A stretch of 64,000 nt of DNA from Rhodospirillales bacterium (GTDB taxonomy: Bacteria; Pseudomonadota; Alphaproteobacteria; Rhodospirillales; Shumkoniaceae). The notes beneath the pieces are model-generated. The model saw only the letters and a list, made by a program, of their open reading frames with translations, was not told where the DNA came from and searched no databases. The DNA is taken from the NCBI GenBank assembly GCA_018432935.1, contig JAHDSF010000007.1, forward strand, positions 1 to 64,000. The letters are read 5' to 3'. This document shows positions 1 through 64,000 of the stretch, in pieces. Position numbers and translations under genes: made by a program. Positions within the stretch are counted from its first letter, which is position 1; each line of letters begins with the position of its first letter.

Positions 1-80
1 ACATCGAGACAAGCCCCCAGATACGCCAGATCGCCGAACACCTCCGGCGGCAGCCGACGTGCGGCTTCGAAGCCTGTCAT
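1..80 (-). CDS. possible hypothetical protein, 5' part only
   Basis: An open frame on the minus strand starts with ATG at 80 and stays open for 26 codons to the left edge (begins MTGFEAARRLPPEV). It lies 13 bases downstream of the preceding minus-strand gene, which suggests an operon. There is no convincing ribosome binding site beyond a G-rich stretch just before the ATG. No family is recognised. The call rests only on the open frame and the tandem spacing. Confidence 0.28.
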   Translation of the reverse strand, partial: MTGFEAARRLPPEVFGDLAYLGACLD

Positions 81-93
81 CCCCGCCGACCCG

Positions 94-255
94 TCACGCC
101 GTCGCCGTCGGCGGCGCGGTATGAGAAATGCGGGCTAGCTCGGTTGCGATTAGCTTGCCGTCGCTGGTCACAAATCGCAGTTGGGCGCTTTGGGTTTCGG
201 GGAACGCGATAGCTTGCACACTGGAGCAGAAGAAGATGACGTCGGGCTCGGACAT
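94..255 (-). CDS. small hypothetical protein (53 aa)
   Basis: The ATG at 255 is preceded by AGGAG with eight bases of spacing, so this start (MSEPDVIFF) is preferred over an upstream in-frame start at 282. The product looks like a small cytosolic protein with alternating hydrophobic residues (VIFFCSSVQAIAF, then LRFVTSDGKLIA), suggesting a short beta fold. It sits 23 bases after the HEPN-like gene on the same strand and is probably co-transcribed with it. No function is assigned. Confidence 0.55.
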   Translation of the reverse strand: MSEPDVIFFCSSVQAIAFPETQSAQLRFVTSDGKLIATELARISHTAPPTATA

Positions 256-278
256 TTCGGCATCTCCTGGGGTTGAGA

Positions 279-890
279 TCACGCCTGAGATGGTTCGGGC
301 TGGCGTCGGCGCGCTATTGAGCTACTTTTCAGACGACGTTCAGCGCGTCCCGGGGGAAGTTGTCTCGGATGTTTTTCTCGCGATGGCTTCACGTGCTGCT
401 CGATCTGCCCCTGCATCTTACCGATCAGATCGACAGCGGCGTCGACGCTCCTAATTACTCCACGCAGAACGCGTGGAGGAACTTGCATTGCGTAAGGTTG
501 AATGCGAGCGTTATAGGATGGTCCGCCCTTTTTGAGGACCGTTTTACCTTTTATGATTTGAATAGATGGCTCCCCAGTATCAAGCCATAATCCATGGGCA
601 AACCAATCTCGCCATGACTGTATCTTCCCAAAGATGGTCCTTAGCTTCTTCCAATCTACAGATACGGTAATTCCTTTTATGGTCGCGACGTTTTCAACCA
701 TTGTTATGTAATCAATCACACGAGGTTCCTGCACAACGAGTCGGCCCAGCTTGGGATCAATCCGCAGTAAGACATACATCATAGACTTAATGCGCCATTC
801 TAAATGCGCCCAACGCGTTATGAACTGACCGACCAGTAGACAGTACTCATCGGGTAACTCGTACATCACGGGATAGGTTGTTTTGGCCAT
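279..890 (-). CDS. HEPN-like hypothetical protein
   Basis: The chosen start is the ATG at 890 (MAKTTYPVMY, 203 aa), with GGGGG eight bases upstream; a TTG five codons earlier is possible. The N-terminal half is rich in Trp and helix-forming residues (RWAHLEW around 26-32). Residues 94-99 read RDWFAH, which matches the Rx4H signature of HEPN-type folds, many of which are RNases or toxin components. The last 40 residues are basic and proline-rich, probably disordered. Its start codon overlaps that of the gene on the opposite strand. Seen: the motif and the overlap. Inferred: the HEPN relationship. It could simply be a conserved protein without nuclease activity. Confidence 0.6.
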   Translation of the reverse strand: MAKTTYPVMYELPDEYCLLVGQFITRWAHLEWRIKSMMYVLLRIDPKLGRLVVQEPRVIDYITMVENVATIKGITVSVDWKKLRTIFGKIQSWRDWFAHGLWLDTGEPSIQIIKGKTVLKKGGPSYNARIQPYAMQVPPRVLRGVIRSVDAAVDLIGKMQGQIEQHVKPSREKHPRQLPPGRAERRLKSSSIARRRQPEPSQA

Positions 891-1032
891 GGCAGATGCC
901 CCCAAATCAGACGATCAGAAGCGAGACGAGGTGTTGAAGCGCATGCTCAACACGCCTCCGAAGCCGCGCAGCGGGAAGACCCAGAAGCCTAAGGCAGAGA
1001 TAGATAAGGGTGGACCACAAAAGGATAAATGA
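889..1032 (+). CDS. small hypothetical protein (47 aa), charged
   Basis: An ATG at 889 opens a 47-codon frame ending in TGA at 1030-1032. The product is very hydrophilic (MADAPKSDDQKRDEVLKRML, then NTPPKPRSGK and a Lys-rich tail) with one predicted helix around residues 8-20. Short alphaproteobacterial proteins of the form KRDEVLKRMLNTPPKP are familiar to me but have no established role. The start shares CATG (888-891) with the divergent HEPN-like gene. The ribosome binding site is weak (GGATAGG about eleven bases upstream). Confidence 0.6.
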   Translation: MADAPKSDDQKRDEVLKRMLNTPPKPRSGKTQKPKAEIDKGGPQKDK

Positions 1033-1033
1033 C

Positions 1034-1237
1034 TTACTCTTTCTGAGAGTAAATTTCCGATTCTCCAGATGCCCTCATTATATCAACGCTGTGCCGACAA
1101 TTCTGCTTCGATGTGTAGCTTTCACTGCTGACACCTATCTCTTCCGCGTTAGCGCCGTAGTACGTCCAACGCCACTGGCTTTTTGAGTCCTTGTACATCC
1201 AATAGCATGGATACTTTACACCGGAAGGTCTAGACAT
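1034..1237 (-). CDS. small aromatic protein, DUF1508/YegP-like
   Basis: This 67-residue protein begins MSRPSGVKYPCYWMYKDSKS and continues with QWRWTYYGANAEEIGVSSES. The pattern of Trp/Tyr followed by ... ISSESY resembles the small YegP/DUF1508 repeat proteins, which carry one or two such beta hairpin repeats of unknown function. The start is well supported: GGGAG lies eight bases before the ATG at 1237. The ATG overlaps the start of the divergent 60-aa gene (CATG, 1235-1238), and the gene ends two bases from the end of the convergent 47-aa gene. Confidence 0.6.
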   Translation of the reverse strand: MSRPSGVKYPCYWMYKDSKSQWRWTYYGANAEEIGVSSESYTSKQNCRHSVDIMRASGESEIYSQKE

Positions 1238-1418
1238 GGAAATATCTCCCTGTTTCTTTGGTTTTCACTATGATATCGGTGGTCACACGTATGCTCTTGA
1301 CGTACGGGCCGATACAGAGGACGAGGCCCTCGCTCGGGTTAAGGCAATGGCAAATGCCGTTCTCATTGGACGGTTTGCAGAAGACGACGCGCGTGACAAC
1401 AGGCCCGAAGAAGTCTGA
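1236..1418 (+). CDS. small hypothetical protein (60 aa)
   Basis: The ATG at 1236 is preceded by GGAAGG with seven bases of spacing, a good ribosome binding site that lies inside the first codons of the divergent gene. The product (MEISPCFFGFHYDIGGHTYA, then LDVRADTEDEALARVKAMAN) has an N-terminal beta-rich part and an amphipathic helix, like a small single-domain protein. No family is recognised. It is one of several small genes in the AT-richer left patch. Confidence 0.55.
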   Translation: MEISPCFFGFHYDIGGHTYALDVRADTEDEALARVKAMANAVLIGRFAEDDARDNRPEEV

Positions 1419-1498
1419 CTCCGCGCTATTTGCGAGTCAACCGGAGCAAGAAAGTTTGGAACCCCACTCGCGTGAGGACGGGCTTGCTGGTACGTCCG

Positions 1499-2410
1499 CT
1501 AAGCAACCCGCCGATAGGTGAGGCGCTTTCCCTCCGCACCTTGAACGGCCAGTTCTGCGCGCTCCACGTCCAATAGTCCGCGGCTGTTGTAGCGGAAATC
1601 GAACTCGTCGATATAGCGCTGGAGGTGCTTCTCTGAGCAGTGCTGATAGACGCCCTTCATGCCGCGCTTGAAGACGGAGAAGAAGTTCTCGACGTTGTTC
1701 GTCGTCTGACCATGAGAACCGACGTACTCCTTAGCGGCGTGCGTCACGGTCTTGTGGTCGGCGAATTCCGCGCCGACGCGGTGATAGAGCCCACTTTCGT
1801 CGGTGTGCAGTTCGGCCTTGCGGTCGGCATTGGTGACGAGGATCGCGCGCACCGTCAGTGCGTTTGCGCGCTCGATATGGAACGTGCGGGACTTGCCGCC
1901 GCTGACCAGCGAGAAGACGGCCATCTTCGTGGAAGGCCCTTTCTTCTTCTCACTCCAAGGGCCACGGAACTCGTCTTTGGTCCCGAAGTAGGTTTCGTCG
2001 GCCTGCACGGGCTTGTCGGGTCCGCCCATGGGATCGGGATTGGTGTCGGTCATGGACTCGCGGATGCGGTGCGCCATGAACCACGCCGACTTGTAAGTGA
2101 TGCCGAGCATACGGTGGAGCTGATGGGCGCTGATGCCTTTCTTGCTGGCGCACATGAGATGCGTGGCCAGAATCCATTTGTGCAGGGGGATCTTGGATCG
2201 TTCGTAAACCGTACCGACGCGGACGGTGAACTTCTCACGGCACGAGGCGCAGTGGTACCAGCCAGGCCCCATGGACTTGCCGCCCAAAGGCTTCACGGTG
2301 TCACCGAAGCCGCAGAAGGGGCACTTGGGACCATCGGGCCAGCGGATAGCCTCAAGGTGTTCTCTCGCCTTGTCCTCGTCGTGGTAGATGGGGTCCGAAA
2401 GGTCGGTCAT
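1499..2410 (-). CDS. IS1595-family (ISXO2-like) transposase
   Basis: This 303-residue protein has the IS1595 architecture: an N-terminal zinc ribbon with CPFC at 30-33 and CASC at 54-57, a helical segment, then an ISXO2-like DDE-type domain. Visible catalytic-region motifs are QADETYFG (Asp138), HTDES (Asp204) and NNVENFFSVFKRG (about 238-250). Length is normal and the frame is intact, so it could be active. I compared both flanks and found no terminal inverted repeats or target duplications, so the ends of the element are undefined. AAGGA lies nine bases before the ATG. It adjoins the AT-richer small-gene patch, which suggests acquired DNA. Confidence 0.9.
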   Translation of the reverse strand: MTDLSDPIYHDEDKAREHLEAIRWPDGPKCPFCGFGDTVKPLGGKSMGPGWYHCASCREKFTVRVGTVYERSKIPLHKWILATHLMCASKKGISAHQLHRMLGITYKSAWFMAHRIRESMTDTNPDPMGGPDKPVQADETYFGTKDEFRGPWSEKKKGPSTKMAVFSLVSGGKSRTFHIERANALTVRAILVTNADRKAELHTDESGLYHRVGAEFADHKTVTHAAKEYVGSHGQTTNNVENFFSVFKRGMKGVYQHCSEKHLQRYIDEFDFRYNSRGLLDVERAELAVQGAEGKRLTYRRVA

Positions 2411-2478
2411 TGGTTAACGTCCTTGGCGGAAAACACCGTGCGTGGTATGTCCAATCGGAGCACTATACCATATTTTGC

Positions 2479-2507
2479 TGTACAATACCCTGCGACTCGT
2501 CTATAAT
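2479..2507 (+). promoter_or_regulatory. candidate promoter reading toward the YafY-family gene
   Basis: TGTACA (2479-2484), a 17-base spacer and a perfect TATAAT (2502-2507). A second TATAAT-like hexamer lies at 2556-2561 without a clear -35. Either could drive the regulator at 2594. Confidence 0.42.
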
Positions 2508-2593
2508 GCAGACTGCAAGGGCGATCCTGCCACGATAGGGCAGTTCAGTCAAGTATATAATCGTGCATTTCCCGGCAGTGATATTATGGGCTC

Positions 2594-3283
2594 ATGTCGC
2601 GTTCGGAACGACTGCTCCGGCTGCTCCAGAACCTGCGGCGGTACCGCCGGCCGGTGAGCGGGTGCGTGCTGGCCGAAGAGCTGGGCGTCAGCATCCGCAC
2701 CCTCTACCGCGACATCGCCAGCCTGCAGGCGCAGGGCGCCGGCATCGAGGGCGAGCCCGGGCTCGGCTACGTCCTGCGGCCGGGCTTCATGCTGCCGCCC
2801 CTGATGTTCTCCGAGGACGAGATCGAGGCCCTGGTGCTTGGTTCGCGCTGGGTGGCGAGGCGCGCCGACCGCCGCCTCGCGCTGGCCGCCCATGACGCGC
2901 TGGCCAAGATCGCGGCGGTGCTGCCGCCCGACCTCCGCGACGGCCTCGACGCCTCCTCGCTGCTGGTCGGCCCGGTCGCGGCAGCGCGGGAGGCGATCGA
3001 CCTTGCCGTCCTGCGCAAGGCGATCCGCACCGAGCGCAAGGTCCGCATCACCTACACCAGCGCCGACGGCGCCGGCTCCGATCGGCTGGTGTGGCCGTTC
3101 GCGCTCGGGTTCTTCGAAAGGGTGCGGGTACTGGTGGCCTGGTGCGAGCTGCGGCGGGACTTCCGGCACTTCCGCACCGACCGCATCACCAGCCTGGCGC
3201 CGACCGACGACCGCTACCCGCGCCGCCGCCAGGCGCTGCTGAAGGAATGGCGGGAAGCCCAGGGGCTGCCGACGGCAGGCTGA
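2594..3283 (+). CDS. YafY-family transcriptional regulator (HTH + WYL)
   Basis: The 229-residue product has an N-terminal winged HTH (about 1-60; LAEELGVSIRTLYRDIASLQ is the recognition region) and a C-terminal WYL-type ligand-sensing domain (about 120-215), with the characteristic tail FRTDRI. Such proteins are DNA-binding repressors or activators controlled by small ligands or nucleic acid. The gene lies 68 bases before a VOC-family protein on the same strand. This pairing is common, so the VOC gene is the probable target. Codon use is the high-GC type of the genome, unlike the patch to the left. Confidence 0.88.
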   Translation: MSRSERLLRLLQNLRRYRRPVSGCVLAEELGVSIRTLYRDIASLQAQGAGIEGEPGLGYVLRPGFMLPPLMFSEDEIEALVLGSRWVARRADRRLALAAHDALAKIAAVLPPDLRDGLDASSLLVGPVAAAREAIDLAVLRKAIRTERKVRITYTSADGAGSDRLVWPFALGFFERVRVLVAWCELRRDFRHFRTDRITSLAPTDDRYPRRRQALLKEWREAQGLPTAG

Positions 3284-3351
3284 AGCATACTGCCATGAAC
3301 TGACAGCATGGACCTCTATCCTGCGTCGCAACGGCAACCAGGAGACCGACC

Positions 3352-3717
3352 ATGCTGAAACCCAACCTGTTCATTCTCTACGTCGACGACACCGCGGCCA
3401 GCGTCGCCTTCTACAAGGATCTGTTGGGCATCGAGCCGGCGGCCGTCTTTCCGACCTATGCGGCGTTCGCGCTCGGCAACGGAACGATGCTCGGGCTGTG
3501 GTCGACCTCGACGGTAGCGCCGCCGCCGTCCGAGCGCGGCACCCGGGGCGAGGTCGCCTTCATGGTCAAGGACGCGGCAGAGGTCCAATCCCTCTACGCC
3601 GATTGGCGGGCGCGCGGCATCGCGATGGCTCAGGAACTGACGACGATGGTGTTCGGGCCGACCTTCGCGGCACTCGACCCCGACGGCCATCGGCTGCGGG
3701 TCTGCCTCGCCGATTGA
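3352..3717 (+). CDS. VOC-family (glyoxalase/bleomycin-resistance fold) protein
   Basis: A 121-residue single VOC domain. It starts LFILYVDDTAASVAFYKDLL, the usual first beta-alpha unit, and ends with LDPDGHRLRVCLAD, the final strand. Members bind a metal and small molecules and act as lyases, dioxygenases or antibiotic-binding proteins; substrate cannot be told from sequence. The ATG at 3352 follows a purine-rich stretch (AGGAGACCGACC). The upstream YafY-type regulator probably controls it. Confidence 0.85.
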   Translation: MLKPNLFILYVDDTAASVAFYKDLLGIEPAAVFPTYAAFALGNGTMLGLWSTSTVAPPPSERGTRGEVAFMVKDAAEVQSLYADWRARGIAMAQELTTMVFGPTFAALDPDGHRLRVCLAD

Positions 3718-3723
3718 CGGCGG

Positions 3724-4140
3724 TCAGGGAACGATGCGCCAGCTCCCGTCAGGCTGCAGGCAGGCGGTGCCGAAGCCGGGCCGGGCCACGCCGCCGACGG
3801 TCACCGTCTGCTGGAATTCGCGGCACTGGCGGCCGTAGCTGTCGGTGTAGACGGGCGAGGTCGGCACCGCGTCGACCGGCTGCTCGTAGAAGGTGGCCGG
3901 CGGTCCCGACCGGTAGACCACCGCCGGCGGCGGCGCGGCGCGGTAGACGACGACCGGCGGCGGCGCATAGACCACCGGCGGCGGCCCGTAATAGTAGGGC
4001 CGGTAATAGAGCGGCGCCCCGAAGTGGAGGCGGACCGAGGAGCCATGGTGATGGTGCCGGCGCCAGCCGTCGGCGCTCGCCGGCAGAGCGGCGAGCAGGC
4101 CCAGTCCCAGGGCAAGAACGGCGGCAAGGTATCTGTTCAT
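3724..4140 (-). CDS. exported protein with 17-kDa surface-antigen-like C-terminus
   Basis: The 138-residue product has a signal peptide (MNRYLAAVLALGLGLLAALP, cleavage likely after ASA at about 23). Next comes a His-rich patch (RRHHHH) and a low-complexity segment of repeated PPPVVY-like units rich in Pro, Tyr and Val (about 45-85). The C-terminal domain (YGRQCREFQQTVTVGG, then an ACLQPDGSW segment) resembles the C-terminal part of the rickettsial 17-kDa surface antigen family found in many alphaproteobacterial envelope proteins. It is probably periplasmic or outer-membrane associated. There is no lipobox cysteine at the signal end. It is convergent with the VOC gene. Confidence 0.75.
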   Translation of the reverse strand: MNRYLAAVLALGLGLLAALPASADGWRRHHHHGSSVRLHFGAPLYYRPYYYGPPPVVYAPPPVVVYRAAPPPAVVYRSGPPATFYEQPVDAVPTSPVYTDSYGRQCREFQQTVTVGGVARPGFGTACLQPDGSWRIVP

Positions 4141-4359
4141 GACGTCCTGCTCTTCTCACCCGCGCGGCCGGAAAGACCGCGCACGTTTTCGGAATACGGT
4201 CCCCGAAGATGCCCAGGTTATGGTCGGGCCAGGGGCCGAATTCGAATCTAGTCTGCCCTCGTCCGGTTTGGAAGAGTTCCACCCAGGCCTGCGCGATCCG
4301 CCTTTTTCCCGCCACCGAAACGCATTATACCGGCGTCCGCATCGGATGATTCGGCCGGC

Positions 4360-5910
4360 ATGAACCTTCTTCGCGCCTCCACGACCGTCGGCGGCATGAC
4401 CGCCCTCAGCCGCGTCACCGGGTTCGCCCGCGACATGCTGATCGCCAACTTCATCGGCGCCGGCGCGGCCGCCGACTGCTTCTTCGTGGCGTTGCGCTTT
4501 CCCAACCTGTTCCGCCGCGTCTTCGGCGAGGGCGCGATCGCGGCAGCTTTCGTGCCGATCCATGCCTCCGCCCTCGAAGGCCGGGGGAAGGAGGCGGCCC
4601 GCGATTTCGCCAACCAGGCCTTTTCGATGCTGGCGCTGGTCCTGTTCGTCTTCGTCGCGGTGATGGAAATCCTGATGCCGTGGGCGATGTATGTGTTGGC
4701 CCCCGGCTTCGAGGCCGTTCCCGGCAAGATGGAACTGGCGACCGAGCTGTCGCGGATCGCCTTCCCCTACCTGCTGTTCATCTCGCTGGTGGCGCTGCAG
4801 TCAGGAGTGCTGAACTCGCATGGGCTGTTCGGCGCCGCCGCCTTCGCGCCGGTCCTGTTCAACCTGACGCTGATCGCCGGCCTGTTCGGGTTCCAGCCGT
4901 TCGTCGAGTCGCAGGCCCATGCGCTGACCTGGGGAGCCTTCGCCGCCGGCGTCGTGCAGCTCGTCTGGCTGAGCCTGCAGTGCGCGCGCTCCGGCGTGCC
5001 GGTGCGCCTGGTGCGGCCGCGGCTCAGCCCCGACGTCCGAACCCTCGGCCGCCGGATGGTGCCGGTGGTGGTGGGGGCCAGCCTCTACCAGGTCAACCTG
5101 CTGGTCGGCACCGTGCTGGCGTCGCTGATCTCCGACGGCGCGGTCGCCTTCCTCAACTACGCCGACCGGGTCGTGCAGCTGCCGCTCGGCATCGTCGGGG
5201 TCGCGGTCGGCACCGCGCTGCTCCCCCTGCTCGCCCGCCAGCACCGCTCCGGCAACATCGATGCCGCCATGCACAACCAGAACCGCGGCCTCGAGCTTGC
5301 CTTGCTGCTGACCCTGCCGGCCACCGTCGCCCTTCTGGTGATTGCCGAACCGATCACCGCCACCCTCTACGAGCGCGGCCGCTTCACCGCCGCCGACACC
5401 GAGGCGACGGCGCTGGCCCTGGCCGCGTTCGGCATCGGTCTGCCGGCCTACGTCCTGATCAAGGTGCTGTCGCCGGCCTTCTTCGCCCGCGAGGACACCA
5501 AGACCCCGGTGAAGATCGCCGCCTGGGCGATGGTTGCCAACATCGTCCTCAACGTCGTGCTGATGCAAGTGCTCGCCCATGTCGGGATCGCCCTCGGTTC
5601 CGCGCTGTCGTCGTGGCTGAATGCGGTGCTGCTGGCGGTGGTGCTGCACCGCCGCGGTCACCTGCGGCCGGATTCCGGAATCCGCCGGCGGCTGCCGCGC
5701 ATCCTGCTGTGCTGCGCCGCGATGGGGGGCGTCCTGTGGGCGGGGGCGCAGGCGCTGGCGGAGCCGCTCGCCGGGGGCGAAATGGCGCGGATCGGCGCGC
5801 TCTCCCTGCTGGTCGCCGGCGGCGGCGCCGTCTACGGACTGCTGGCCTGGGTCAGCGGTGCGGCAGACCGCGACGACCTGCGCAAGCTGCTGCGGCGCCG
5901 CGCCGCTTGA
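4360..5910 (+). CDS. murJ: lipid II flippase MurJ (MviN)
   Basis: A 516-residue polytopic membrane protein of the MOP/MviN family. It flips lipid II across the inner membrane for peptidoglycan synthesis. It starts MNLLRASTTVGGMTALSRVT and shows the conserved early SRVTGFARDMLIA segment and about 14 hydrophobic segments. FPNLFRRVFGEGAIAAAFVP (about 47-66) is a hallmark of the family. Length is normal. It lies 56 bases before trpS on the same strand. Confidence 0.95.
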   Translation: MNLLRASTTVGGMTALSRVTGFARDMLIANFIGAGAAADCFFVALRFPNLFRRVFGEGAIAAAFVPIHASALEGRGKEAARDFANQAFSMLALVLFVFVAVMEILMPWAMYVLAPGFEAVPGKMELATELSRIAFPYLLFISLVALQSGVLNSHGLFGAAAFAPVLFNLTLIAGLFGFQPFVESQAHALTWGAFAAGVVQLVWLSLQCARSGVPVRLVRPRLSPDVRTLGRRMVPVVVGASLYQVNLLVGTVLASLISDGAVAFLNYADRVVQLPLGIVGVAVGTALLPLLARQHRSGNIDAAMHNQNRGLELALLLTLPATVALLVIAEPITATLYERGRFTAADTEATALALAAFGIGLPAYVLIKVLSPAFFAREDTKTPVKIAAWAMVANIVLNVVLMQVLAHVGIALGSALSSWLNAVLLAVVLHRRGHLRPDSGIRRRLPRILLCCAAMGGVLWAGAQALAEPLAGGEMARIGALSLLVAGGGAVYGLLAWVSGAADRDDLRKLLRRRAA

Positions 5911-5966
5911 CCGTGCGCGCAGGCGGCGGATAAAACCCCCGGCATCGTTCAAACAGAAGGCCCGCC

Positions 5967-6965
5967 ATGAACCGCATCTTTTCGGGCGTCCAGCCCACGG
6001 GGAACCTGCATCTCGGCAACTACCTCGGCGCCATCCGCAACTGGGTGCGCCTGCAGGCTGATTACGACTGCATCTTCTGCGTCGTCGACATGCACGCGAT
6101 CACCCTCTGGCAGGACCCGGCGCAGTTGCGGGCCCACGTGCGCGAGGTGGCGGCAGCGTTCATCGCCTCCGGAATCGATCCCGAGAAGCACATCCTGTTC
6201 AACCAGAGCATGGTCCCGGCGCACGCCGAGCTGGCCTGGATCTTCAACTGCGTCGCCCGCATGGGGTGGCTCAACCGGATGACCCAGTTCAAGGACAAGG
6301 CCGGCAAGAATCGCGAGAACGCCTCGGTCGGGCTGTTCGCCTACCCCAACCTGATGGCCGCCGACATCCTGCTCTACAAGGCCACCCACGTGCCGGTCGG
6401 CGAAGACCAGAAGCAGCACCTGGAGCTGACCCGCGATGTCGCCCAGAAGTTCAACAACGACTACAAGGTCGATTTCTTCCCGATCGTCGAGCCGCTGATC
6501 TTCGGCGCTGCGACCCGCGTGATGTCCTTGCGCGACGGCAGCAAGAAGATGAGCAAGTCCGACGAATCGGACTATTCGCGCATCAACATGACCGACGATG
6601 CGGACGCCATCGCGCTGAAGATCCGCAAGGCCAAGACCGATCCCGAGCCCTTGCCGGAGAGCACGGCCGGCCTGGAGAGGCGGCCAGAGGCGGCCAACCT
6701 GATCGGCATCTACGCGGGGCTTTCCGATTCGGGCGTCGACGAGGTGTGCCGGCGCTTCGCCGGCAGCCCGTTCTCCGAGTTCAAGAAGGAACTGGCCGAC
6801 CTTGCGGTCGCTGTGCTGTCACCGATCCAGGACGAGATGCGGCGACTGATGAAAGACCAGACGCAGATCGACTCGGTGCTGCGCCAGGGCGCCGAGCGCG
6901 CCGCCGCGGTTGCCGCCCCGATCGTGCGCGAAGTCAAGGAGATCGTCGGCTACCTGCGGCCGTGA
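5967..6965 (+). CDS. trpS: tryptophanyl-tRNA synthetase
   Basis: A 332-residue class I aminoacyl-tRNA synthetase that charges tRNA-Trp. The HIGH-type signature is [13 protein letters not shown] (about 10-22) and the KMSKS loop is intact ([10 protein letters not shown], about 193-202). Length is typical of bacterial TrpS. The murJ-trpS order is frequent in alphaproteobacteria. The ATG at 5967 is preceded by AGAAGG. Confidence 0.97.
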
Positions 6966-7070
6966 GGTCTCGTCCTCCACCCGGCGCCGGGACGATCTCC
7001 GTCGCCTCGGAAACCGCAGGGATTTCCTGGCCCGACTCGGTGTCGGGGCGGGCCGGGAATTCCAAGCGGC

Positions 7071-7099
7071 TTGATCGGAAAAGCGGTTGCGACTATCTA
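7071..7099 (+). promoter_or_regulatory. candidate promoter of the Nfu-type gene
   Basis: TTGATC (7071-7076), 17-base spacer, TATCTA (7094-7099), located 59 bases before the start codon at 7159. Four of six bases match the sigma-70 consensus at each hexamer. Confidence 0.45.
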
Positions 7100-7158
7100 C
7101 TGGCGACGGCCGGCCCGCCCGCTGCGGCTCCGGTCCCATGCCGACGAAAGGTGCCCTC

Positions 7159-7704
7159 ATGTTCATCCAGACCGAAGCGACTCCGAACCCCGCCACCCTC
7201 AAGTTCCTGCCGGGCTGCCCGGTGCTGCGGAACGGGACCGCGGACTTCACCAGTGCCGAATCGGCGAAGCGTTCGCCGCTGGCCGAGAGCCTGTTCGGCA
7301 TCGATGGCGTCACCGGCGTCTTCCTGGGGGCCGATTTCGTCGCCGTGACCAAGGCGGACGCCAAGCGCTGGGAGACCCTGAAGCCGCAGGTCCTGGGCAT
7401 CATGATGATGCATTTCCAGGCCGGCAAGCCGGTCCTCATCGACGAGCCGGCAGCCGTCGCCGGCGACCAGCCGGTAGACGAGATTTCGGCCAAGATCGTC
7501 GAGCTTCTCGATACCCGGGTCCGTCCCGCCGTGGCCCAGGACGGTGGCGATATCATCTTCCGCGGCTACGAGGATGGCATCGTCTACCTGCACATGCAGG
7601 GTGCCTGCTCGGGCTGCCCGAGCTCGACCGCGACGCTGCGACACGGGGTCGAGAACATGTTGAAGTACTACATCCCCGAGGTGGTGGAGGTGCGTGCCGT
7701 CTAG
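7159..7704 (+). CDS. Nfu-type iron-sulfur cluster scaffold protein
   Basis: The product from the ATG at 7159 has 181 residues. An N-terminal Nfu_N domain starts MFIQTEATPNPATLKFLPG. The C-terminal NifU domain has the cluster-binding pair in GACSGCPSS (Cys150 and Cys153). It delivers [4Fe-4S] clusters to client enzymes in the cytosol. The family almost always begins with this MFIQTE motif, so an upstream in-frame extension to 7087 is rejected. A Rho-independent-type hairpin follows. Confidence 0.93.
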   Translation: MFIQTEATPNPATLKFLPGCPVLRNGTADFTSAESAKRSPLAESLFGIDGVTGVFLGADFVAVTKADAKRWETLKPQVLGIMMMHFQAGKPVLIDEPAAVAGDQPVDEISAKIVELLDTRVRPAVAQDGGDIIFRGYEDGIVYLHMQGACSGCPSSTATLRHGVENMLKYYIPEVVEVRAV

Positions 7705-7720
7705 GGCCCTCCAACGGGGA

Positions 7721-7743
7721 TTCGGCAAACTGCCGAAATTTTG
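7721..7743 (+). terminator. probable intrinsic terminator after the Nfu gene
   Basis: TTCGGCA (7721-7727) and TGCCGAA (7731-7737) form a 7-bp stem with an AAC loop, followed by ATTTTGC. The T-run is short. Confidence 0.5.
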
Positions 7744-7870
7744 CTACAATTTATCGGTAATGGCTGCCAGTGGTCGCCGATGGGGGGTTCGGCGTCCATT
7801 TTTTGGGTCAACAGAAGGGAGGGGCAAGTGAGCCGGAACAACCGGCCGGAACGCCCGAACAGCCAAGCCA

Positions 7871-8863
7871 ATGAACCTTGGACGCAGCTTTCTCGCGCTC
7901 GTCATCCTGATCGGAGCTGGATTCGCCCTCGTCGCTGATCGCCATCCGGGGGAGAATGCACCGCATCTCCAGGGGCCGCTCGACATCCCGCCCAGTACGA
8001 TGGGCGGATCGGCGCCCGAGCACCTTTACACGTTCGAAGAGCCCGAGTCGCTCTTCGCCGCTTCCACTCCCGCCGGCCACTCCGCCGGCGTCCTCGACGA
8101 GATCTTCCAGAGAATGGGCTACGACCTCGAGACTCTTCTCGAGGAGGGAGCCGACGACGTTCCGCGCGTGATCCTCGCCAATCTGCCGTCCGATCTGGGC
8201 GAGATCCGGGAGGTCAAGCTGCGCAAGGCGCTGTTCGTGCGCAGCGTCCTGCCGCTGATCCTGCAGGTGAACGAGGAGATCCTGGGCGAGCGGCGCCGCC
8301 TTTGGCAGATCTGGTACGATCGCCACATGAGCGAAAGCTTGCGTCCCGAGGACGAGCTGTGGCTGGCGGCCATGTCCGAGAAGTACCGCTCGCGGCGCGG
8401 CGACGTCGCCGAACTGCTGCAGAAGATCGACATCATCCCGCCGTCGCTGGCGGTCGCCCAGGCAGCCGAGGAAAGCGGCTGGGGCACCTCGCGGTTCTCG
8501 CGCGAAGGCAACGCCATCTTCGGCCAGTGGACGTTCGTCGCGTCCGACGAAGGGCTGGTGCCGGAAGACCGCGACGAGGATGCCGACCACCGAGTCCGCA
8601 GCTTCGACAACCTGCTCGAGTCGGCGCGTGCCTACGCCCTCAATCTGAACACCCACCGCGCCTATCGGGAGTTCCGCAAGCGTCGGGCGGCGTTGCGCGC
8701 CGACGGCGCCCAGGTGGAGGGGCTGAAGCTGGCAGTGGCCCTGGGGCGCTATTCCGAACGCGGGCAGGAATACGTCAAGACCCTGCGCGCCCACATCCGC
8801 ACCAACAAGCTGCATCTGCTCGACGGTGCCCGCCTGCGCGACGAAAACCGCAGCATGATCTAG
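7871..8863 (+). CDS. Bax-like glucosaminidase-domain protein
   Basis: The 330-residue product has an N-terminal hydrophobic anchor or signal segment (about 4-22), a linker, and a C-terminal glucosaminidase (Bax/FlgJ-like) domain from about 180. The segment LAVAQAAEESGWGTSRF carries the glutamates expected at the catalytic site (Glu200/Glu201). It is followed by NAIFGQWTF, typical of Bax. Predicted role: peptidoglycan glycan-strand hydrolysis or remodelling in the periplasm. The neighbour at 8881 is another cell-wall enzyme, convergently oriented. Confidence 0.85.
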   Translation: MNLGRSFLALVILIGAGFALVADRHPGENAPHLQGPLDIPPSTMGGSAPEHLYTFEEPESLFAASTPAGHSAGVLDEIFQRMGYDLETLLEEGADDVPRVILANLPSDLGEIREVKLRKALFVRSVLPLILQVNEEILGERRRLWQIWYDRHMSESLRPEDELWLAAMSEKYRSRRGDVAELLQKIDIIPPSLAVAQAAEESGWGTSRFSREGNAIFGQWTFVASDEGLVPEDRDEDADHRVRSFDNLLESARAYALNLNTHRAYREFRKRRAALRADGAQVEGLKLAVALGRYSERGQEYVKTLRAHIRTNKLHLLDGARLRDENRSMI

Positions 8864-8880
8864 CCGGCAGCGCGACGCCG

Positions 8881-9435
8881 CTACGCCATCATCGGCAGCG
8901 GCAGCGCGCGGTCGCTGATCAGCGGGTAGCTGCGCGGCGAGAACATCTGGTAGTGCCACCATTCCATGAGGTAGCAGTCCCAGCCGGCCGAAACCATGAT
9001 GCCGAGAAGCAGGTAGCGGTTGCGCTGGGCTTCCTTCGGGACCGCGGTGTTGCCGTGATGGGACAGCGGCGTGAAGGCGTCGAACGCGGTGCCCATGTCG
9101 AGCTCGCAGCCCTCGCCGTCGACCAGCGTCAGGTCGACCGCCACCCCGCGCGAATGCGGCGAGCCCTTCCTGGGGTCGGCCAGGAACTCCGGGTCGGGCG
9201 TGTGGTTCCACAGCGCCCACTGCGCCTCGGTCGGCCGGAACGCGTCGAGGATCTTCAGCCGCAGACCATGCTCGCCGGCCAGAGCGGCGGCGCGCACGAG
9301 CTGGGCCTCGGCCTCGGGACGCAGATAGCAGGCATTGCGACGGTAGACCGGCTTGCCGGTGAAGTTGTTGTTGCCGGCATAGGCGAGATCGACGACGACG
9401 TCGTAGCGTTCCGGCGTGATTTCGACGAGCAGCAT
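8881..9435 (-). CDS. ddpX: D-alanyl-D-alanine dipeptidase (VanX/DdpX family)
   Basis: A 184-residue zinc dipeptidase from the ATG at 9435 (AAGG five bases upstream). Catalytic features are all present: Arg67 in DAFRP, zinc ligands His94 and Asp101 in SPHSRGVAVD, catalytic Glu158 and zinc ligand His161 in EWWHYQ. It hydrolyses D-Ala-D-Ala, recycling D-Ala or, in other hosts, contributing to vancomycin resistance. No vanHA genes accompany it, so a housekeeping or nutritional role is inferred. An upstream in-frame extension to 9504 is Arg-rich and unlikely. Confidence 0.92.
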   Translation of the reverse strand: MLLVEITPERYDVVVDLAYAGNNNFTGKPVYRRNACYLRPEAEAQLVRAAALAGEHGLRLKILDAFRPTEAQWALWNHTPDPEFLADPRKGSPHSRGVAVDLTLVDGEGCELDMGTAFDAFTPLSHHGNTAVPKEAQRNRYLLLGIMVSAGWDCYLMEWWHYQMFSPRSYPLISDRALPLPMMA

Positions 9436-9517
9436 GACGACCTTATGTTGGTTCTTGTCGTGGCGGGCGGGGCGCGAGTATAGCCCTCGCCGCCGCGCGG
9501 ACAAGCGCCGACGCGGC

Positions 9518-10150
9518 TCAGCGTTGCGCTTCGGTCGCCATCCTGATCGCCAGCGCGGCCAGCGCCGTGCCCATCAACCAGCGCTGGACGGCGGCCCAGG
9601 TCGGGCGCGCCGCCAGAAACGCCGCGATCGAGCCGGCAGCGCAAGCGATCAAGGCATTGACACTGACGCTGATCGCGATCTGCGTCGAGCCCAGGACCAG
9701 CGATTGGGTCAGGATGCTGCCGGCCGCGGGATCGATGAACTGCGGCAGCAGCGACAGATACAGCATGGCGATCTTGGGATTGAGCAGGTTGGTCAGCAGG
9801 CCCATCGCGAACAGCCGCCGCGGGCTGTCGACGGGAAGCGCGCGAATCTGGAACGGCGAGCGGCCGCCGGGGCGGATCGCCTGCCAGGCCAGCCACAGCA
9901 GGTAGGCAGCTCCGGCCAGCCGCAGTGCGTCGTAGGCGAACGGCACGGCGAACAGCAGCGCCGTGATTCCCAACACCGCGGCCAGCATGTAGGCAACGAA
10001 GCCGAGCGCAACCCCGCCGACCGAGATCAGCCCGGCCATTTGCCCCTGGGAGATCGAGCGCGAAATGATGTAGACCATGTTCGGCCCCGGCGTGAGCACC
10101 ATGCCGAGCGCAATCAGGGCGAAGGCCAGAAGGTTGCCGGTTTCGGGCAA
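9518..10150 (-). CDS. LysE/RhtB-family amino-acid exporter
   Basis: A 210-residue inner-membrane protein with about six hydrophobic segments. The family signature near the N-terminus is PGPNMVYIISRSISQG (about 22-37) and NPKIAMLYLSLLPQFI is present mid-protein (about 122-137). Members export amino acids such as homoserine, threonine or lysine; the substrate cannot be read from sequence. It is transcribed in the same direction as ddpX, about 80 bases upstream of it. Confidence 0.9.
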   Translation of the reverse strand: MPETGNLLAFALIALGMVLTPGPNMVYIISRSISQGQMAGLISVGGVALGFVAYMLAAVLGITALLFAVPFAYDALRLAGAAYLLWLAWQAIRPGGRSPFQIRALPVDSPRRLFAMGLLTNLLNPKIAMLYLSLLPQFIDPAAGSILTQSLVLGSTQIAISVSVNALIACAAGSIAAFLAARPTWAAVQRWLMGTALAALAIRMATEAQR

Positions 10151-10260
10151 GGCCGCTCTCCTCGACGGACGGGACGGATACGGTTGGTTATGGGCATCGG
10201 CGCCGATACTACATTCTCAAGCCGCTCGTCGGGTAGCCCCCGCGCGCCGGGAGGTGGCGC

Positions 10261-10917
10261 GTGAAGCTGCTTGCGTTCGATACCGCCACCGCGTCCTGCT
10301 CGGCCGCGGTCTGGTGCGACGGCGTCGTCCTGGCGGAGCGCTGCCATGCGATGGAACGAGGCCATTCCGAGGCGCTGGTGCCGATGATCGCAGCCGTCAT
10401 GGACGAGGCGGGTCTTGCCTTCGCCGAACTGGACGGGATCGCGGTGACGGTGGGCCCCGGAGCCTTCACCGGGGTGCGCATCGGCCTGGCGACCGCTCGC
10501 GCGCTGTCCCTGGCCGCCAACCTGCCGTGCCTCGGTGTCACCACCTTGGAAGCGGTCGCCGCCGACGTGCAGGCGGAGAACGATGTGGTGGTCGTGCTCG
10601 ACGCGAAGCGGAACGACGTCTATGCCCAGACCTTCTCGCCGGCGCTGCAGCCGCTCGAAGAGCCGGCAGCCATCCTGCCCGAGGCGCTGGCCGCCAGGCT
10701 CGCCGGCAACGCCGCCGTGACGCTCGCGGGGGACGGCTGCGAACTGGTGACCCCGGTTCTCGAAGCGGCGGGCGTCGTTTTCGCCGTGGCGCCGCCGCGC
10801 CGGCCTAGGGCACCCGTGGTGGCGCGAATCGCCGCCTCGCGCCGACAGCTCCGGTCGCCGCCGCCCCGACCGCTCTATCTGCGCGCGCCCGACGTGACGC
10901 TGCCGAAGACCGCGTAG
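10261..10917 (+). CDS. tsaB: tRNA t6A37 threonylcarbamoyl transferase component TsaB
   Basis: The 218-residue product starts at GTG 10261 with MKLLAFDTATASCSAAVW, the typical TsaB (YeaZ) opening of an ASKHA fold. VTVGPGAFTGVRIGLATARA (about 61-80) is the family's most conserved segment. TsaB dimerises with TsaD and TsaE to make t6A on ANN-decoding tRNAs. In many alphaproteobacteria rimI follows directly; here mucR follows instead. Confidence 0.94.
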   Translation: MKLLAFDTATASCSAAVWCDGVVLAERCHAMERGHSEALVPMIAAVMDEAGLAFAELDGIAVTVGPGAFTGVRIGLATARALSLAANLPCLGVTTLEAVAADVQAENDVVVVLDAKRNDVYAQTFSPALQPLEEPAAILPEALAARLAGNAAVTLAGDGCELVTPVLEAAGVVFAVAPPRRPRAPVVARIAASRRQLRSPPPRPLYLRAPDVTLPKTA

Positions 10918-11035
10918 AACAATGACAATGGGGGTTTCGCCTCCGCCGGTCACATTCACAAAATACTTTCTTCCGAAACTGTGCGGCGAGTAATATAACC
11001 AGCGCGTCCTTTTTCAGAAGGGGGGGCCGGATCAG

Positions 11036-11446
11036 ATGCTGGACAAGATGAGCAGCAACGAGTTGCTGGAACTGACGACGGAAATCGTCGTGGCGCACGT
11101 CGGCAACAATACCGTCGATTTGCGGGATCTGCCCAAGCTCATTCACGGCGTCCATGCCACCCTCTCCACCGTCGGTGCAGAGCCGACCATGCCCGAGGCG
11201 CCCAAGCCTGCGGTCGCGGTCAAGCGTTCGGTGTTCGCCGACCACATCGTCTGCCTCGACTGCGGCAAGAAGCTCAAGATGCTGAAGCGGCACCTCAAGA
11301 CGGCCCACGACATGACGCCCGACGAATACCGCCGCCGCTGGTCGCTCTCCGCCGACTATCCGCTGGTCGCGCCGAAGTACGCCGACCACCGCAGCTCGCT
11401 GGCCAAGCAGATCGGCCTCGGCACCAAGCGAACCAAGGAAGCCTGA
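11036..11446 (+). CDS. mucR: MucR/Ros-family zinc-finger transcriptional regulator
   Basis: A 136-residue protein with the prokaryotic C2H2-like zinc finger of the Ros/MucR family: IVCLDCGKKLKMLKRHLKTA, with Cys73, Cys76, His86 and His91. This is followed by the conserved MTPDEYRRRW element. The N-terminal part (ELTTEIVVAHVGNNTV) is the oligomerisation region. MucR proteins are H-NS-like, AT-rich-DNA-binding repressors of exopolysaccharide, motility and virulence genes. A G-rich Shine-Dalgarno lies about ten bases before the ATG. Confidence 0.95.
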   Translation: MLDKMSSNELLELTTEIVVAHVGNNTVDLRDLPKLIHGVHATLSTVGAEPTMPEAPKPAVAVKRSVFADHIVCLDCGKKLKMLKRHLKTAHDMTPDEYRRRWSLSADYPLVAPKYADHRSSLAKQIGLGTKRTKEA

Positions 11447-11527
11447 GGCCGAGTGTGGCATTCGCCTCTGGCATGTTGCGAACGAATCGCGGTAGTATGC
11501 GTCAGATTGTCCAGCAAGCAGGCAAAG

Positions 11528-11983
11528 ATGGCCCGCACGTCCCGTATTGAGCAGTTGTGCGTCCAGAAGGGCATGAAGATGACTGGGCAGCGCCGCGTCA
11601 TCGCCACCGTGTTGTCGGATGCGGACGATCACCCCGATGTCGAGGAAGTGTACCGGCGCGCAACCAAGATCGATCCCGGCATCAGCATTGCGACCGTCTA
11701 CCGGACCGTCCGCCTCCTGGAGGAGGCCAACATCCTGGAACGGCACGAGTTCGGCGACGGCCGGTCGCGCTACGAGGAGATCACCGACAGCCACCACGAC
11801 CACCTGATCGACGTCCACAGCGGCAAGGTGGTCGAGTTCACCAGCAGCGAGATCGAGGCCATCCAGGAGAGGATCGCGCGCGAGCACGGCTTCCGTCTGG
11901 TCGGCCATCGTCTCGAACTGTACGGGGTGTTCGAGGGTGGCGGCACCGATCCGCGCAAGGACGCAGACGACGAGAGCCGGTGA
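11528..11983 (+). CDS. fur: Fur/Mur-family metal-responsive repressor
   Basis: A 151-residue Fur-family protein from ATG 11528 (MARTSRIEQLCVQKGMKMTG). It has a winged-helix DNA-binding region with ISIATVYRTVRLLEEA and a metal-binding HHDHLIDVHSGK segment. The two cysteines that follow HHDHLI in E. coli Fur are replaced by DVHS, as in alphaproteobacterial Fur/Mur proteins that sense iron or manganese. An in-frame extension to 11453 is not expected for the family. A second family member, Irr, lies at 31422. Confidence 0.9.
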   Translation: MARTSRIEQLCVQKGMKMTGQRRVIATVLSDADDHPDVEEVYRRATKIDPGISIATVYRTVRLLEEANILERHEFGDGRSRYEEITDSHHDHLIDVHSGKVVEFTSSEIEAIQERIAREHGFRLVGHRLELYGVFEGGGTDPRKDADDESR

Positions 11984-12082
11984 AGGCAGCAGGAAGCGCC
12001 ATATAAGGGAGTGATGCGGTCGCCGCGCCGCCGGCTGCGGCGGCGGTTGTCGTGCTGTTCTGCAGAGGCGGCTTCGAGGGCA

Positions 12083-13423
12083 TTGAGCAAAAAACTGCAC
12101 ATCAAGACGTACGGCTGCCAGATGAACGTCTACGACTCGGGCCGCATGGCCGACGTCCTGGCGCCGCTTGGCTACACCGGCACCGACGAGGCGCGGGACG
12201 CCGACCTCATCATCCTCAACACCTGCCACATCCGCGAGAAGGCCGCCGAAAAGGTCTATTCCGAGTTGGGCCGCCTGCGCGCCGTCAAGGAAGCCCGCGC
12301 GCGCGCCGGACGCCCGCTGCTGCTGGGCGTCGCCGGCTGCGTGGCCCAGGCCGAGGGCGACGAGGTTCGCCGCCGCGCTCCCCATGTCGATCTTGTCGTC
12401 GGTCCGCAGACATACCACCGCCTGCCCGAGCTGCTGGAGCGGCTGGCGCGCCGCGCCGGCGCCGGCGTACTGGTCGACTTCCCGGCCGATTCGAAATTCG
12501 ACTCGCTGCCCGACAACCGTCACGTCACCGCAGGAGCGGCTTTCCTGACGGTCCAGGAAGGATGTGACAAGTTCTGCAGCTTCTGCGTCGTGCCCTACAC
12601 CCGCGGCGCCGAGACCTCGCGGCCGGCATCCGACGTGCTCGCCGAGGCACGCAGCCTGGTCGCCGCCGGGGCGCGCGAGATCACGCTGTTGGGCCAGAAC
12701 GTCAATTCGTATCACGGCGAGGGCAACGACGGGCGGACGTGGGACCTGGCGCGGCTGATCGCCGCCCTGGCCGAGGTCGACGGCCTCGCCCGCATCCGCT
12801 ACACCACCTCCTATCCCGCCGACATGAGCGACGAGCTGATCCGTGCCCATGGCGAGATCCCCCAGCTGATGCCGTTCCTGCACCTGCCGGTGCAGTCGGG
12901 ATCGGACGCCGTGCTGAAGGCGATGAACCGCCGCCACAACGCCGACGACTATCGGCGGATCGTCGGGCGGCTGCGCGCGGCGCGGCCGGATCTGGCGCTG
13001 TCGTCCGACTTCATCGTCGGCTTCCCGGGAGAGAGCGAGGCCGATTTCGCCGCCACCCTGCGGCTGGTCGAGGAGATCGGGTTCGTGCAGGCCTATTCCT
13101 TCAAGTACAGCGCACGGCCGGGCACCCCGGCGGCGCAGATGGATGGCCAGGTGCCGGATCCGCTCAAGGCCGAGCGGCTGGCTCTCCTGCAGGAGCTCCT
13201 GAACGCCCAGCAGATCGCCTTCAACCGGGCCTGCGCCGGGCGGGTGCTGCCGGTGCTGCTGGAGCGCCAGGGCCGCCGCTGCGGCCAGCTCGTCGGCCGC
13301 AGCCCCTACATGCAGGCAGTCCATGTCGAAGCCGACGGGGCGCTGCTGGGCTCGGTGGTGCCGCTGCGCATTCGCGAGGGCCTGCCCAACAGTCTGCGCG
13401 GGGAAGCGATGGGGGTTTCATGA
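12083..13423 (+). CDS. miaB: tRNA-2-methylthio-N6-dimethylallyladenosine synthase
   Basis: A radical-SAM methylthiotransferase that converts i6A37 to ms2i6A37 in tRNAs reading UNN codons. Domains are UPF0004 (from [18 protein letters not shown]), radical SAM with the CxxxCxxC triplet in [17 protein letters not shown], and a C-terminal TRAM domain. I prefer the TTG at 12083 (446 aa) because [13 protein letters not shown] starts within a few residues of the N-terminus in known MiaB. The longer frame from 12011 adds an Arg-rich stretch unlike the family. It overlaps phoH by ATGA. Confidence 0.93.
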
Positions 13424-14442
13424 GCGACGGGCGTTCGGACCGGGCGCAGCGCGCCAGTCGGCAGGTCGAGTTCCGCGACAATGGCCTGGCGCTGCAGTTG
13501 TTCGGCTATCACGACAGCAACCTGGCGCGGCTCGAGAGCAAGCTCGATGTCACCCTGCACGCGCGCGGCAATACGGTGACCGCGGTCGGCAGCAGCGACG
13601 CCGTGGCCGCCGCCGAGGAGATCCTCAACAGCCTGTACGCGAGGCTCGCCAGGGGCCTGCCGGTCGGCACCGACGAGGTCGACGCGGCGGTCCGCATGCT
13701 CGACAGCGACGCCGGCCTCGAGACGGCGACGGTGATGGAGGTCCGCACCCGCAAGCGCCGCATCTCGCCGCGCACGCCCGGCCAGGCCGAGTACCTCAAG
13801 GCGATCGACGCCAGCGACCTGGTGTTCGGCCTCGGGCCGGCCGGCACCGGCAAGACCTACCTGGCAGTCGCCAAGGCGGTGGAACGGCTGGTCACCGGCG
13901 AAGTCGACCGCATCATCCTGTCGCGCCCGGCGGTGGAGGCGGGCGAGCAGCTCGGGTTCCTGCCCGGCGACATGCGCGAGAAGGTCGATCCCTACTTGCG
14001 CCCCCTCTACGACGCCCTCAACGACATGCTGCCGTCGAGCCAGGTGGCGAAGCGGCTGGAGAGCGGCGAGATCGAGGTGGCGCCGCTGGCCTTCATGCGC
14101 GGCCGCACCCTGTCGAATGCGTTCGTTATCCTCGACGAGGCGCAGAACACGACCGCGGTGCAGATGAAGATGTTCCTGACGCGGCTCGGCGAGAACGCAC
14201 GGATGGTGGTGACCGGCGACCTGACGCAGGTCGACCTGCCGCGCGGCACGCGATCCGGGCTGCGCGACGCCTGCGAGACCCTGAAAGGTGTCGACGGCGT
14301 GGCGTTCGTCGAGTTCACGGACGCCGACGTTGTGCGGCATCCGCTGGTGACGCGGATCGTCCGCGCCTACGAGCGGGTCGAGAAGCGGCGGCGCTCGGCC
14401 GCCCGATACGAGGGAGCCGATGACGACGGAAGATCCCGCTGA
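13420..14442 (+). CDS. phoH: PhoH-like ATPase
   Basis: A 340-residue PhoH/YbeZ-type protein starting at ATG 13420, inside the miaB stop (ATGA). It has a Walker A motif [11 protein letters not shown], Walker B-like [17 protein letters not shown], and the C-terminal GDLTQVDLP segment typical of the family. YbeZ works with YbeY in rRNA and ribosome quality control. The adjacent, overlapping ybeY gene supports that link. It overlaps ybeY by 23 bases. Confidence 0.95.
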
Positions 14443-14944
14443 AAGCCCGGAGATCGCCCTTGACGTCCGCGCCGACGGCTGGCGCGCGGCGGCGCCGGGG
14501 GTCGAGGCGGCAGCGCTGCGGGCGGTACGCGCCGCGCTGGCCCATTGCCGGGCGGGCCGGGTCGAGCTGGCCCTGGTGCTGGCCGACGACGCTTTCGTGC
14601 ACGAGCTCAACCGAACCTACCGCCACGTCGACAGCCCGACCAACGTGCTGGCTTTCGCCAGCCGCGACGGCGACCCGGAGTGGCTGCCTCCAGGGGCCGC
14701 CGAACCGCTCGGGGACGTCGTTGTCGCCCTCGAGACGACGTTGCGCGAGGCGACCGATTCGAACCTCCCGGTTGCCGACCATTTAAGTCACCTGACGATC
14801 CATGGTATCCTGCACCTTCTGGGGCACGACCACGACAGCGACGATCGCGCGGCCGAAATGGAACGGCTGGAGATCGAGATTCTTGCCGGTTTGGGGATTC
14901 CTGATCCCTACCGTGCCGAACCCTGCAATGGCCAAGGACGATGA
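14420..14944 (+). CDS. ybeY: endoribonuclease YbeY
   Basis: A 174-residue UPF0054 metalloprotein with the zinc-binding motif HGILHLLGHDHDSDD (about 127-141) and upstream NRTYRHVDSPTNVLAF. YbeY matures the 3' end of 16S rRNA and takes part in 70S quality control. The start lies within the 3' end of phoH, and the gene overlaps corC by four bases, indicating translational coupling along the operon. Confidence 0.95.
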   Translation: MTTEDPAESPEIALDVRADGWRAAAPGVEAAALRAVRAALAHCRAGRVELALVLADDAFVHELNRTYRHVDSPTNVLAFASRDGDPEWLPPGAAEPLGDVVVALETTLREATDSNLPVADHLSHLTIHGILHLLGHDHDSDDRAAEMERLEIEILAGLGIPDPYRAEPCNGQGR

Positions 14945-15852
14945 ACGACCAAGCATGCAGTAGCGGGCCCCGCAATGGCGGGGCCCAAACGGATTCTCTT
15001 TCGGAACTTCTCAAACGGTGGATGCGGGTGCTGCGAACTCGCGAATCCGAAGTCTCCGCCCGGGATACCCTCGAAGAGCTGATCGAGGAGCGGGAAGAAG
15101 AAGAAATCCCGATCAATGCGGACGAGCGTCGTCTGCTGGCCAACATCCTGGAGCTGCGCGACCGCGAAGTGCAGGATGTGATGGTGCCGCGGCCGGACAT
15201 CGTCGCCGTCGATGTCGACACCGGGCTTGCCGACCTGGTGCGGACGATGACCGACCAGGCCCACTCCCGAATCCCCGTCTACCGCGAGAGCCTCGACGAC
15301 GCGCTGGGCATGGTGCACATCAAGGACGTGCTGGCCTGGCGCGGCCGCGACGACGAGTTCCAGCTTTCCAAGATCCTGCGTCGGGTGCTGTTCGTCTCCC
15401 CGTTCATGCGGGTGCTGGAGCTGCTGCTCGAGATGCGGACCGAGCGCTGCCACATGGCGCTGGTGGTGGACGAGTTCGGCGGCGTCGACGGCCTGGTCAC
15501 CATCGAGGACCTGGTCGAGGAGATCGTCGGCGAGATCCAGGACGAGCACGACAAGAGTCACGATCCGGTGCTGGTACGCCGCGGCGATGGCAGCTGGGAC
15601 GCCGACGCGCGGGTCGAGATCGAGGATCTCGAGGAGGCGCTGGGTCCGTTCGTGTCCGAGGACGAGCGCGACGAGATCGACACCGTGGGCGGGCTCGTCT
15701 TCGCGCTGGCCGGACACGTCCCGGTTCGCGGCGAACTGGTGCCCCACCCGTCGGGCCTGGAATTCGAAGTCCTCGACGCCGACCCGCGCCACATCCGCCG
15801 CCTGCGCGTCCGGCGCAAGACCTCTGCCGGCAGCGGCGACGGCGTCAGCTGA
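14941..15852 (+). CDS. corC: CorC/HlyC-family CBS-domain protein
   Basis: The 303-residue product has a conserved N-terminal segment and then a CBS pair (about 70-195; REVQDVMVPRPDIVAVDVDT starts it, with DEFGGVDGLVTIEDLVEEI in the second half). A CorC_HlyC transporter-associated domain follows at about 210-290 (TVGGLVFALAGHVPVRGE). There are no membrane segments, so this is the cytosolic CorC type, linked to Mg/Co efflux and membrane integrity. It lies between ybeY and lnt as in many proteobacteria. Confidence 0.93.
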   Translation: MNDQACSSGPRNGGAQTDSLSELLKRWMRVLRTRESEVSARDTLEELIEEREEEEIPINADERRLLANILELRDREVQDVMVPRPDIVAVDVDTGLADLVRTMTDQAHSRIPVYRESLDDALGMVHIKDVLAWRGRDDEFQLSKILRRVLFVSPFMRVLELLLEMRTERCHMALVVDEFGGVDGLVTIEDLVEEIVGEIQDEHDKSHDPVLVRRGDGSWDADARVEIEDLEEALGPFVSEDERDEIDTVGGLVFALAGHVPVRGELVPHPSGLEFEVLDADPRHIRRLRVRRKTSAGSGDGVS

Positions 15853-15853
15853 C

Positions 15854-17452
15854 GTGCGCGCCGCCGTTCCGACCACCCCCGGACTGAGGCCGCTGGCCGG
15901 TGTGCGGGACGCGGTGTTGCGCGCTCCCCTGTTCTGGCGCGCTGCGCTGGCGCCTGCGGCCGGAGCCTTGTCGGCAGCCGCGTTCCCGCCGCTGCACCAG
16001 GTCTACGTTTTCGTTCCCGCCCTCGCCGTTCTGCTGTGGCTGGTCGACGGGGCGGCCAGCCGTCGCGCCGCGTTCGGATGGGGCTGGCTGTTCGGCTTCG
16101 GCCACTTCGCCGCCGGACTGTACTGGGTCTACTACGCGTTCCTGGTCGAGGCCGGCACCTACGGCTTTCTGGCTCCGTTTGCGGTGGTCGGCCTGGCCGC
16201 GTTGCTCGCCTTCTTCACCGGCGCCGTTGCCGTTGCCGCGGCCGGCGGCCGGCGAACCGGCATCGCGCGGGTGGTGCGCCTGGCCGCCGCCTGGACCCTC
16301 GTGGAATGGCTGCGGTCGTGGGTGCTGACCGGATTCCCGTGGAACATGCTGGGCACGGCATGGACGTTTTCCGAGCCGATGATGCAGCCGGCGGCCTGGA
16401 TCGGCGCTTACGGCCTGAGCTTCGCCACCTTCTGCCTGGCGGCATTGCCGGCGACGCTCGCCGATCCGGACGTGACGCTGCGCCGTTCGGGGGTCGTGCT
16501 TGGCTCGTGCGCGATCCTTCTGGGGTCGTGGTACGGTGCCGGCGCGGCCAGGCTGGCGTCGGCTGCCGACGACACCGTTCCCGGGGTGCGGCTGCGCCTG
16601 GTCCAACCCGCCATCCCGCAGAAACTGAAGTGGCAGAGCGACCTCCGCCTGGCACACCTGCGTCGGCAGGTGGCGATGAGCCTGGAGCCGCTCGGCGACG
16701 GGCCGCCGCCGACCCACGTCATCTGGGCCGAGACGGCGGTGCCGTACGTCGTCGACCTCGAGCGCACGGCCGACCTCTTCGCCTTCATCGCCCAGGCCGC
16801 GCCGCCGGGCGGGCAGGTCATATTCGGGGCCCCCCGGGCACAGCGAGGCGACGAATTCCTGCGCAACGCACTGCTGGCGGTCGACGAGCACGGCACGGTG
16901 GGCGCCTACTACGACAAGACCCATCTCGTGCCGTTCGGCGAGTACGTGCCGTTCCGCAGCGTTCTCCGCTTTTCCAAGCTGGTCCAGACCCGCGGCGACT
17001 TCGTGTCCGGGGACGGCCTGAAGACGCTGCGCGTCGCCGGACTGCCGCCGTTCTCGCCCCTGATCTGCTACGAAGTCATCTTTCCCGGCGCGGTTGTCGG
17101 GGCAGGCGAGCGACCGCGCCTGCTCCTGAACATCACCAACGACGCCTGGTTCGGCCTCTCGGCGGGACCCTATCAGCACTTCGCTTCGGCCCGGATGCGG
17201 GCGGTCGAGGAGGGACTGCCGCTGGTCCGGGTCGCCAATAACGGGATTTCCGGCGTGGTCGACGCCTACGGCCGCGTCCGCACCGCGATCGGACTCGACC
17301 GCCAAGCAGTGGTCGACAGCAGCCTGCCCGTTGCGGTAGAAGGGGGCGCCCTTATCGGTAACTTTGGCAACGCGCCGGTCCTGGTGGTACTCGCGGTTGC
17401 TTTCTTCGTTCTTCTCTTTGCTTTTAAAGAGAATTTTCCGCATCGACGCTAA
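15854..17452 (+). CDS. lnt: apolipoprotein N-acyltransferase
   Basis: A 532-residue inner-membrane enzyme that N-acylates the lipoprotein N-terminal cysteine. I chose GTG 15854, one base after the corC stop; the longer open frame overlaps corC. Hydrophobic segments fill the first 220 residues, followed by a nitrilase domain. The catalytic triad is visible: Glu in IWAETAVPYV, Lys in YYDKTHLVPFGEYVP, Cys in SPLICYEVIFPG. A final hydrophobic segment lies near the C-terminus. Confidence 0.95.
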   Translation: MRAAVPTTPGLRPLAGVRDAVLRAPLFWRAALAPAAGALSAAAFPPLHQVYVFVPALAVLLWLVDGAASRRAAFGWGWLFGFGHFAAGLYWVYYAFLVEAGTYGFLAPFAVVGLAALLAFFTGAVAVAAAGGRRTGIARVVRLAAAWTLVEWLRSWVLTGFPWNMLGTAWTFSEPMMQPAAWIGAYGLSFATFCLAALPATLADPDVTLRRSGVVLGSCAILLGSWYGAGAARLASAADDTVPGVRLRLVQPAIPQKLKWQSDLRLAHLRRQVAMSLEPLGDGPPPTHVIWAETAVPYVVDLERTADLFAFIAQAAPPGGQVIFGAPRAQRGDEFLRNALLAVDEHGTVGAYYDKTHLVPFGEYVPFRSVLRFSKLVQTRGDFVSGDGLKTLRVAGLPPFSPLICYEVIFPGAVVGAGERPRLLLNITNDAWFGLSAGPYQHFASARMRAVEEGLPLVRVANNGISGVVDAYGRVRTAIGLDRQAVVDSSLPVAVEGGALIGNFGNAPVLVVLAVAFFVLLFAFKENFPHRR

Positions 17453-17495
17453 GCCTTTTGCATACGTTTCCCCCGGTTGGGCATAGAAGAATATG

Positions 17496-17524
17496 TTGAC
17501 GGAACCTAGTGTTTCGCCTAGCGT
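17496..17524 (+). promoter_or_regulatory. candidate promoter of the XRE-family gene
   Basis: TTGACG (17496-17501), 17-base spacer, TAGCGT (17519-17524). The -35 is strong and the -10 mediocre. A small hairpin (CTCCCG-TTA-CGGGAG) follows immediately. Confidence 0.4.
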
Positions 17525-17581
17525 GTCTCCCGTTACGGGAGCCCGCCCGTACCGTTCAACCAAGAGGTAAAACACCGAGAG

Positions 17582-18079
17582 ATGAAAACGAAAAACCCCA
17601 GCACCGTTCAGGGCCGCAAGGCCCGGGATGGCAGAGTCAACAGGGTCGAAAAGCTGCCACCGGGCACGCCGAACCCGGTGGACATTCACGTCGGGGGACG
17701 CGTGCGCTTGCGGCGCACGCTGCTCGGAATGAGTCAGGAACGGCTGGGCGAATCGGTGGGCTTGACGTTCCAGCAGATCCAGAAGTACGAGCGTGGTGCC
17801 AACCGCATCGGATCGAGCCGGCTGTTCGAGTTCAGCCGGATCCTGGATGTCCCGGTGTCGTTCTTCTTCGACGACATGCCGGAGGACATCAAGACCCGGG
17901 AAGGGCAGTTCGCCCGCGCGCTCCAAGAGGACGACCAGAGCCCCTACGAGCCCGATCCCTTGACCAAGCGTGAGACCCTTGAACTGGTGCGCGCGTACTA
18001 CCGCGTCACCGATCCCAAGGTCCGCAAGCGCCTTTTCGAACTGACCAAATCGCTGGCCAAGATGGAAGGCGACGAATAG
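17582..18079 (+). CDS. XRE-family helix-turn-helix regulator
   Basis: A 165-residue protein with a basic N-terminal extension (1-33), a classical HTH_3 domain (about 36-92; LGMSQERLGESVGLTFQQIQ, then KYERGANRIGSSRL) and a C-terminal tail ending in ELTKSLAKME. A regulator of this type just upstream of metK is common in alphaproteobacteria, and it is probably a global or envelope-related regulator. Its target cannot be read from sequence. A strong hairpin follows the stop codon. Confidence 0.88.
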   Translation: MKTKNPSTVQGRKARDGRVNRVEKLPPGTPNPVDIHVGGRVRLRRTLLGMSQERLGESVGLTFQQIQKYERGANRIGSSRLFEFSRILDVPVSFFFDDMPEDIKTREGQFARALQEDDQSPYEPDPLTKRETLELVRAYYRVTDPKVRKRLFELTKSLAKMEGDE

Positions 18080-18084
18080 CCCGC

Positions 18085-18125
18085 AGGGTGCCGCAAGCGG
18101 CGCAGGCGCGCCCTAGCGGCACCCT
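18085..18125 (+). terminator. strong hairpin after the XRE gene, terminator-like without a T-run
   Basis: AGGGTGCCGC (18085-18094) and GCGGCACCCT (18116-18125) are perfect complements around a 21-base loop. No T-run follows, so it may stabilise the 3' end or act with Rho rather than terminate on its own. Confidence 0.4.
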
Positions 18126-18235
18126 CGATTCCACTTGACGCTCTCCCTGATCGCTGCCACAAAACCTGCGGCGGGTTTCCTCGACGGGACCTGTCCGTGG
18201 TCGGATTTGGACCGCTTGCCACCACGTAAAACAGG

Positions 18236-18304
18236 CGCTAAGTGGGCTTCTCCGGACACCCGCCGCTAAGCCCCGGTCCACAGGGATCCATTGACTGGAG
18301 GGCC
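18236..18304 (+). promoter_or_regulatory. candidate structured leader (riboswitch-like) of metK
   Basis: A hairpin GTGGG (18242-18246) / CCCGC (18259-18263) has the loop bases TTCTCC (18248-18253), which can pair in antiparallel with GGAGGG (18297-18302), the metK Shine-Dalgarno (four Watson-Crick and two G-U pairs). CGCTAAG occurs twice, at 18236 and 18264. A loop-to-Shine-Dalgarno pseudoknot upstream of metK is the layout of small SAM-binding riboswitches such as SAM/SAH, whose loop also carries GGCUUC. The exact class is not established. Conserved secondary structure in relatives would be needed to confirm it. Confidence 0.45.
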
Positions 18305-18308
18305 AGCC

Positions 18309-19484
18309 GTGCCTTTAGCAGACTACCTGTTCACGAGCGAATCGGTTTCCGAAGGCCACCCCGATAAGGTCTGCGACCTGATTTCCGATTCGGTCGTCGA
18401 CACCTTTCTCGCGCGGGATTCGAACGCCCGCGTCGCCTGCGAAACCTTGTGCACGACCAACAAGATCGTGCTGGCCGGCGAGGTGCGCGGCCCGGCCGAC
18501 CTTTCCCGCGACAAGCTCGCCCAGGTGGCGCGCGAGGCGGTACGGAAGATCGGCTACGAGCAGGACGGGTTCCACTGGAGCAAGGCCGACGTCGAAGTCT
18601 ACATCCACCAGCAGTCGGCGGACATCGCCCGCGGTGTCGACGCCGGGGCCGACAAGGATGAGGGGGCCGGCGACCAGGGCATCATGTTCGGCTATGCCTG
18701 CTCCGAAACCCCGGCGCTGATGCCCGCCCCGATCCATTATGCGCACGAAATCCTGCGCACCCTGGCGGAAGCCCGCCATGCCGGCAAGATTCCGCAGCTG
18801 TTGCCTGATTCGAAGAGCCAGGTGACGCTGCGTTACGCCAACGGCAAGCCGGTCGGCGCCACCTCGGTGGTGGTGTCGCACCAGCACGTCCCCGAGGTCG
18901 ACCAGCACGGCGTCCGCGAGATCGTCCGCCCCTACGTCGAAAAGGTGCTGCCGGCCGGCTGGATGTGCCCCGAGGAGGAATTCTACGTCAATCCCACCGG
19001 CCGCTTCGCGATCGGCGGGCCCGACGGGGATTCCGGGCTGACCGGGCGCAAGATCATCGTCGACACCTACGGCGGAGCGGCGCCGCACGGCGGCGGCGCC
19101 TTCTCGGGCAAGGACCCGACCAAAGTCGACCGCTCGGCCGCGTATGCCGCCCGCTACCTGGCCAAGAACGTGGTTGCCGCCGGCCTCGCCGCGCGGTGCA
19201 CGATCCAGCTTGCCTACGCGATCGGCGTCTCCAAGCCCCTGTCGGTGTACGTCAACACCGATGGCACCGGCCAGGTCGACGAGGCGCGGCTGGTCAGGAT
19301 CCTGCAGGAGATGGTCAACCTCAGCCCGCGCGGCATCCGCGAGCACCTCAAGCTGAGCCGGCCGATCTACGCCCGCACCGCGGCCTACGGCCACTTCGGC
19401 CGCGAGCCCGAGGGCGATGGCGGCTTCTCGTGGGAGAAGCTCGACCTCGTCCCGCAGCTCAAGTCGGCCTTCGGAGCCCGTTGA
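18309..19484 (+). CDS. metK: S-adenosylmethionine synthetase
   Basis: A 391-residue enzyme making SAM from methionine and ATP. The GTG at 18309 is chosen because GGAGGG lies six bases upstream and the protein then begins [20 protein letters not shown]. Family motifs present are [26 protein letters not shown] and [16 protein letters not shown]. The TTG at 18291 would remove the Shine-Dalgarno. The stop overlaps the trmB start (TTGA). Translation is probably controlled by the upstream leader. Confidence 0.96.
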
Positions 19485-20209
19485 CCGGCGCCCCCGACGC
19501 CTCCGCGCGCACCCGCTGGTACGGGCGTCGGCGCGGCAAGCGCTTGCGCAAGGGACGGCAGGAGCTGTTCGAGACGCTCCTGCCGTCCCTGCGTCTGGCC
19601 CTGCCGGCGGAGCCCGGCTTCGGCATCGACCCCTGCGCGCTGTTCGGCCCTGCGGTTCCCCGCGACGTCTGGCTGGAGATCGGCTTCGGCGCCGGCGAAC
19701 ATCTGGCGGCGCAGGCCTCGCGCCACCGCGACGTCGGCATCGTCGGCTGCGAGGCCTTCATCAGCGGCATCGCCGGCCTGCTGGTCCGCATCCGCGACGA
19801 CGGCCTTGGCAACGTGCGGATCTTCGAAGACGACGCGCGGCTCCTGCTGGCCCGCCTGCCGGACGCCAGCCTTGGCCGCATCTTCCTTCTGTTTCCCGAT
19901 CCCTGGCCGAAGCGCCGCCATGCCGCGCGCCGCTTCGTGCAGTGGGAGACGCTGGACGTGGTGGCGCGGGTGCTGCGCCCCGGCGGCGAGTTCCGCATTG
20001 CCACCGACGACGCCCCCTATGCGGCGTGGATTCTCGAGCGGCTGACCGGGCACACCCGGTTCCGCTGGACCGCCCGCCGCCCTTGCGACTGGCGTCAGCC
20101 CCCCGCCGACTGGCAGCCGACCCGGTACGAGGAGAAGGCCCGCAGAGCCGGGCGAGAGCCGGTCTATCTGTCGTTCGAACGCCGCGCCGCGGAGCCGAAT
20201 GGGACTTGA
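19481..20209 (+). CDS. trmB: tRNA (guanine-N7-)-methyltransferase TrmB
   Basis: A 242-residue SAM-dependent methyltransferase making m7G46 in tRNA. It starts at TTG 19481, overlapping the metK stop by four bases. Motifs are [16 protein letters not shown] (SAM site), [20 protein letters not shown] (family signature) and a C-terminal TRYEEKA. It uses the SAM made by its upstream neighbour, a frequent alphaproteobacterial arrangement. Confidence 0.93.
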
Positions 20210-20233
20210 GTCTGTCGTCGATCGCGCTAATAT
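20206..20233 (+). promoter_or_regulatory. candidate promoter of the rimP-nusA-infB operon
   Basis: TTGAGT (20206-20211) overlaps the trmB stop. A 16-base spacer and TAATAT (20228-20233) follow. Transcription would begin about 50 bases before the terminator hairpin at 20289, giving an attenuator layout. Confidence 0.55.
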
Positions 20234-20288
20234 ATGCGGCGTATGGAGTTCTCATTAAGCTCGGAAATTTGAGATCGAGGTTTGATGA

Positions 20289-20317
20289 GGTGGGCTCGTT
20301 GGCCCACCTTTTGTTTT
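20289..20317 (+). terminator. intrinsic terminator/attenuator in the rimP leader
   Basis: GGTGGGC (20289-20295) and GCCCACC (20302-20308) form a 7-bp GC-rich stem with a six-base loop, followed by TTTTGTTTT. It sits between the candidate promoter and rimP, so it either ends upstream transcription or attenuates this operon. Confidence 0.8.
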
Positions 20318-20360
20318 ATCCGGGACCGACTCCGGAGGAACGTCGAGGAGCAGAAGGCCG

Positions 20361-20846
20361 ATGTCGCTCGCGCGAAGGGTGGAACAGCTGATCGCTCCCG
20401 CGGTCGCCGATCTCGGCTTTCGCGTGGTGCAGGTGCTGTTGATGGGCAAGCAGCGCCCCCGCCTTCAGGTGATGGTGGAGCGGACCGACGATGTGCCGGT
20501 CAACGTCGACGATTGCGCCACCGTCAGCCGCGCCATTTCTGCGGTGCTCGACGTCGACGACCCCATCGATGGCGCCTACACGCTGGAGGTGAGCTCGCCC
20601 GGAATCGACCGCCCGCTGACGCGAGGCGAGGACTTCGACCGCTTCGCCGGCCAGGTGGCGAAGCTGGAGGTGGCAACCCCGATCGACGGCCGGCGCCGCT
20701 TTCAGGGACGGCTGGCCGGGCGTGACGGGGACGACGTGCGGATCGAAGTCGAAGGAACGATGATGAATCTGCCGCTCGCGGACGTGGTCCGCGCCAAGCT
20801 GGTCCTCACCGACGAGCTGCTGGCGGCGTACAAGCAACGGGATTGA
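20361..20846 (+). CDS. rimP: ribosome maturation factor RimP
   Basis: A 161-residue protein of the DUF150 family, needed for 30S subunit maturation. It starts MSLARRVEQLIAPAVADLGF. The conserved N-terminal domain includes LEVSSPGIDRPLTRGEDF (about 74-91). The C-terminal SH3-like domain is present. It is the first gene of the rimP-nusA-ylxR-infB-rbfA-truB-rpsO cluster and lies downstream of an attenuator-like terminator. It overlaps nusA by one base. Confidence 0.95.
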   Translation: MSLARRVEQLIAPAVADLGFRVVQVLLMGKQRPRLQVMVERTDDVPVNVDDCATVSRAISAVLDVDDPIDGAYTLEVSSPGIDRPLTRGEDFDRFAGQVAKLEVATPIDGRRRFQGRLAGRDGDDVRIEVEGTMMNLPLADVVRAKLVLTDELLAAYKQRD

Positions 20847-22399
20847 TGGCCATGAATGCGAACACCGAGGCGGTACACGCGCGGCCCGAGCTCCTGCAGG
20901 TGGCGGAGGCGGTGGCCCGCGACAAGGGAATCCAGCCCGATGAAGTGCTCGAGGCGATGGAGCAGGCGATCCAGAAGGCGGGCCGCTCCAAGTACGGCCA
21001 CGAGCACGACATCCGGGCCCGCATCGATCGTCGCAGTGGCCAGATCACCCTGGCGCGCTATCTCGAGGTCGTCGAGACGGTAGAGAACCCGTTGACCCAG
21101 CTCACCCTGCCGGACGCCCAGCGCAAGCAGGCCGACATCAAGGTCGGCGAGTTCCTGGTCGATCCGCTGCCGCCGATCGACTTCGGCCGCATCGCCGCAC
21201 AGACCGCCAAGCAGGTCATCGTCCAGAAGGTCCGCGAGGCCGAGCGCAAGCGCCAGTACGAGGAGTACAAGAACCGCGTCGGCGAGATCGTCAACGGTCT
21301 GGTGAAGCGGGTCGAGTTCGGCAACGTGGTGGTCGACCTGGGGCGCGCCGAAGCGATGCTGCGCCGCGACGAATGCCTGCCGCGCGAACACTTCAACAAC
21401 GGCGACCGCGTGCGCGCGTACATCCTCGACGTGCGCGAGGAGCAGCGCGGGCCGCAGATCTTCCTGTCGCGCACCCATCCGCAGTTCATGGCCAAGCTGT
21501 TCATGCAGGAGGTGCCCGAGATCTACGACGGCATCATCGAGATCCGAGCGGTCGCCCGCGATCCCGGCTCGCGGGCCAAGATCGCCGTGCTGTCGAACGA
21601 TTCGAGCATCGATCCGGTGGGCGCCTGCGTCGGCATGCGCGGGTCGCGCGTGCAGGCGGTGGTCGGCGAGCTTCAGGGCGAGAAGATCGACATCATCCAG
21701 TGGTCGCCCGACATCGCCACCTTCGTCGTCAACGCGCTCGCCCCGGCCGAGGTTGCCAAAGTGGTGCTCGACGAGGATGCCGGACGGATCGAGGTGGTCG
21801 TGCCTGACGACCAGCTCAGCTTGGCGATCGGCCGCCGCGGCCAGAACGTGAGGCTGGCCTCGCACCTGACCGGGTGGGACATCGACATCCTCACCGAGGG
21901 TGAGGAATCGCAGCGCCGCAACGAGGAATATCAGGGCCGCTCGCAGATGTTCGTCGACGCCCTCGATGTCGACGACGTGATCGCCCATCTCCTGGTGGCC
22001 GAAGGCTTCACCACGGTCGAGGACGTCGCCTACGTTCCGCTCGAGGAGCTGACCGAGATCGAAGGCTTCAACGAGGAGGTGGCCGAGGAGCTGAAGAACC
22101 GAGCCCAGGCCCATCTTGCCCGCAAGGACGAGGAGTACCAGGACAAGCGGCGGGAACTCGGCGTCAGCGACGAGGTGGCGACGCTGCCCCACATCAGCCC
22201 GGCAATCATGGTCGCACTCGGCGAGAACGGGGTGAAGACCCTTGACGACCTTGCCGACCTCGCCGGCGACGAGCTTCTGGAGATCGTGCCGCAGGGCTTG
22301 CTCACTGCCGAGCAGGCGAACGAGACGATCATGGCGGCGCGCGCCCACTGGTTCGCCGACGAGGAGGCGCCGCCCGTCGGAGAGACGACGGGCGGTTGA
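20846..22399 (+). CDS. nusA: transcription termination/antitermination factor NusA
   Basis: A 517-residue RNA-polymerase-binding factor. It has the N-terminal domain, then S1 and two KH domains (QVNFLSRTHP-like segment QIFLSRTHPQFMAKLF, and GACVGMRGSRVQAVVGELQG), and two C-terminal helix-hairpin-helix repeats (about 350-500). The rimP stop and the ATG at 20846 overlap. A TTG three bases earlier and an ATG at 20852 are alternatives. NusA is known to autoregulate this operon in other bacteria. Confidence 0.95.
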   Translation: MAMNANTEAVHARPELLQVAEAVARDKGIQPDEVLEAMEQAIQKAGRSKYGHEHDIRARIDRRSGQITLARYLEVVETVENPLTQLTLPDAQRKQADIKVGEFLVDPLPPIDFGRIAAQTAKQVIVQKVREAERKRQYEEYKNRVGEIVNGLVKRVEFGNVVVDLGRAEAMLRRDECLPREHFNNGDRVRAYILDVREEQRGPQIFLSRTHPQFMAKLFMQEVPEIYDGIIEIRAVARDPGSRAKIAVLSNDSSIDPVGACVGMRGSRVQAVVGELQGEKIDIIQWSPDIATFVVNALAPAEVAKVVLDEDAGRIEVVVPDDQLSLAIGRRGQNVRLASHLTGWDIDILTEGEESQRRNEEYQGRSQMFVDALDVDDVIAHLLVAEGFTTVEDVAYVPLEELTEIEGFNEEVAEELKNRAQAHLARKDEEYQDKRRELGVSDEVATLPHISPAIMVALGENGVKTLDDLADLAGDELLEIVPQGLLTAEQANETIMAARAHWFADEEAPPVGETTGG

Positions 22400-23076
22400 G
22401 CCATGGAGGACGCTTGCTGGCCGCAGCCACACCGCAGGACGGCGACGAAGGGGCCGAGGGCCCCATCCGTCGCTGCATCGTCACGCGGGAGCGCCGACCT
22501 CGTCAGGCGCTGATCAGGTTCGTGCTGGCCCCCGACGGAAGCGTCGTTCCGGATCTCGAGGAGCGTCTGCCCGGACGGGGATTTTGGTTGAGCGCTGACC
22601 GGGATGTGGTAAATACGGCCTGTGCTCGCAATCTGTTTGCGAAAGCGGCGCGCGCTCGCGCCGTCGCCGCGCCGGATCTCGCGGACCTGGTCGAGAAGCG
22701 GCTCGTCGAGCGGTGCGTCAGCCTCCTTGGCCTCGCTCGCCGGGCAGGACAAGCGGTCGCCGGGTTCGAGAAGGTGCGGGCCAGGATCCTCCGCGGCAGC
22801 CCCGTAGGGCTGCTGGTTGAGGCGTCGGACGGAACCTCCCATGGCCGTTCGAAAGTGACCGCGTTGGCCAGTGACGTGCCGCGGGTCGGCGTATTGACCG
22901 GTGCGGAGCTGGGAAGGGCCATGGGACGCGACCGCGCCGTCCATGCGGTGATCGACCGGGGACGTCTTGCCGATCGCTTCCTGGCCGAGGCGGAAAGACT
23001 GGGGGGGTTTCGGAGAGTGCCGGAGAGGGCGAGCGAGGATGGTATTGAAGGTCGGGTCGACGAAAGAACGGGATGA
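22396..23076 (+). CDS. YlxR-domain RNA-binding protein with L7Ae-like C-terminus
   Basis: A 226-residue protein with an N-terminal YlxR (DUF448) domain, [20 protein letters not shown] and [16 protein letters not shown] second part follows (about 100-195; [20 protein letters not shown]) resembling the L7Ae/YlxQ fold. It is a predicted RNA or ribosome-associated protein, always next to nusA and infB. The first possible start is TTG 22396, overlapping the nusA stop. A TTG at 22414 just after GGAGGA is also possible, so the N-terminus is uncertain. Confidence 0.88.
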
Positions 23077-23077
23077 C

Positions 23078-25681
23078 ATGAGCGAGACCGACGATCAGGA
23101 AAAGAAGGGGCGCCTGGGGCTGGGTCGGCCCGGAAAGCTCGTCCTGAACAAGACGGTCGAGACGGGACAGGTGCGCCAGAGCTTCTCTCGCGGCCGTTCG
23201 AAGCCCGTGACCGTCGAGGTGCGCAAGAAGCGCACCTACGTGACCGATTCGACCGGCCGCATGACCAAACTGGGCGCCGACGGTCTGTTGGCCGACCAGG
23301 GCGATGAGGCGGCCCATCGGGCGCAAACCCTGACCGAAGGCGAAAAGGCGGCGCGCGTGCGCGCGCTCCACGACGCCAAGAAGGCGGAGGAGGACGCGCG
23401 CGTCCGCAGCGAGGCCGAACGGGCCGCCGCCGAGGAGGAGGAGCGCAAGCGCACCGAGGAGGAGGCTGTCCGCAGGGCGGCAGAAGAAGAGGAAGCCCGC
23501 CTCGCCGCGGAGGAAGCCGCGCGACTTGCCGCCGAGAAGGCCGCCGCAGGCGAGACCGAGGAGGCGGTAGCACCTGCTGCCGTGCCGGAGGCGCCGCCGC
23601 CGGCCGCGCCCCAGGCCCCACGCGAGGAGGCCAAGCCGGCGGACAAGGCCCGGCCGGTGGAAATCAAGCCGAAGCGCAAGGAAGTCGGCGAAGAAGCCGA
23701 GGACGAGCTCGGCCGTGGCCGCAAGGTCGGCCGTGGGGCGGAGACGAAGCGGCCCGCGGCCCCCGTACGCAAGGCCGAGCCCCGGCGCCGCGCCGGCAAA
23801 CTCACCATCGCCGATGCCCTCGACGACGGCGACGAGCGCACGCGCAGCTTGGCGGCGGTCCGCCGGGCGCGCGAGAAGGAAAAGCAGAAACGCCGTCTGG
23901 CGAGCCAGGAGTCGCAGAAGATTTACCACGAAGTCGTCATTCCGGACGCCATCACCGTCCAGGAGCTCGCGAACCGCATGGCGGAGCGGGGCACCGACGT
24001 CATCAAGGCGCTCATGAAGATGGGCGTGATGGCGACCATCAATCAGTCGATCGACCCCGAGACCGCCGAGATCGTCGTCAGCGAGTTCGGCCACACGCCG
24101 CGGCGCGTCAGCGCCTCCGACGTGGAGGAGGGCCTGCGCGGTCAGAGCGATGCCGAGGAGAGCCTGCAGTCGCGGCCGCCGGTGGTCACCGTCATGGGCC
24201 ACGTCGACCACGGCAAGACCTCGCTGCTCGACGCGCTGCGCGCAACCGACGTCGCCTCGGGCGAGGCCGGCGGCATCACCCAGCACATCGGCGCCTACCA
24301 GGTCGTGCTGCCATCGGGCGGACGGATCACCTTCATCGACACCCCGGGCCACGCCGCCTTCACCGAGATGCGGGCGCGCGGCGCCAATCTGACGGACATC
24401 GTGGTCCTGGTGGTGGCGGCGGACGACGGCGTGATGCCGCAGACCGCGGAGGCGATCGCCCACGCCAAGGCGGCGGGCGTGCCGCTGATCGTGGCAGTCA
24501 ACAAGATGGACCTGCCGGGCGCCGACCCCAACCGCGTGCGGATGGAGCTGCTGAACCACGAGGTGGTGGTCGAGTCGATGGGCGGCGAGACCCAGTGCAT
24601 CGAGGTTTCGGCCAAGAAGCGGATGGGCCTCGAGAAACTGACCGAGGCGATCCTGCTGCAGGCGGAGATCCTCGAACTCAAGGCCAACCCGGGGCGCGCC
24701 GCCGAAGGCGTGGTGGTCGAGGCCAAGATGGGCCGCGGCCTCGGCACGGTGGCCACCGTCCTGGTCCAGCGCGGCAACTTGAAGGTCGGCGACATCTTCG
24801 TTGCCGGCGCCGAGTGGGGCCGCGTCCGCGCCCTCATCGACGACCGCGGCAACCCGGTCGACAAGGCGCTGCCCGGCGAACCGGTCGAGATGCTCGGCTT
24901 TAACGGCATGCCGGCCGCCGGCGACGAGGTGGTGGTGGTCGACAGCGAGAACAGGGCTCGCCAGATCTCCGAGTTCCGCCAAGCCAAGGCCCGCCAGGCC
25001 AAGGTCACCGCGACCTCGCGCGGTACCCTCGAACAGATGTTCGCGAAGGTGCGCGAGGGCGGCGAGGTCAAGGAGCTGCGGGTCGTGGTCAAGGCCGACG
25101 TCCACGGCTCGGCGGAGGCGATCAACGGCGCGCTCGACAAGCTCTCGACCGACGAGGTCAAGGTCAACGTCCTGCACACGGGCGTCGGCGGCATCAACGA
25201 ATCCGACGTCACCCTGGCGCGGGCATCGAACGCCCTCATCATCGGCTTCAACGTGCGGGCGAATCCGCAGGCACGCGAGGCGGCCAAGCGGGACGGCGTC
25301 GAGATCCGCTACTACTCGATCATCTACGACGTCACCGACGACATCAAGAAGGCCCTGTCCGGCATGATGGCTCCGACCCTCAGGGAGAATCTGCTGGGGT
25401 ACGCCGAAATCCGCCAGGTGTTCACGGTCACCAAGGCGGGCAAGGTAGGGGGCTGCATGGTGACCGAGGGGGTGGTCAAGCGGGGCGCCAAGGTGCGTCT
25501 GCTGCGCGACGACGTGGTCATCCACGAAGGCACGCTGTCGCAGCTCAAGCGCTTCAAGGACGATGTCCGCGAGGTGCGCGAGGGCTACGACTGCGGCATG
25601 GCGTTCGCAAACTACCAGGACATCCAGGTCGGCGACCGCATCGAGTGCTTCGACATCGAAGAGGTCGCGCGGGAGCTCTAG
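23078..25681 (+). CDS. infB: translation initiation factor IF-2
   Basis: An 867-residue GTPase that brings initiator tRNA to the 30S subunit. From ATG 23078 it begins [21 protein letters not shown] long charged Glu/Ala/Lys-rich coil occupies about 70-270. The IF-2 N domain ([20 protein letters not shown]) and the G domain follow (G1 [10 protein letters not shown]3 DTPGHAAF, G4 NKMD), then domains II-IV. Earlier in-frame starts overlap ylxR and do not fit the family. Confidence 0.96.
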
Positions 25682-25746
25682 CCCCCCTGGCCGCAGACGG
25701 ACCGGCGCCCGGTCGAGTTGGACGCCGGCCGCGGGAGAAATCAGCG

Positions 25747-26166
25747 ATGACGAAACGCGAGGAACGGGGCCAGAGCCAGCGGCAGCTCAAGGTCGGAGAG
25801 GAAATCCGGCACGCTCTCGCCTTCATCGTCGAGCGCGGCGAGCTGCACGACCCGGCCCTGCAGGGCCGGGCCATCACGGTCACCGAGGTTCGGGTTTCGC
25901 CGGACCTTCGCAACGCGACGGCCTTCGTCATGCCGCTGGGCGGCGGCGAGGTCGACGAAGTGGTGCGGGCGCTGCGCCGCGCCCGGCCGTTCCTGCGCCG
26001 GATGGTGGCGCGGGAAGTGAAGCTGCGCTACGTACCGGACCTCAGCTTCCAGGCCGACGAGTCGTTCGACGCCTACGGACGCATCGACGCCCTGCTGCAC
26101 AGGCCCGAAGTCGCCCGCGATCTCAAGCCGCGCGGCGAGGACCCGGAGGAGGGCGGTGATCGCTAG
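25747..26166 (+). CDS. rbfA: 30S ribosome-binding factor A
   Basis: A 139-residue KH-fold cold-shock factor for 16S rRNA maturation. It begins MTKREERGQSQRQLKVGEEI. Typical segments are ITVTEVRVSPDLRNATAFVM and ELRYVPDL-like KLRYVPDLSFQADESFD. GGGAG lies about ten bases before the ATG. It is placed between infB and truB as usual. Confidence 0.94.
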   Translation: MTKREERGQSQRQLKVGEEIRHALAFIVERGELHDPALQGRAITVTEVRVSPDLRNATAFVMPLGGGEVDEVVRALRRARPFLRRMVAREVKLRYVPDLSFQADESFDAYGRIDALLHRPEVARDLKPRGEDPEEGGDR

Positions 26167-26232
26167 CCCCAGGTCCCGGGTTCCGGGTCGAATTCGCCGT
26201 TCCCTCATCTCTGCCGCGAGGCCCTGACGACC

Positions 26233-27153
26233 GTGCGGCATCGCGGTATCCCCATTCACGGCTGGCTGGTCGTCGACAAGCCCTCGGGCCCCAGCTCGAG
26301 CGATGTCGTCGTCAGGGTGCGGCGCGCCACCGGCGCCGCCAAGGCGGGACACGGCGGCACCCTGGACCCGCTGGCGACCGGGGTGCTGCCGATCGCCCTC
26401 GGCGAGGCGACCAAGACGGTGTCTTTCGCCATGGACGGCACCAAGACCTACCGTTTCACGGTCCGTTGGGGAGTGGCGACGGCGAGCGGCGACGCCGACG
26501 GCGAGGTGACGGAATCCAGCGACGCGCGGCCGGACGAGGCGGCGATCGCTGCCGCCCTGCCCCGCTTCGTCGGCGAGATCGCCCAGGTCCCGCCGATCTA
26601 CTCGGCGATCAAGGTCGACGGCCGGCGCGCCTATGCTCTGGCGCGCCGCAATGCCGAGGTCGAACTGGCGCCGCGCCAGGTGCGGATCGAGAGCTTGACG
26701 CTGATCGGCATTGTCGATTGCGACCACGCCGAGTTCGAGGTGGTATCGGGCAAGGGCGTTTACGTGCGCAGCCTGGCGCGCGATCTGGCGCAGGCTTTGG
26801 GCACCTGCGGCCATGTCGCCGCCCTGCGCCGGATGCGGGTCGGCTCGTTCGGGCTGGAACGGGCGATTTCCCTGGAAATGCTGCAGGAGGTGGGGCATAG
26901 TGCGTCGCTTTTCGAGTTTCTGCTCCCGGTCGAAACCGCGCTGGACGACATCCCGGCCCTGGCCTTGACCGAGGCAGAGGCACGGCGCTTGCAACGGGGT
27001 CAGGCCGTCGCGGCCCTTCCCGTCGCCAGCCGTTCGCCGTTCCGTTCCCCCGGAGATGGCGGCGTGGCGTGCGCGTTTTCGCAAGGACGCGCGGTGGCGC
27101 TCGTGAAGGTGGCCGGCGGCGAGATCCGACCGGTCAGGGTCCTGAATCTTTAG
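26233..27153 (+). CDS. truB: tRNA pseudouridine-55 synthase TruB
   Basis: A 306-residue pseudouridine synthase that modifies U55 in tRNA. The start is GTG 26233. GWLVVDKPSGPSSSDVV opens the family fold, and the catalytic Asp is in GHGGTLDPLATGVLPIALGE. VSGKGVYVRSLARDLAQALG is the conserved C-terminal part of the catalytic domain. It is followed at once by rpsO, with 12 bases between. Confidence 0.95.
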   Translation: MRHRGIPIHGWLVVDKPSGPSSSDVVVRVRRATGAAKAGHGGTLDPLATGVLPIALGEATKTVSFAMDGTKTYRFTVRWGVATASGDADGEVTESSDARPDEAAIAAALPRFVGEIAQVPPIYSAIKVDGRRAYALARRNAEVELAPRQVRIESLTLIGIVDCDHAEFEVVSGKGVYVRSLARDLAQALGTCGHVAALRRMRVGSFGLERAISLEMLQEVGHSASLFEFLLPVETALDDIPALALTEAEARRLQRGQAVAALPVASRSPFRSPGDGGVACAFSQGRAVALVKVAGGEIRPVRVLNL

Positions 27154-27165
27154 ATGGAGAGATCG

Positions 27166-27435
27166 ATGTCGATCACGCCGGAACGCAAGCAGGAAGTCAT
27201 CAAGGAATACTCGCAAAGCGAGGGCGACACGGGGTCGCCCGAGGTGCAGGTCGCGATCCTGTCGGAGCGCATTCGGAACCTGACCGAGCACCTCAAGACC
27301 CACAGCAAGGACTTCCACTCGCGTCGGGGTCTTCTGATGATGGTCGGCCAGCGCCGCCGTCTGCTCGACTACCTGAAGCGCAAGGAGGCCTCGCGTTACG
27401 AGAAGCTGGTGCAGGCGCTGGGGCTGCGCCGATAG
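27166..27435 (+). CDS. rpsO: 30S ribosomal protein S15
   Basis: An 89-residue protein, the exact length of E. coli S15. It begins [20 protein letters not shown] and contains [14 protein letters not shown] and [20 protein letters not shown]. The ATG at 27166 is chosen because GGAGA lies five bases upstream and S15 starts here. The in-frame ATG at 27154 would add four residues. It binds 16S rRNA and autoregulates its own mRNA in other bacteria. Confidence 0.97.
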
Positions 27436-27453
27436 CCGGCGAGACGAAGGTGG

Positions 27454-27470
27454 GGGGTGCATGGCACCCC
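27454..27470 (+). other. hairpin between rpsO and pnp
   Basis: GGGGTGC (27454-27460) and GCACCCC (27464-27470) pair around an ATG loop, with no T-run afterwards. In E. coli the rpsO-pnp intergenic RNA is folded and cut by RNase III to control pnp. This hairpin could serve a similar processing role, which is inference. Confidence 0.45.
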
Positions 27471-27647
27471 GGCTCCTTCGAGGACCCGAAGCAAATGGCT
27501 GGCCGGTCGGAGCGGCGCGGGGAAGAGCCCGGAGCCGCTCGCTGGCGTACTCTTGGTGTATGAACGTTCGACGGCCGCCCGCGCCCGGCGCGGGCATCGC
27601 GTGCCGCAGGGGCGACACGCGGCTGCTGGATGGAGGAAGGAAGAAAG

Positions 27648-29810
27648 ATGTTCGAAGTCTATCGCAAGGAAATCGTTTGGGGTGGCCGTCCGCTGATTTT
27701 CGAGTCCGGCCGCATCGCCCGCCAGGCTGACGGCGCGGTGCTGGTCACGTACGGTGAAACAGTGGTGCTGTGCACCGTGGTGGGAGAGAAGAACCCGAAG
27801 CCGGGTCTCGACTTCTTTCCCCTGACGGTCCACTACCAGGAGAAGTCGTTCGCCGCCGGCAAGATCCCGGGCGGCTTCTTCAAGCGCGAAGGGCGGCCCA
27901 GCGAAAAGGAGATTCTGGTCTCCCGCCTCATCGACCGGCCGATCCGGCCGCTGTTTGCCAAGGGCTACAAGAACGAGACCCAGGTCGTGGCGACGGTGCT
28001 GTCGCACGACCTCGAGAACGATCCCGACGTGGTGGCGATGGTCGGCGCCTCGGCGGCCCTGACGATCTCGGGGCTGCCGTTCCTGGGCCCCACGGGCGCC
28101 GCTCGCGTCAGCTACGTCGATGGTCAGTACATTCTCAACCCGACGCCGCGGCAGGTGGTGGGCAGCAAGCTCGACCTCGTCGTCGCCGGCACCCAGGAAG
28201 GGGTGCTGATGGTCGAGTCCGAAGCCGCCGAGCTCAGCGAAGAGGTGATGCTGGGTGCCGTGATGTTCGGCTTCGAAGGCTTCCAGCCGGTGATCCAGGC
28301 GATCATCGAGCTGGCCGAAAGCTGCGCCAAGGAGCCGCGCGACATCCCCGAGCCGCCCGCGCTGAAGCCGGTGCTGGCCGAGCGGGTGCGGGGGCTGATC
28401 GAAGCCGACGTCAAGAGCGCCTACCGGGAGGCCGACAAGACGGCCCGCCACAAGCTGGTCGACGCCGCCAAGGCGAAGGCCATCGCCGAGATCGCGGCCG
28501 ACTCCTCCCTCGACCAGGATTCGGCCAGCCACCTGCTGCCTGAGGTGTTCAAGGACCTCGAGAAGGACGTGGTGCGCGGCGACATCCTGGAGACCGGGCA
28601 GCGCATCGACGGCCGCGACACCAGGACGGTGCGGCCGATCGTCGCTCAGGTCGGTATCCTGCCGCGGGCCCACGGCAGCGCCCTGTTCACCCGGGGCGAG
28701 ACCCAGGCTCTGGTGGTGACCACGCTCGGCACCGGCCAGGACGAGCAGATCATGGACATGCTGGCGGGCGAGTACCGCGAGCACTTCATGCTGCACTACA
28801 ACTTCCCGCCCTATGCGGTCGGCGAGGCGACTCCGATGCGGCCGCCGGGACGGCGCGAGATCGGCCACGGCAAGCTGGCTTGGCGGTCCATCCACCCGCT
28901 GCTGCCGAAGAAGGAGGAATTCCCGTACACGATCCGCACCGTGTCCGAGGTCACGGAGTCGAACGGCTCCTCCTCGATGGCCACCGTGTGCGGCTCGTCG
29001 CTGGCGCTGATGGATGCGGGGGTCCCGATCCCGCGCCCCGTCGCCGGCATCGCCATGGGCCTGATCAAGGACGGCGACCGCTTCGCGGTGTTGTCCGACA
29101 TCCTCGGCGACGAGGATCATCTCGGCGACATGGACTTCAAGGTGGCGGGCACCGAGAACGGCGTCACCGCGTTGCAGATGGACATCAAGATCACCTCGAT
29201 CACCCAGGAGATCATGAAGATCGCCCTCGAGCAGGCGCGCGAGGGGCGGATGCACATCCTGGGCGTGATGAGCAACGTGATGAACCACTCGCGCGAGGCG
29301 GTCAGCCAGAACGCACCGCGCATCACCGTGATGCAGATCAACAAGGACAAGATCCGCGAAGTCATCGGCCCCGGCGGCAAGGTGATCCGCGAGATCTGCG
29401 AGCAGACCGGCGCCAAGATCGACATCGAGGACGACGGCACCGTCAAGGTGGCGGCGGTCGACCAGAAAGCGGCCGAAGCGGCGATCGCCTGGATCAAGGG
29501 GATCGCGGCCGAGCCGGAGGTCGGCAGCATCTATTCCGGCAAGGTCGTCAAGCTGGTCGATTTCGGCGCCTTCGTGAACTTCCTGGGATCCCGCGACGGC
29601 CTGGTGCACGTCAGCGAGATGGCGAGGAAGCGGGTCGGCAAGCCTGCCGACGTCGTCAAGGTCGGCGACATCGTCAAGGTCAAGCTGATCGGCATTGACG
29701 ACCGTGGCAAGGTCAAGCTGTCGATGAAGGCGGTCGACCAGGAAACCGGCGAGGACGTGAGCCTCAAGGAGCAGAAAGAGGAGGCTCCTCCCGAGGCCGC
29801 GGTCGAGTAG
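27648..29810 (+). CDS. pnp: polyribonucleotide nucleotidyltransferase (PNPase)
   Basis: A 720-residue 3'-5' phosphorolytic exoribonuclease. It has two RNase PH domains (starting [20 protein letters not shown] and [20 protein letters not shown]) and a linker helix domain. A KH domain ([20 protein letters not shown]) and an S1 domain ([20 protein letters not shown]) follow. The ATG at 27648 follows a long purine-rich GGAGGAAGGAAGAAAG. Length and domain order are standard. Confidence 0.97.
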
Positions 29811-29824
29811 GAAGGCAGGCCAGA

Positions 29825-31222
29825 GTGAAAGCGCTGAACCCGCTCCTCATCTCGGGACGCGAAGTGTTGCCGCTGGTCGAAGGCGGCAAAGGCGTCTCCA
29901 TCTCCACCGGAGAGAGCTCGGGAGCGTGGGCGGCGACGGGCGGCGTTGGCACCTTTTCCGGGGTCAACGCCGATTCCTACGACGAGGACGGGCGCCGCAT
30001 CCCGCAGCATTATCTCGGGCGAACCCGCCGCGAGCGGTACGAGGAACTGGTCGCCTTCGCTATCCAGGGCGGCATCGCGCAGGCGCAGACCGCACACGAG
30101 ATGTCGCGCGGCGAGGGCCGCCTGCACATGAACGTGCTGTGGGAGGCGGCGGCAACGGCGCGCATCCTGCACGGCATCCTCGAGGGCGCCCGCGGGCTTA
30201 TCCACGGCGTCACCTGCGGCGCCGGCATGCCCTACCGGGTGGCCGAGATCGCCGCCAGCTACGGCGTCTACTACTATCCCATCGTGTCCTCGGCGCGTGC
30301 CTTCCGCGCCTTATGGAAGCGTTCCTACCACAAGCACTCCGAGTTCCTCGGCGGCGTCGTCTACGAGGACCCGTGGCTGGCCGGTGGCCACAACGGCCTG
30401 TCCAACGTCGAAGACCCGCTGGCGCCGCAGCCGCCGTACGAGCGGGTGCGCGATCTGCGGGTGGTGATGACCGAATGCGGTCTTGCCGCCACTCCGATCT
30501 TCATGGCAGGCGGGGTGTGGTTCCTCCGCGAGTGGGAGGACTGGATCGACAATCCCGAGCTGGGGCCGATCGGGTTCCAGTTGGGGACCCGGCCGCTTCT
30601 GACCAAGGAAAGCCCGATCCCCGAGTCCTGGAAGGAACGGCTGCTGACGCTGAAGCCCGGCGACGTGTCCCTCAATCGGTTCAGCCCGACCGGCTTCTAC
30701 TCGTCGGCCGTCAACAACGGCTTCCTGCAGGAACTGGCCGAGCGTAGCGACCGCCAGGTGCCGTTTGCCAAGGACCCGCTGGGCGACCATACCGAGGTGT
30801 TTCCGGTCGGCGCCCGGGGCCGGCCCGTCTACCTGACGCCGCTCGGCAAGGAGCAGGCGGAAGGCTGGGTCCGCCAGGGCTTCACCGAGGCGATGCGGAC
30901 CCCGGATTCGACGCTGGTGTTCGTCACCCCGGAGCGGAGCGTCCGCATCCGAACCGATCAGCAGGGTTGCATGGGCTGCCTCAGCCAGTGCCGCTTCAGC
31001 AACTGGGCGGAAAACGAGCTGGGGACGACCGGAAAGCTGGCCGATCCGCGCTCCTACTGCATCCAGAAGACGCTGCAGGACATCGCCCACGGCGGCGATC
31101 TCGACGACAACCTCATGTTCGCCGGACACAACGCCTACCGTTTCGCCGAGGATCCCTTCTATACCAATGGCTTCGTGCCGACTGTCAGCGAGCTGGTCGA
31201 CCGTCTGCAAACCGGCGATTGA
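29825..31222 (+). CDS. nitronate monooxygenase-family flavin oxidoreductase
   Basis: The 465-residue product starts at GTG 29825, 14 bases after pnp. It shows a TIM-barrel FMN protein of the nitropropane-dioxygenase/NMO type: NPLLISGREVLPLVEGGKGV at the N-terminus, GVTCGAGMPYRVAEIAASYG, and MAGGVWFLREWEDWIDN. Unusually for the family it has a Cys-rich segment late in the protein (GCMGCLSQCRFSNW, about 381-394) that could bind a metal or cluster. Substrate is unknown. It is longer than typical NMO because of this C-terminal part. Confidence 0.75.
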   Translation: MKALNPLLISGREVLPLVEGGKGVSISTGESSGAWAATGGVGTFSGVNADSYDEDGRRIPQHYLGRTRRERYEELVAFAIQGGIAQAQTAHEMSRGEGRLHMNVLWEAAATARILHGILEGARGLIHGVTCGAGMPYRVAEIAASYGVYYYPIVSSARAFRALWKRSYHKHSEFLGGVVYEDPWLAGGHNGLSNVEDPLAPQPPYERVRDLRVVMTECGLAATPIFMAGGVWFLREWEDWIDNPELGPIGFQLGTRPLLTKESPIPESWKERLLTLKPGDVSLNRFSPTGFYSSAVNNGFLQELAERSDRQVPFAKDPLGDHTEVFPVGARGRPVYLTPLGKEQAEGWVRQGFTEAMRTPDSTLVFVTPERSVRIRTDQQGCMGCLSQCRFSNWAENELGTTGKLADPRSYCIQKTLQDIAHGGDLDDNLMFAGHNAYRFAEDPFYTNGFVPTVSELVDRLQTGD

Positions 31223-31421
31223 GAGACGCGGCGACAAGCAGCCGGACCGTGGCAAGATTGCCACTCCTGTTGCCAATCTGCACTATTTCTGACGCTTCCA
31301 ACTTGTAACAACGGCAACGGGCATATACCGTATTGCGGGGGTCGGGGTTACCCCGCGGGGAACGCGGTCGGCTCCGGAGGTGGTCTTCCATTTCGGAAGG
31401 CGCAGCTTATGTAAAGGGGGC

Positions 31422-31838
31422 ATGAAGAAAATGAGACCATACAGTCACGTATTGGATGGGCTGCGTGCCTCGGGTCTGCGCCCTACCCGGCAGCGCCTCG
31501 CGCTGGCCGAACTGCTGTTCTCGCATGGCGATCGGCACGTGACGGCCGAGATGCTGCACGCCGAAGCGCTCAATGCCGGCGTGCGGGTTTCGCTGGCCAC
31601 CGTCTACAACACCTTGCACCAGTTCACCTCGGTCGGCCTTCTGCGCGAGATCGTGGTCGACGCGTCGCGGTCGTATTTCGACACCAACACCAGCGAGCAC
31701 CATCATTTCTTCGATGGCGAGACAGGGGCCCTCACCGACATCCGCAACCCGGTGTCCATCGCCCAGCTACCGTCTCCGCCGGCCGGCATGAAGATTGACC
31801 GGGTCGACGTCATCGTCCGGGTCTCCAACGCCGCCTGA
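31422..31838 (+). CDS. irr: iron response regulator Irr (Fur family)
   Basis: A 138-residue Fur-family protein from ATG 31422. It has a winged-helix region (LRPTRQRLALAELLF, VSLATVYNTLHQFTSVGLLR) and the HHHFFDGETGAL segment, the HxH heme/metal site typical of Irr. Irr integrates heme status into control of iron genes in alphaproteobacteria. The purine-rich AAAGGGGG lies very close to the ATG, so a start at ATG 31431 is possible. A 5-bp hairpin (CTTCC/GGAAG, 31385-31399) lies in the leader. No ICE motif was recognised. Confidence 0.9.
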   Translation: MKKMRPYSHVLDGLRASGLRPTRQRLALAELLFSHGDRHVTAEMLHAEALNAGVRVSLATVYNTLHQFTSVGLLREIVVDASRSYFDTNTSEHHHFFDGETGALTDIRNPVSIAQLPSPPAGMKIDRVDVIVRVSNAA

Positions 31839-32045
31839 AGTCTCCGCCGAACCGCATGCAGGTGTCTGTCGGCGAGGCACGCCAACCGTGCCTTGCCCCG
31901 GCACTGCAACCATGCGTGGCAGAATGCAGCCAAAGAAGACCTCTTTGATGCAATACCTTAGTATGCATACGTCATAATACTGTGCCCTCCCCGTTGCCGC
32001 GGCGTATAGCATAACCTTCGGTTCCCACGAGCCCGGGAGGAGAAG

Positions 32046-33725
32046 GTGGCCGGCTTTCCCATCGCCAGGAAGATCTATGCCATCGTGGCGCTCATGAGCC
32101 TGGTCGCGCTGGCGGTCGGCGCGGTCGGGCTGAGCGGCCTGATGGTATTCCGGGACGGCGCCGACGCGATGGAGGATGCCGCTGCCCGCAGCATCGTCGG
32201 CGAGCGCATCAACGGGCTCGTCCTGGCGGTGGTCATGGACAGCCGCGGCATCTACATGTCGCCGACCCAGGAGGCCGGAGAGAAGTTCGCCAAGCCGATG
32301 CTGGCCAACCTCGACGCCATGGAAAAGCGGATGGCCGAGTGGGACCGCCTGATCCCCGCCCGGCAACGGGCCGAATTCGACAAGCTGAAACAGGCCGCCA
32401 AGCAGTTCATCGAGTTCCGGCGCGAAATGGTGCGGCTGTTGCGCGACAAGGGGCCGGCCGCCGCCCGCGAGTACGGCGACAATGACGCCAACCGCTCGGT
32501 CCGCAAGGCGCTCAACGTCTCGATCGAGGCGTTCGCGGCCTCCAACGAAAAGGAGATCGGCGAGCAGATCGAGGCCCTCGACGACTACTATGACCGCGCG
32601 CGGATCTACAAGATCGCCACCCTGGTGGCGGGCATCACTCTGGGCATCCTGGCATCGTGGCTGATCGCAACCCGGATGATCGCCCGCCCGGTCACTGCCC
32701 TGACCGGGGTGATGGAGCGGCTGCGCGACAACGACCTCGAAGTGGCGGTGCCCGGAACTGAACGGGGCGACGAGATCGGCGCCATGGCCCGTTCGGTCGA
32801 GGTCTTCCGCAAGGGTCTGCTCCACGCCCGCGAGCTGGAGGGAGCCGAGGCCGGGCAGCGTGCGCAACGCGAAGCGCGCGCCGCCGCGGTCGAGGCCCTG
32901 ACCCGGGATTTCGACGGCAGGGTTTCCGGCGTCCTCGACTCGCTGGCCAAGGCGTCGGTGGCGCTCAAGGGAACCGCGGGCGGACTGACCAGGACCGCCG
33001 GCACCGCGGCGGAGCAGGCCACCCAGGTTGCCTCGGCAGCCCACGAGACGGCCGCCAACGTCCAGATGGTCGCCACCGCCAGCGAGGAGCTGTCGACCTC
33101 GATCAACGAGATCTCGAGCCAGATGGCAAGCGCCAACGGGGTGACGCGGGAAGCCAGCGAGGAAGGCGCCCGCGCCTCGCAGCAGGTCGAGGTGCTGGCC
33201 CAGGCCGCCGACCGCATCGGCGAGGTGGTCAGCCTGATCACCGACATCGCCACCCAGACCAACCTGCTGGCGCTGAACGCAACCATCGAGGCGGCGCGCG
33301 CCGGCGAGCTCGGCAAGGGATTCGCGGTGGTCGCCAACGAGGTCAAGCACCTCGCCAACCAGACGGCCAAGGCGACCGAGGACATCGCCGCCCAGGTTGC
33401 CGCCGTCCAGACCTCGACCCGGGGCGCGGTGGCGGCGATCGGCACCATCGGCGGCACCATCGACCGCATCGGCGAGATTTCGGCGTCAGTCGGCGGCGCG
33501 GTCGAGCAGCAGGGGGCCGCGACCAGCGAGATCGCCGGCAATGCCCATCAGGCGGCGCAAGGCGTGCAGGAGGTCTCGCAGAGCATCGCCATGGTCCAGG
33601 AGGCGGCGCGGGAAACCGGCGAGGCGGCCGGGACCGTGCTGTCCGCGGCCGAACAGCTCAGCGGCCAGGCGGCCGACCTCAAGAGCCTGATCGACGAGTT
33701 CCTGCGCAAGGTCAAGGCGGCCTGA
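32046..33725 (+). CDS. methyl-accepting chemotaxis protein
   Basis: The 559-residue product starts at GTG 32046. It has a first membrane segment at about 9-35, a helical periplasmic sensor of about 150 residues (four-helix-bundle type), a second membrane segment at about 190-210 and a HAMP domain at about 212-262. The signalling domain carries the conserved hairpin [18 protein letters not shown]. It senses an unknown ligand and signals to CheA. GGGAGGAGAAG lies just before the start. No che genes are nearby, so it is an orphan receptor. Confidence 0.93.
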
Positions 33726-33766
33726 TCCCGAGACGCGCCTGAAGTGACCCGGCCTGGACTTGCCGT

Positions 33767-34276
33767 CTACTCGACGACCTCGTCGTCGTAGACGCCCCAG
33801 AACTCGTCCCGCCGCAGCCAGCCGGTGTGGCCCTCGACCTCGACCCGGCACCACGGCTCGGCGGTGCGGCACTCCAGCACGACGCCGACCACGCCGGGAT
33901 CGACTTCGGCCGCGGCCGGAGACCGGTCGGCCGGCTGCTGGCGCAAGGCGCGCTGGGTACCCTGCACGATCATCGCGCGCTTGCTGGACAGCATGCTCTG
34001 GTGCAGCCAGCCCTGGGCCCCCTCCCAGTCGCGGATCTTGCGCCAGTTCTTGTGCTCGGCGATCACCTCGAGCGGCACGCCCGCGCGCTGGTAGACCCAT
34101 TCCACCGGATACTGCACCCCGGGCCCGATCCGCAGGTTGGCCTTGTTGGCCCGCAGGCTGACGAAGCGCGGCAGCGGCAGCCCGGTCGCCTCGGTCGTGT
34201 CGGCCCCGGCCGCCGGGGCCGCAAAAACGGCAGCGGCGAGCACCAGGGAGGTGAGGCGCGGAAGGTTTCGCTTCAT
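33767..34276 (-). CDS. exported SH3-like domain protein
   Basis: The 169-residue product has a signal peptide (1-25, MKRNLPRLTSLVLAAAVFAA), followed by two SH3-type modules. The first contains VSLRANKANLRIGPGVQYPV and GWLHQSML, the second VVLECRTAEPWCRVEVEGHT. This is the periplasmic SH3_4/DUF1058 type, likely binding peptidoglycan or proteins. It is divergent from the hydroxyacid dehydrogenase gene. Function is otherwise unknown. Confidence 0.85.
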   Translation of the reverse strand: MKRNLPRLTSLVLAAAVFAAPAAGADTTEATGLPLPRFVSLRANKANLRIGPGVQYPVEWVYQRAGVPLEVIAEHKNWRKIRDWEGAQGWLHQSMLSSKRAMIVQGTQRALRQQPADRSPAAAEVDPGVVGVVLECRTAEPWCRVEVEGHTGWLRRDEFWGVYDDEVVE

Positions 34277-34438
34277 GGTTCCGATCGGGTTTCAGCAGCG
34301 GGCCTTATTTTCACGCCGCAGCCTCTCCGGTCAAGGGCCCGTCCGCGGAGCCCGCCTCCCCAGGGCTGGACAAGCCACATACATGTTGCTATGGCCAAGG
34401 ACGCTCCGCCCCTGGCGACTCGGGAGAAATGCGCCTTT

Positions 34439-35428
34439 ATGCCTGCTGGGAAGCCGCTGGTCGTTCTCACGCGTAAGCTGCCGGACGTCGTCGAGACGCG
34501 GATGATGGAGCTGTTCGAGGTCCGTTTCCGCCTCGACGACCGCCCGATGACCCGCGACGAGCTGGTGCAGGCGGTGCGGGAAGCCGATGTGCTGGCGCCC
34601 ACCGTCACCGACCGGATCGACGCCGGCGTGCTCGCCGAGGCGGGCGGACGGCTCAAGCTGATCGCCAACTACGGCGCCGGGGTCGACAACATCGACCTGC
34701 GCGAGGCGCACCGGCGCGGCATCACCGTCACCAACACCCCCGACGTCCTGACCGAGGACACCGCCGACATGACGATGGCGCTGATCCTCGGTGTGATGCG
34801 CCGCCTCGGCGAAGGCGAGCGCATCGTGCGCTCCGGCAAGTGGCCGGGCTGGGCGCCGATGTGGATGCTGGGCAGCCGGTTGTCCGGCAAGCGGCTCGGC
34901 ATCATCGGGCTGGGCCGCATCGGCCAGGCCCTGGCCCGCCGCGCCCACGGCTTCGGGCTGTCGGTCCATTATCACAATCGCACCCGGTTGCATTCCGAGA
35001 TCGAGGCCGACCTCGACGCGACCTACTGGGACAGCCTCGACCAGATGCTGGCCCGCATGGACATCATCTCGGTCAACTGCCCGCATACCCCGGCCACCTA
35101 TCACCTCCTGTCGGCGCGCCGCCTGGCGCTGATGCCGCCCCACGCGGTACTCGTCAACACCGCCCGGGGCGAGATCGTCGACGAGGCGGCGCTGGTCCGC
35201 CTGCTCGAGGATGGCCGCCTTGCCGGCGCCGGCCTCGACGTGTTCGAGCGGGCGCCGCTGGTGGCCTCGGGCCTGCTCGCTCTGGAAAACGTCGTGCTGC
35301 TGCCGCACATGGGATCGGCGACGATCGAGGCCCGGGTCGAGATGGGCGAGAAGCTGATCGTCAACATCAAGACCTTCGTCGACGGCCACCGTCCGCCCGA
35401 CCGCGTGCTGCACGACTTCATTTTCTGA
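34439..35428 (+). CDS. D-2-hydroxyacid dehydrogenase (glyoxylate/hydroxypyruvate reductase type)
   Basis: A 329-residue NAD(P)-dependent reductase. The start at ATG 34439 is chosen because GGAGAAA lies about nine bases upstream; an ATG at 34391 lacks a ribosome site. The NAD-binding motif is LGIIGLGRIGQALARRAHGF. The substrate loop is KLIANYGAGVDNIDLREAHR, and catalytic Arg/Glu/His lie in NTARGEIVDEAAL, FERAP and LLPHMGSAT. It resembles GyaR-type glyoxylate reductases, but the precise substrate is uncertain. Confidence 0.88.
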   Translation: MPAGKPLVVLTRKLPDVVETRMMELFEVRFRLDDRPMTRDELVQAVREADVLAPTVTDRIDAGVLAEAGGRLKLIANYGAGVDNIDLREAHRRGITVTNTPDVLTEDTADMTMALILGVMRRLGEGERIVRSGKWPGWAPMWMLGSRLSGKRLGIIGLGRIGQALARRAHGFGLSVHYHNRTRLHSEIEADLDATYWDSLDQMLARMDIISVNCPHTPATYHLLSARRLALMPPHAVLVNTARGEIVDEAALVRLLEDGRLAGAGLDVFERAPLVASGLLALENVVLLPHMGSATIEARVEMGEKLIVNIKTFVDGHRPPDRVLHDFIF

Positions 35429-35496
35429 ACCGGCTTTACTTTTTTCTTTTGTTACAATAAAATCCATTTCGTTACGCGTTATCCGGGGACCGCAGA

Positions 35497-36402
35497 ATGC
35501 GCCCGCTCTCGTCGTTCTTCGCCGCCCTTTCGCTGCTCGCTTTCGCCGGCCCGGCCGTCGCCGACGACCTCGACGATATCCTGGCCACCGGGATCCTGCG
35601 CCACCTCGGCTATCCCAGCGCCAACTTCGTGACCGATGCCGGCGAGGGGCTCGACGTCGACCTCGTCAGGGGCTTCGCCGAACATCTCGGCGTCGGCTAC
35701 GTCTACGTGGCCTCGAGCCCGGATCGCGTGCTCGGCGATCTCACCGGCCGCCATGCCCGCCAAGCCGGCGACGGCGTCGAGTTGCTGGAGGCGACCCCGA
35801 TCCGCGGCGACGTGATCGCCGCCGGGATGACGGTGCGGGCCTGGCGCGAGATGGTGGTGGAGTTCGGCGTCCCGACCTTTCCCAGCGGCGTCTGGCTGGT
35901 GTCGCTGGCGGAGTCGCGGCTGGAGCCGGTCGCCCCGGCGGACTCGCTGGCCGACATCGCCCGCGTCAGACAGCAGCTTGAGGGCATCCGGGTGCTGGCG
36001 GTGGCGAACACGCGGCTCGACCCGGCGCGCTACGACCTCGGCCGGACCGGGGCCAGCTTTCGCATCCTGGCCGATGAAGGCAGCATCGGAGGGCTGATTC
36101 CGGCGCTCCTCAGCGGCGATGCCGACGCGACGCTGCTCGGGGTGCCCGAGGCGCTGCTTGCCGTGCAGCGTTGGCCGGAGCAGGTCAAGATCGTCGGCCC
36201 GGTCAGCGAAAACCTGGTGGTGGCGCCCGCGTTCCGTCCGAAGGCGGCACGGCTGCGCGCCGCCTTTGCCGCCTACATCAACGAGCTCCGCGCCGACGGC
36301 CGCTATGCCGCCCTGGTGCGCGCGCACTACCCGGCGGCCCCGCGCTACTTTCCGGGGCTCCTCGTATTCCAGGGACACAATACTTATTTGACGGAGCCTT
36401 AG
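35497..36402 (+). CDS. periplasmic solute-binding protein (SBP_bac_3 type)
   Basis: The 301-residue product has a signal peptide (MRPLSSFFAALSLLAFAGPA, cleavage near AVA-DD). The body resembles family-3 binding proteins (ILRHLGYPSANFVTDAGEGL, GLDVDLVRGFAEHLGVGYVY, IPALLSGDADATLLGVPEAL). No permease or ATPase gene is adjacent, so it is an orphan. The last residues (about 293-301, GHNTYLTEP) are encoded by the left arm of the inverted-repeat element at 36370. The original C-terminus has therefore probably been replaced. Confidence 0.8.
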   Translation: MRPLSSFFAALSLLAFAGPAVADDLDDILATGILRHLGYPSANFVTDAGEGLDVDLVRGFAEHLGVGYVYVASSPDRVLGDLTGRHARQAGDGVELLEATPIRGDVIAAGMTVRAWREMVVEFGVPTFPSGVWLVSLAESRLEPVAPADSLADIARVRQQLEGIRVLAVANTRLDPARYDLGRTGASFRILADEGSIGGLIPALLSGDADATLLGVPEALLAVQRWPEQVKIVGPVSENLVVAPAFRPKAARLRAAFAAYINELRADGRYAALVRAHYPAAPRYFPGLLVFQGHNTYLTEP

Positions 36403-36497
36403 GTGTGGTCGTAAGCTGCCGCCGTGGCCCGAAGCCGCCGAAGGCGAGCCGGAGGCCGGGGAGGCTGTCCGACCAGAGATAAGTATCGTGTCCCCGG
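36370..36497. repeat. small inverted-repeat element (REP/MITE-like)
   Basis: GGGACACAATACTTAT at 36372-36387 matches the reverse complement of ATAAGTATCGTGTCCC at 36480-36495 with one mismatch. The interior contains GC-rich complementary stretches. Just beyond the right arm, CCCCGGAATTG is repeated in tandem (about 36493-36515). Similar GGGGACACGATACTTAT sequences are familiar as REP-type repeats tied to IS200-like Y1 transposases. No transposase gene lies in this window. The left arm overlaps the 3' end of the binding-protein gene. Confidence 0.65.
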
Positions 36498-36525
36498 AAT
36501 TGTCCCCCGGAATTGGAAGCCCTGG

Positions 36526-37326
36526 TCAGGCCGCCTGGGCATCCTCGACGTCGAGGATCTCGGGGTTCTCGCCGCACAGGGGGCAGGCGGGGTCCTTGCG
36601 CACCGCGATCTTGCGGAACGACATCGTCAGCGTATCGCAGATCAGGAGGTGGCCGGCCATGCTTTCGCCGATGCCCAGGATCTCCTTCACCACCTCGGTC
36701 GCCTGCAGCGAGCCCAGCACCCCGCACACCGACCCCATGACGCCGGCCTGGGTGCAGTTCTGGGCCCGGCACGCCGGCGGCGGCGGCTCGCGGAAGATGC
36801 AACGGTAGCAGGGCTTGTCGCCCTTCTCGTAGGCGCGGTAGGTGGTGAGCTGGCCGTCGAAGCCGGCGATCGCCGCCGAGACCAGCGGCCGTTCCGCGAA
36901 ATAGCAGGCGTCGTTGAGCATGAAGCGGGTGCCGAAGTTGTCGGTGCAGTCGGCCACCACGTCGTAGCGCGAAACGATGTCCATCACGTTGGCGGGGATC
37001 AGGCGCGCCTTGTGCGCCTCGACCTTGACGTCGGGGTTGAGCTCGGCCAGCGCCTTGGCGGCGCTTTCCACCTTGGGCACCGAGATCCGCGGCGTGGTGT
37101 GGATGATCTGGCGCTGCAGGTTCGAGATCTCGACCACGTCGGCGTCGATCACGCCGAGCGTGCCCACCCCCGCCGCGCCCAGGTACATCAGCACCGGCGA
37201 GCCCAGCCCCCCGGCCCCGACCACGAGAACGCGGGCGCCCAGCAGCTTCGCCTGGCCGGCGGAGCCGACCTCGGGCAGCAGGATGTGGCGGGAATAGCGG
37301 TGGATCTGCTGTTCGGTGAAAGGCAT
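36526..37326 (-). CDS. moeB: MoeB/ThiF-family sulfur-carrier adenylyltransferase
   Basis: A 266-residue E1-like enzyme that adenylates the C-terminus of MoaD or ThiS. It starts MPFTEQQIHRYSRHILLPEV. The nucleotide site is VLVVGAGGLGSPVLMYLGAA. Zn-binding pairs are CYRC and CPLC. The catalytic-cysteine region (AGVMGSVCGVLGSLQATEVV) is present. It lies downstream of cysK on the same strand, linking sulfur supply to cofactor synthesis. No rhodanese domain is fused. Confidence 0.92.
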   Translation of the reverse strand: MPFTEQQIHRYSRHILLPEVGSAGQAKLLGARVLVVGAGGLGSPVLMYLGAAGVGTLGVIDADVVEISNLQRQIIHTTPRISVPKVESAAKALAELNPDVKVEAHKARLIPANVMDIVSRYDVVADCTDNFGTRFMLNDACYFAERPLVSAAIAGFDGQLTTYRAYEKGDKPCYRCIFREPPPPACRAQNCTQAGVMGSVCGVLGSLQATEVVKEILGIGESMAGHLLICDTLTMSFRKIAVRKDPACPLCGENPEILDVEDAQAA

Positions 37327-37342
37327 CGGCAGCTCCGGCGAT

Positions 37343-37365
37343 GGGCCCGGCGGCAGGCCGGGCCC
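37343..37365 (-). other. hairpin between cysK and moeB
   Basis: A perfect 9-bp GC stem (GGGCCCGGC at 37343-37351 with GCCGGGCCC at 37357-37365) and a five-base loop, without a T-run on the minus strand. It may stabilise or process the cysK-moeB transcript. Confidence 0.45.
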
Positions 37366-37377
37366 GACCGGTTCTAT

Positions 37378-38343
<966 letters not shown>

Positions 38344-38373
38344 CGGATGTCCTTTTGCTAATTCTACAGCGAC

Positions 38374-38400
38374 GTAAATGTATAACGCTCTCTAATTTAC
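38374..38400 (-). promoter_or_regulatory. candidate operator upstream of cysK
   Basis: GTAAAT (38374-38379) and ATTTAC (38395-38400) form an inverted repeat with 15 bases between, in an AT-rich island inside GC-rich DNA. It lies where a cysK promoter is expected. An Rrf2-family regulator gene sits nearby at 40894, so it is a candidate binder (inference). Confidence 0.4.
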
Positions 38401-38637
38401 ATCATCGCGTGACAACTTCAAGGAGGCGGGCCTATTCACGAAGAGGCAGAGCCGCCCCCGCCGAGCCACTGACGGCCGGAACCCGGCGTTCGGCTAGCCT
38501 GCCGCTCGCCGGCGACCCGCCCCATCGGGGTAGCGGGGGTACCTCGATGCGGCATTTGCCGCAGGTCGGCCCGCCATTAGGATGTCGTTACTTTTGAAAG
38601 GTTTGTCGTAGACTCGTGCCGTCGTAAGGAGTTCGTC

Positions 38638-40875
38638 GTGCGTCGTGGCGTCGTAGCGTGCAGTGCCTTCCTCGCCGTCCTTGCCCCTCCCGCTCTTTCC
38701 CAGGACCTCGACCGCCATGTTTCGGCGGCAACCTTCAAGAGCGATGCCGAGTACCGCAAGAACTGGGCCAACGACGCCGTCAACGCCGACGAGGCGCACA
38801 AGCGCGGTTGGACCGGTGCGGGCCGGACCGTCGCCATCTTCGACACCGGGCTGAAGAACCATGCCGAGTTCAAGGGCCGCATCGTCACAGGCTTCGACGC
38901 GGTGGCGGGTTCGGGCGGTGTTTCCGGGGATCCCAACGGCCACGGCACCTTCGTCACCGGAGTGGTCGGCGCCGCCCGCAACGGCAAGGGCATGGAGGGC
39001 ATCGCCTACAAGTCGAAGCTGATGCCGATCCGCATTGCCAACGCCGATGGTTCCGTCACCCTGGCCGACGCCAACCTTGCCGCCGGCATCCGTTTTGCGA
39101 CCGGCAAGGCCGCCGTCTTCAACAACTCGTGGAACGCCTACTCGACCCTTGCCGAGGTATCGCGGTTGGGCTTCGAGAGCTATTACCTGCAGAGCCTGCC
39201 GGCCTGGCGCGACGCGGTCGCCGCCGACACGGTCGTGGTGTGGGCCGCTGGCAACTCCGGAAGGTCCGATCCGGGTGCATTCGGCGCCCTGCCCTCGTGG
39301 TACGGCGATCTGCAGAAGGGCTGGGTGACCGCGGTCGCCACCGACAAGTCCGGCGCCATTGCGGGCTATTCGAACCGTTGCGGCGCCAGTGCCGCCTGGT
39401 GCCTGGCGGCGCCGGGCTCGGAGCTGAAGTCGACCAAGGGCACCAAGAACTACGGCACCGGCTCGGGCACCTCCTTCGCCGCCCCGGTCGTCGCCGGCGG
39501 CGCCCTTCTCCTCAAGCAGCAGTGGCCGCACCTCAGCGGCGACCAGATCACCGGAATTCTGTTCCGCACCGCCAATAAGACCGGCATCTATGCCGACGCG
39601 GCAACCTACGGCCAGGGCCTCTTGGACCTCGATGCCGCGACCCGACCGGTCGGCGCCACCGGCATCGCCACCGGCGGTACGACCGCGACGACGGTCCCCG
39701 CCTCCGGCTCGATGCTGGTCAGCTCGACCGCATTCGGTCAGGGCATCCAGATTGCGAGCGCCGGCGCGACGGTGATGGTGCTGGACGAATACGGGCGCGA
39801 TTTCCAGGCGCCCCTGGACGCCTTCGTCGTCGCCGCGGCGACCAGCTACGACCTCGAACGGGGGCTGGCCCGATTGGGCGACGGTCTCCACAGGCTCGAT
39901 GCCGGCAACGGCCTGTCGCTGTCGGTCGCGGACGGCGGAGCGATGACGGCCGCGGGCCTGCCGCGCCACGTCCTGCGGCTGGCCACCGCGGACGGCGGCA
40001 GCCTGACCACCATGGCCGGCGTCAGCCCGGTCCACCTGTTCGGGGGCATCGCGGCGGATCTCGATGCCGCCGGCATGCTGGCCAGCTCCGAGGCTGCGGG
40101 CTCGGCCTACCTCGGGCTGGCGGGGGACGAGGCGGTGGCCGCCGAGTGGACTGTTCCCGTCGGCCGCTTCGACGTCGGCTTCGCGGCCTTCCACGGCCGG
40201 CCCGACGATCCCTTGGAGGGACCCGAGTACGCCGCCATGAACATCGCCCGCGAGGACCGTGGGCCCTCGGTCGCCGGCCTGCTGGTCCGCGGCACCACCG
40301 GGATCGGTGGCGCCATGCTCGGCCTCCACTCGGGGCTGGTCCGCGAGAACGGAACCGTGCTCGGTTCTGCAGCCGACGGCGCCTTCGCGCTCGGCGAGTC
40401 CGCCGACACCCTGTTCGCCGGCCTCTCCCTCGACGCCCCCCTCGGCGGCGGCTTCAGCGCCTTCGCCGGGGCGGAAATCGGCCGCACCGACGCCGACGCC
40501 GCGGCGGGCAGCCTGGTCAGCGGCCTGTCCGGCGTCACGACCACCGCCTTCCACCTCGGCATCGCCCGCGCCGGCCTGTTCGGCGACGCGGACCGGCTCG
40601 CCTTCGTCGCCAGCCAGCCGCTGCGCGCCGACGGCGGCCGCGCCACCCTGCGCCTGCCGACCGCCCGCGAGATCGACGGCACCGTGCACTACGCCGAGAG
40701 CAGCCACGAGGTCGCCGCGGACGGTCGCGAGCTCGACCTCCAGCTTGGCTATTCGCTGCCGCTGGGCGAGGGCGAGAGCGTCACCGCCGCCGGCCTGCTG
40801 CGGCTGCAGCCCGACAACGTCCGCACGGCCGCGGCGGAGAAGGTGTTCATGATCAAGTACCGGCTGGAGTTCTGA
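38638..40875 (+). CDS. S8 subtilisin-like serine peptidase, autotransporter type
   Basis: The 745-residue product starts at GTG 38638 after a GGAG. It has a signal peptide (about 1-21) and an S8 peptidase domain with the full triad: Asp69 in AIFDTG, His102 in GHGTFVTG, Ser279 in GTSFAAPVV. A linker and a C-terminal region of alternating amphipathic strands follow, ending in aromatic Phe (KYRLEF), as expected of an outer-membrane beta barrel. It is probably a surface or secreted protease. It lies between the divergent cysK and convergent Rrf2 genes, splitting an otherwise minus-strand block. Confidence 0.9.
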   Translation: MRRGVVACSAFLAVLAPPALSQDLDRHVSAATFKSDAEYRKNWANDAVNADEAHKRGWTGAGRTVAIFDTGLKNHAEFKGRIVTGFDAVAGSGGVSGDPNGHGTFVTGVVGAARNGKGMEGIAYKSKLMPIRIANADGSVTLADANLAAGIRFATGKAAVFNNSWNAYSTLAEVSRLGFESYYLQSLPAWRDAVAADTVVVWAAGNSGRSDPGAFGALPSWYGDLQKGWVTAVATDKSGAIAGYSNRCGASAAWCLAAPGSELKSTKGTKNYGTGSGTSFAAPVVAGGALLLKQQWPHLSGDQITGILFRTANKTGIYADAATYGQGLLDLDAATRPVGATGIATGGTTATTVPASGSMLVSSTAFGQGIQIASAGATVMVLDEYGRDFQAPLDAFVVAAATSYDLERGLARLGDGLHRLDAGNGLSLSVADGGAMTAAGLPRHVLRLATADGGSLTTMAGVSPVHLFGGIAADLDAAGMLASSEAAGSAYLGLAGDEAVAAEWTVPVGRFDVGFAAFHGRPDDPLEGPEYAAMNIAREDRGPSVAGLLVRGTTGIGGAMLGLHSGLVRENGTVLGSAADGAFALGESADTLFAGLSLDAPLGGGFSAFAGAEIGRTDADAAAGSLVSGLSGVTTTAFHLGIARAGLFGDADRLAFVASQPLRADGGRATLRLPTAREIDGTVHYAESSHEVAADGRELDLQLGYSLPLGEGESVTAAGLLRLQPDNVRTAAAEKVFMIKYRLEF

Positions 40876-40893
40876 GCCCGCTGCGACGACGGA

Positions 40894-41349
40894 TCAGATC
40901 GCGAAGTCGGGCGGGATCGAGGATTCGGCGTGCAGCCCCGCCTTGTCGGCGCGCAGGCACAGCTCATCGAGGGTCAGGGCGTCGAGCCGGCGCATGAAGT
41001 CCTCCTGCAGCTCGGCCCACAGGGGCCGCACCACCAGCTCGCCGAGCGCCGAGCCGGCGGGCTCGTTGAGAGGGTCCTCGGCGGTCTCCAGCGAGCGCAC
41101 CACGCGCACGATTTCGCCGATCGCGATGTCGCGGCGGTCGCGGGCCAGCGCGTACCCGCCCTGGGGTCCCCGCACTCCTTCCAGGATGTGGTGGCGCACC
41201 AGCTGCTGCAGCGCCTGCTCGAGGTAGCGCCGCGGAATCCCCTGGCGGCGGGTGATGTCCTGGCTGCGCACCGGCCGGGCGCCGCCGTTCATCGCGATGT
41301 CGAGCACCGCGTCGATGGCGTAGAGCATCTTGCGCGAGGGGCGGAACAC
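40894..41349 (-). CDS. Rrf2-family transcriptional regulator
   Basis: A 151-residue regulator from GTG 41349. The N-terminal wHTH has MLYAIDAVLDIAMNG, VRSQDITRRQGIPRRYLEQA and the family wing motif GVRGPQGGYALAR. The three cysteines that hold the Fe-S cluster in IscR are absent, so it resembles CymR-like or small-molecule Rrf2 proteins. Proximity to cysK and moeB suggests a sulfur-metabolism role, possibly via the cysK operator. It starts 5 bases after the dut stop on the same strand. Confidence 0.88.
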   Translation of the reverse strand: MFRPSRKMLYAIDAVLDIAMNGGARPVRSQDITRRQGIPRRYLEQALQQLVRHHILEGVRGPQGGYALARDRRDIAIGEIVRVVRSLETAEDPLNEPAGSALGELVVRPLWAELQEDFMRRLDALTLDELCLRADKAGLHAESSIPPDFAI

Positions 41350-41354
41350 CGTCG

Positions 41355-41807
41355 TCAGACCCCCGTCCCCGAGGACCCGAAGCCCCCCGCGCCGCGCCGG
41401 CTTTCCGGCAGTTCTTCCACCTCCGACCACGCCAGCGCGGCGTAGCGGGCGACCACCATCTGGGCGATCCGCATCCGCGGCTCGACGACGAACGGCTCGG
41501 CGCCCAGGTTGATCAGGCAGACCTTGATCTCGCCGCGGTAGTCGGCATCGACGGTGCCGGGGCTGTTGAGGACGGTAAGGCCATGCTTCACCGCCAGCCC
41601 GGAGCGGGGGCGCACCTGCGCCTCGAAGCCTTCGGGCAAGGCGATCGCCAGGCCGGTCGGCACCAGCGCGCGGCCGCCGGGCGGGATCGTCAGGGGCTCC
41701 GCCAGCGCGGCCATCAGATCGACCCCGGCGCTGCCTGCGGTGGCGTAGGCCGGCAATGGAAGGTCCTTGCCGTGCGGCAGGCGCACCACCGGAACCGTCA
41801 CCGTCAT
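41355..41807 (-). CDS. dut: dUTP pyrophosphatase
   Basis: A 150-residue trimeric dUTPase from ATG 41807. Motifs in order: [19 protein letters not shown] (phosphate site), [16 protein letters not shown] (uracil pocket and catalytic Asp), RIAQMVV, and the C-terminal [12 protein letters not shown]-loop-like tail. It hydrolyses dUTP to dUMP. The start overlaps the coaBC stop by four bases. Confidence 0.96.
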
Positions 41808-43021
41808 CGCGTCCGTCCCCCGCCGAGCGCCGCCGCCACCAAGCCGACGAGCCGCGCCGCGACCTCGTCCTTGCCGAGCCGGGGCCACGAGTCGACCCCC
41901 TCCGCCGTGACCAGGTGGACGGTGTTGGCGTCACCGCCGAAGGTGCCGGCAGCGGCGGAGACGTCGTTGGCGACGATCCAGTCGCAGCCCTTGGCCGCCC
42001 GCTTGGCACGCGCATTCTCGACCACGTCGGAGGTCTCGGCGGCGAAGCCGACGACCAGGCGCGGACGGCTTGCGCCGCCTGCTGCAAGGGTGGCGAGGAT
42101 ATCGGGATTCTCGACCAGAGCCAGCTCGGGCCGGCGGCCGCCGCCCTTCTTGATCTTCTGCTCGGCCGGCGTCTCGGACCGCCAGTCGGCGACCGCCGCC
42201 GCGCACACTGCGACGTCGACCGGCAGCGCGGCACGGCAGGCCGCCAGCATGTCGAGTGCGGACTCGACATGGACGACCCGGATCCCCGGCGGATCTGCCA
42301 GCGCTACCGGCCCGCTCACCAGCGTCACCTCGGCGCCCAGCCCCGCCAGCGCCCGGGCGATCGCGTGCCCCTGCTTGCCGGAGGAACGGTTGCCAATGAA
42401 ACGGACCGGATCGATAGCCTCGTAGGTGGGCCCGCTGGTGACCAGCGCCTTGACCCCGGCCAGCGCGCGGCCCTCCCGCAGCGCCCCGGCGATGGCGGCG
42501 ACGATCTCCTCCGGCTCGGCCATGCGGCCCATGCCGAACTCGTTGCAGGCCATCGGTCCCTCGGTGGGCCCGACCTGGAGGATACCGCGCTGCCTGAGCA
42601 GAACAAGGTTGGCCTGGGTCGCCGGATGTTCCCACATCCGCACGTTCATCGCCGGCGCCACCAGCACCCGCTTGTCGGTCGCCAGCAGCAACGTGGTGGC
42701 CAAGTCGTCGGCCAGCCCGTGCGCCATCTTGGCCAGGATGTCGGCGGTGGCCGGCGCGACCACCACCAGGTCGGCCTCGCGGGACAGCCGGATGTGGCCG
42801 ATCTCGGCCTCGTCGGTCAGCGAGAACAGGTCGGTGTGGACCTTTTCGCCGCTCACCGCCGCAAGCGCCAGCGGCGACACCAGCTGGGCGCCGGCGCGGG
42901 TGACGACGCAGCGCACGGCGGCGCCGCGCTCGCGGATGCGGCGGACCAGATCGGGGCATTTGTAGGCGGCGATGCCCCCCGAAACGACGAGCAGAATCCG
43001 TTTTCCCGCGAGTTCGGACAT
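41804..43021 (-). CDS. coaBC: bifunctional phosphopantothenoylcysteine decarboxylase/phosphopantothenate-cysteine ligase
   Basis: A 405-residue coenzyme A biosynthesis enzyme from ATG 43021 ([20 protein letters not shown]). The CoaC flavin domain shows catalytic His in [11 protein letters not shown], the motif [12 protein letters not shown] and a late cysteine region ([13 protein letters not shown]). The CoaB domain begins at about 185 with [20 protein letters not shown] and includes [20 protein letters not shown]. An upstream in-frame ATG at 43045 is less likely. It overlaps dut, as in many proteobacteria. Confidence 0.95.
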
Positions 43022-43091
43022 GTTTGGCGCCCAATCCACAAGCACGCTCTGTTGAAGGTAGGGTAGCGCTTCGGAGCGGCAAGGGAAAGGA

Positions 43092-44627
43092 TCAGACGCC
43101 CAATGCCATCAGCAGGGCGAGGGCGACCACCGCGATCCACAACAGCGGAATCGAGACGTGGGTTCGGCCGGCGTCGCGCAACTGGCGGGCGGTCTCGGGA
43201 TGCAGCCGCAGTCCGCCGCCGCCGACCGTCTCGACGAAGCCCTCGAGCCGGTCGACCAGGCGCGGCAGCTTGGCCGCGGTCGCCGAGAGGTCGCCGATCC
43301 CCTCGCGCACCCGCGCGCCGGGCCCCAGAAGATCGCCCATGATCTCCTCGGCCAGCGGCCGCGCCAGCGCCCAGATGTTGGCGTTGGGGTTGAGGCGGCG
43401 GCTGATTCCCTCGGCCACCAGCATCGTCTTCTGAAGCAGCAGGAGGTTGATCTGCACCTCCATCTGGAAGGTCTTGCTGACCTGGAACAACTGCCCCAGC
43501 AGGCGGCCGATCGAGATCTCGCTCTGCGGCCGATCGAGGATCGGCTCCGCCACCGAGCAGCAGGCCTGGGCGAACCATTCGACCGACTGGCTAGGCGGCA
43601 CCCAGCCGGCCTCGAGATGAACCTCGGCGGCCCGCCGGTAGTCGCGCTTGAGGAAGGCGATGAGCAGCTCGGCAAGGTGGCGTCGCGTGCGCCGGTCGAG
43701 CCGCCCCATGATGCCGAAGTCGATCACCGCGACGCTGCCGTCGGCGCGCACGAACAGGTTGCCCGGGTGCAGATCCGCATGGAAGAAGCCGTCGCGGAAC
43801 ACCTGGCGAAAGAAGGCGTTGCCCGCCTTGCGCATGATGTCGTCGGGATCGTGCCCGGCTTCGACCAGCGCGGCCCGATTGTCGATGCGGATGCCGGCCA
43901 CCCGCTCGATCGTCAGCACCCGCTGCCCGGTCCGTTCCCAGTCGACCTGGGGGACGTGGAAGGTGGCGTCGTTCTCGAAGTTGCGGGCAAGCTCGGCAGC
44001 GGCCGCCGCCTCGAAGCGCAGGTCCATTTCCAGCGTCATCGAATCGGCCAGCATGCGGATCGCCTGCATGGGGCGGAAGCGGCGCAGCTCGGGCCGCGTC
44101 ACCTCGATCACGCTGGCGAGCCAGAAGAAAAGATCGAGGTCGCGGCGGAAAGCCTCCTCGATGCCCGGGCGCAGGATCTTGACGGCCACCTCGCGGCCGT
44201 CGGCGGTCACGGCAAGGTGGACCTGGGCGATCGAGGCGGCGGCGACCGGCTCCTCGTCGAACGAGGCGTAGAGGGTGTCGAGCGGGCGGCGGAACTCGGT
44301 CTCGACCGCCTTCACGGCGAGATCGCTGTCGAACGGCGGCAGGTGATCCTGGAGCTGCGACAGGTCCGCCGCGATCTCCTCGCCCAGCAGGTCGGAGCGG
44401 GTGGCCAGCGCCTGGCCGAGCTTGATGAAGCTGGGCCCCGCCTCGCTCAGCGCCTTGGCAAGCCGCTGGCCGGGCCGGCCGGCCATGCCGCGGCGACGGA
44501 CGAGCTTCGCCGCCAGCACGACGCCCGGCACCACCTGCACCTGCTCAAGCACGAACAGGGCGTCGTTACGGGCCAGGACGAAGGCGATCCGCAACAGCCG
44601 CAGCAGGTTTCGGATGACCGCGATCAT
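43092..44627 (-). CDS. ubiB: ubiquinone biosynthesis kinase-like protein UbiB
   Basis: A 511-residue ABC1/ADCK-type protein. The KxGQ motif is in GPSFIKLGQALATRSD. The Ala-rich loop AAASIAQVHLA, kinase-like HADLHPGNLFV and IDFGIMG (DFG) are present. Two C-terminal hydrophobic segments anchor it in the membrane (about 487-510). It is required for aerobic ubiquinone synthesis. It starts four bases after ubiE on the same strand. Confidence 0.95.
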   Translation of the reverse strand: MIAVIRNLLRLLRIAFVLARNDALFVLEQVQVVPGVVLAAKLVRRRGMAGRPGQRLAKALSEAGPSFIKLGQALATRSDLLGEEIAADLSQLQDHLPPFDSDLAVKAVETEFRRPLDTLYASFDEEPVAAASIAQVHLAVTADGREVAVKILRPGIEEAFRRDLDLFFWLASVIEVTRPELRRFRPMQAIRMLADSMTLEMDLRFEAAAAAELARNFENDATFHVPQVDWERTGQRVLTIERVAGIRIDNRAALVEAGHDPDDIMRKAGNAFFRQVFRDGFFHADLHPGNLFVRADGSVAVIDFGIMGRLDRRTRRHLAELLIAFLKRDYRRAAEVHLEAGWVPPSQSVEWFAQACCSVAEPILDRPQSEISIGRLLGQLFQVSKTFQMEVQINLLLLQKTMLVAEGISRRLNPNANIWALARPLAEEIMGDLLGPGARVREGIGDLSATAAKLPRLVDRLEGFVETVGGGGLRLHPETARQLRDAGRTHVSIPLLWIAVVALALLMALGV

Positions 44628-44631
44628 GGCC

Positions 44632-45384
44632 TCAGATCCGCCACGCGGAATGGATCGCCACGATGCCGCCCGACATGTTTCGCACCCGAACCCGTTCGAG
44701 GCCCGCCTCGGCGATCATCGCCGCGAACGAGGCCTGGTCGGGGAAACGGCGGATGCTCTCGACCAGGTACTCGTAGGCGCCGCGGTCGTTCGCCACCCAC
44801 TGCCCGAGCCGCGGCAGGACCTGAAACGAGTAGGCGTCGTACAGGCGGTCGAGGACGGGCAGCACGACCCGGCTGAACTCGAGGCAGAGGAACCTCCCCC
44901 CCGGCCTCAACACACGCCGCGCCTCGGCCAGCGCCGCTTCCAGCCGGGTCACGTTGCGAATGCAGAAGGCGATCGTGTAGGCGTCGATCGATCGGTCGGG
45001 GATCGGCAGCTGCTCGGCGTCGCCGCACACCCACTCCAGCCCGGCGACGAAGCCGCCGTCGAGGGCGCGGTCGCGGCCCACCGCCAGCATCTCCGGATTG
45101 ACGTCGCAGACGGTGACGCTGCCGGCGCCGCGGGCCAGGAGGCGGAAGGCGATGTCCCCGGTGCCGCCGCCGACGTCCAGCACCTTCATCTCGGGACGGG
45201 GATTGAGCCAATCGATGAAAGCCGACTTCCACAGCCGGTGGACGCCGAGACTCATGAGGTCGTTCATCAGGTCGTACCGGGTCGCCACGCTGGCGAAGAC
45301 GTCACGGACCAGGGACGCCTTCACGTCCTCGCGCACGGTGCGGAAGCCGAAATGGGTGGTGGGCTCGGGTCGGTCGCCGCTCAT
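44632..45384 (-). CDS. ubiE: ubiquinone/menaquinone C-methyltransferase UbiE
   Basis: A 250-residue SAM-dependent methyltransferase from ATG 45384 (GGGGGA four bases upstream). Signature segments are [36 protein letters not shown] (SAM site) and [18 protein letters not shown]. It methylates the quinone ring. It forms a two-gene operon with ubiB and is divergent from mutM. Confidence 0.95.
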
Positions 45385-45473
45385 GCCATCCCCCGTGGTT
45401 CGACGCAGACCATAGCCCAAGGCCGCCCGCGGCGCTACGTTGTCGCGGTGCCGATTCGCGCGAAAGGAGCGCC

Positions 45474-46316
45474 ATGCCCGAGCTGCCCGAAGTGGAGACC
45501 GTACGCCGCGGTTTGGAACCGGTGCTCGCCGGCCGTCGCCTGCGGCGCATCGAGATTCGCCGTCCCGACCTGCGGCGGCCGATCACCCCCGGTATGGCGG
45601 CGCGACTCGAAGGGTGTCGGGTGCTGGCGGTGCGCCGGCGCGCCAAGTACCTGCTGATCGACGTCGATAGTGGGCAGTCGATCATCCTCCACCTCGGGAT
45701 GTCGGGGCGAATCGGCATCTGGCCCAAGGCGCCGCCCCCGCTCGAGCGACACGACCATATGGAAGTGGAAACCGAGGACGGCTGCATTATCCGCCTGCGC
45801 GACCCCCGGCGCTTCGGCATGCTGGCGCTGGCGGAGACGGCTGCGCTCGGGAGCCATCCGCTGCTCGCCGGACTCGGCCCCGAACCTCTCGACCCCGCCT
45901 TCGATGCCGCCGGTCTGGCAGCGCGACTCGATGGCCGACGAACCTCGATCAAGGCCGCTCTTCTCGACCAGACGGTGATTGCCGGGCTCGGCAACATCTA
46001 CGTATGCGAGAGCCTGTTCCGCGCCGGTCTGTCGCCGCGCCGCGCGGCGTGCTCGGTGCGGGGCCGTCGGGCGGTGCGGCTGCTGGAGGCGATTCGCGAG
46101 GTGCTGGCCGAGGCGATCGCCGCCGGCGGCTCCAGCCTGCGCGACCATCGCCGCACCGACGGCGAGATCGGCGACTTCCAGCTCCGTCTTGCCGTCTACG
46201 ACCGCGAAGGCGCGCCGTGTCCGGGCTGCACCTGCGACCCGGTCGCGACTGGCGGCGTGCGCCGCATCGTCCAGGGCGGACGTTCCACTTTTTACTGTGC
46301 GACGCGCCAACGGTGA
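45474..46316 (+). CDS. mutM: formamidopyrimidine-DNA glycosylase with altered zinc finger
   Basis: A 280-residue Fpg. It begins [20 protein letters not shown] with catalytic Pro/Glu at the mature N-terminus, and has the expected Lys in [11 protein letters not shown] and the H2TH region ([20 protein letters not shown]). It removes 8-oxoguanine and nicks DNA. Oddity: the C-terminal zinc finger normally is C-x2-C-x16-C-x2-C. Here it reads CPGC, then 22 residues, then CATR, so the last cysteine is Arg and the loop is longer. An extra Cys (TC) may compensate. Confidence 0.93.
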
Positions 46317-46332
46317 TGGTATAGGCGGGCGC

Positions 46333-46731
46333 ATGAGGCGATGGATCGCTTGTGCGTTCGGTCTGGCGCTGGCGGCGGGGACCCTTGGTCTGCTGATGCC
46401 GTCCTGCCGAGCCGACCAGTCCTACGTTGGTGGAGTGGACGACCTGCCGCTCATGCCTGGTCTCGTCGAAGACACGCAATCCAATCTGGTGTTCGATTCG
46501 CCGGTCGGCCGAATCGTCGAGGCCTATGCCACGGGCCGGCTGCGTGTCGACGGCGTCCATCGCTTCTACGAGGAGGCGCTGCCGCAGCTCGGTTGGCTTC
46601 GAATCGGGGCCAATCAATACCGTCGCGACAACGAGGTGCTGGAGATCGACGTCACTCCCGAGGTGACCGACCCGGCGCGAGTCGTGGTGCGCTTCTCCTT
46701 GTCGTCGGGCCTCGGAAGCGCCGGTCGCTAG
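46333..46731 (+). CDS. exported hypothetical protein
   Basis: A 132-residue protein with a signal peptide (MRRWIACAFGLALAAGTLGL). A conserved-looking body follows: DDLPLMPGLVEDTQSNLVFD, then GRIVEAYATGRLRVDGVHRF and YEEALPQLGW. It lies between mutM and an enoyl-CoA hydratase gene on the same strand. It looks like a single small periplasmic domain of unknown function, and I do not recognise a named family. Confidence 0.7.
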   Translation: MRRWIACAFGLALAAGTLGLLMPSCRADQSYVGGVDDLPLMPGLVEDTQSNLVFDSPVGRIVEAYATGRLRVDGVHRFYEEALPQLGWLRIGANQYRRDNEVLEIDVTPEVTDPARVVVRFSLSSGLGSAGR

Positions 46732-46795
46732 GGACGAGCGGGCGGGGGCCCCATCATCACAAGTCCGAGTGCGTGAGAACCCTGGGAGGGGTGAA

Positions 46796-47566
46796 ATGGC
46801 TTTTGCCACCATTATTGCCGAGACGAGGGGAAGGGCCGGGATCGTCACCTTCAACCGGCCGCGGGCCCTGAACGCCCTCAACGCGGAGATGCTGGGAGAA
46901 CTGGCGCAGGCGCTCGATGCCTTCGAGAGCGACGACGCCGTCGGGGCCATTGTGCTTGCCGGCAACGAGAAGGCGTTCGTCGCCGGCACCGATATCGCCG
47001 AGATCCGCGATCGCTCGCCGAAGGATGTGGACGATTTCGTCACCCGCGGGCTGGACCGCCTGCGCGACTGCAGGAAGCCGACGATCGCCGCGGTGGCAGG
47101 CTACGCCCTGGGCAGCGGCTGCGAGATCGCGATGATCTGCGACTTCGCGTTGGCTGCCCCGGGCGCCAAGTTCGGCCAGTCCGAGATCACCATCGGGATC
47201 CTGCCCTGCGCAGGCGGGACCCAGCGCTTGGTGCGCGCAGTCGGCAAGGCGAAGGCGATGGAGATGTGCCTGACCGGACGGCTGCTCTCGGCCGAGGACG
47301 CGGAACGGGCCGGGCTTGTCAGCCGAATCGTGCCGGCGGGCGATCTCCTCGACGAAGCGGTCAGCGCCGCCGACACCGTCGCCCGCATGTCGCACCACGT
47401 GGTCGATATGGTGCGCAGCGCCGTCCATCGAGCCTTCGAGACGCCCCTGTCCGAGGGCCTCGGCTACGAACGTTCGCTTTACCGGGCCTGCTTCACGACC
47501 TCCGACCAGAAAGAGGGCATGGACGCCTTCCTCGAGAAGCGGCAGCCGCATTTCGCAAATCGCTGA
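46796..47566 (+). CDS. enoyl-CoA hydratase/isomerase family protein
   Basis: A 256-residue crotonase-fold protein from ATG 46796 (GGGAGGGG upstream). The segments TFNRPRALNALNAEML, AGTDIAEI (oxyanion hole), AVAGYALGSGCEIAMICDFA and GQSEITIGILPCAGGTQRLV match canonical enoyl-CoA hydratases. The catalytic-type Glu in QSEITIG is present. It hydrates 2-enoyl-CoA in fatty-acid or related acyl-CoA breakdown. The 27 codons from the upstream in-frame ATG are not needed. Confidence 0.92.
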   Translation: MAFATIIAETRGRAGIVTFNRPRALNALNAEMLGELAQALDAFESDDAVGAIVLAGNEKAFVAGTDIAEIRDRSPKDVDDFVTRGLDRLRDCRKPTIAAVAGYALGSGCEIAMICDFALAAPGAKFGQSEITIGILPCAGGTQRLVRAVGKAKAMEMCLTGRLLSAEDAERAGLVSRIVPAGDLLDEAVSAADTVARMSHHVVDMVRSAVHRAFETPLSEGLGYERSLYRACFTTSDQKEGMDAFLEKRQPHFANR

Positions 47567-47595
47567 AGCCTCCCCGATGAGCCCCGGCATCCGGC

Positions 47596-47624
47596 TTGAC
47601 GGCATGGACGGCCGAGGCTATAAG
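47596..47624 (+). promoter_or_regulatory. promoter of rpsT
   Basis: TTGACG (47596-47601), 17-base spacer, TATAAG (47619-47624): five of six bases match at each hexamer. Transcription would begin about 35 bases before rpsT. Confidence 0.8.
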
Positions 47625-47665
47625 CCCGGTTCCCGCATGTCCTAGGCAACGCAGGTCTTCAAGCG

Positions 47666-47932
47666 ATGGCGTACCACAAGTCCGCAAAGAAGCGCATTCG
47701 TCAGACGGTTGGCCGCACCGAGGTGAACCGGGCTCGCGAAAGCCGCATTCGCACGTTCGTGCGCAAGGTCGAGAAGGCGCTGGCGGCAGGCGACAAGTCG
47801 CAGGCGGAAGCCGCGTTCCGCGAGGCTCAGCCGGAGCTGATGCGCGGCGCCAGCTGCGGCGTCCTGCACCGCAACACGGTTGCCCGCAAGCTGTCGCGGC
47901 TGTCGTCGCGGATCAAGGCTCTGAACGCCTGA
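47666..47932 (+). CDS. rpsT: 30S ribosomal protein S20
   Basis: An 88-residue basic helical protein beginning [20 protein letters not shown]. Length and sequence match S20. It binds 16S rRNA helices in the 30S body. A strong promoter precedes it and a perfect-palindrome terminator follows, so it is a single-gene unit. Upstream of dnaA is its usual alphaproteobacterial place. Confidence 0.96.
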
Positions 47933-47960
47933 CCGCTCCGGAACACGCGCCCAGATTCGC

Positions 47961-47991
47961 GGCCGCGATTCCTAGGAATCGCGGCCTTTTT
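47961..47991 (+). terminator. intrinsic terminator of rpsT
   Basis: Bases 47961-47986 are a perfect 26-base palindrome (arms GGCCGCGATTCC, centred on CCTAGG), followed by TTTTT at 47987-47991. The T-run is on the plus side only, so it stops rpsT transcription. Confidence 0.92.
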
Positions 47992-48434
47992 GCTGCAAGC
48001 TGACGGCCTGTGGCAGAGCCGCGAGTCAAGGGATTTATTTACCATGGCGGCTCCTCTCCCGGCTTGCCAACGAGACGCCGCGATCGATAGATTGAACGCT
48101 CACGAGACGGGCTGCTCTGACCCGAAGAGCTTCTTGAGAGTTGGGCCAGTAAAACCTTACCAAAGGGAAGCCTTAGGACAGGGTTTTTGGGAATTTAGTT
48201 CGAAATAGCTTCGTAATGGGCGCATTTCCTTGGGCTTTGGCGGCAGCCGGAGTGCAAGGCTTTGATCCCCGTGGGGATTACGCGCGCAAAACATAATATG
48301 GGTACGGTTGTCGGGTCCGTGTTTGCAGAGCGGGAACGGAGGTGCTGTTTCGGTTTGCGACGCAAGTTCGGACGGCGGTCGGTCCGATGTCTGCTTCATC
48401 GTTGTGACCGAAACCTCGATCCAAGAGGGTGAGA
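47992..48434. other. non-coding region upstream of dnaA
   Basis: About 440 bases with no convincing gene. It is less GC-rich than its surroundings. I looked for DnaA boxes (TTATCCACA and close variants) on both strands and saw none that were clear, so there is no direct support for an origin here. TAATAT at 48294-48299 is a possible -10 for dnaA but no good -35 precedes it. Short open frames here lack ribosome sites and recognisable content. Confidence 0.5.
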
Positions 48435-49874
48435 ATGAACGAGGGGGTTGTCGCCACGGCGGCAGAGGGGCGAAAAAGAATGGGCAGCGGCACCAACGGT
48501 GATCAGGCGGCGTCGGCTTGGCGCGAAATCTGTGCCCGCATGCGCGAGGACGTCGGCGAAGCTGCGTATCAGAGTTGGCTGAAGCCGATGACGTTGCGGG
48601 AACTGGCCGAAGGCCAGGTCCGGATGTCGGTGCCGACGCGGTTCATGCGTGACTGGGTCGTTGCGCACTATGCCGAGCGGCTCCTCGCCCTGTGGTCCGA
48701 GGAAGTGAGCGGCGTCCGCTCGATCGACATCGTGGTCCAGCCGGAGCGCTTCGTGCGCGCCCAGGTGGCGGCACCCGCCGCCGAGACCGCCGCCCCGGTG
48801 GCGGTCGTTCCGCCCCGTGTCGTCCGCTCCGCGGACGAGCCGCGCGAGGAGTTCGGGGCCCCGCTCGACGTCCGCTTCACGTTCGAGAATTTCGTCGTCG
48901 GCAAGCCGAACGAATTCGCCTACGCGGCGGCCCGTCGCGTCGCCGAAGCCACTGCGGTCACCTTCAACCCCCTGTTCCTCTACAGCGGCGTCGGGCTCGG
49001 CAAGACCCACCTGATGCACGCGATCGCCTGGCACATCCGCCGCCGCTCGCCCGAGCGCACGGTGGTCTACCTGTCGGCCGAGAAGTTCATGTACCTGTTC
49101 ATCCGCGCCCTGCGCGAGCACAACACGGTCGACTTCAAGGAGATGTTCCGCAACGCCGACGTGCTGATGGTCGACGACGTGCAGTTCCTGGGCGCCAAGA
49201 ACACCACCCAGGAGGAGTTCTTCCACACCTTCAACGCGCTGGTCGACCAGGGACGGCAGATCGTGCTGTCGGCCGACAAGTCGCCGTCCGACCTCGAAGG
49301 CATGGAGGAGCGGCTGATCTCGCGCCTCAACTGCGGCCTGGTCGCCGACATCCATCCCACCACGTTCGAGCTGCGCCTCGGCATCCTCGAGAGCAAGGCC
49401 GAGCGGCTGGAGACGCCGGTGCCGAAGAAGGTGCTGGAATTCCTCGCCCACAAGATCACCTCCAACGTCCGCGAGCTGGAAGGGGCGCTCAACCGCGTCC
49501 ACGCCCACGCCCGCCTGGTCGGCCGCGACATCACGCTGGAGACCACCCAGGAGGTGCTGCACGACCTGCTGCGCGCCAACGACCGCCGGGTCACCATCGA
49601 GGAGATCCAGAAGCGGGTCGCCGAGCATTTCAACATCAAGACCCTCGAGATGACCTCGCCGCGCCGCGCCCGTTCGGTGGCCCGGCCGCGCCAGGTGGCG
49701 ATGTACCTGGCCAAGCAGCTCACCTCGCGCTCGCTGCCCGAGATCGGGCGCAAGTTCGGCGGCCGCGACCACACCACCGTGATGCACGCGGTGCGCAAGG
49801 TTGAGGAGCTGCGCGAGCGCGATTCCGGCTTCGCCGAGGACGTCGACCTGCTGCGCCGCATGCTGGAGGGGTGA
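48435..49874 (+). CDS. dnaA: chromosomal replication initiator DnaA
   Basis: A 479-residue AAA+ initiator from ATG 48435 (GAGGG upstream). Domain I opens WREICARMREDVGEAAYQSW, followed by a linker. The AAA+ domain has Walker A SGVGLGKTHLMHAIAW, Walker B VDDVQFLG and box VII-type residues. The C-terminal DNA-binding domain carries the DnaA signature GRKFGGRDHTTVMHAVRKVE. It binds oriC and unwinds it. The next gene in the block is dnaN. Confidence 0.97.
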   Translation: MNEGVVATAAEGRKRMGSGTNGDQAASAWREICARMREDVGEAAYQSWLKPMTLRELAEGQVRMSVPTRFMRDWVVAHYAERLLALWSEEVSGVRSIDIVVQPERFVRAQVAAPAAETAAPVAVVPPRVVRSADEPREEFGAPLDVRFTFENFVVGKPNEFAYAAARRVAEATAVTFNPLFLYSGVGLGKTHLMHAIAWHIRRRSPERTVVYLSAEKFMYLFIRALREHNTVDFKEMFRNADVLMVDDVQFLGAKNTTQEEFFHTFNALVDQGRQIVLSADKSPSDLEGMEERLISRLNCGLVADIHPTTFELRLGILESKAERLETPVPKKVLEFLAHKITSNVRELEGALNRVHAHARLVGRDITLETTQEVLHDLLRANDRRVTIEEIQKRVAEHFNIKTLEMTSPRRARSVARPRQVAMYLAKQLTSRSLPEIGRKFGGRDHTTVMHAVRKVEELRERDSGFAEDVDLLRRMLEG

Positions 49875-49980
49875 CTACCGACCGCTCGACGCCCCTTCGA
49901 GCGACCTTCGTCTCCCCCTCCCGGAGAGGCGTGACAATGCGGACTGCGCCCCTAGCTGACGCGCTGATGGGGCAGCCGAC

Positions 49981-50131
49981 GCGCTGAGTGACCTCGCTGT
50001 CCCTCCTGGCAATCGGCTGGAGGCCCTCACGGGCGAGACAGCACTGCGGCTGGCGCGGTATTTCGGAGTTCTGGCTCAACCTCCAACGCGACTATGATCT
50101 TGAGCGCGCGGAGATCGAGAGAAGTGAGTAA
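49981..50131 (+). pseudogene. decayed HigA-type (XRE) antitoxin remnant
   Basis: One frame from 49981 reads ALSDLAVPPGNRLEALTGET then ALRLARYFG and soon hits a stop. The +1 frame from 50066 reads EFWLNLQRDYDLERAEIERS and ends at TAA 50129-50131. Joined, these match the HigA/VapI antitoxin C-terminal half, which runs TALRLARYFG (short link) EFWLNLQ. The link and part of the upstream turn are missing, indicating small deletions and a frameshift. No start codon or partner toxin is seen. Confidence 0.72.
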
Positions 50132-50191
50132 ATAGCGCTCCGCGTGCACCCGCGGGCGGCCGAATGAGCGGCCCCGCGGGGCGGAATACGC

Positions 50192-50219
50192 TTTGGATTC
50201 CCAAGGGTTTTGCTATAAT
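50192..50219 (+). promoter_or_regulatory. candidate promoter of dnaN
   Basis: TTTGGA (50192-50197), 16-base spacer, perfect TATAAT (50214-50219). A small hairpin CCCTC/GAGGG follows in the leader. The start codon is about 118 bases downstream. Confidence 0.6.
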
Positions 50220-50337
50220 GGCACCCCTCTCGCGAGGGTAGCTTCCGGCGGCGACCTCATTTCCGCCACATGCTGACGTGTGCGCCTGCAGCCGCCCCGG
50301 TCGCGGCGCCAAGGAAAGACGAGCGACAACGGACGCC

Positions 50338-51453
50338 ATGAAACTTACGATTGAACGCGCGGCACTGCTGAAATCGCTGGGACACGTGCAGAGCGTGGTC
50401 GAGCGTCGGAACACGATTCCGATCCTCTCCAACGTCAAGATGGAGACGCTGGGCGGCAGGCTCGGCCTCAACACCACCGACATGGATCTCGAGATCATCG
50501 AGACCGTTCAGGCCGAGATCGCCCGCGAGGGATCGACCACGGCCCCTGCGCACACTCTCTACGAGATCGTCCGCAAGCTGCCCGAAGGCGCTCAGATCGA
50601 GATGGAGAGCGCCGAGGACGGGCAGCTCCTGCTGCGTTCCGGCCGCTCGCGGTTCCAGCTGGCGTGCCTGCCGGTCGAGGACTTCCCCGCCATGTCGGGG
50701 GGCGAGCTGCCGCACACCTTCCGCCTGGCGGCATGGGACCTGCGCGGCCTGATCGACCGCACCAAGTTCGCCGTCTCGACCGAGGAGACGCGCTACTACC
50801 TCAACGGCGCCTTCCTGCATGTCGCCGAACGCGAGGGAGTGCCGGTTCTGCGCGCGGTGGCGACCGACGGCCACCGGCTCGCCTGTGTCGAGGTGCCGCG
50901 GCCGGAGGGTGCCGCCGGCATGCCGGGCGTGATCGTGCCGCGCAAGACCGTCACCGAAGTGCGCAAGCTGATCGACGAATCCTCGAGCGAGGTGACGATC
51001 TCGCTGTCCGACACCAAGATCCGCTTCGCTTTCGACGACGTCGTGCTGACCTCGAAGCTGATCGACGGCACCTTCCCCGACTACGCGCGGGTGATCCCGT
51101 CGGGCAACGACCGCGTCCTCGAGGTCGACCACAAGCTCTTCGCCGCCGCGGTGGACCGGGTTTCCGCCATCTCCAGCGACCGCTCGCGGGCGGTCAAGCT
51201 GACGGTGTCGCGCGGAGCGCTCGAACTGTCGGCGACCAGCCCCGAGAACGGCACCGCCAGCGAGGAGATAGAGGTCGGCTACGACGCCGAGCCGATGGAG
51301 ATCGGCTTCAATTCCCGATACCTGCTCGAGATCACCACCCAGATCGAGGGTGACAGCGCGCAGTTCCTGATGGCGGATGCGGCCTCGCCGACCATCATCC
51401 GCGAATCGGGCGACGAAAGCGCGCTCTACGTGTTGATGCCGATGCGGGTCTAG
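50338..51453 (+). CDS. dnaN: DNA polymerase III beta subunit (sliding clamp)
   Basis: A 371-residue protein with three clamp domains. The start at ATG 50338 (MKLTIERAALLKSLGHVQSV) is the family form; the upstream in-frame extension to 50278 is not. ATDGHRLA and the C-terminal PMRV are hallmarks. It tethers the polymerase to DNA. It is followed by recF and gyrB in the same direction. Confidence 0.97.
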   Translation: MKLTIERAALLKSLGHVQSVVERRNTIPILSNVKMETLGGRLGLNTTDMDLEIIETVQAEIAREGSTTAPAHTLYEIVRKLPEGAQIEMESAEDGQLLLRSGRSRFQLACLPVEDFPAMSGGELPHTFRLAAWDLRGLIDRTKFAVSTEETRYYLNGAFLHVAEREGVPVLRAVATDGHRLACVEVPRPEGAAGMPGVIVPRKTVTEVRKLIDESSSEVTISLSDTKIRFAFDDVVLTSKLIDGTFPDYARVIPSGNDRVLEVDHKLFAAAVDRVSAISSDRSRAVKLTVSRGALELSATSPENGTASEEIEVGYDAEPMEIGFNSRYLLEITTQIEGDSAQFLMADAASPTIIRESGDESALYVLMPMRV

Positions 51454-51481
51454 GACTCCGCTTCAAGGAGAACGAGCGGGC

Positions 51482-55130
<3,649 letters not shown>

Positions 55131-55151
55131 CCCGCGGCCCCCCGAGTCGCA

Positions 55152-55319
55152 TCAGAAGTCGTAGCACCGGCCCTTGCGTTCCCAGTCGCCGTAGCGGGTC
55201 GGCTCGGGGCCGGAGGGACCGCCGATCTCCTTCGGCTTGCCGGGCTCGCCGGACGGCCCCGGGTCGGGTTCCGTTTCGACCGTCGGCGTTCCGTCTTTCG
55301 GCTTCTCGTCCTGCACCAT
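55152..55319 (-). CDS. DUF1674 (SDHAF4-like) small protein, 55 aa
   Basis: ATG 55319 with GGAGG six bases upstream, stop at 55152-55154. The product starts [15 protein letters not shown] and ends [20 protein letters not shown] followed by RCYDF. The [12 protein letters not shown]...DF tail is the DUF1674 signature, the bacterial counterpart of mitochondrial SDHAF4, a succinate dehydrogenase assembly factor. The N-terminus is disordered, rich in Pro, Glu and Lys. It is divergent from htpX. It is easily missed because of its size. Confidence 0.88.
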
Positions 55320-55413
55320 CCTGGTCCTCCGGCCCGCCTTGAAGGGCGAGGTTTTCCTGACAACTAATCTAGTGCGGCCGCACAGGGCCGCTTGGCAAGG
55401 AGACTCTGCTCAG

Positions 55414-56304
55414 ATGGGCATGATGCGTACCGCCCTCCTGCTGGCCGCCATGACCGGCCTGTTCCTCGCCGCAGGCTACCTGCTTGGCGGGCAAGGGGGG
55501 ATGATGATCGCGTTCCTGATTGCGGTCGCGATGAACCTGTTCGCCTACTGGAACTCGGACAAGATGGTGCTGCGCATGCACAACGCGCGCGCCGTCGACG
55601 CCCGCACCGCGCCCGAGCTTCACGCGATCGTCGACCGCCTGGCCGAGCGCGCCGGGCTGCCGATGCCGGCGGTCTATATCATCGACACCCCGCAGCCCAA
55701 CGCCTTCGCCACCGGCCGCGACCCGCAGCACGCCGCGGTTGCCGTCACCACCGGCATCCTGCAGGCGCTCAGCCGCGAGGAACTGGCCGGCGTACTGGCC
55801 CACGAGCTGGCGCACATCAAGAACCGCGATACCCTGATCATGACGATTACGGCGACGCTGGCCGGCGCGCTGAGCATGCTCGCCAATTTCGCGCTCTTCT
55901 TCGGCGGCAACAGCCGGAACAATCCGCTGGGCTTCGTCGGCACCATCCTGGTGATGATCCTGGCGCCGATCGGCGCCATGCTGGTGCAGATGGCGATCTC
56001 GCGCACCCGCGAGTACGATGCCGACCGCCTCGGCGCCGAGATCTGCGGCCGTCCGCTGTGGCTGGCGTCGGCCCTGGGGCAAATCGAATCGGCCGCCCGC
56101 GGGGTGCAGAACCCGGCGGCAGAGCGGAACCCGGCTTCGGCGCATTTGTTCATCATCAACCCGCTCAGCGGCCAGGGCGCCGACAACCTGTTCTCCACCC
56201 ATCCCAAAACCGCCAACCGGATCCGCAAGCTGCAGGAGTTGGCCGGGGCATCCGTCGACACGACGACCAGCCGGCGCATGACGTCCCGGGGCCCGTGGGG
56301 GTGA
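55414..56304 (+). CDS. htpX: zinc metalloprotease HtpX
   Basis: A 296-residue M48 membrane peptidase. Two hydrophobic segments lie near the N-terminus. The zinc motif is [10 protein letters not shown] (HExxH) and the third ligand Glu is in [13 protein letters not shown]. Two further hydrophobic segments lie between them. It degrades misfolded membrane proteins under stress. The start at ATG 55414 is chosen; later ATGs at 55420 and 55423 are close. Confidence 0.94.
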
Positions 56305-56395
56305 GCAGCCGCGTTTCAGCGGCGCGACGTCATTGTGAATTTGTCATGACGGGATTTCCGCGTCCCGCCGGCGCCGCTACAATGCCGGCGCAACC

Positions 56396-56755
56396 ATGGG
56401 ATTTCCGGAGATGCCGACCGCTCCTGCCGCCTCCTCGCGCCGCTCCTTCCTGCTTCGGATGCTGGCCCTGACCGGAGTCGCCGCGGCGTCGGCGGCCTAT
56501 ATCGGGCCGCGCTTCTACCGGCGTGCCTTTGCGCCGCCGCCGCCGACCCAGGTCTGGATGTGCACCTTCCGCGACTGCGAGCCCTATTTCTACGTGCCGG
56601 CCAAAGGAGACCCCGACAACGTCAGCGGCAGCCACCCGATTCCGCCCGGGACCGCGTTCGAGAACCTGCCCGACGACTGGATCTGCCCCGTCTGCGGCTC
56701 GTCCAAGGAATGGTTCATGAAGGTCAAGGGCGAGGGCAATCCCGAGCGGGCATAA
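56396..56755 (+). CDS. rubredoxin-like protein with twin-arginine signal
   Basis: The 119-residue product has an N-terminal [17 protein letters not shown], which fits a Tat signal or anchor (S-R-R-x-F-L), then a Pro-rich linker. A rubredoxin domain spans about 54-112 ([20 protein letters not shown], then [18 protein letters not shown]). The second knuckle CPVCG is canonical. The first reads CTFRDC, a CX4C rather than the usual CX2CG. A mononuclear iron centre is likely but altered. It would be exported or membrane-anchored, which is unusual for rubredoxins. Start choice between 56396 and 56411 is uncertain. Confidence 0.82.
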
Positions 56756-56858
56756 GTGAGATCGCAGCACGCCGGCGGCGCATCGCTCGCGCCAGGCCGG
56801 CCAAAGAAGGGGCGGCAACAAATGCCGACCCTTTCCTTTACCTCCCGCAGCGGGTCGC

Positions 56859-58847
56859 TCAGGTCCCGATCACCCCGCCGTCTTTCTTGACGATGACCTG
56901 GACCGAGGGCCGCGGCGGCATCCCGGCCTTGAAGTCCGGCCAGCGGGTAGAGGGGGCATCGAACGTCGAATCCTTCTCGTCGCCCGGATGCTGGACCGCA
57001 GCAAAGTAGGCCGAATCGTCGGTGTTGAACTCCGGCCCGCACAGCTCGGCCCCCCGCGGCACCCGGTAGAAATGGCGGGTCAGCGCGCGGCCGGGACCCG
57101 AGGTGTCGGTCGCCCACACGCCGTCGGCCTGACCGAACTTGGGGAAGCCGTCGGTCGAGATCCACAGCCGGCCCTTGGTGTCGAAGGCCACGTTGTCGGG
57201 CGAGGAGAACCAGCCGTTGGCCGAGATGCCCGGGTTGTAGCGGGCGCCGTCCTTGTCCGGATTCCCGGCCAGCAGGAAGACGTCCCAGGTGAACTCGTCC
57301 GCGGCGTGGTCGGCGTCGGCGTTGCGGCCCGACGGGCTGGTGCCCGGCGGGATGATCTCGATGACGTGGCCGTGATTGTTCTTGGCCCGTGGGTTGGCCG
57401 CGTCCTTCTGATCGTCCTTGCGGCCGGTGTTGTTGGTGAGGGCGGCGTAGATGACGCCGGTCACCGGATTGGGCTCGACGTCCTCGGGACGGTCCATCTT
57501 GGTCGCGCCCAGCAGGTCGGCGGCGCGGCGCGTCTCGATCACCACGTCCGCCTGGCTGTGGAAGTCGTTCTGCGGCGTCAGCGGTCCCTGGCCGAACACG
57601 AGCGGCAGCCAGGTCAGCTTTCCGTTCGGCTCCATCCTGGCGACGTACAGCGTGCCTTCGTCGAACAGGTTCATGTTGGCGGCGCGGTTCGCCGGGTCGT
57701 ACCGGCCCTTGGTGACGAACTTGTAGATGTACTCGAAGGCCTCGTCGTCGCCCATGTAGGCGACCACGCGGCCGTCCTTGTTGACGACGGTGGTGGCGCC
57801 TTCATGCTTCATGCGGCCGAGGGTGGTGCGCTTCACCGGGACCGACTTCGCATCGTAGGGGTCGTACTCGACCATCCAGCCGAACTTGTTGGGCTCGTTG
57901 GGGTCCTTCTCGACGTTGAAGCGGTCGTGGTGAAGGTACCAAGCGTACGCGCTTTTGGCCTTGATGCCGTAGCGCTTGTAGTTGCGGGCCTCCGGCGTCT
58001 TCTCGGGATCGCCGCCGAAGTAGCCGTGGAAGTTCTCCTCGGCGAACAGGATGGTGCCCCACGGGGTCTTCCCGCCAGCGCAGTTGTTGATGGTGCCGAT
58101 GACCTTGGTCCCGCTGGGGTCGCCGGCCGTCTTCAGCCTGTCGTGGCCGGCCGCCGGACCGACGATGCGGAACTCCGTCTTCGACGCGGTGATGCGGCGG
58201 TTGTAGGGGCTGCCCTTCACCACGCCCCAGCGCCCGCCTTCGCGCTTGATCTCGACCACGGTGTGGCCGTGGGCGGCAATCTCGACGTCGACCTGCTCCT
58301 TGGTCAGCTTGCTGAGCTCTCCCGCCTTGATGCCGGGGAACATCAACTGGTGGTCGGTGTACTCGTGATTGACGCACAGCAGGCCGTGATCGGCGCTGTT
58401 GGAGCCGAGCGGCAGCGGCAGGTAGCCGACGTAGTCGTTGTTGTAGCCGAACTGCTTTTCCTGGGCTGCCGCCGTCTGATGCAGGGGATCGAAGGCGGGC
58501 GCGTCCGCCTCGACCGGGTCGCCCCAGCGGATCAGCGTCTGCGCCTCATAGCCCTCGCAGCAGGCGTGCGACTCGGTGTAGCCGTGCTCCAGCTCCTTGA
58601 AGGTGAGCGTGGACGTCCCCGCGGCAAGAGCCTTGCGGCTGAAGAGGGCGGTGGCGCCCCCGCCGGCCAGCGCTCCCAGCGCGACCACGGCGCTTACCCC
58701 CTTGAGGGCCTGGCGTCGGCTGATCTTGGCCGGGATGAGATGGCGGATGGCGGAGTTGGCCGTCGGATTGGTTCCGATGTCCTCGCCGTCGCAGGCGAGC
58801 TCTTCGGGGCTCCAATCGATATCCGGCCGAAAGTGCGTGTCGGTCAT
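56859..58847 (-). CDS. phoX: PhoX-family alkaline phosphatase
   Basis: A 662-residue protein with a twin-arginine motif (KISRRQALKG, about 41-50) and hydrophobic stretch, then the PhoX (DUF839) beta-propeller body. Family segments are GLLCVNHEYTDHQLMFPG, NNCAGGKTPWGTILFAEENF, and MGDDEAFEYIYKFVTKGRYD. PhoX enzymes use Ca and Fe to release phosphate in the periplasm. A Pho-box-like pair of half-sites lies 143 bases upstream. There are no pst or pho genes alongside. Confidence 0.92.
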   Translation of the reverse strand: MTDTHFRPDIDWSPEELACDGEDIGTNPTANSAIRHLIPAKISRRQALKGVSAVVALGALAGGGATALFSRKALAAGTSTLTFKELEHGYTESHACCEGYEAQTLIRWGDPVEADAPAFDPLHQTAAAQEKQFGYNNDYVGYLPLPLGSNSADHGLLCVNHEYTDHQLMFPGIKAGELSKLTKEQVDVEIAAHGHTVVEIKREGGRWGVVKGSPYNRRITASKTEFRIVGPAAGHDRLKTAGDPSGTKVIGTINNCAGGKTPWGTILFAEENFHGYFGGDPEKTPEARNYKRYGIKAKSAYAWYLHHDRFNVEKDPNEPNKFGWMVEYDPYDAKSVPVKRTTLGRMKHEGATTVVNKDGRVVAYMGDDEAFEYIYKFVTKGRYDPANRAANMNLFDEGTLYVARMEPNGKLTWLPLVFGQGPLTPQNDFHSQADVVIETRRAADLLGATKMDRPEDVEPNPVTGVIYAALTNNTGRKDDQKDAANPRAKNNHGHVIEIIPPGTSPSGRNADADHAADEFTWDVFLLAGNPDKDGARYNPGISANGWFSSPDNVAFDTKGRLWISTDGFPKFGQADGVWATDTSGPGRALTRHFYRVPRGAELCGPEFNTDDSAYFAAVQHPGDEKDSTFDAPSTRWPDFKAGMPPRPSVQVIVKKDGGVIGT

Positions 58848-58989
58848 GGTCAGCTCCCTCGCGTGTGCTTCGCCTGGAAGGTCTTGCGCCTCGCGCGCGA
58901 AAACGCGGTCCGGCTTCTCAATGCTTCCAGGTTGCTATTCCATACCGAAACGGCGCCCGCTGGCCCAATGAACTTCCTGTTCCGGATCG

Positions 58990-59007
58990 ATGACGCTACG
59001 GTGACGG
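58990..59007 (-). promoter_or_regulatory. candidate Pho box upstream of phoX
   Basis: On the minus strand CCGTCAC, CGTA, GCGTCAT: two half-sites each matching CTGTCAT at five of seven positions with the exact four-base spacing. No convincing -10 was found at the expected distance. Confidence 0.35.
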
Positions 59008-59101
59008 CCATCTTGCGGCCTCGGGGTCGGGCTGTTTCAAACCTTGCGCCGTGAGGTATCGGGATGTATTGGTAGTTGTGTGGCTCGTAACGGATGTCGC
59101 A

Positions 59102-59401
59102 ATGGATTCCTCGCCCGAGCGTTCGGTCAGCTTCACGGCAGCGGATATGGACCTTCTGACGGAGGTCGCCGCCCGCTGCTTCAAGTCCCAACGCTGGGTT
59201 GCGGTTGCCCGGCGCACGGAGCCGCAAGGTAACGACGCCCTGGTGGTTGCCCTGGCCGACGGCGGCTGGCCCTCGGTCACGATCGAGCGGCTGGACGACG
59301 GCACCTACCAAGTTCGCGACCCGGACGGCGGCATCGTCGCGCTCGGCAGCGATCTCCGTACCGTTCTGATGTCCTGGGATTCCAAGCTCGACCTCCCGTG
59401 A
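59102..59401 (+). CDS. hypothetical protein (99 aa)
   Basis: The frame is open from GTG 59051, but the ATG at 59102 gives a more ordinary N-terminus (MDSSPERSVSFTAADMDLLT). The body AARCFKSQRWVAVARRTEPQ, VVALADGGWPSVTIERLDDG, and YQVRDPDGGIVALGSDLRTV looks like a small alpha/beta domain. No ribosome site is strong for either start. It is divergent from phoX. No known family is recognised. Confidence 0.6.
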   Translation: MDSSPERSVSFTAADMDLLTEVAARCFKSQRWVAVARRTEPQGNDALVVALADGGWPSVTIERLDDGTYQVRDPDGGIVALGSDLRTVLMSWDSKLDLP

Positions 59402-59532
59402 CGCCCCTGCCCAGCGCCCGAAGCTTCTCGACCTGACCGCGCCGGCGTTCAGTCGGCCCCCCGCAAGTCCCCGATTCCCAAGCCCCTTCCCATATATGCG
59501 ACAGTGGGCACAGAGGAGGCACGGCGCGCGGC

Positions 59533-61350
59533 ATGGACAGCATCCAGTCCGTCAACCTGATGCTGCTGATCGCCGCCGCGCTGGTCCTGATCGGCATCGT
59601 TTCCAGCCTGGTGGCGCGGCGGTTCGGCGCTCCCCTGCTGTTCGTGTTCCTCGTCCTCGGCATGGTCGCCGGCGAGGACGGCCCCGGCGGCCTGGTCTTC
59701 AACGACTACCGAGCGACCTATCTGGTCGGCTCGTTTGCGCTGGCGGTCATCCTGTTCGACGGCGGGCTCCGGACCAGGGTCTCCGGGCTGAAGGGCGCGC
59801 TCGCACCGTCCGCGGCCCTGGCGACCCTGGGTGTCGTCGTCACCGCGGTCATCGCGGGCGGTGCCGCATGGCTGGTGATCGACGACCTCAGCCCGCTCGA
59901 GGCATGGCTGGTCGGCAGCATCGTGGCCTCGACCGACGCCGCCGCCGTGTTCTTCCTGCTGCGGGCGGGAGGCCTCAGGCTGCGCGGCAGGATCGGCACC
60001 GTGCTGGAGATGGAATCCAGCACCAACGATCCGGTCGCCATGTTCATGACCATCGCGCTCACCGAGATCCTGCTGGCGGGCGGCCAGACCGCGACCTGGG
60101 TCATGTTGTCGCGTTTGGCCGAGCAGGCCGCGTGGGGCGTAGCGATCGGGCTCGGCAGCGGCTTCGCGGCGGTCTTCGTGCTCAACCGGATCGCCATGCC
60201 GACCGGGCTTCACCCGCTGTTCGTGGTGGCCAGCGCCGTGCTCGTCTATGCCGTCACCTCGGCAGCAGGCGGCAGCGGCCTGCTCGCTGTCTACCTGGCC
60301 GGACTGGTGTTCGGCAACCGGCCGGTACGAGCCTACCCGTCGATCGTCGGTTTCCACGATGCCGCCACCTGGCTGTGCCAGATCGTCATGTTCCTGGTGC
60401 TCGGCCTGCTGGTGACCCCGTCCAGCCTGGTCCGATACGCGCTGCCCGGGCTGGCGGTAGCGGTGCTGCTGACGCTGGTGGCGCGGCCGGCCGCGGTCTG
60501 GCTGTGCCTGCTGCCGTTCCGTTTCGACGCCAAGGAGAAGCTGTTCGTCTCGTGGGTCGGCCTGCGGGGCGCCGTCAGCATCTTCCTGGCGGCGATTCCC
60601 ATGCTGTCGGGGCTGTCAAACGCGGCCGTGTACTTCAACGTAGCTTTCTTCGTCGTCCTGGTGTCTTTGCTGGTCCAGGGCTGGAGCATCAATGCGGTAG
60701 CGTTGCGGCTGGGCATGGCTCTCAGGCGCACCACCCCGAGCGTGCACCGCACCGAGCTCGACATCCCGGGTCAGACGGGGCGGGAGCTGGTCGGCTATCC
60801 GATCGTGGCGGAAAGCCTGGTCCTGCTGCTGTCCAAGCTGCCGGAATGGGCGCGCGTCCTGCTGGTCGTGCGCGACAACGAGATTCTCGACGGCAGCCGC
60901 GTCAAGCGCCTGAGAGCCGGCGACTACGCCTACTTCCTGGTGCCCCCCGAACGTGTGCCCCGGCTCGACCGCATCGTTTCGCCGTCATCCGACGTGACGA
61001 GGCGGGTGGCGCACCTGGTTGGCGAGTTCGCCATCAACGGCGACGCGGTGATCGGCGAGATCGACCGCATCTACGAGCTGGGCGCGGATGAGGAGGACCG
61101 CGGGCGAACCGTCGACGCGTTCTTCGGCGCTCGTCTCAAGGCGCCGCCCGTTCCCGGCCAGCGCCAGGATCTCGGCAAGGGCACCCTGGTCGTGCGCGCG
61201 GTCGAGAACGGCATCGTGGTGCGCGCCGGCCTGCTTCTGGAAGAGCTGGTCGACGACATGATCGTCGCCGAGCCGCCGCGGCGCAGGGTTTCCTGGCCGC
61301 GGCCGGGGCGGCTGCGTGCCCTCCTCAAGCGCCCCCGGCGCCCCATATAG
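59533..61350 (+). CDS. nhaP2: NhaP2/CvrA-type K+(Na+)/H+ antiporter
   Basis: A 605-residue CPA1 exchanger. About 12 membrane segments span the first 400 residues, with STDAAAVFFLLRAGG and ESSTNDPVAMFMTI (conserved ND pair). A TrkA-C-type domain lies at about 400-480. A CorC/HlyC-like C-terminal domain (about 500-580; LGKGTLVVRAVENGIVVRAG) follows. This domain set is typical of NhaP2, which exports K+ at the cost of protons. Confidence 0.92.
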   Translation: MDSIQSVNLMLLIAAALVLIGIVSSLVARRFGAPLLFVFLVLGMVAGEDGPGGLVFNDYRATYLVGSFALAVILFDGGLRTRVSGLKGALAPSAALATLGVVVTAVIAGGAAWLVIDDLSPLEAWLVGSIVASTDAAAVFFLLRAGGLRLRGRIGTVLEMESSTNDPVAMFMTIALTEILLAGGQTATWVMLSRLAEQAAWGVAIGLGSGFAAVFVLNRIAMPTGLHPLFVVASAVLVYAVTSAAGGSGLLAVYLAGLVFGNRPVRAYPSIVGFHDAATWLCQIVMFLVLGLLVTPSSLVRYALPGLAVAVLLTLVARPAAVWLCLLPFRFDAKEKLFVSWVGLRGAVSIFLAAIPMLSGLSNAAVYFNVAFFVVLVSLLVQGWSINAVALRLGMALRRTTPSVHRTELDIPGQTGRELVGYPIVAESLVLLLSKLPEWARVLLVVRDNEILDGSRVKRLRAGDYAYFLVPPERVPRLDRIVSPSSDVTRRVAHLVGEFAINGDAVIGEIDRIYELGADEEDRGRTVDAFFGARLKAPPVPGQRQDLGKGTLVVRAVENGIVVRAGLLLEELVDDMIVAEPPRRRVSWPRPGRLRALLKRPRRPI

Positions 61351-61384
61351 CGAACTGCGTCGGCTGCCCGGTGAGGAACCCGCC

Positions 61385-62101
61385 ATGAGATGGCTGTGCT
61401 GCGTGTTGGCTCTGGCCTGGGGAATGGCGGCGACCGCCGCAAAGGCGGTCGATCTCGAACTCGTGCTGCTGGCGGACGCCTCGCGCTCCATCGACGACGA
61501 CGAGATCGCCTTTCAGCGCCAAGGCTACGCAACCGCGATCACCGATCCCGCCATGGTCGGCGCGATCACCAGAGGAGGGACGGGGGGCATCGCGCTCGCC
61601 TACGTCGAATGGGGCGATGAACGTTCCCAGGACGTCGTGGTGCCCTGGACGGTCATCGACAGCCCGGCCGCCGCGGCAGCCTTCGCCGCCGCCCTGACGA
61701 GCGCTCCGCGCAAGGCGACCGGACCCAACGCGATCGGCAACGCCATCGCCGCCGCCCACGCCCTCATCGACGGCAACGCGTTCTCGGCGCCGCGCCGCGT
61801 CATCGACCTTTCGGCCGACAGCGCCGCCAGCTTCGGCGGCATCCCGCTGGGCACGGCACGCGCTGCCGCCCTGGACGCGGGCATCGTCATCAACGGCCTG
61901 GCGGTGCTGTGCCGCCGCTGCAGCGGGCCACCGATCGCCTACGATCTTGTCCAGGCCTTCGAGGAACGCATCATCGGCGGCCCCGGCAGCTTCGTCGTCA
62001 GCGCCGATTCCAGCGACCGCTTCACCGAGGCGGTACGCAAGAAGCTGTTCCGCGAGGTCGCGGGCGATGCCCCCGGAGTGGCGTGGGCCGATTCACGCTG
62101 A
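61385..62101 (+). CDS. DUF1194 exported von Willebrand A-like protein
   Basis: The 238-residue product starts at ATG 61385 (GAGGA eight bases upstream). It has a signal peptide (about 1-19, MRWLCCVLALAWGMAATA) and then a vWA-type fold: VDLELVLLADASRSIDDDEI with a partial MIDAS (DxSxS). NAIGNAIAAAHALID, VIDLSADSAAS and GIVINGLAVLC follow. This is the DUF1194 pattern, probably a periplasmic binding or assembly protein of unknown partner. Its last nine bases overlap the convergent DUF429 gene. Confidence 0.88.
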   Translation: MRWLCCVLALAWGMAATAAKAVDLELVLLADASRSIDDDEIAFQRQGYATAITDPAMVGAITRGGTGGIALAYVEWGDERSQDVVVPWTVIDSPAAAAAFAAALTSAPRKATGPNAIGNAIAAAHALIDGNAFSAPRRVIDLSADSAASFGGIPLGTARAAALDAGIVINGLAVLCRRCSGPPIAYDLVQAFEERIIGGPGSFVVSADSSDRFTEAVRKKLFREVAGDAPGVAWADSR

Positions 62102-62857
62102 AGGCATCCAGATCGCCGCCGTCTCGTCGCCGAAAGCCTCGGCCCTGCCGCGCGCGAAGCACTGCCCGACCCAGGCGCAGACGACCGCATCGAGGGTATC
62201 CTCGCAGCCCTTCCACGCGGCGCGCGGCTGCCCAGGTTCGGGAAGCGCGAGCTGCTCCAGGCCCTCGATCACCTCGCCGAGCCGGCCGCGGATCAGCTGC
62301 CATTCCGCCAGCAGGCGCCGGCGGCGCTCCTGGACGGGTGCGTCCGGCCAGTATCGCGCCGCGCGGGCGAGCTTGTAGGGCAGGCGCCGTGGCCGCCCGC
62401 ACAGGCGCAAGAGTGCGATGTGCGGGTAGACTTCGAGGAGCGCGGGCAGCCGCGCCTGCCCCGTGGTCGCCAAGCGAAACCCGCGCTCGGCGAGCCGCGC
62501 CGTGTACACAGCGGAAATCGGCCCCGGCCGCTGCGCCGTGGGGGAATGGGTACTGCAGCCGGCACTGCCGAACGCCCGCGAGACGTCGTTGTCGGCTTTG
62601 CGGCGGCCGGCAAACGGCTGCACAGCCAGCGGCATGTCGACCGCCACCACATCGACCGGCGCATCCGCCAGCGCTTCGGCCGCATCCAGCAGCGGCAGCA
62701 CGGGCGGGTGTTCCTGGATGGCGCGGCCGCCGAGAAAGCCCTCGTACGAGGCGGAGACGGCGAGCAGACGAGGACAGCCGCTGCGGCCGTCGAGCAGCGC
62801 GACGCCGCTCGGATGTCCCATCGTCCACGCCGCATCGATCCCGAGCACCACGGCCAT
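62093..62857 (-). CDS. DUF429 protein (predicted RNase H-like nuclease)
   Basis: A 254-residue protein from ATG 62857. It begins MAVVLGIDAAWTMGHPSGVA, with the GIDAAW motif of DUF429. Acidic residues in VAVDMPLAVQPFAGRRKADN and the late EDTLDAVVCAWVGQCFARGR fit the RNase H-like fold. Upstream in-frame codons to 63013 overlap the next gene's start region and are rejected. Function is not experimentally clear for the family. Confidence 0.87.
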   Translation of the reverse strand: MAVVLGIDAAWTMGHPSGVALLDGRSGCPRLLAVSASYEGFLGGRAIQEHPPVLPLLDAAEALADAPVDVVAVDMPLAVQPFAGRRKADNDVSRAFGSAGCSTHSPTAQRPGPISAVYTARLAERGFRLATTGQARLPALLEVYPHIALLRLCGRPRRLPYKLARAARYWPDAPVQERRRRLLAEWQLIRGRLGEVIEGLEQLALPEPGQPRAAWKGCEDTLDAVVCAWVGQCFARGRAEAFGDETAAIWMPSA

Positions 62858-62921
62858 GCCGCCGGGATTACTTGCACCGCCGCCGCTTGGCAAGACGCCC
62901 CTCACCGCCCAGGTGTGGCTG

Positions 62922-63368
62922 ATGACTCCGCGATTGCTGCACTTCCTCGCCATCATCCTGGTCGGGTTGGCGCTGGTGCCCGCCGGGGCGCACCTGTTCG
63001 CACTGCCCAACAAGATCGCGATGTCCCAGGAGGACTACTTCACGGCCCAGGCCGTCTACCGGGGCTGGGCGCTGTTCGGGATCGTATTGATCGCGGCGCT
63101 CGTCGCCACCGTCGCCTGCGCGTTCGTCCTCGGCCGGCGGCAGCGTCCCTACGTCCTGGCGGGCCTCGCCGGGCTCCTGATTGCCGCCACGCTCGCGATC
63201 TTCTTCCTCTGGACCTTCCCCGCCAACCAGGCGACGGCCAACTGGACGGTGGTGCCGGAGAACTGGCGCGAGCTGCGCATGCAATGGGAGTTCGCGCACG
63301 CCGTCAACGCCGTACTGACGTTCGCGGCCTTCTGCGCCATCACGCTTTCGGCGCTGCGGGACCGCTAG
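62922..63368 (+). CDS. small integral membrane protein, DUF1772-like
   Basis: A 148-residue protein from ATG 62922. It has four hydrophobic segments: LLHFLAIILVGLALVPAGAH, ALFGIVLIAALVATVACAFV, VLAGLAGLLIAATLAIFFLW and AVNAVLTFAAFCAITLSAL. The loop WTFPANQATANWTVVPENWR and ELRMQWEFAHAVN is similar to DUF1772-type membrane proteins. No role can be stated. Its 3' end overlaps the convergent HhH gene by 29 bases. Confidence 0.72.
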   Translation: MTPRLLHFLAIILVGLALVPAGAHLFALPNKIAMSQEDYFTAQAVYRGWALFGIVLIAALVATVACAFVLGRRQRPYVLAGLAGLLIAATLAIFFLWTFPANQATANWTVVPENWRELRMQWEFAHAVNAVLTFAAFCAITLSALRDR

Positions 63369-64000
63369 CTTCGCGAACGGCGTCGTAGTCGTGGGCGAGC
63401 TCGGTGCGCACCAATGCCGCCATCAGCCGCGTCACATCCTCGCGGGGGACCAGGGCGGCGAGGGCGGCGGCATCGTTGGGCAGTCCCAGCCAGGCGGCCG
63501 CTTCCAGCACGCGGCGGTCGGCGAAGGGAAACAGCTCCTCCCACGCCGCCTGCGCCTCGCGGAAGAAGATGTCGACGCCGGTCTCGCCCAGACCCTTGAA
63601 CTCCCCCAGCAGCCGCCGTTCCGTGGCGGGATCGCGCCCAGCAGCACCGCGCAGCCGGCGCAGGTCGCCGCCGTAGCGGTAGGTCACCATGGCGCAGGTC
63701 TCGCCCAGCATGCGCGCCGTGCTTTCGTCATAGCGGGCATAACCGGACTGGGCGAGGACCCGCATGCGGTCCTCCCAGGTCGCGCCCGCCATCTTCTCGG
63801 GAGTCGTCCAGCCCCGCTCGAACAGAGCCTTGGCGGCAGTTCGCGCGCGCTCGTTGCTGATGCGGGCGCTGAACAACACGCACGCCACCAGCCAACGGAA
63901 CAGGTCCGACGGCGTGTTCCGCGCAATCTCGATGCCCAGTTCGCTGCAGAACGTGGTCCCGTGAAGTCGGAGGAGCGCGGCGACGATCCGCTGCCTGTTG
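63340..64000 (-). CDS. HhH-GPD-type DNA repair protein, 5' end beyond window
   Basis: The frame is open from 63340 to the right edge with no start required at 63888, since residues upstream of that Met continue the fold (RIVAALLRLHGTTFCSELGI, then EIARNTPSDLFRWLVACVLF). The body (SARISNERARTAAKALFERG, and FKGLGETGVDIFFREAQAAW) fits a helix-hairpin-helix endonuclease III-like superfamily protein. The conserved catalytic Lys/Asp pair is not obvious in the usual place: GETGVDIFFREAQ replaces GxGxKTA. Role is probably base excision repair or a structural relative. Confidence 0.7.
   Translation of the reverse strand, partial: NRQRIVAALLRLHGTTFCSELGIEIARNTPSDLFRWLVACVLFSARISNERARTAAKALFERGWTTPEKMAGATWEDRMRVLAQSGYARYDESTARMLGETCAMVTYRYGGDLRRLRGAAGRDPATERRLLGEFKGLGETGVDIFFREAQAAWEELFPFADRRVLEAAAWLGLPNDAAALAALVPREDVTRLMAALVRTELAHDYDAVREASGPAAPKA

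Follow-up and report, generated by a model that had tools for sequence, protein, structure and literature searches.

The window, a stretch of 64,000 nucleotides, contains metK (methionine adenosyltransferase; 18309-19484, + strand, GTG start; TIGR01034 493.6 bits, cut-off 309.4), and the leader of this gene raises the question of whether it senses S-adenosylmethionine (SAM) and, if so, through which class of riboswitch and at which step of expression. The original prediction placed a possible SAM-sensing element at 18236-18304 and described it as a loop that pairs with the Shine-Dalgarno (SD) sequence, resembling the small SAM-V and SAM/SAH riboswitches. There is strong support for a riboswitch of a SAM-sensing class in this leader; the class, however, is SAM-II and not SAM/SAH or SAM-V, and the aptamer (18196-18245) overlaps the predicted interval while lying mostly outside it. 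The leader probably carries a SAM-II variant specific to metK, whose most likely role is to shut down metK translation at high levels of SAM. The SAM-II architecture, the conserved pocket with its A47-to-G change and the association with metK are shown by sequence comparison, which also lends evolutionary support to the predicted pairings (P1, P2, P3, GGUCC:L1 and GGUCC:SD) and suggests that the GGUCC element would be released on ligand binding and mask the ribosome binding site.

SAM-II match and distribution

The covariance search that had been proposed for this leader (cmscan of 17900-18600) gave two matches below the Rfam gathering scores, i.e. SAM-II (SAM_alpha, RF00521) at 18187-18261 with 25.5 bits (cut-off 36) and SAM-II long loops (RF01726) at 18191-18251 with 25.6 bits (cut-off 44), and no match to SAM/SAH (RF01727) or SAM-V at E <= 10. 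Similar sequences are present 5' of metK at three other loci (L008, L010 and L065), and a covariance model built from these and the window, with P1 as its sole structure (model R1), scores the window element, which is one of its training sequences, at 91.5 bits. At E <= 0.1, R1 finds the element in 198 of the order's 317 genomes, and some 150 of the listed places have an E value below 3e-7. By tblastn, metK lies downstream of 112 of the 113 matches examined (two loci being counted twice under different ids), and the remaining one (L180) precedes a MetK-like start near a contig end. Among about 380 genomes sampled from the rest of the class, R1 matches in 12, mostly with metK downstream, and families f64, f96 and f178 are among them; one of the 12 is a metZ copy (L238) and one has no gene assignment (L237). 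Beyond the class, a sample of 299 genomes of the phylum gave no match. The metK SAM-II element is common to more than 100 related species. Just 1 of 20 representative elements passes the Rfam SAM-II cut-off.

Upstream of the aptamer, TTGAC at 18135-18139 (+ strand) is a possible -35 box of the metK promoter, judged by its position relative to P1 in homologous leaders: the motif occurs 15-130 nt 5' of P1 in 71 of 80 leaders, with ~0.11 expected per leader. A match to the P10 sRNA at 18120-18187 (16.1 of 37 bits) was taken as chance. Between lnt and metK lies a helix-turn-helix gene (17582-18079), which several XRE-type repressor families match weakly, all below cut-off, and at another locus (L015 3151-3310) the Brucella sRNA families BASRCI27 and BASRCI408 match directly after metK, again below cut-off.

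Structure and covariation of the aptamer

All elements of the aptamer lie on the + strand. P1 is formed by CGUGG (18196-18200) and CCACG (18222-18226), and its loop L1, GGAUUUGGA (18203-18211), contains UUU at 18206-18208, which corresponds to U10-U12 of SAM-II and is invariant in 85 of 85 sequences. The P2 pseudoknot joins CCGCUUGCC (18212-18220, SAM-II positions 16-24) to GCUAAGUGG (18237-18245, positions 42-50), in which 18242 is a G at position 47, normally an A. Of the two copies of CGCTAAG that had been pointed out at 18236 and 18264, the first (18236-18242) is the 3' core strand of the aptamer; the second is kept in only 2 of 81 leaders and was rejected as a decoy for P2.

The pairings were examined in 85 representative sequences, the alignment of which was fitted to a P1-only model and hence not to P2. 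In P1, 100% of cells are paired and 3 of the 5 pairs show compensatory double changes; in P2, 97.2% of cells are paired, pair 17-49 occurring as C-G, U.G, G-C and U-A and pair 18-48 as G.U, A-U and G-C. Taken together, P1 and P2 are paired in 98.3% of cells, compared to 26-56% when the structure is slid by 1-3 columns. Double changes occur in 4 pairs, in 13 cells versus 1.6 in shuffles, although shuffles overstate significance because the sequences are related by descent, which swaps within families and repeated changes across families lessen but do not remove.

Measured against SAM-II itself, the element has both the P1 stem and the P2 pseudoknot of its loop with the 3' strand, and the pocket nucleotides listed for the class (PMC3764141), i.e. 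U10-12, U20, U21, G22, C23, C43, U44, A45 and A46, are invariant in 85 of 85 sequences. G42 and A47, completely conserved in SAM-II according to the same source, are not both retained: position 42 is G in 75 of the 85 sequences (T in 5, A in 5; G in the window), whereas position 47 is G in all of them. Since the architecture is that of SAM-II while the strict definition (A47 and the Rfam cut-off) does not apply, the metK element is called a variant here, in line with the early guess of a divergent variant.

Position 47 and the ligand

The substitution follows the gene. Position 47 is G in 85 of 85 metK elements versus A in 53 of 53 metZ SAM-II copies, a set that comprises 31 sequences made up of the window genome's own copy and the top-scoring RF00521 matches, 2 that the G47 model itself picked up and 20 from further down the strong-match list; the window's order accounts for 52 of the 53. 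At position 19, 84 of 85 metK elements have C, whereas 8 of 33 metZ copies have A (Fisher p 2e-5), a pattern that fits a Watson-Crick pair C19-G47. The window genome has one clear SAM-II riboswitch (70.7 bits, A47; L001 1501-1579, - strand, contig C9:23904-23982), which is followed by a hairpin with a T run and by a gene that reads from its translation as metZ (O-succinylhomoserine sulfhydrylase). More diverged SAM-II-like elements in metK leaders of two other alphaproteobacterial assemblies (L017 1767-1814 and L019 1839-1927) also have CTAAG (G47), together with a GCUU/AAGC extension of P2.

In SAM-II, A47 contacts the amino-acid end of SAM (PMC3764141), and in SAM-V the change of the equivalent A50 to inosine severely reduces SAM binding (PMC6061858), so that G47 speaks against unchanged SAM recognition: either SAM would be read differently in the metK elements, or the ligand would have changed. 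The latter would mean that a SAM-II-derived aptamer no longer, or not only, senses SAM, because G47, paired with the near-invariant C19, would have ceased to read the amino-acid end; the switch would then accept SAH, decarboxylated SAM, 5'-methylthioadenosine or some other SAM-pathway compound. The strict G47/A47 division between metK and metZ, the accompanying difference at position 19 and the effect of inosine in SAM-V all point that way, and the spermidine-sensing variants of SAM-I, a class that includes metK leaders, show that a SAM aptamer can gain another ligand through changes in its pocket (PMC10853860). On the other hand, the exclusive association with metK fits feedback by SAM, the sulfonium-sensing U.A-U triples and the adenine-pairing U44 are invariant, and the Watson-Crick edge of a G could conceivably itself bind the carboxylate. 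A changed ligand is considered unlikely, though it is the most probable of the alternatives. Since the metK element is homologous to SAM-II and is associated exclusively with metK, SAM is its most likely ligand, the pocket change notwithstanding.

Expression platform

Downstream of the aptamer (+ strand throughout), P3 is formed by GGGCUU (18244-18249), which overlaps P2 by two bases, and AAGCCC (18268-18273). The 3' strand of P3 runs into a toggle strand, CCCCGGUCCA (18271-18280), of which GGUCCA (18275-18280) can pair with 18208-18213 in L1, whereas the anti-SD part, CCCCGGUC (18271-18278), can pair with the SD region, GACUGGAGGG (18293-18302, with GGAGGG at 18297-18302). The latter duplex joins the toggle strand to 18293-18301, with a single A bulged out, and has 8 pairs and an energy of -12.2 kcal/mol.

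When the pairing of each leader's own strands is compared to that of swapped ones, all three helices stand out. P3 (GGGC/GCCC), with at least 4 pairs in 74 of 81 leaders, gives z -3.5 (-2.0 with swaps within families only), GGUCC:L1 gives z -8.0 (-3.3) and GGUCC:SD gives z -5.4 (-3.6). By alignment columns, L1:GGUCC is paired in 86% and P3 in 82% of cells, versus 35-45% for the whole structure slid. The strands also change together: L1 GGAUC occurs with GGAUCC (L129, L132 and L144) or GAUCC (L166), L1 GAAC with GUUUUA (L130), CCUCCGGU with ACCGGAG (f29), and CCUGGU with ACCAGG or, elsewhere in the same family (f24), CCCCG with CGGGG; in many families CCCUCGGUC stands opposite GAUCGAAGGG or GAUCGGAGGG.

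A recognisable toggle strand is missing in some families, 13 of 81 leaders falling below a motif score of 8/9. Five leaders (L160, L161, L185, L186 and L187) keep the aptamer core with G47 and have no clear GGUCC toggle strand, their expression platform being apparently either different or lost. In another (L190; G001:C39, from 18827), P1 and L1 are kept and lead straight to GTCCAATCGGAC; this metK leader, lacking the P2 3' strand and P3, is by its layout a natural deletion. Many leaders have a further hairpin, P4 (GUCC/GGAC), just 3' of the toggle strand (18275-18289 in the window; also L086, L094 and L129). Its pairing is not significant in the own-versus-swapped comparison (z -0.6 to -1.4), and its 3' strand, UUGGAC, repeats the sequence of L1, with which it may compete for GGUCC.

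In the window, P2 (18212-18220/18237-18245) overlaps both the L1 strand at 18208-18213 and P3 at 18244-18249, while the anti-SD strand (18271-18278) overlaps P3 at 18268-18273 and the L1 partner at 18275-18280. Because of these shared strands, P2 with anti-SD:SD and L1:GGUCC with P3 are mutually exclusive sets, which leads to the proposed OFF and ON states. With SAM bound, P2 would form, occupying L1 and removing GG (18244-18245) from P3, and the freed toggle strand (18271-18278) would cover the SD region (18293-18301). Without SAM, P3 would form and GGUCCA (18275-18280) would pair with L1 (18208-18213) as an alternative pseudoknot, leaving the SD open. The literature on SAM-II structure implies that ligand binding favours the P2 state, whereas the rest of the mechanism is what we infer. 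With ViennaRNA, a method that cannot model pseudoknots, SD accessibility shows a small drop, by 0.053 versus 0.022 in shuffles and by more than 0.1 in 28% versus 13%, which gives the switch weak support across species; for the window itself this method, with the same restriction, gives no drop.

Instead of masking the SD, the same SAM-II aptamer could act through transcription termination or mRNA stability. Most SAM-II riboswitches are thought to act on transcription (PMC6061858), mRNAs are stabilised by SAM-II binding in S. meliloti (PMC9373788), and hairpins with T runs stand downstream of the metZ SAM-II copies in the present genomes. However, a hairpin with a T run is not apparent in the metK leaders read, and the toggle:SD pairing is supported by the own-versus-swapped comparisons, which makes such a mode of action improbable; the expression platform of the metK element is apparently translational.

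Masking of the SD was also part of the original prediction, and as such is supported, for 18271-18278 with 18293-18301 rather than through a TTCTCC loop. The letters and coordinates on which that loop was built are correct (GTGGG 18242-18246, CCCGC 18259-18263, TTCTCC 18248-18253, GGAGGG 18297-18302 and GGCTTC at 18245), and the loop and SD are complementary in the window, although two of the six pairs are U.G wobbles (18248.18302 and 18249.18301). Among relatives this helix is unconserved: at least 6 consecutive pairs, wobbles allowed, are formed with the own SD in 35% of 81 leaders and with a species-swapped SD in 35%, 45% of other species' loops reach at least 6 pairs with this window's SD, and the mean duplex energies of own and swapped pairs are no different (z +0.3; 0.1 within families). 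The hairpin fares no better, as the conserved partner of GGGC is GCCC (18270-18273) and not CCCGC, and the GUGGG strand is the conserved 3' strand of P2. With own pairing no better than swapped and the second CGCTAAG unconserved, the loop:SD structure is a chance feature of the window, and a hairpin (18242-18263) that offers TTCTCC to the SD in a SAM/SAH- or SAM-V-like pseudoknot is very improbable.

Relation to known riboswitch classes

With SAM-II the metK element shares the P1 hairpin, L1 with its UUU, the P2 pseudoknot with its UUGC/GCUAA core, the A-rich linker, nearly all pocket nucleotides and the position at an alphaproteobacterial methionine gene. It differs in mostly scoring below the Rfam cut-off, in G instead of A at position 47 within a continuous helix (C19-G47, R18-U48, Y17-G49, C16-G50), in its target, and in having P3 and a toggle strand able to mask the SD, where metZ SAM-II has terminator-like hairpins downstream. 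SAM-II long loops has the same aptamer architecture and is known from Bacteroidetes and marine sequences (PMC2864571). SAM-V has a pocket nearly identical to that of SAM-II and is a translational OFF switch, as proposed for the metK element, but its SD lies inside an extended P2 helix, whereas the SD at 18297-18302 is 51 nt past the end of P2 (18245). SAM/SAH also occurs in alphaproteobacterial metK leaders and masks the SD by a pseudoknot, but has another fold, with direct pairing between the P1 loop and the SD (PMC7367207), and is reported from Rhodobacterales only (PMC2864571, PMC4239095). Membership in SAM/SAH was rejected on the missing covariance match and the chance-level loop:SD pairing, and membership in SAM-V on the missing covariance match and the distance of the SD from P2. 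The spermidine riboswitch is a precedent for fixed changes at ligand-contacting bases, also before metK, but has the SAM-I fold, polyamine genes as targets and an unrelated architecture (PMC10853860).

A survey of methionine regulation in Proteobacteria reported SAM_alpha in Rhizobiales and Rhodobacterales only, with metK absent from the listed targets (PMC4239095), and metK is not mentioned in PMC1273637 or PMC2258182. No description of a metK SAM-II element was found in the open-licence literature, although an earlier description elsewhere is possible. As judged from sequence, the element is a real and widespread SAM-II variant dedicated to metK and marked by a diagnostic pocket substitution. 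A bolder reading, in which it would constitute a gene-specific SAM-II subclass of more than 100 alphaproteobacterial species with a two-pseudoknot GGUCC switch, the fixed A47-to-G change either altering the ligand or giving SAM recognition a new form, is considered unlikely.

Implications for methionine metabolism

The metK element would account for metK control in much of the window's order, and the SAM synthetase and metZ of one genome would be under the control of two sister SAM-II switches. These sister switches differ at one ligand-contacting base strictly according to the gene controlled, and the contrast between A47 and G47 bears on how the SAM-II pocket sets the choice of ligand or its affinity.
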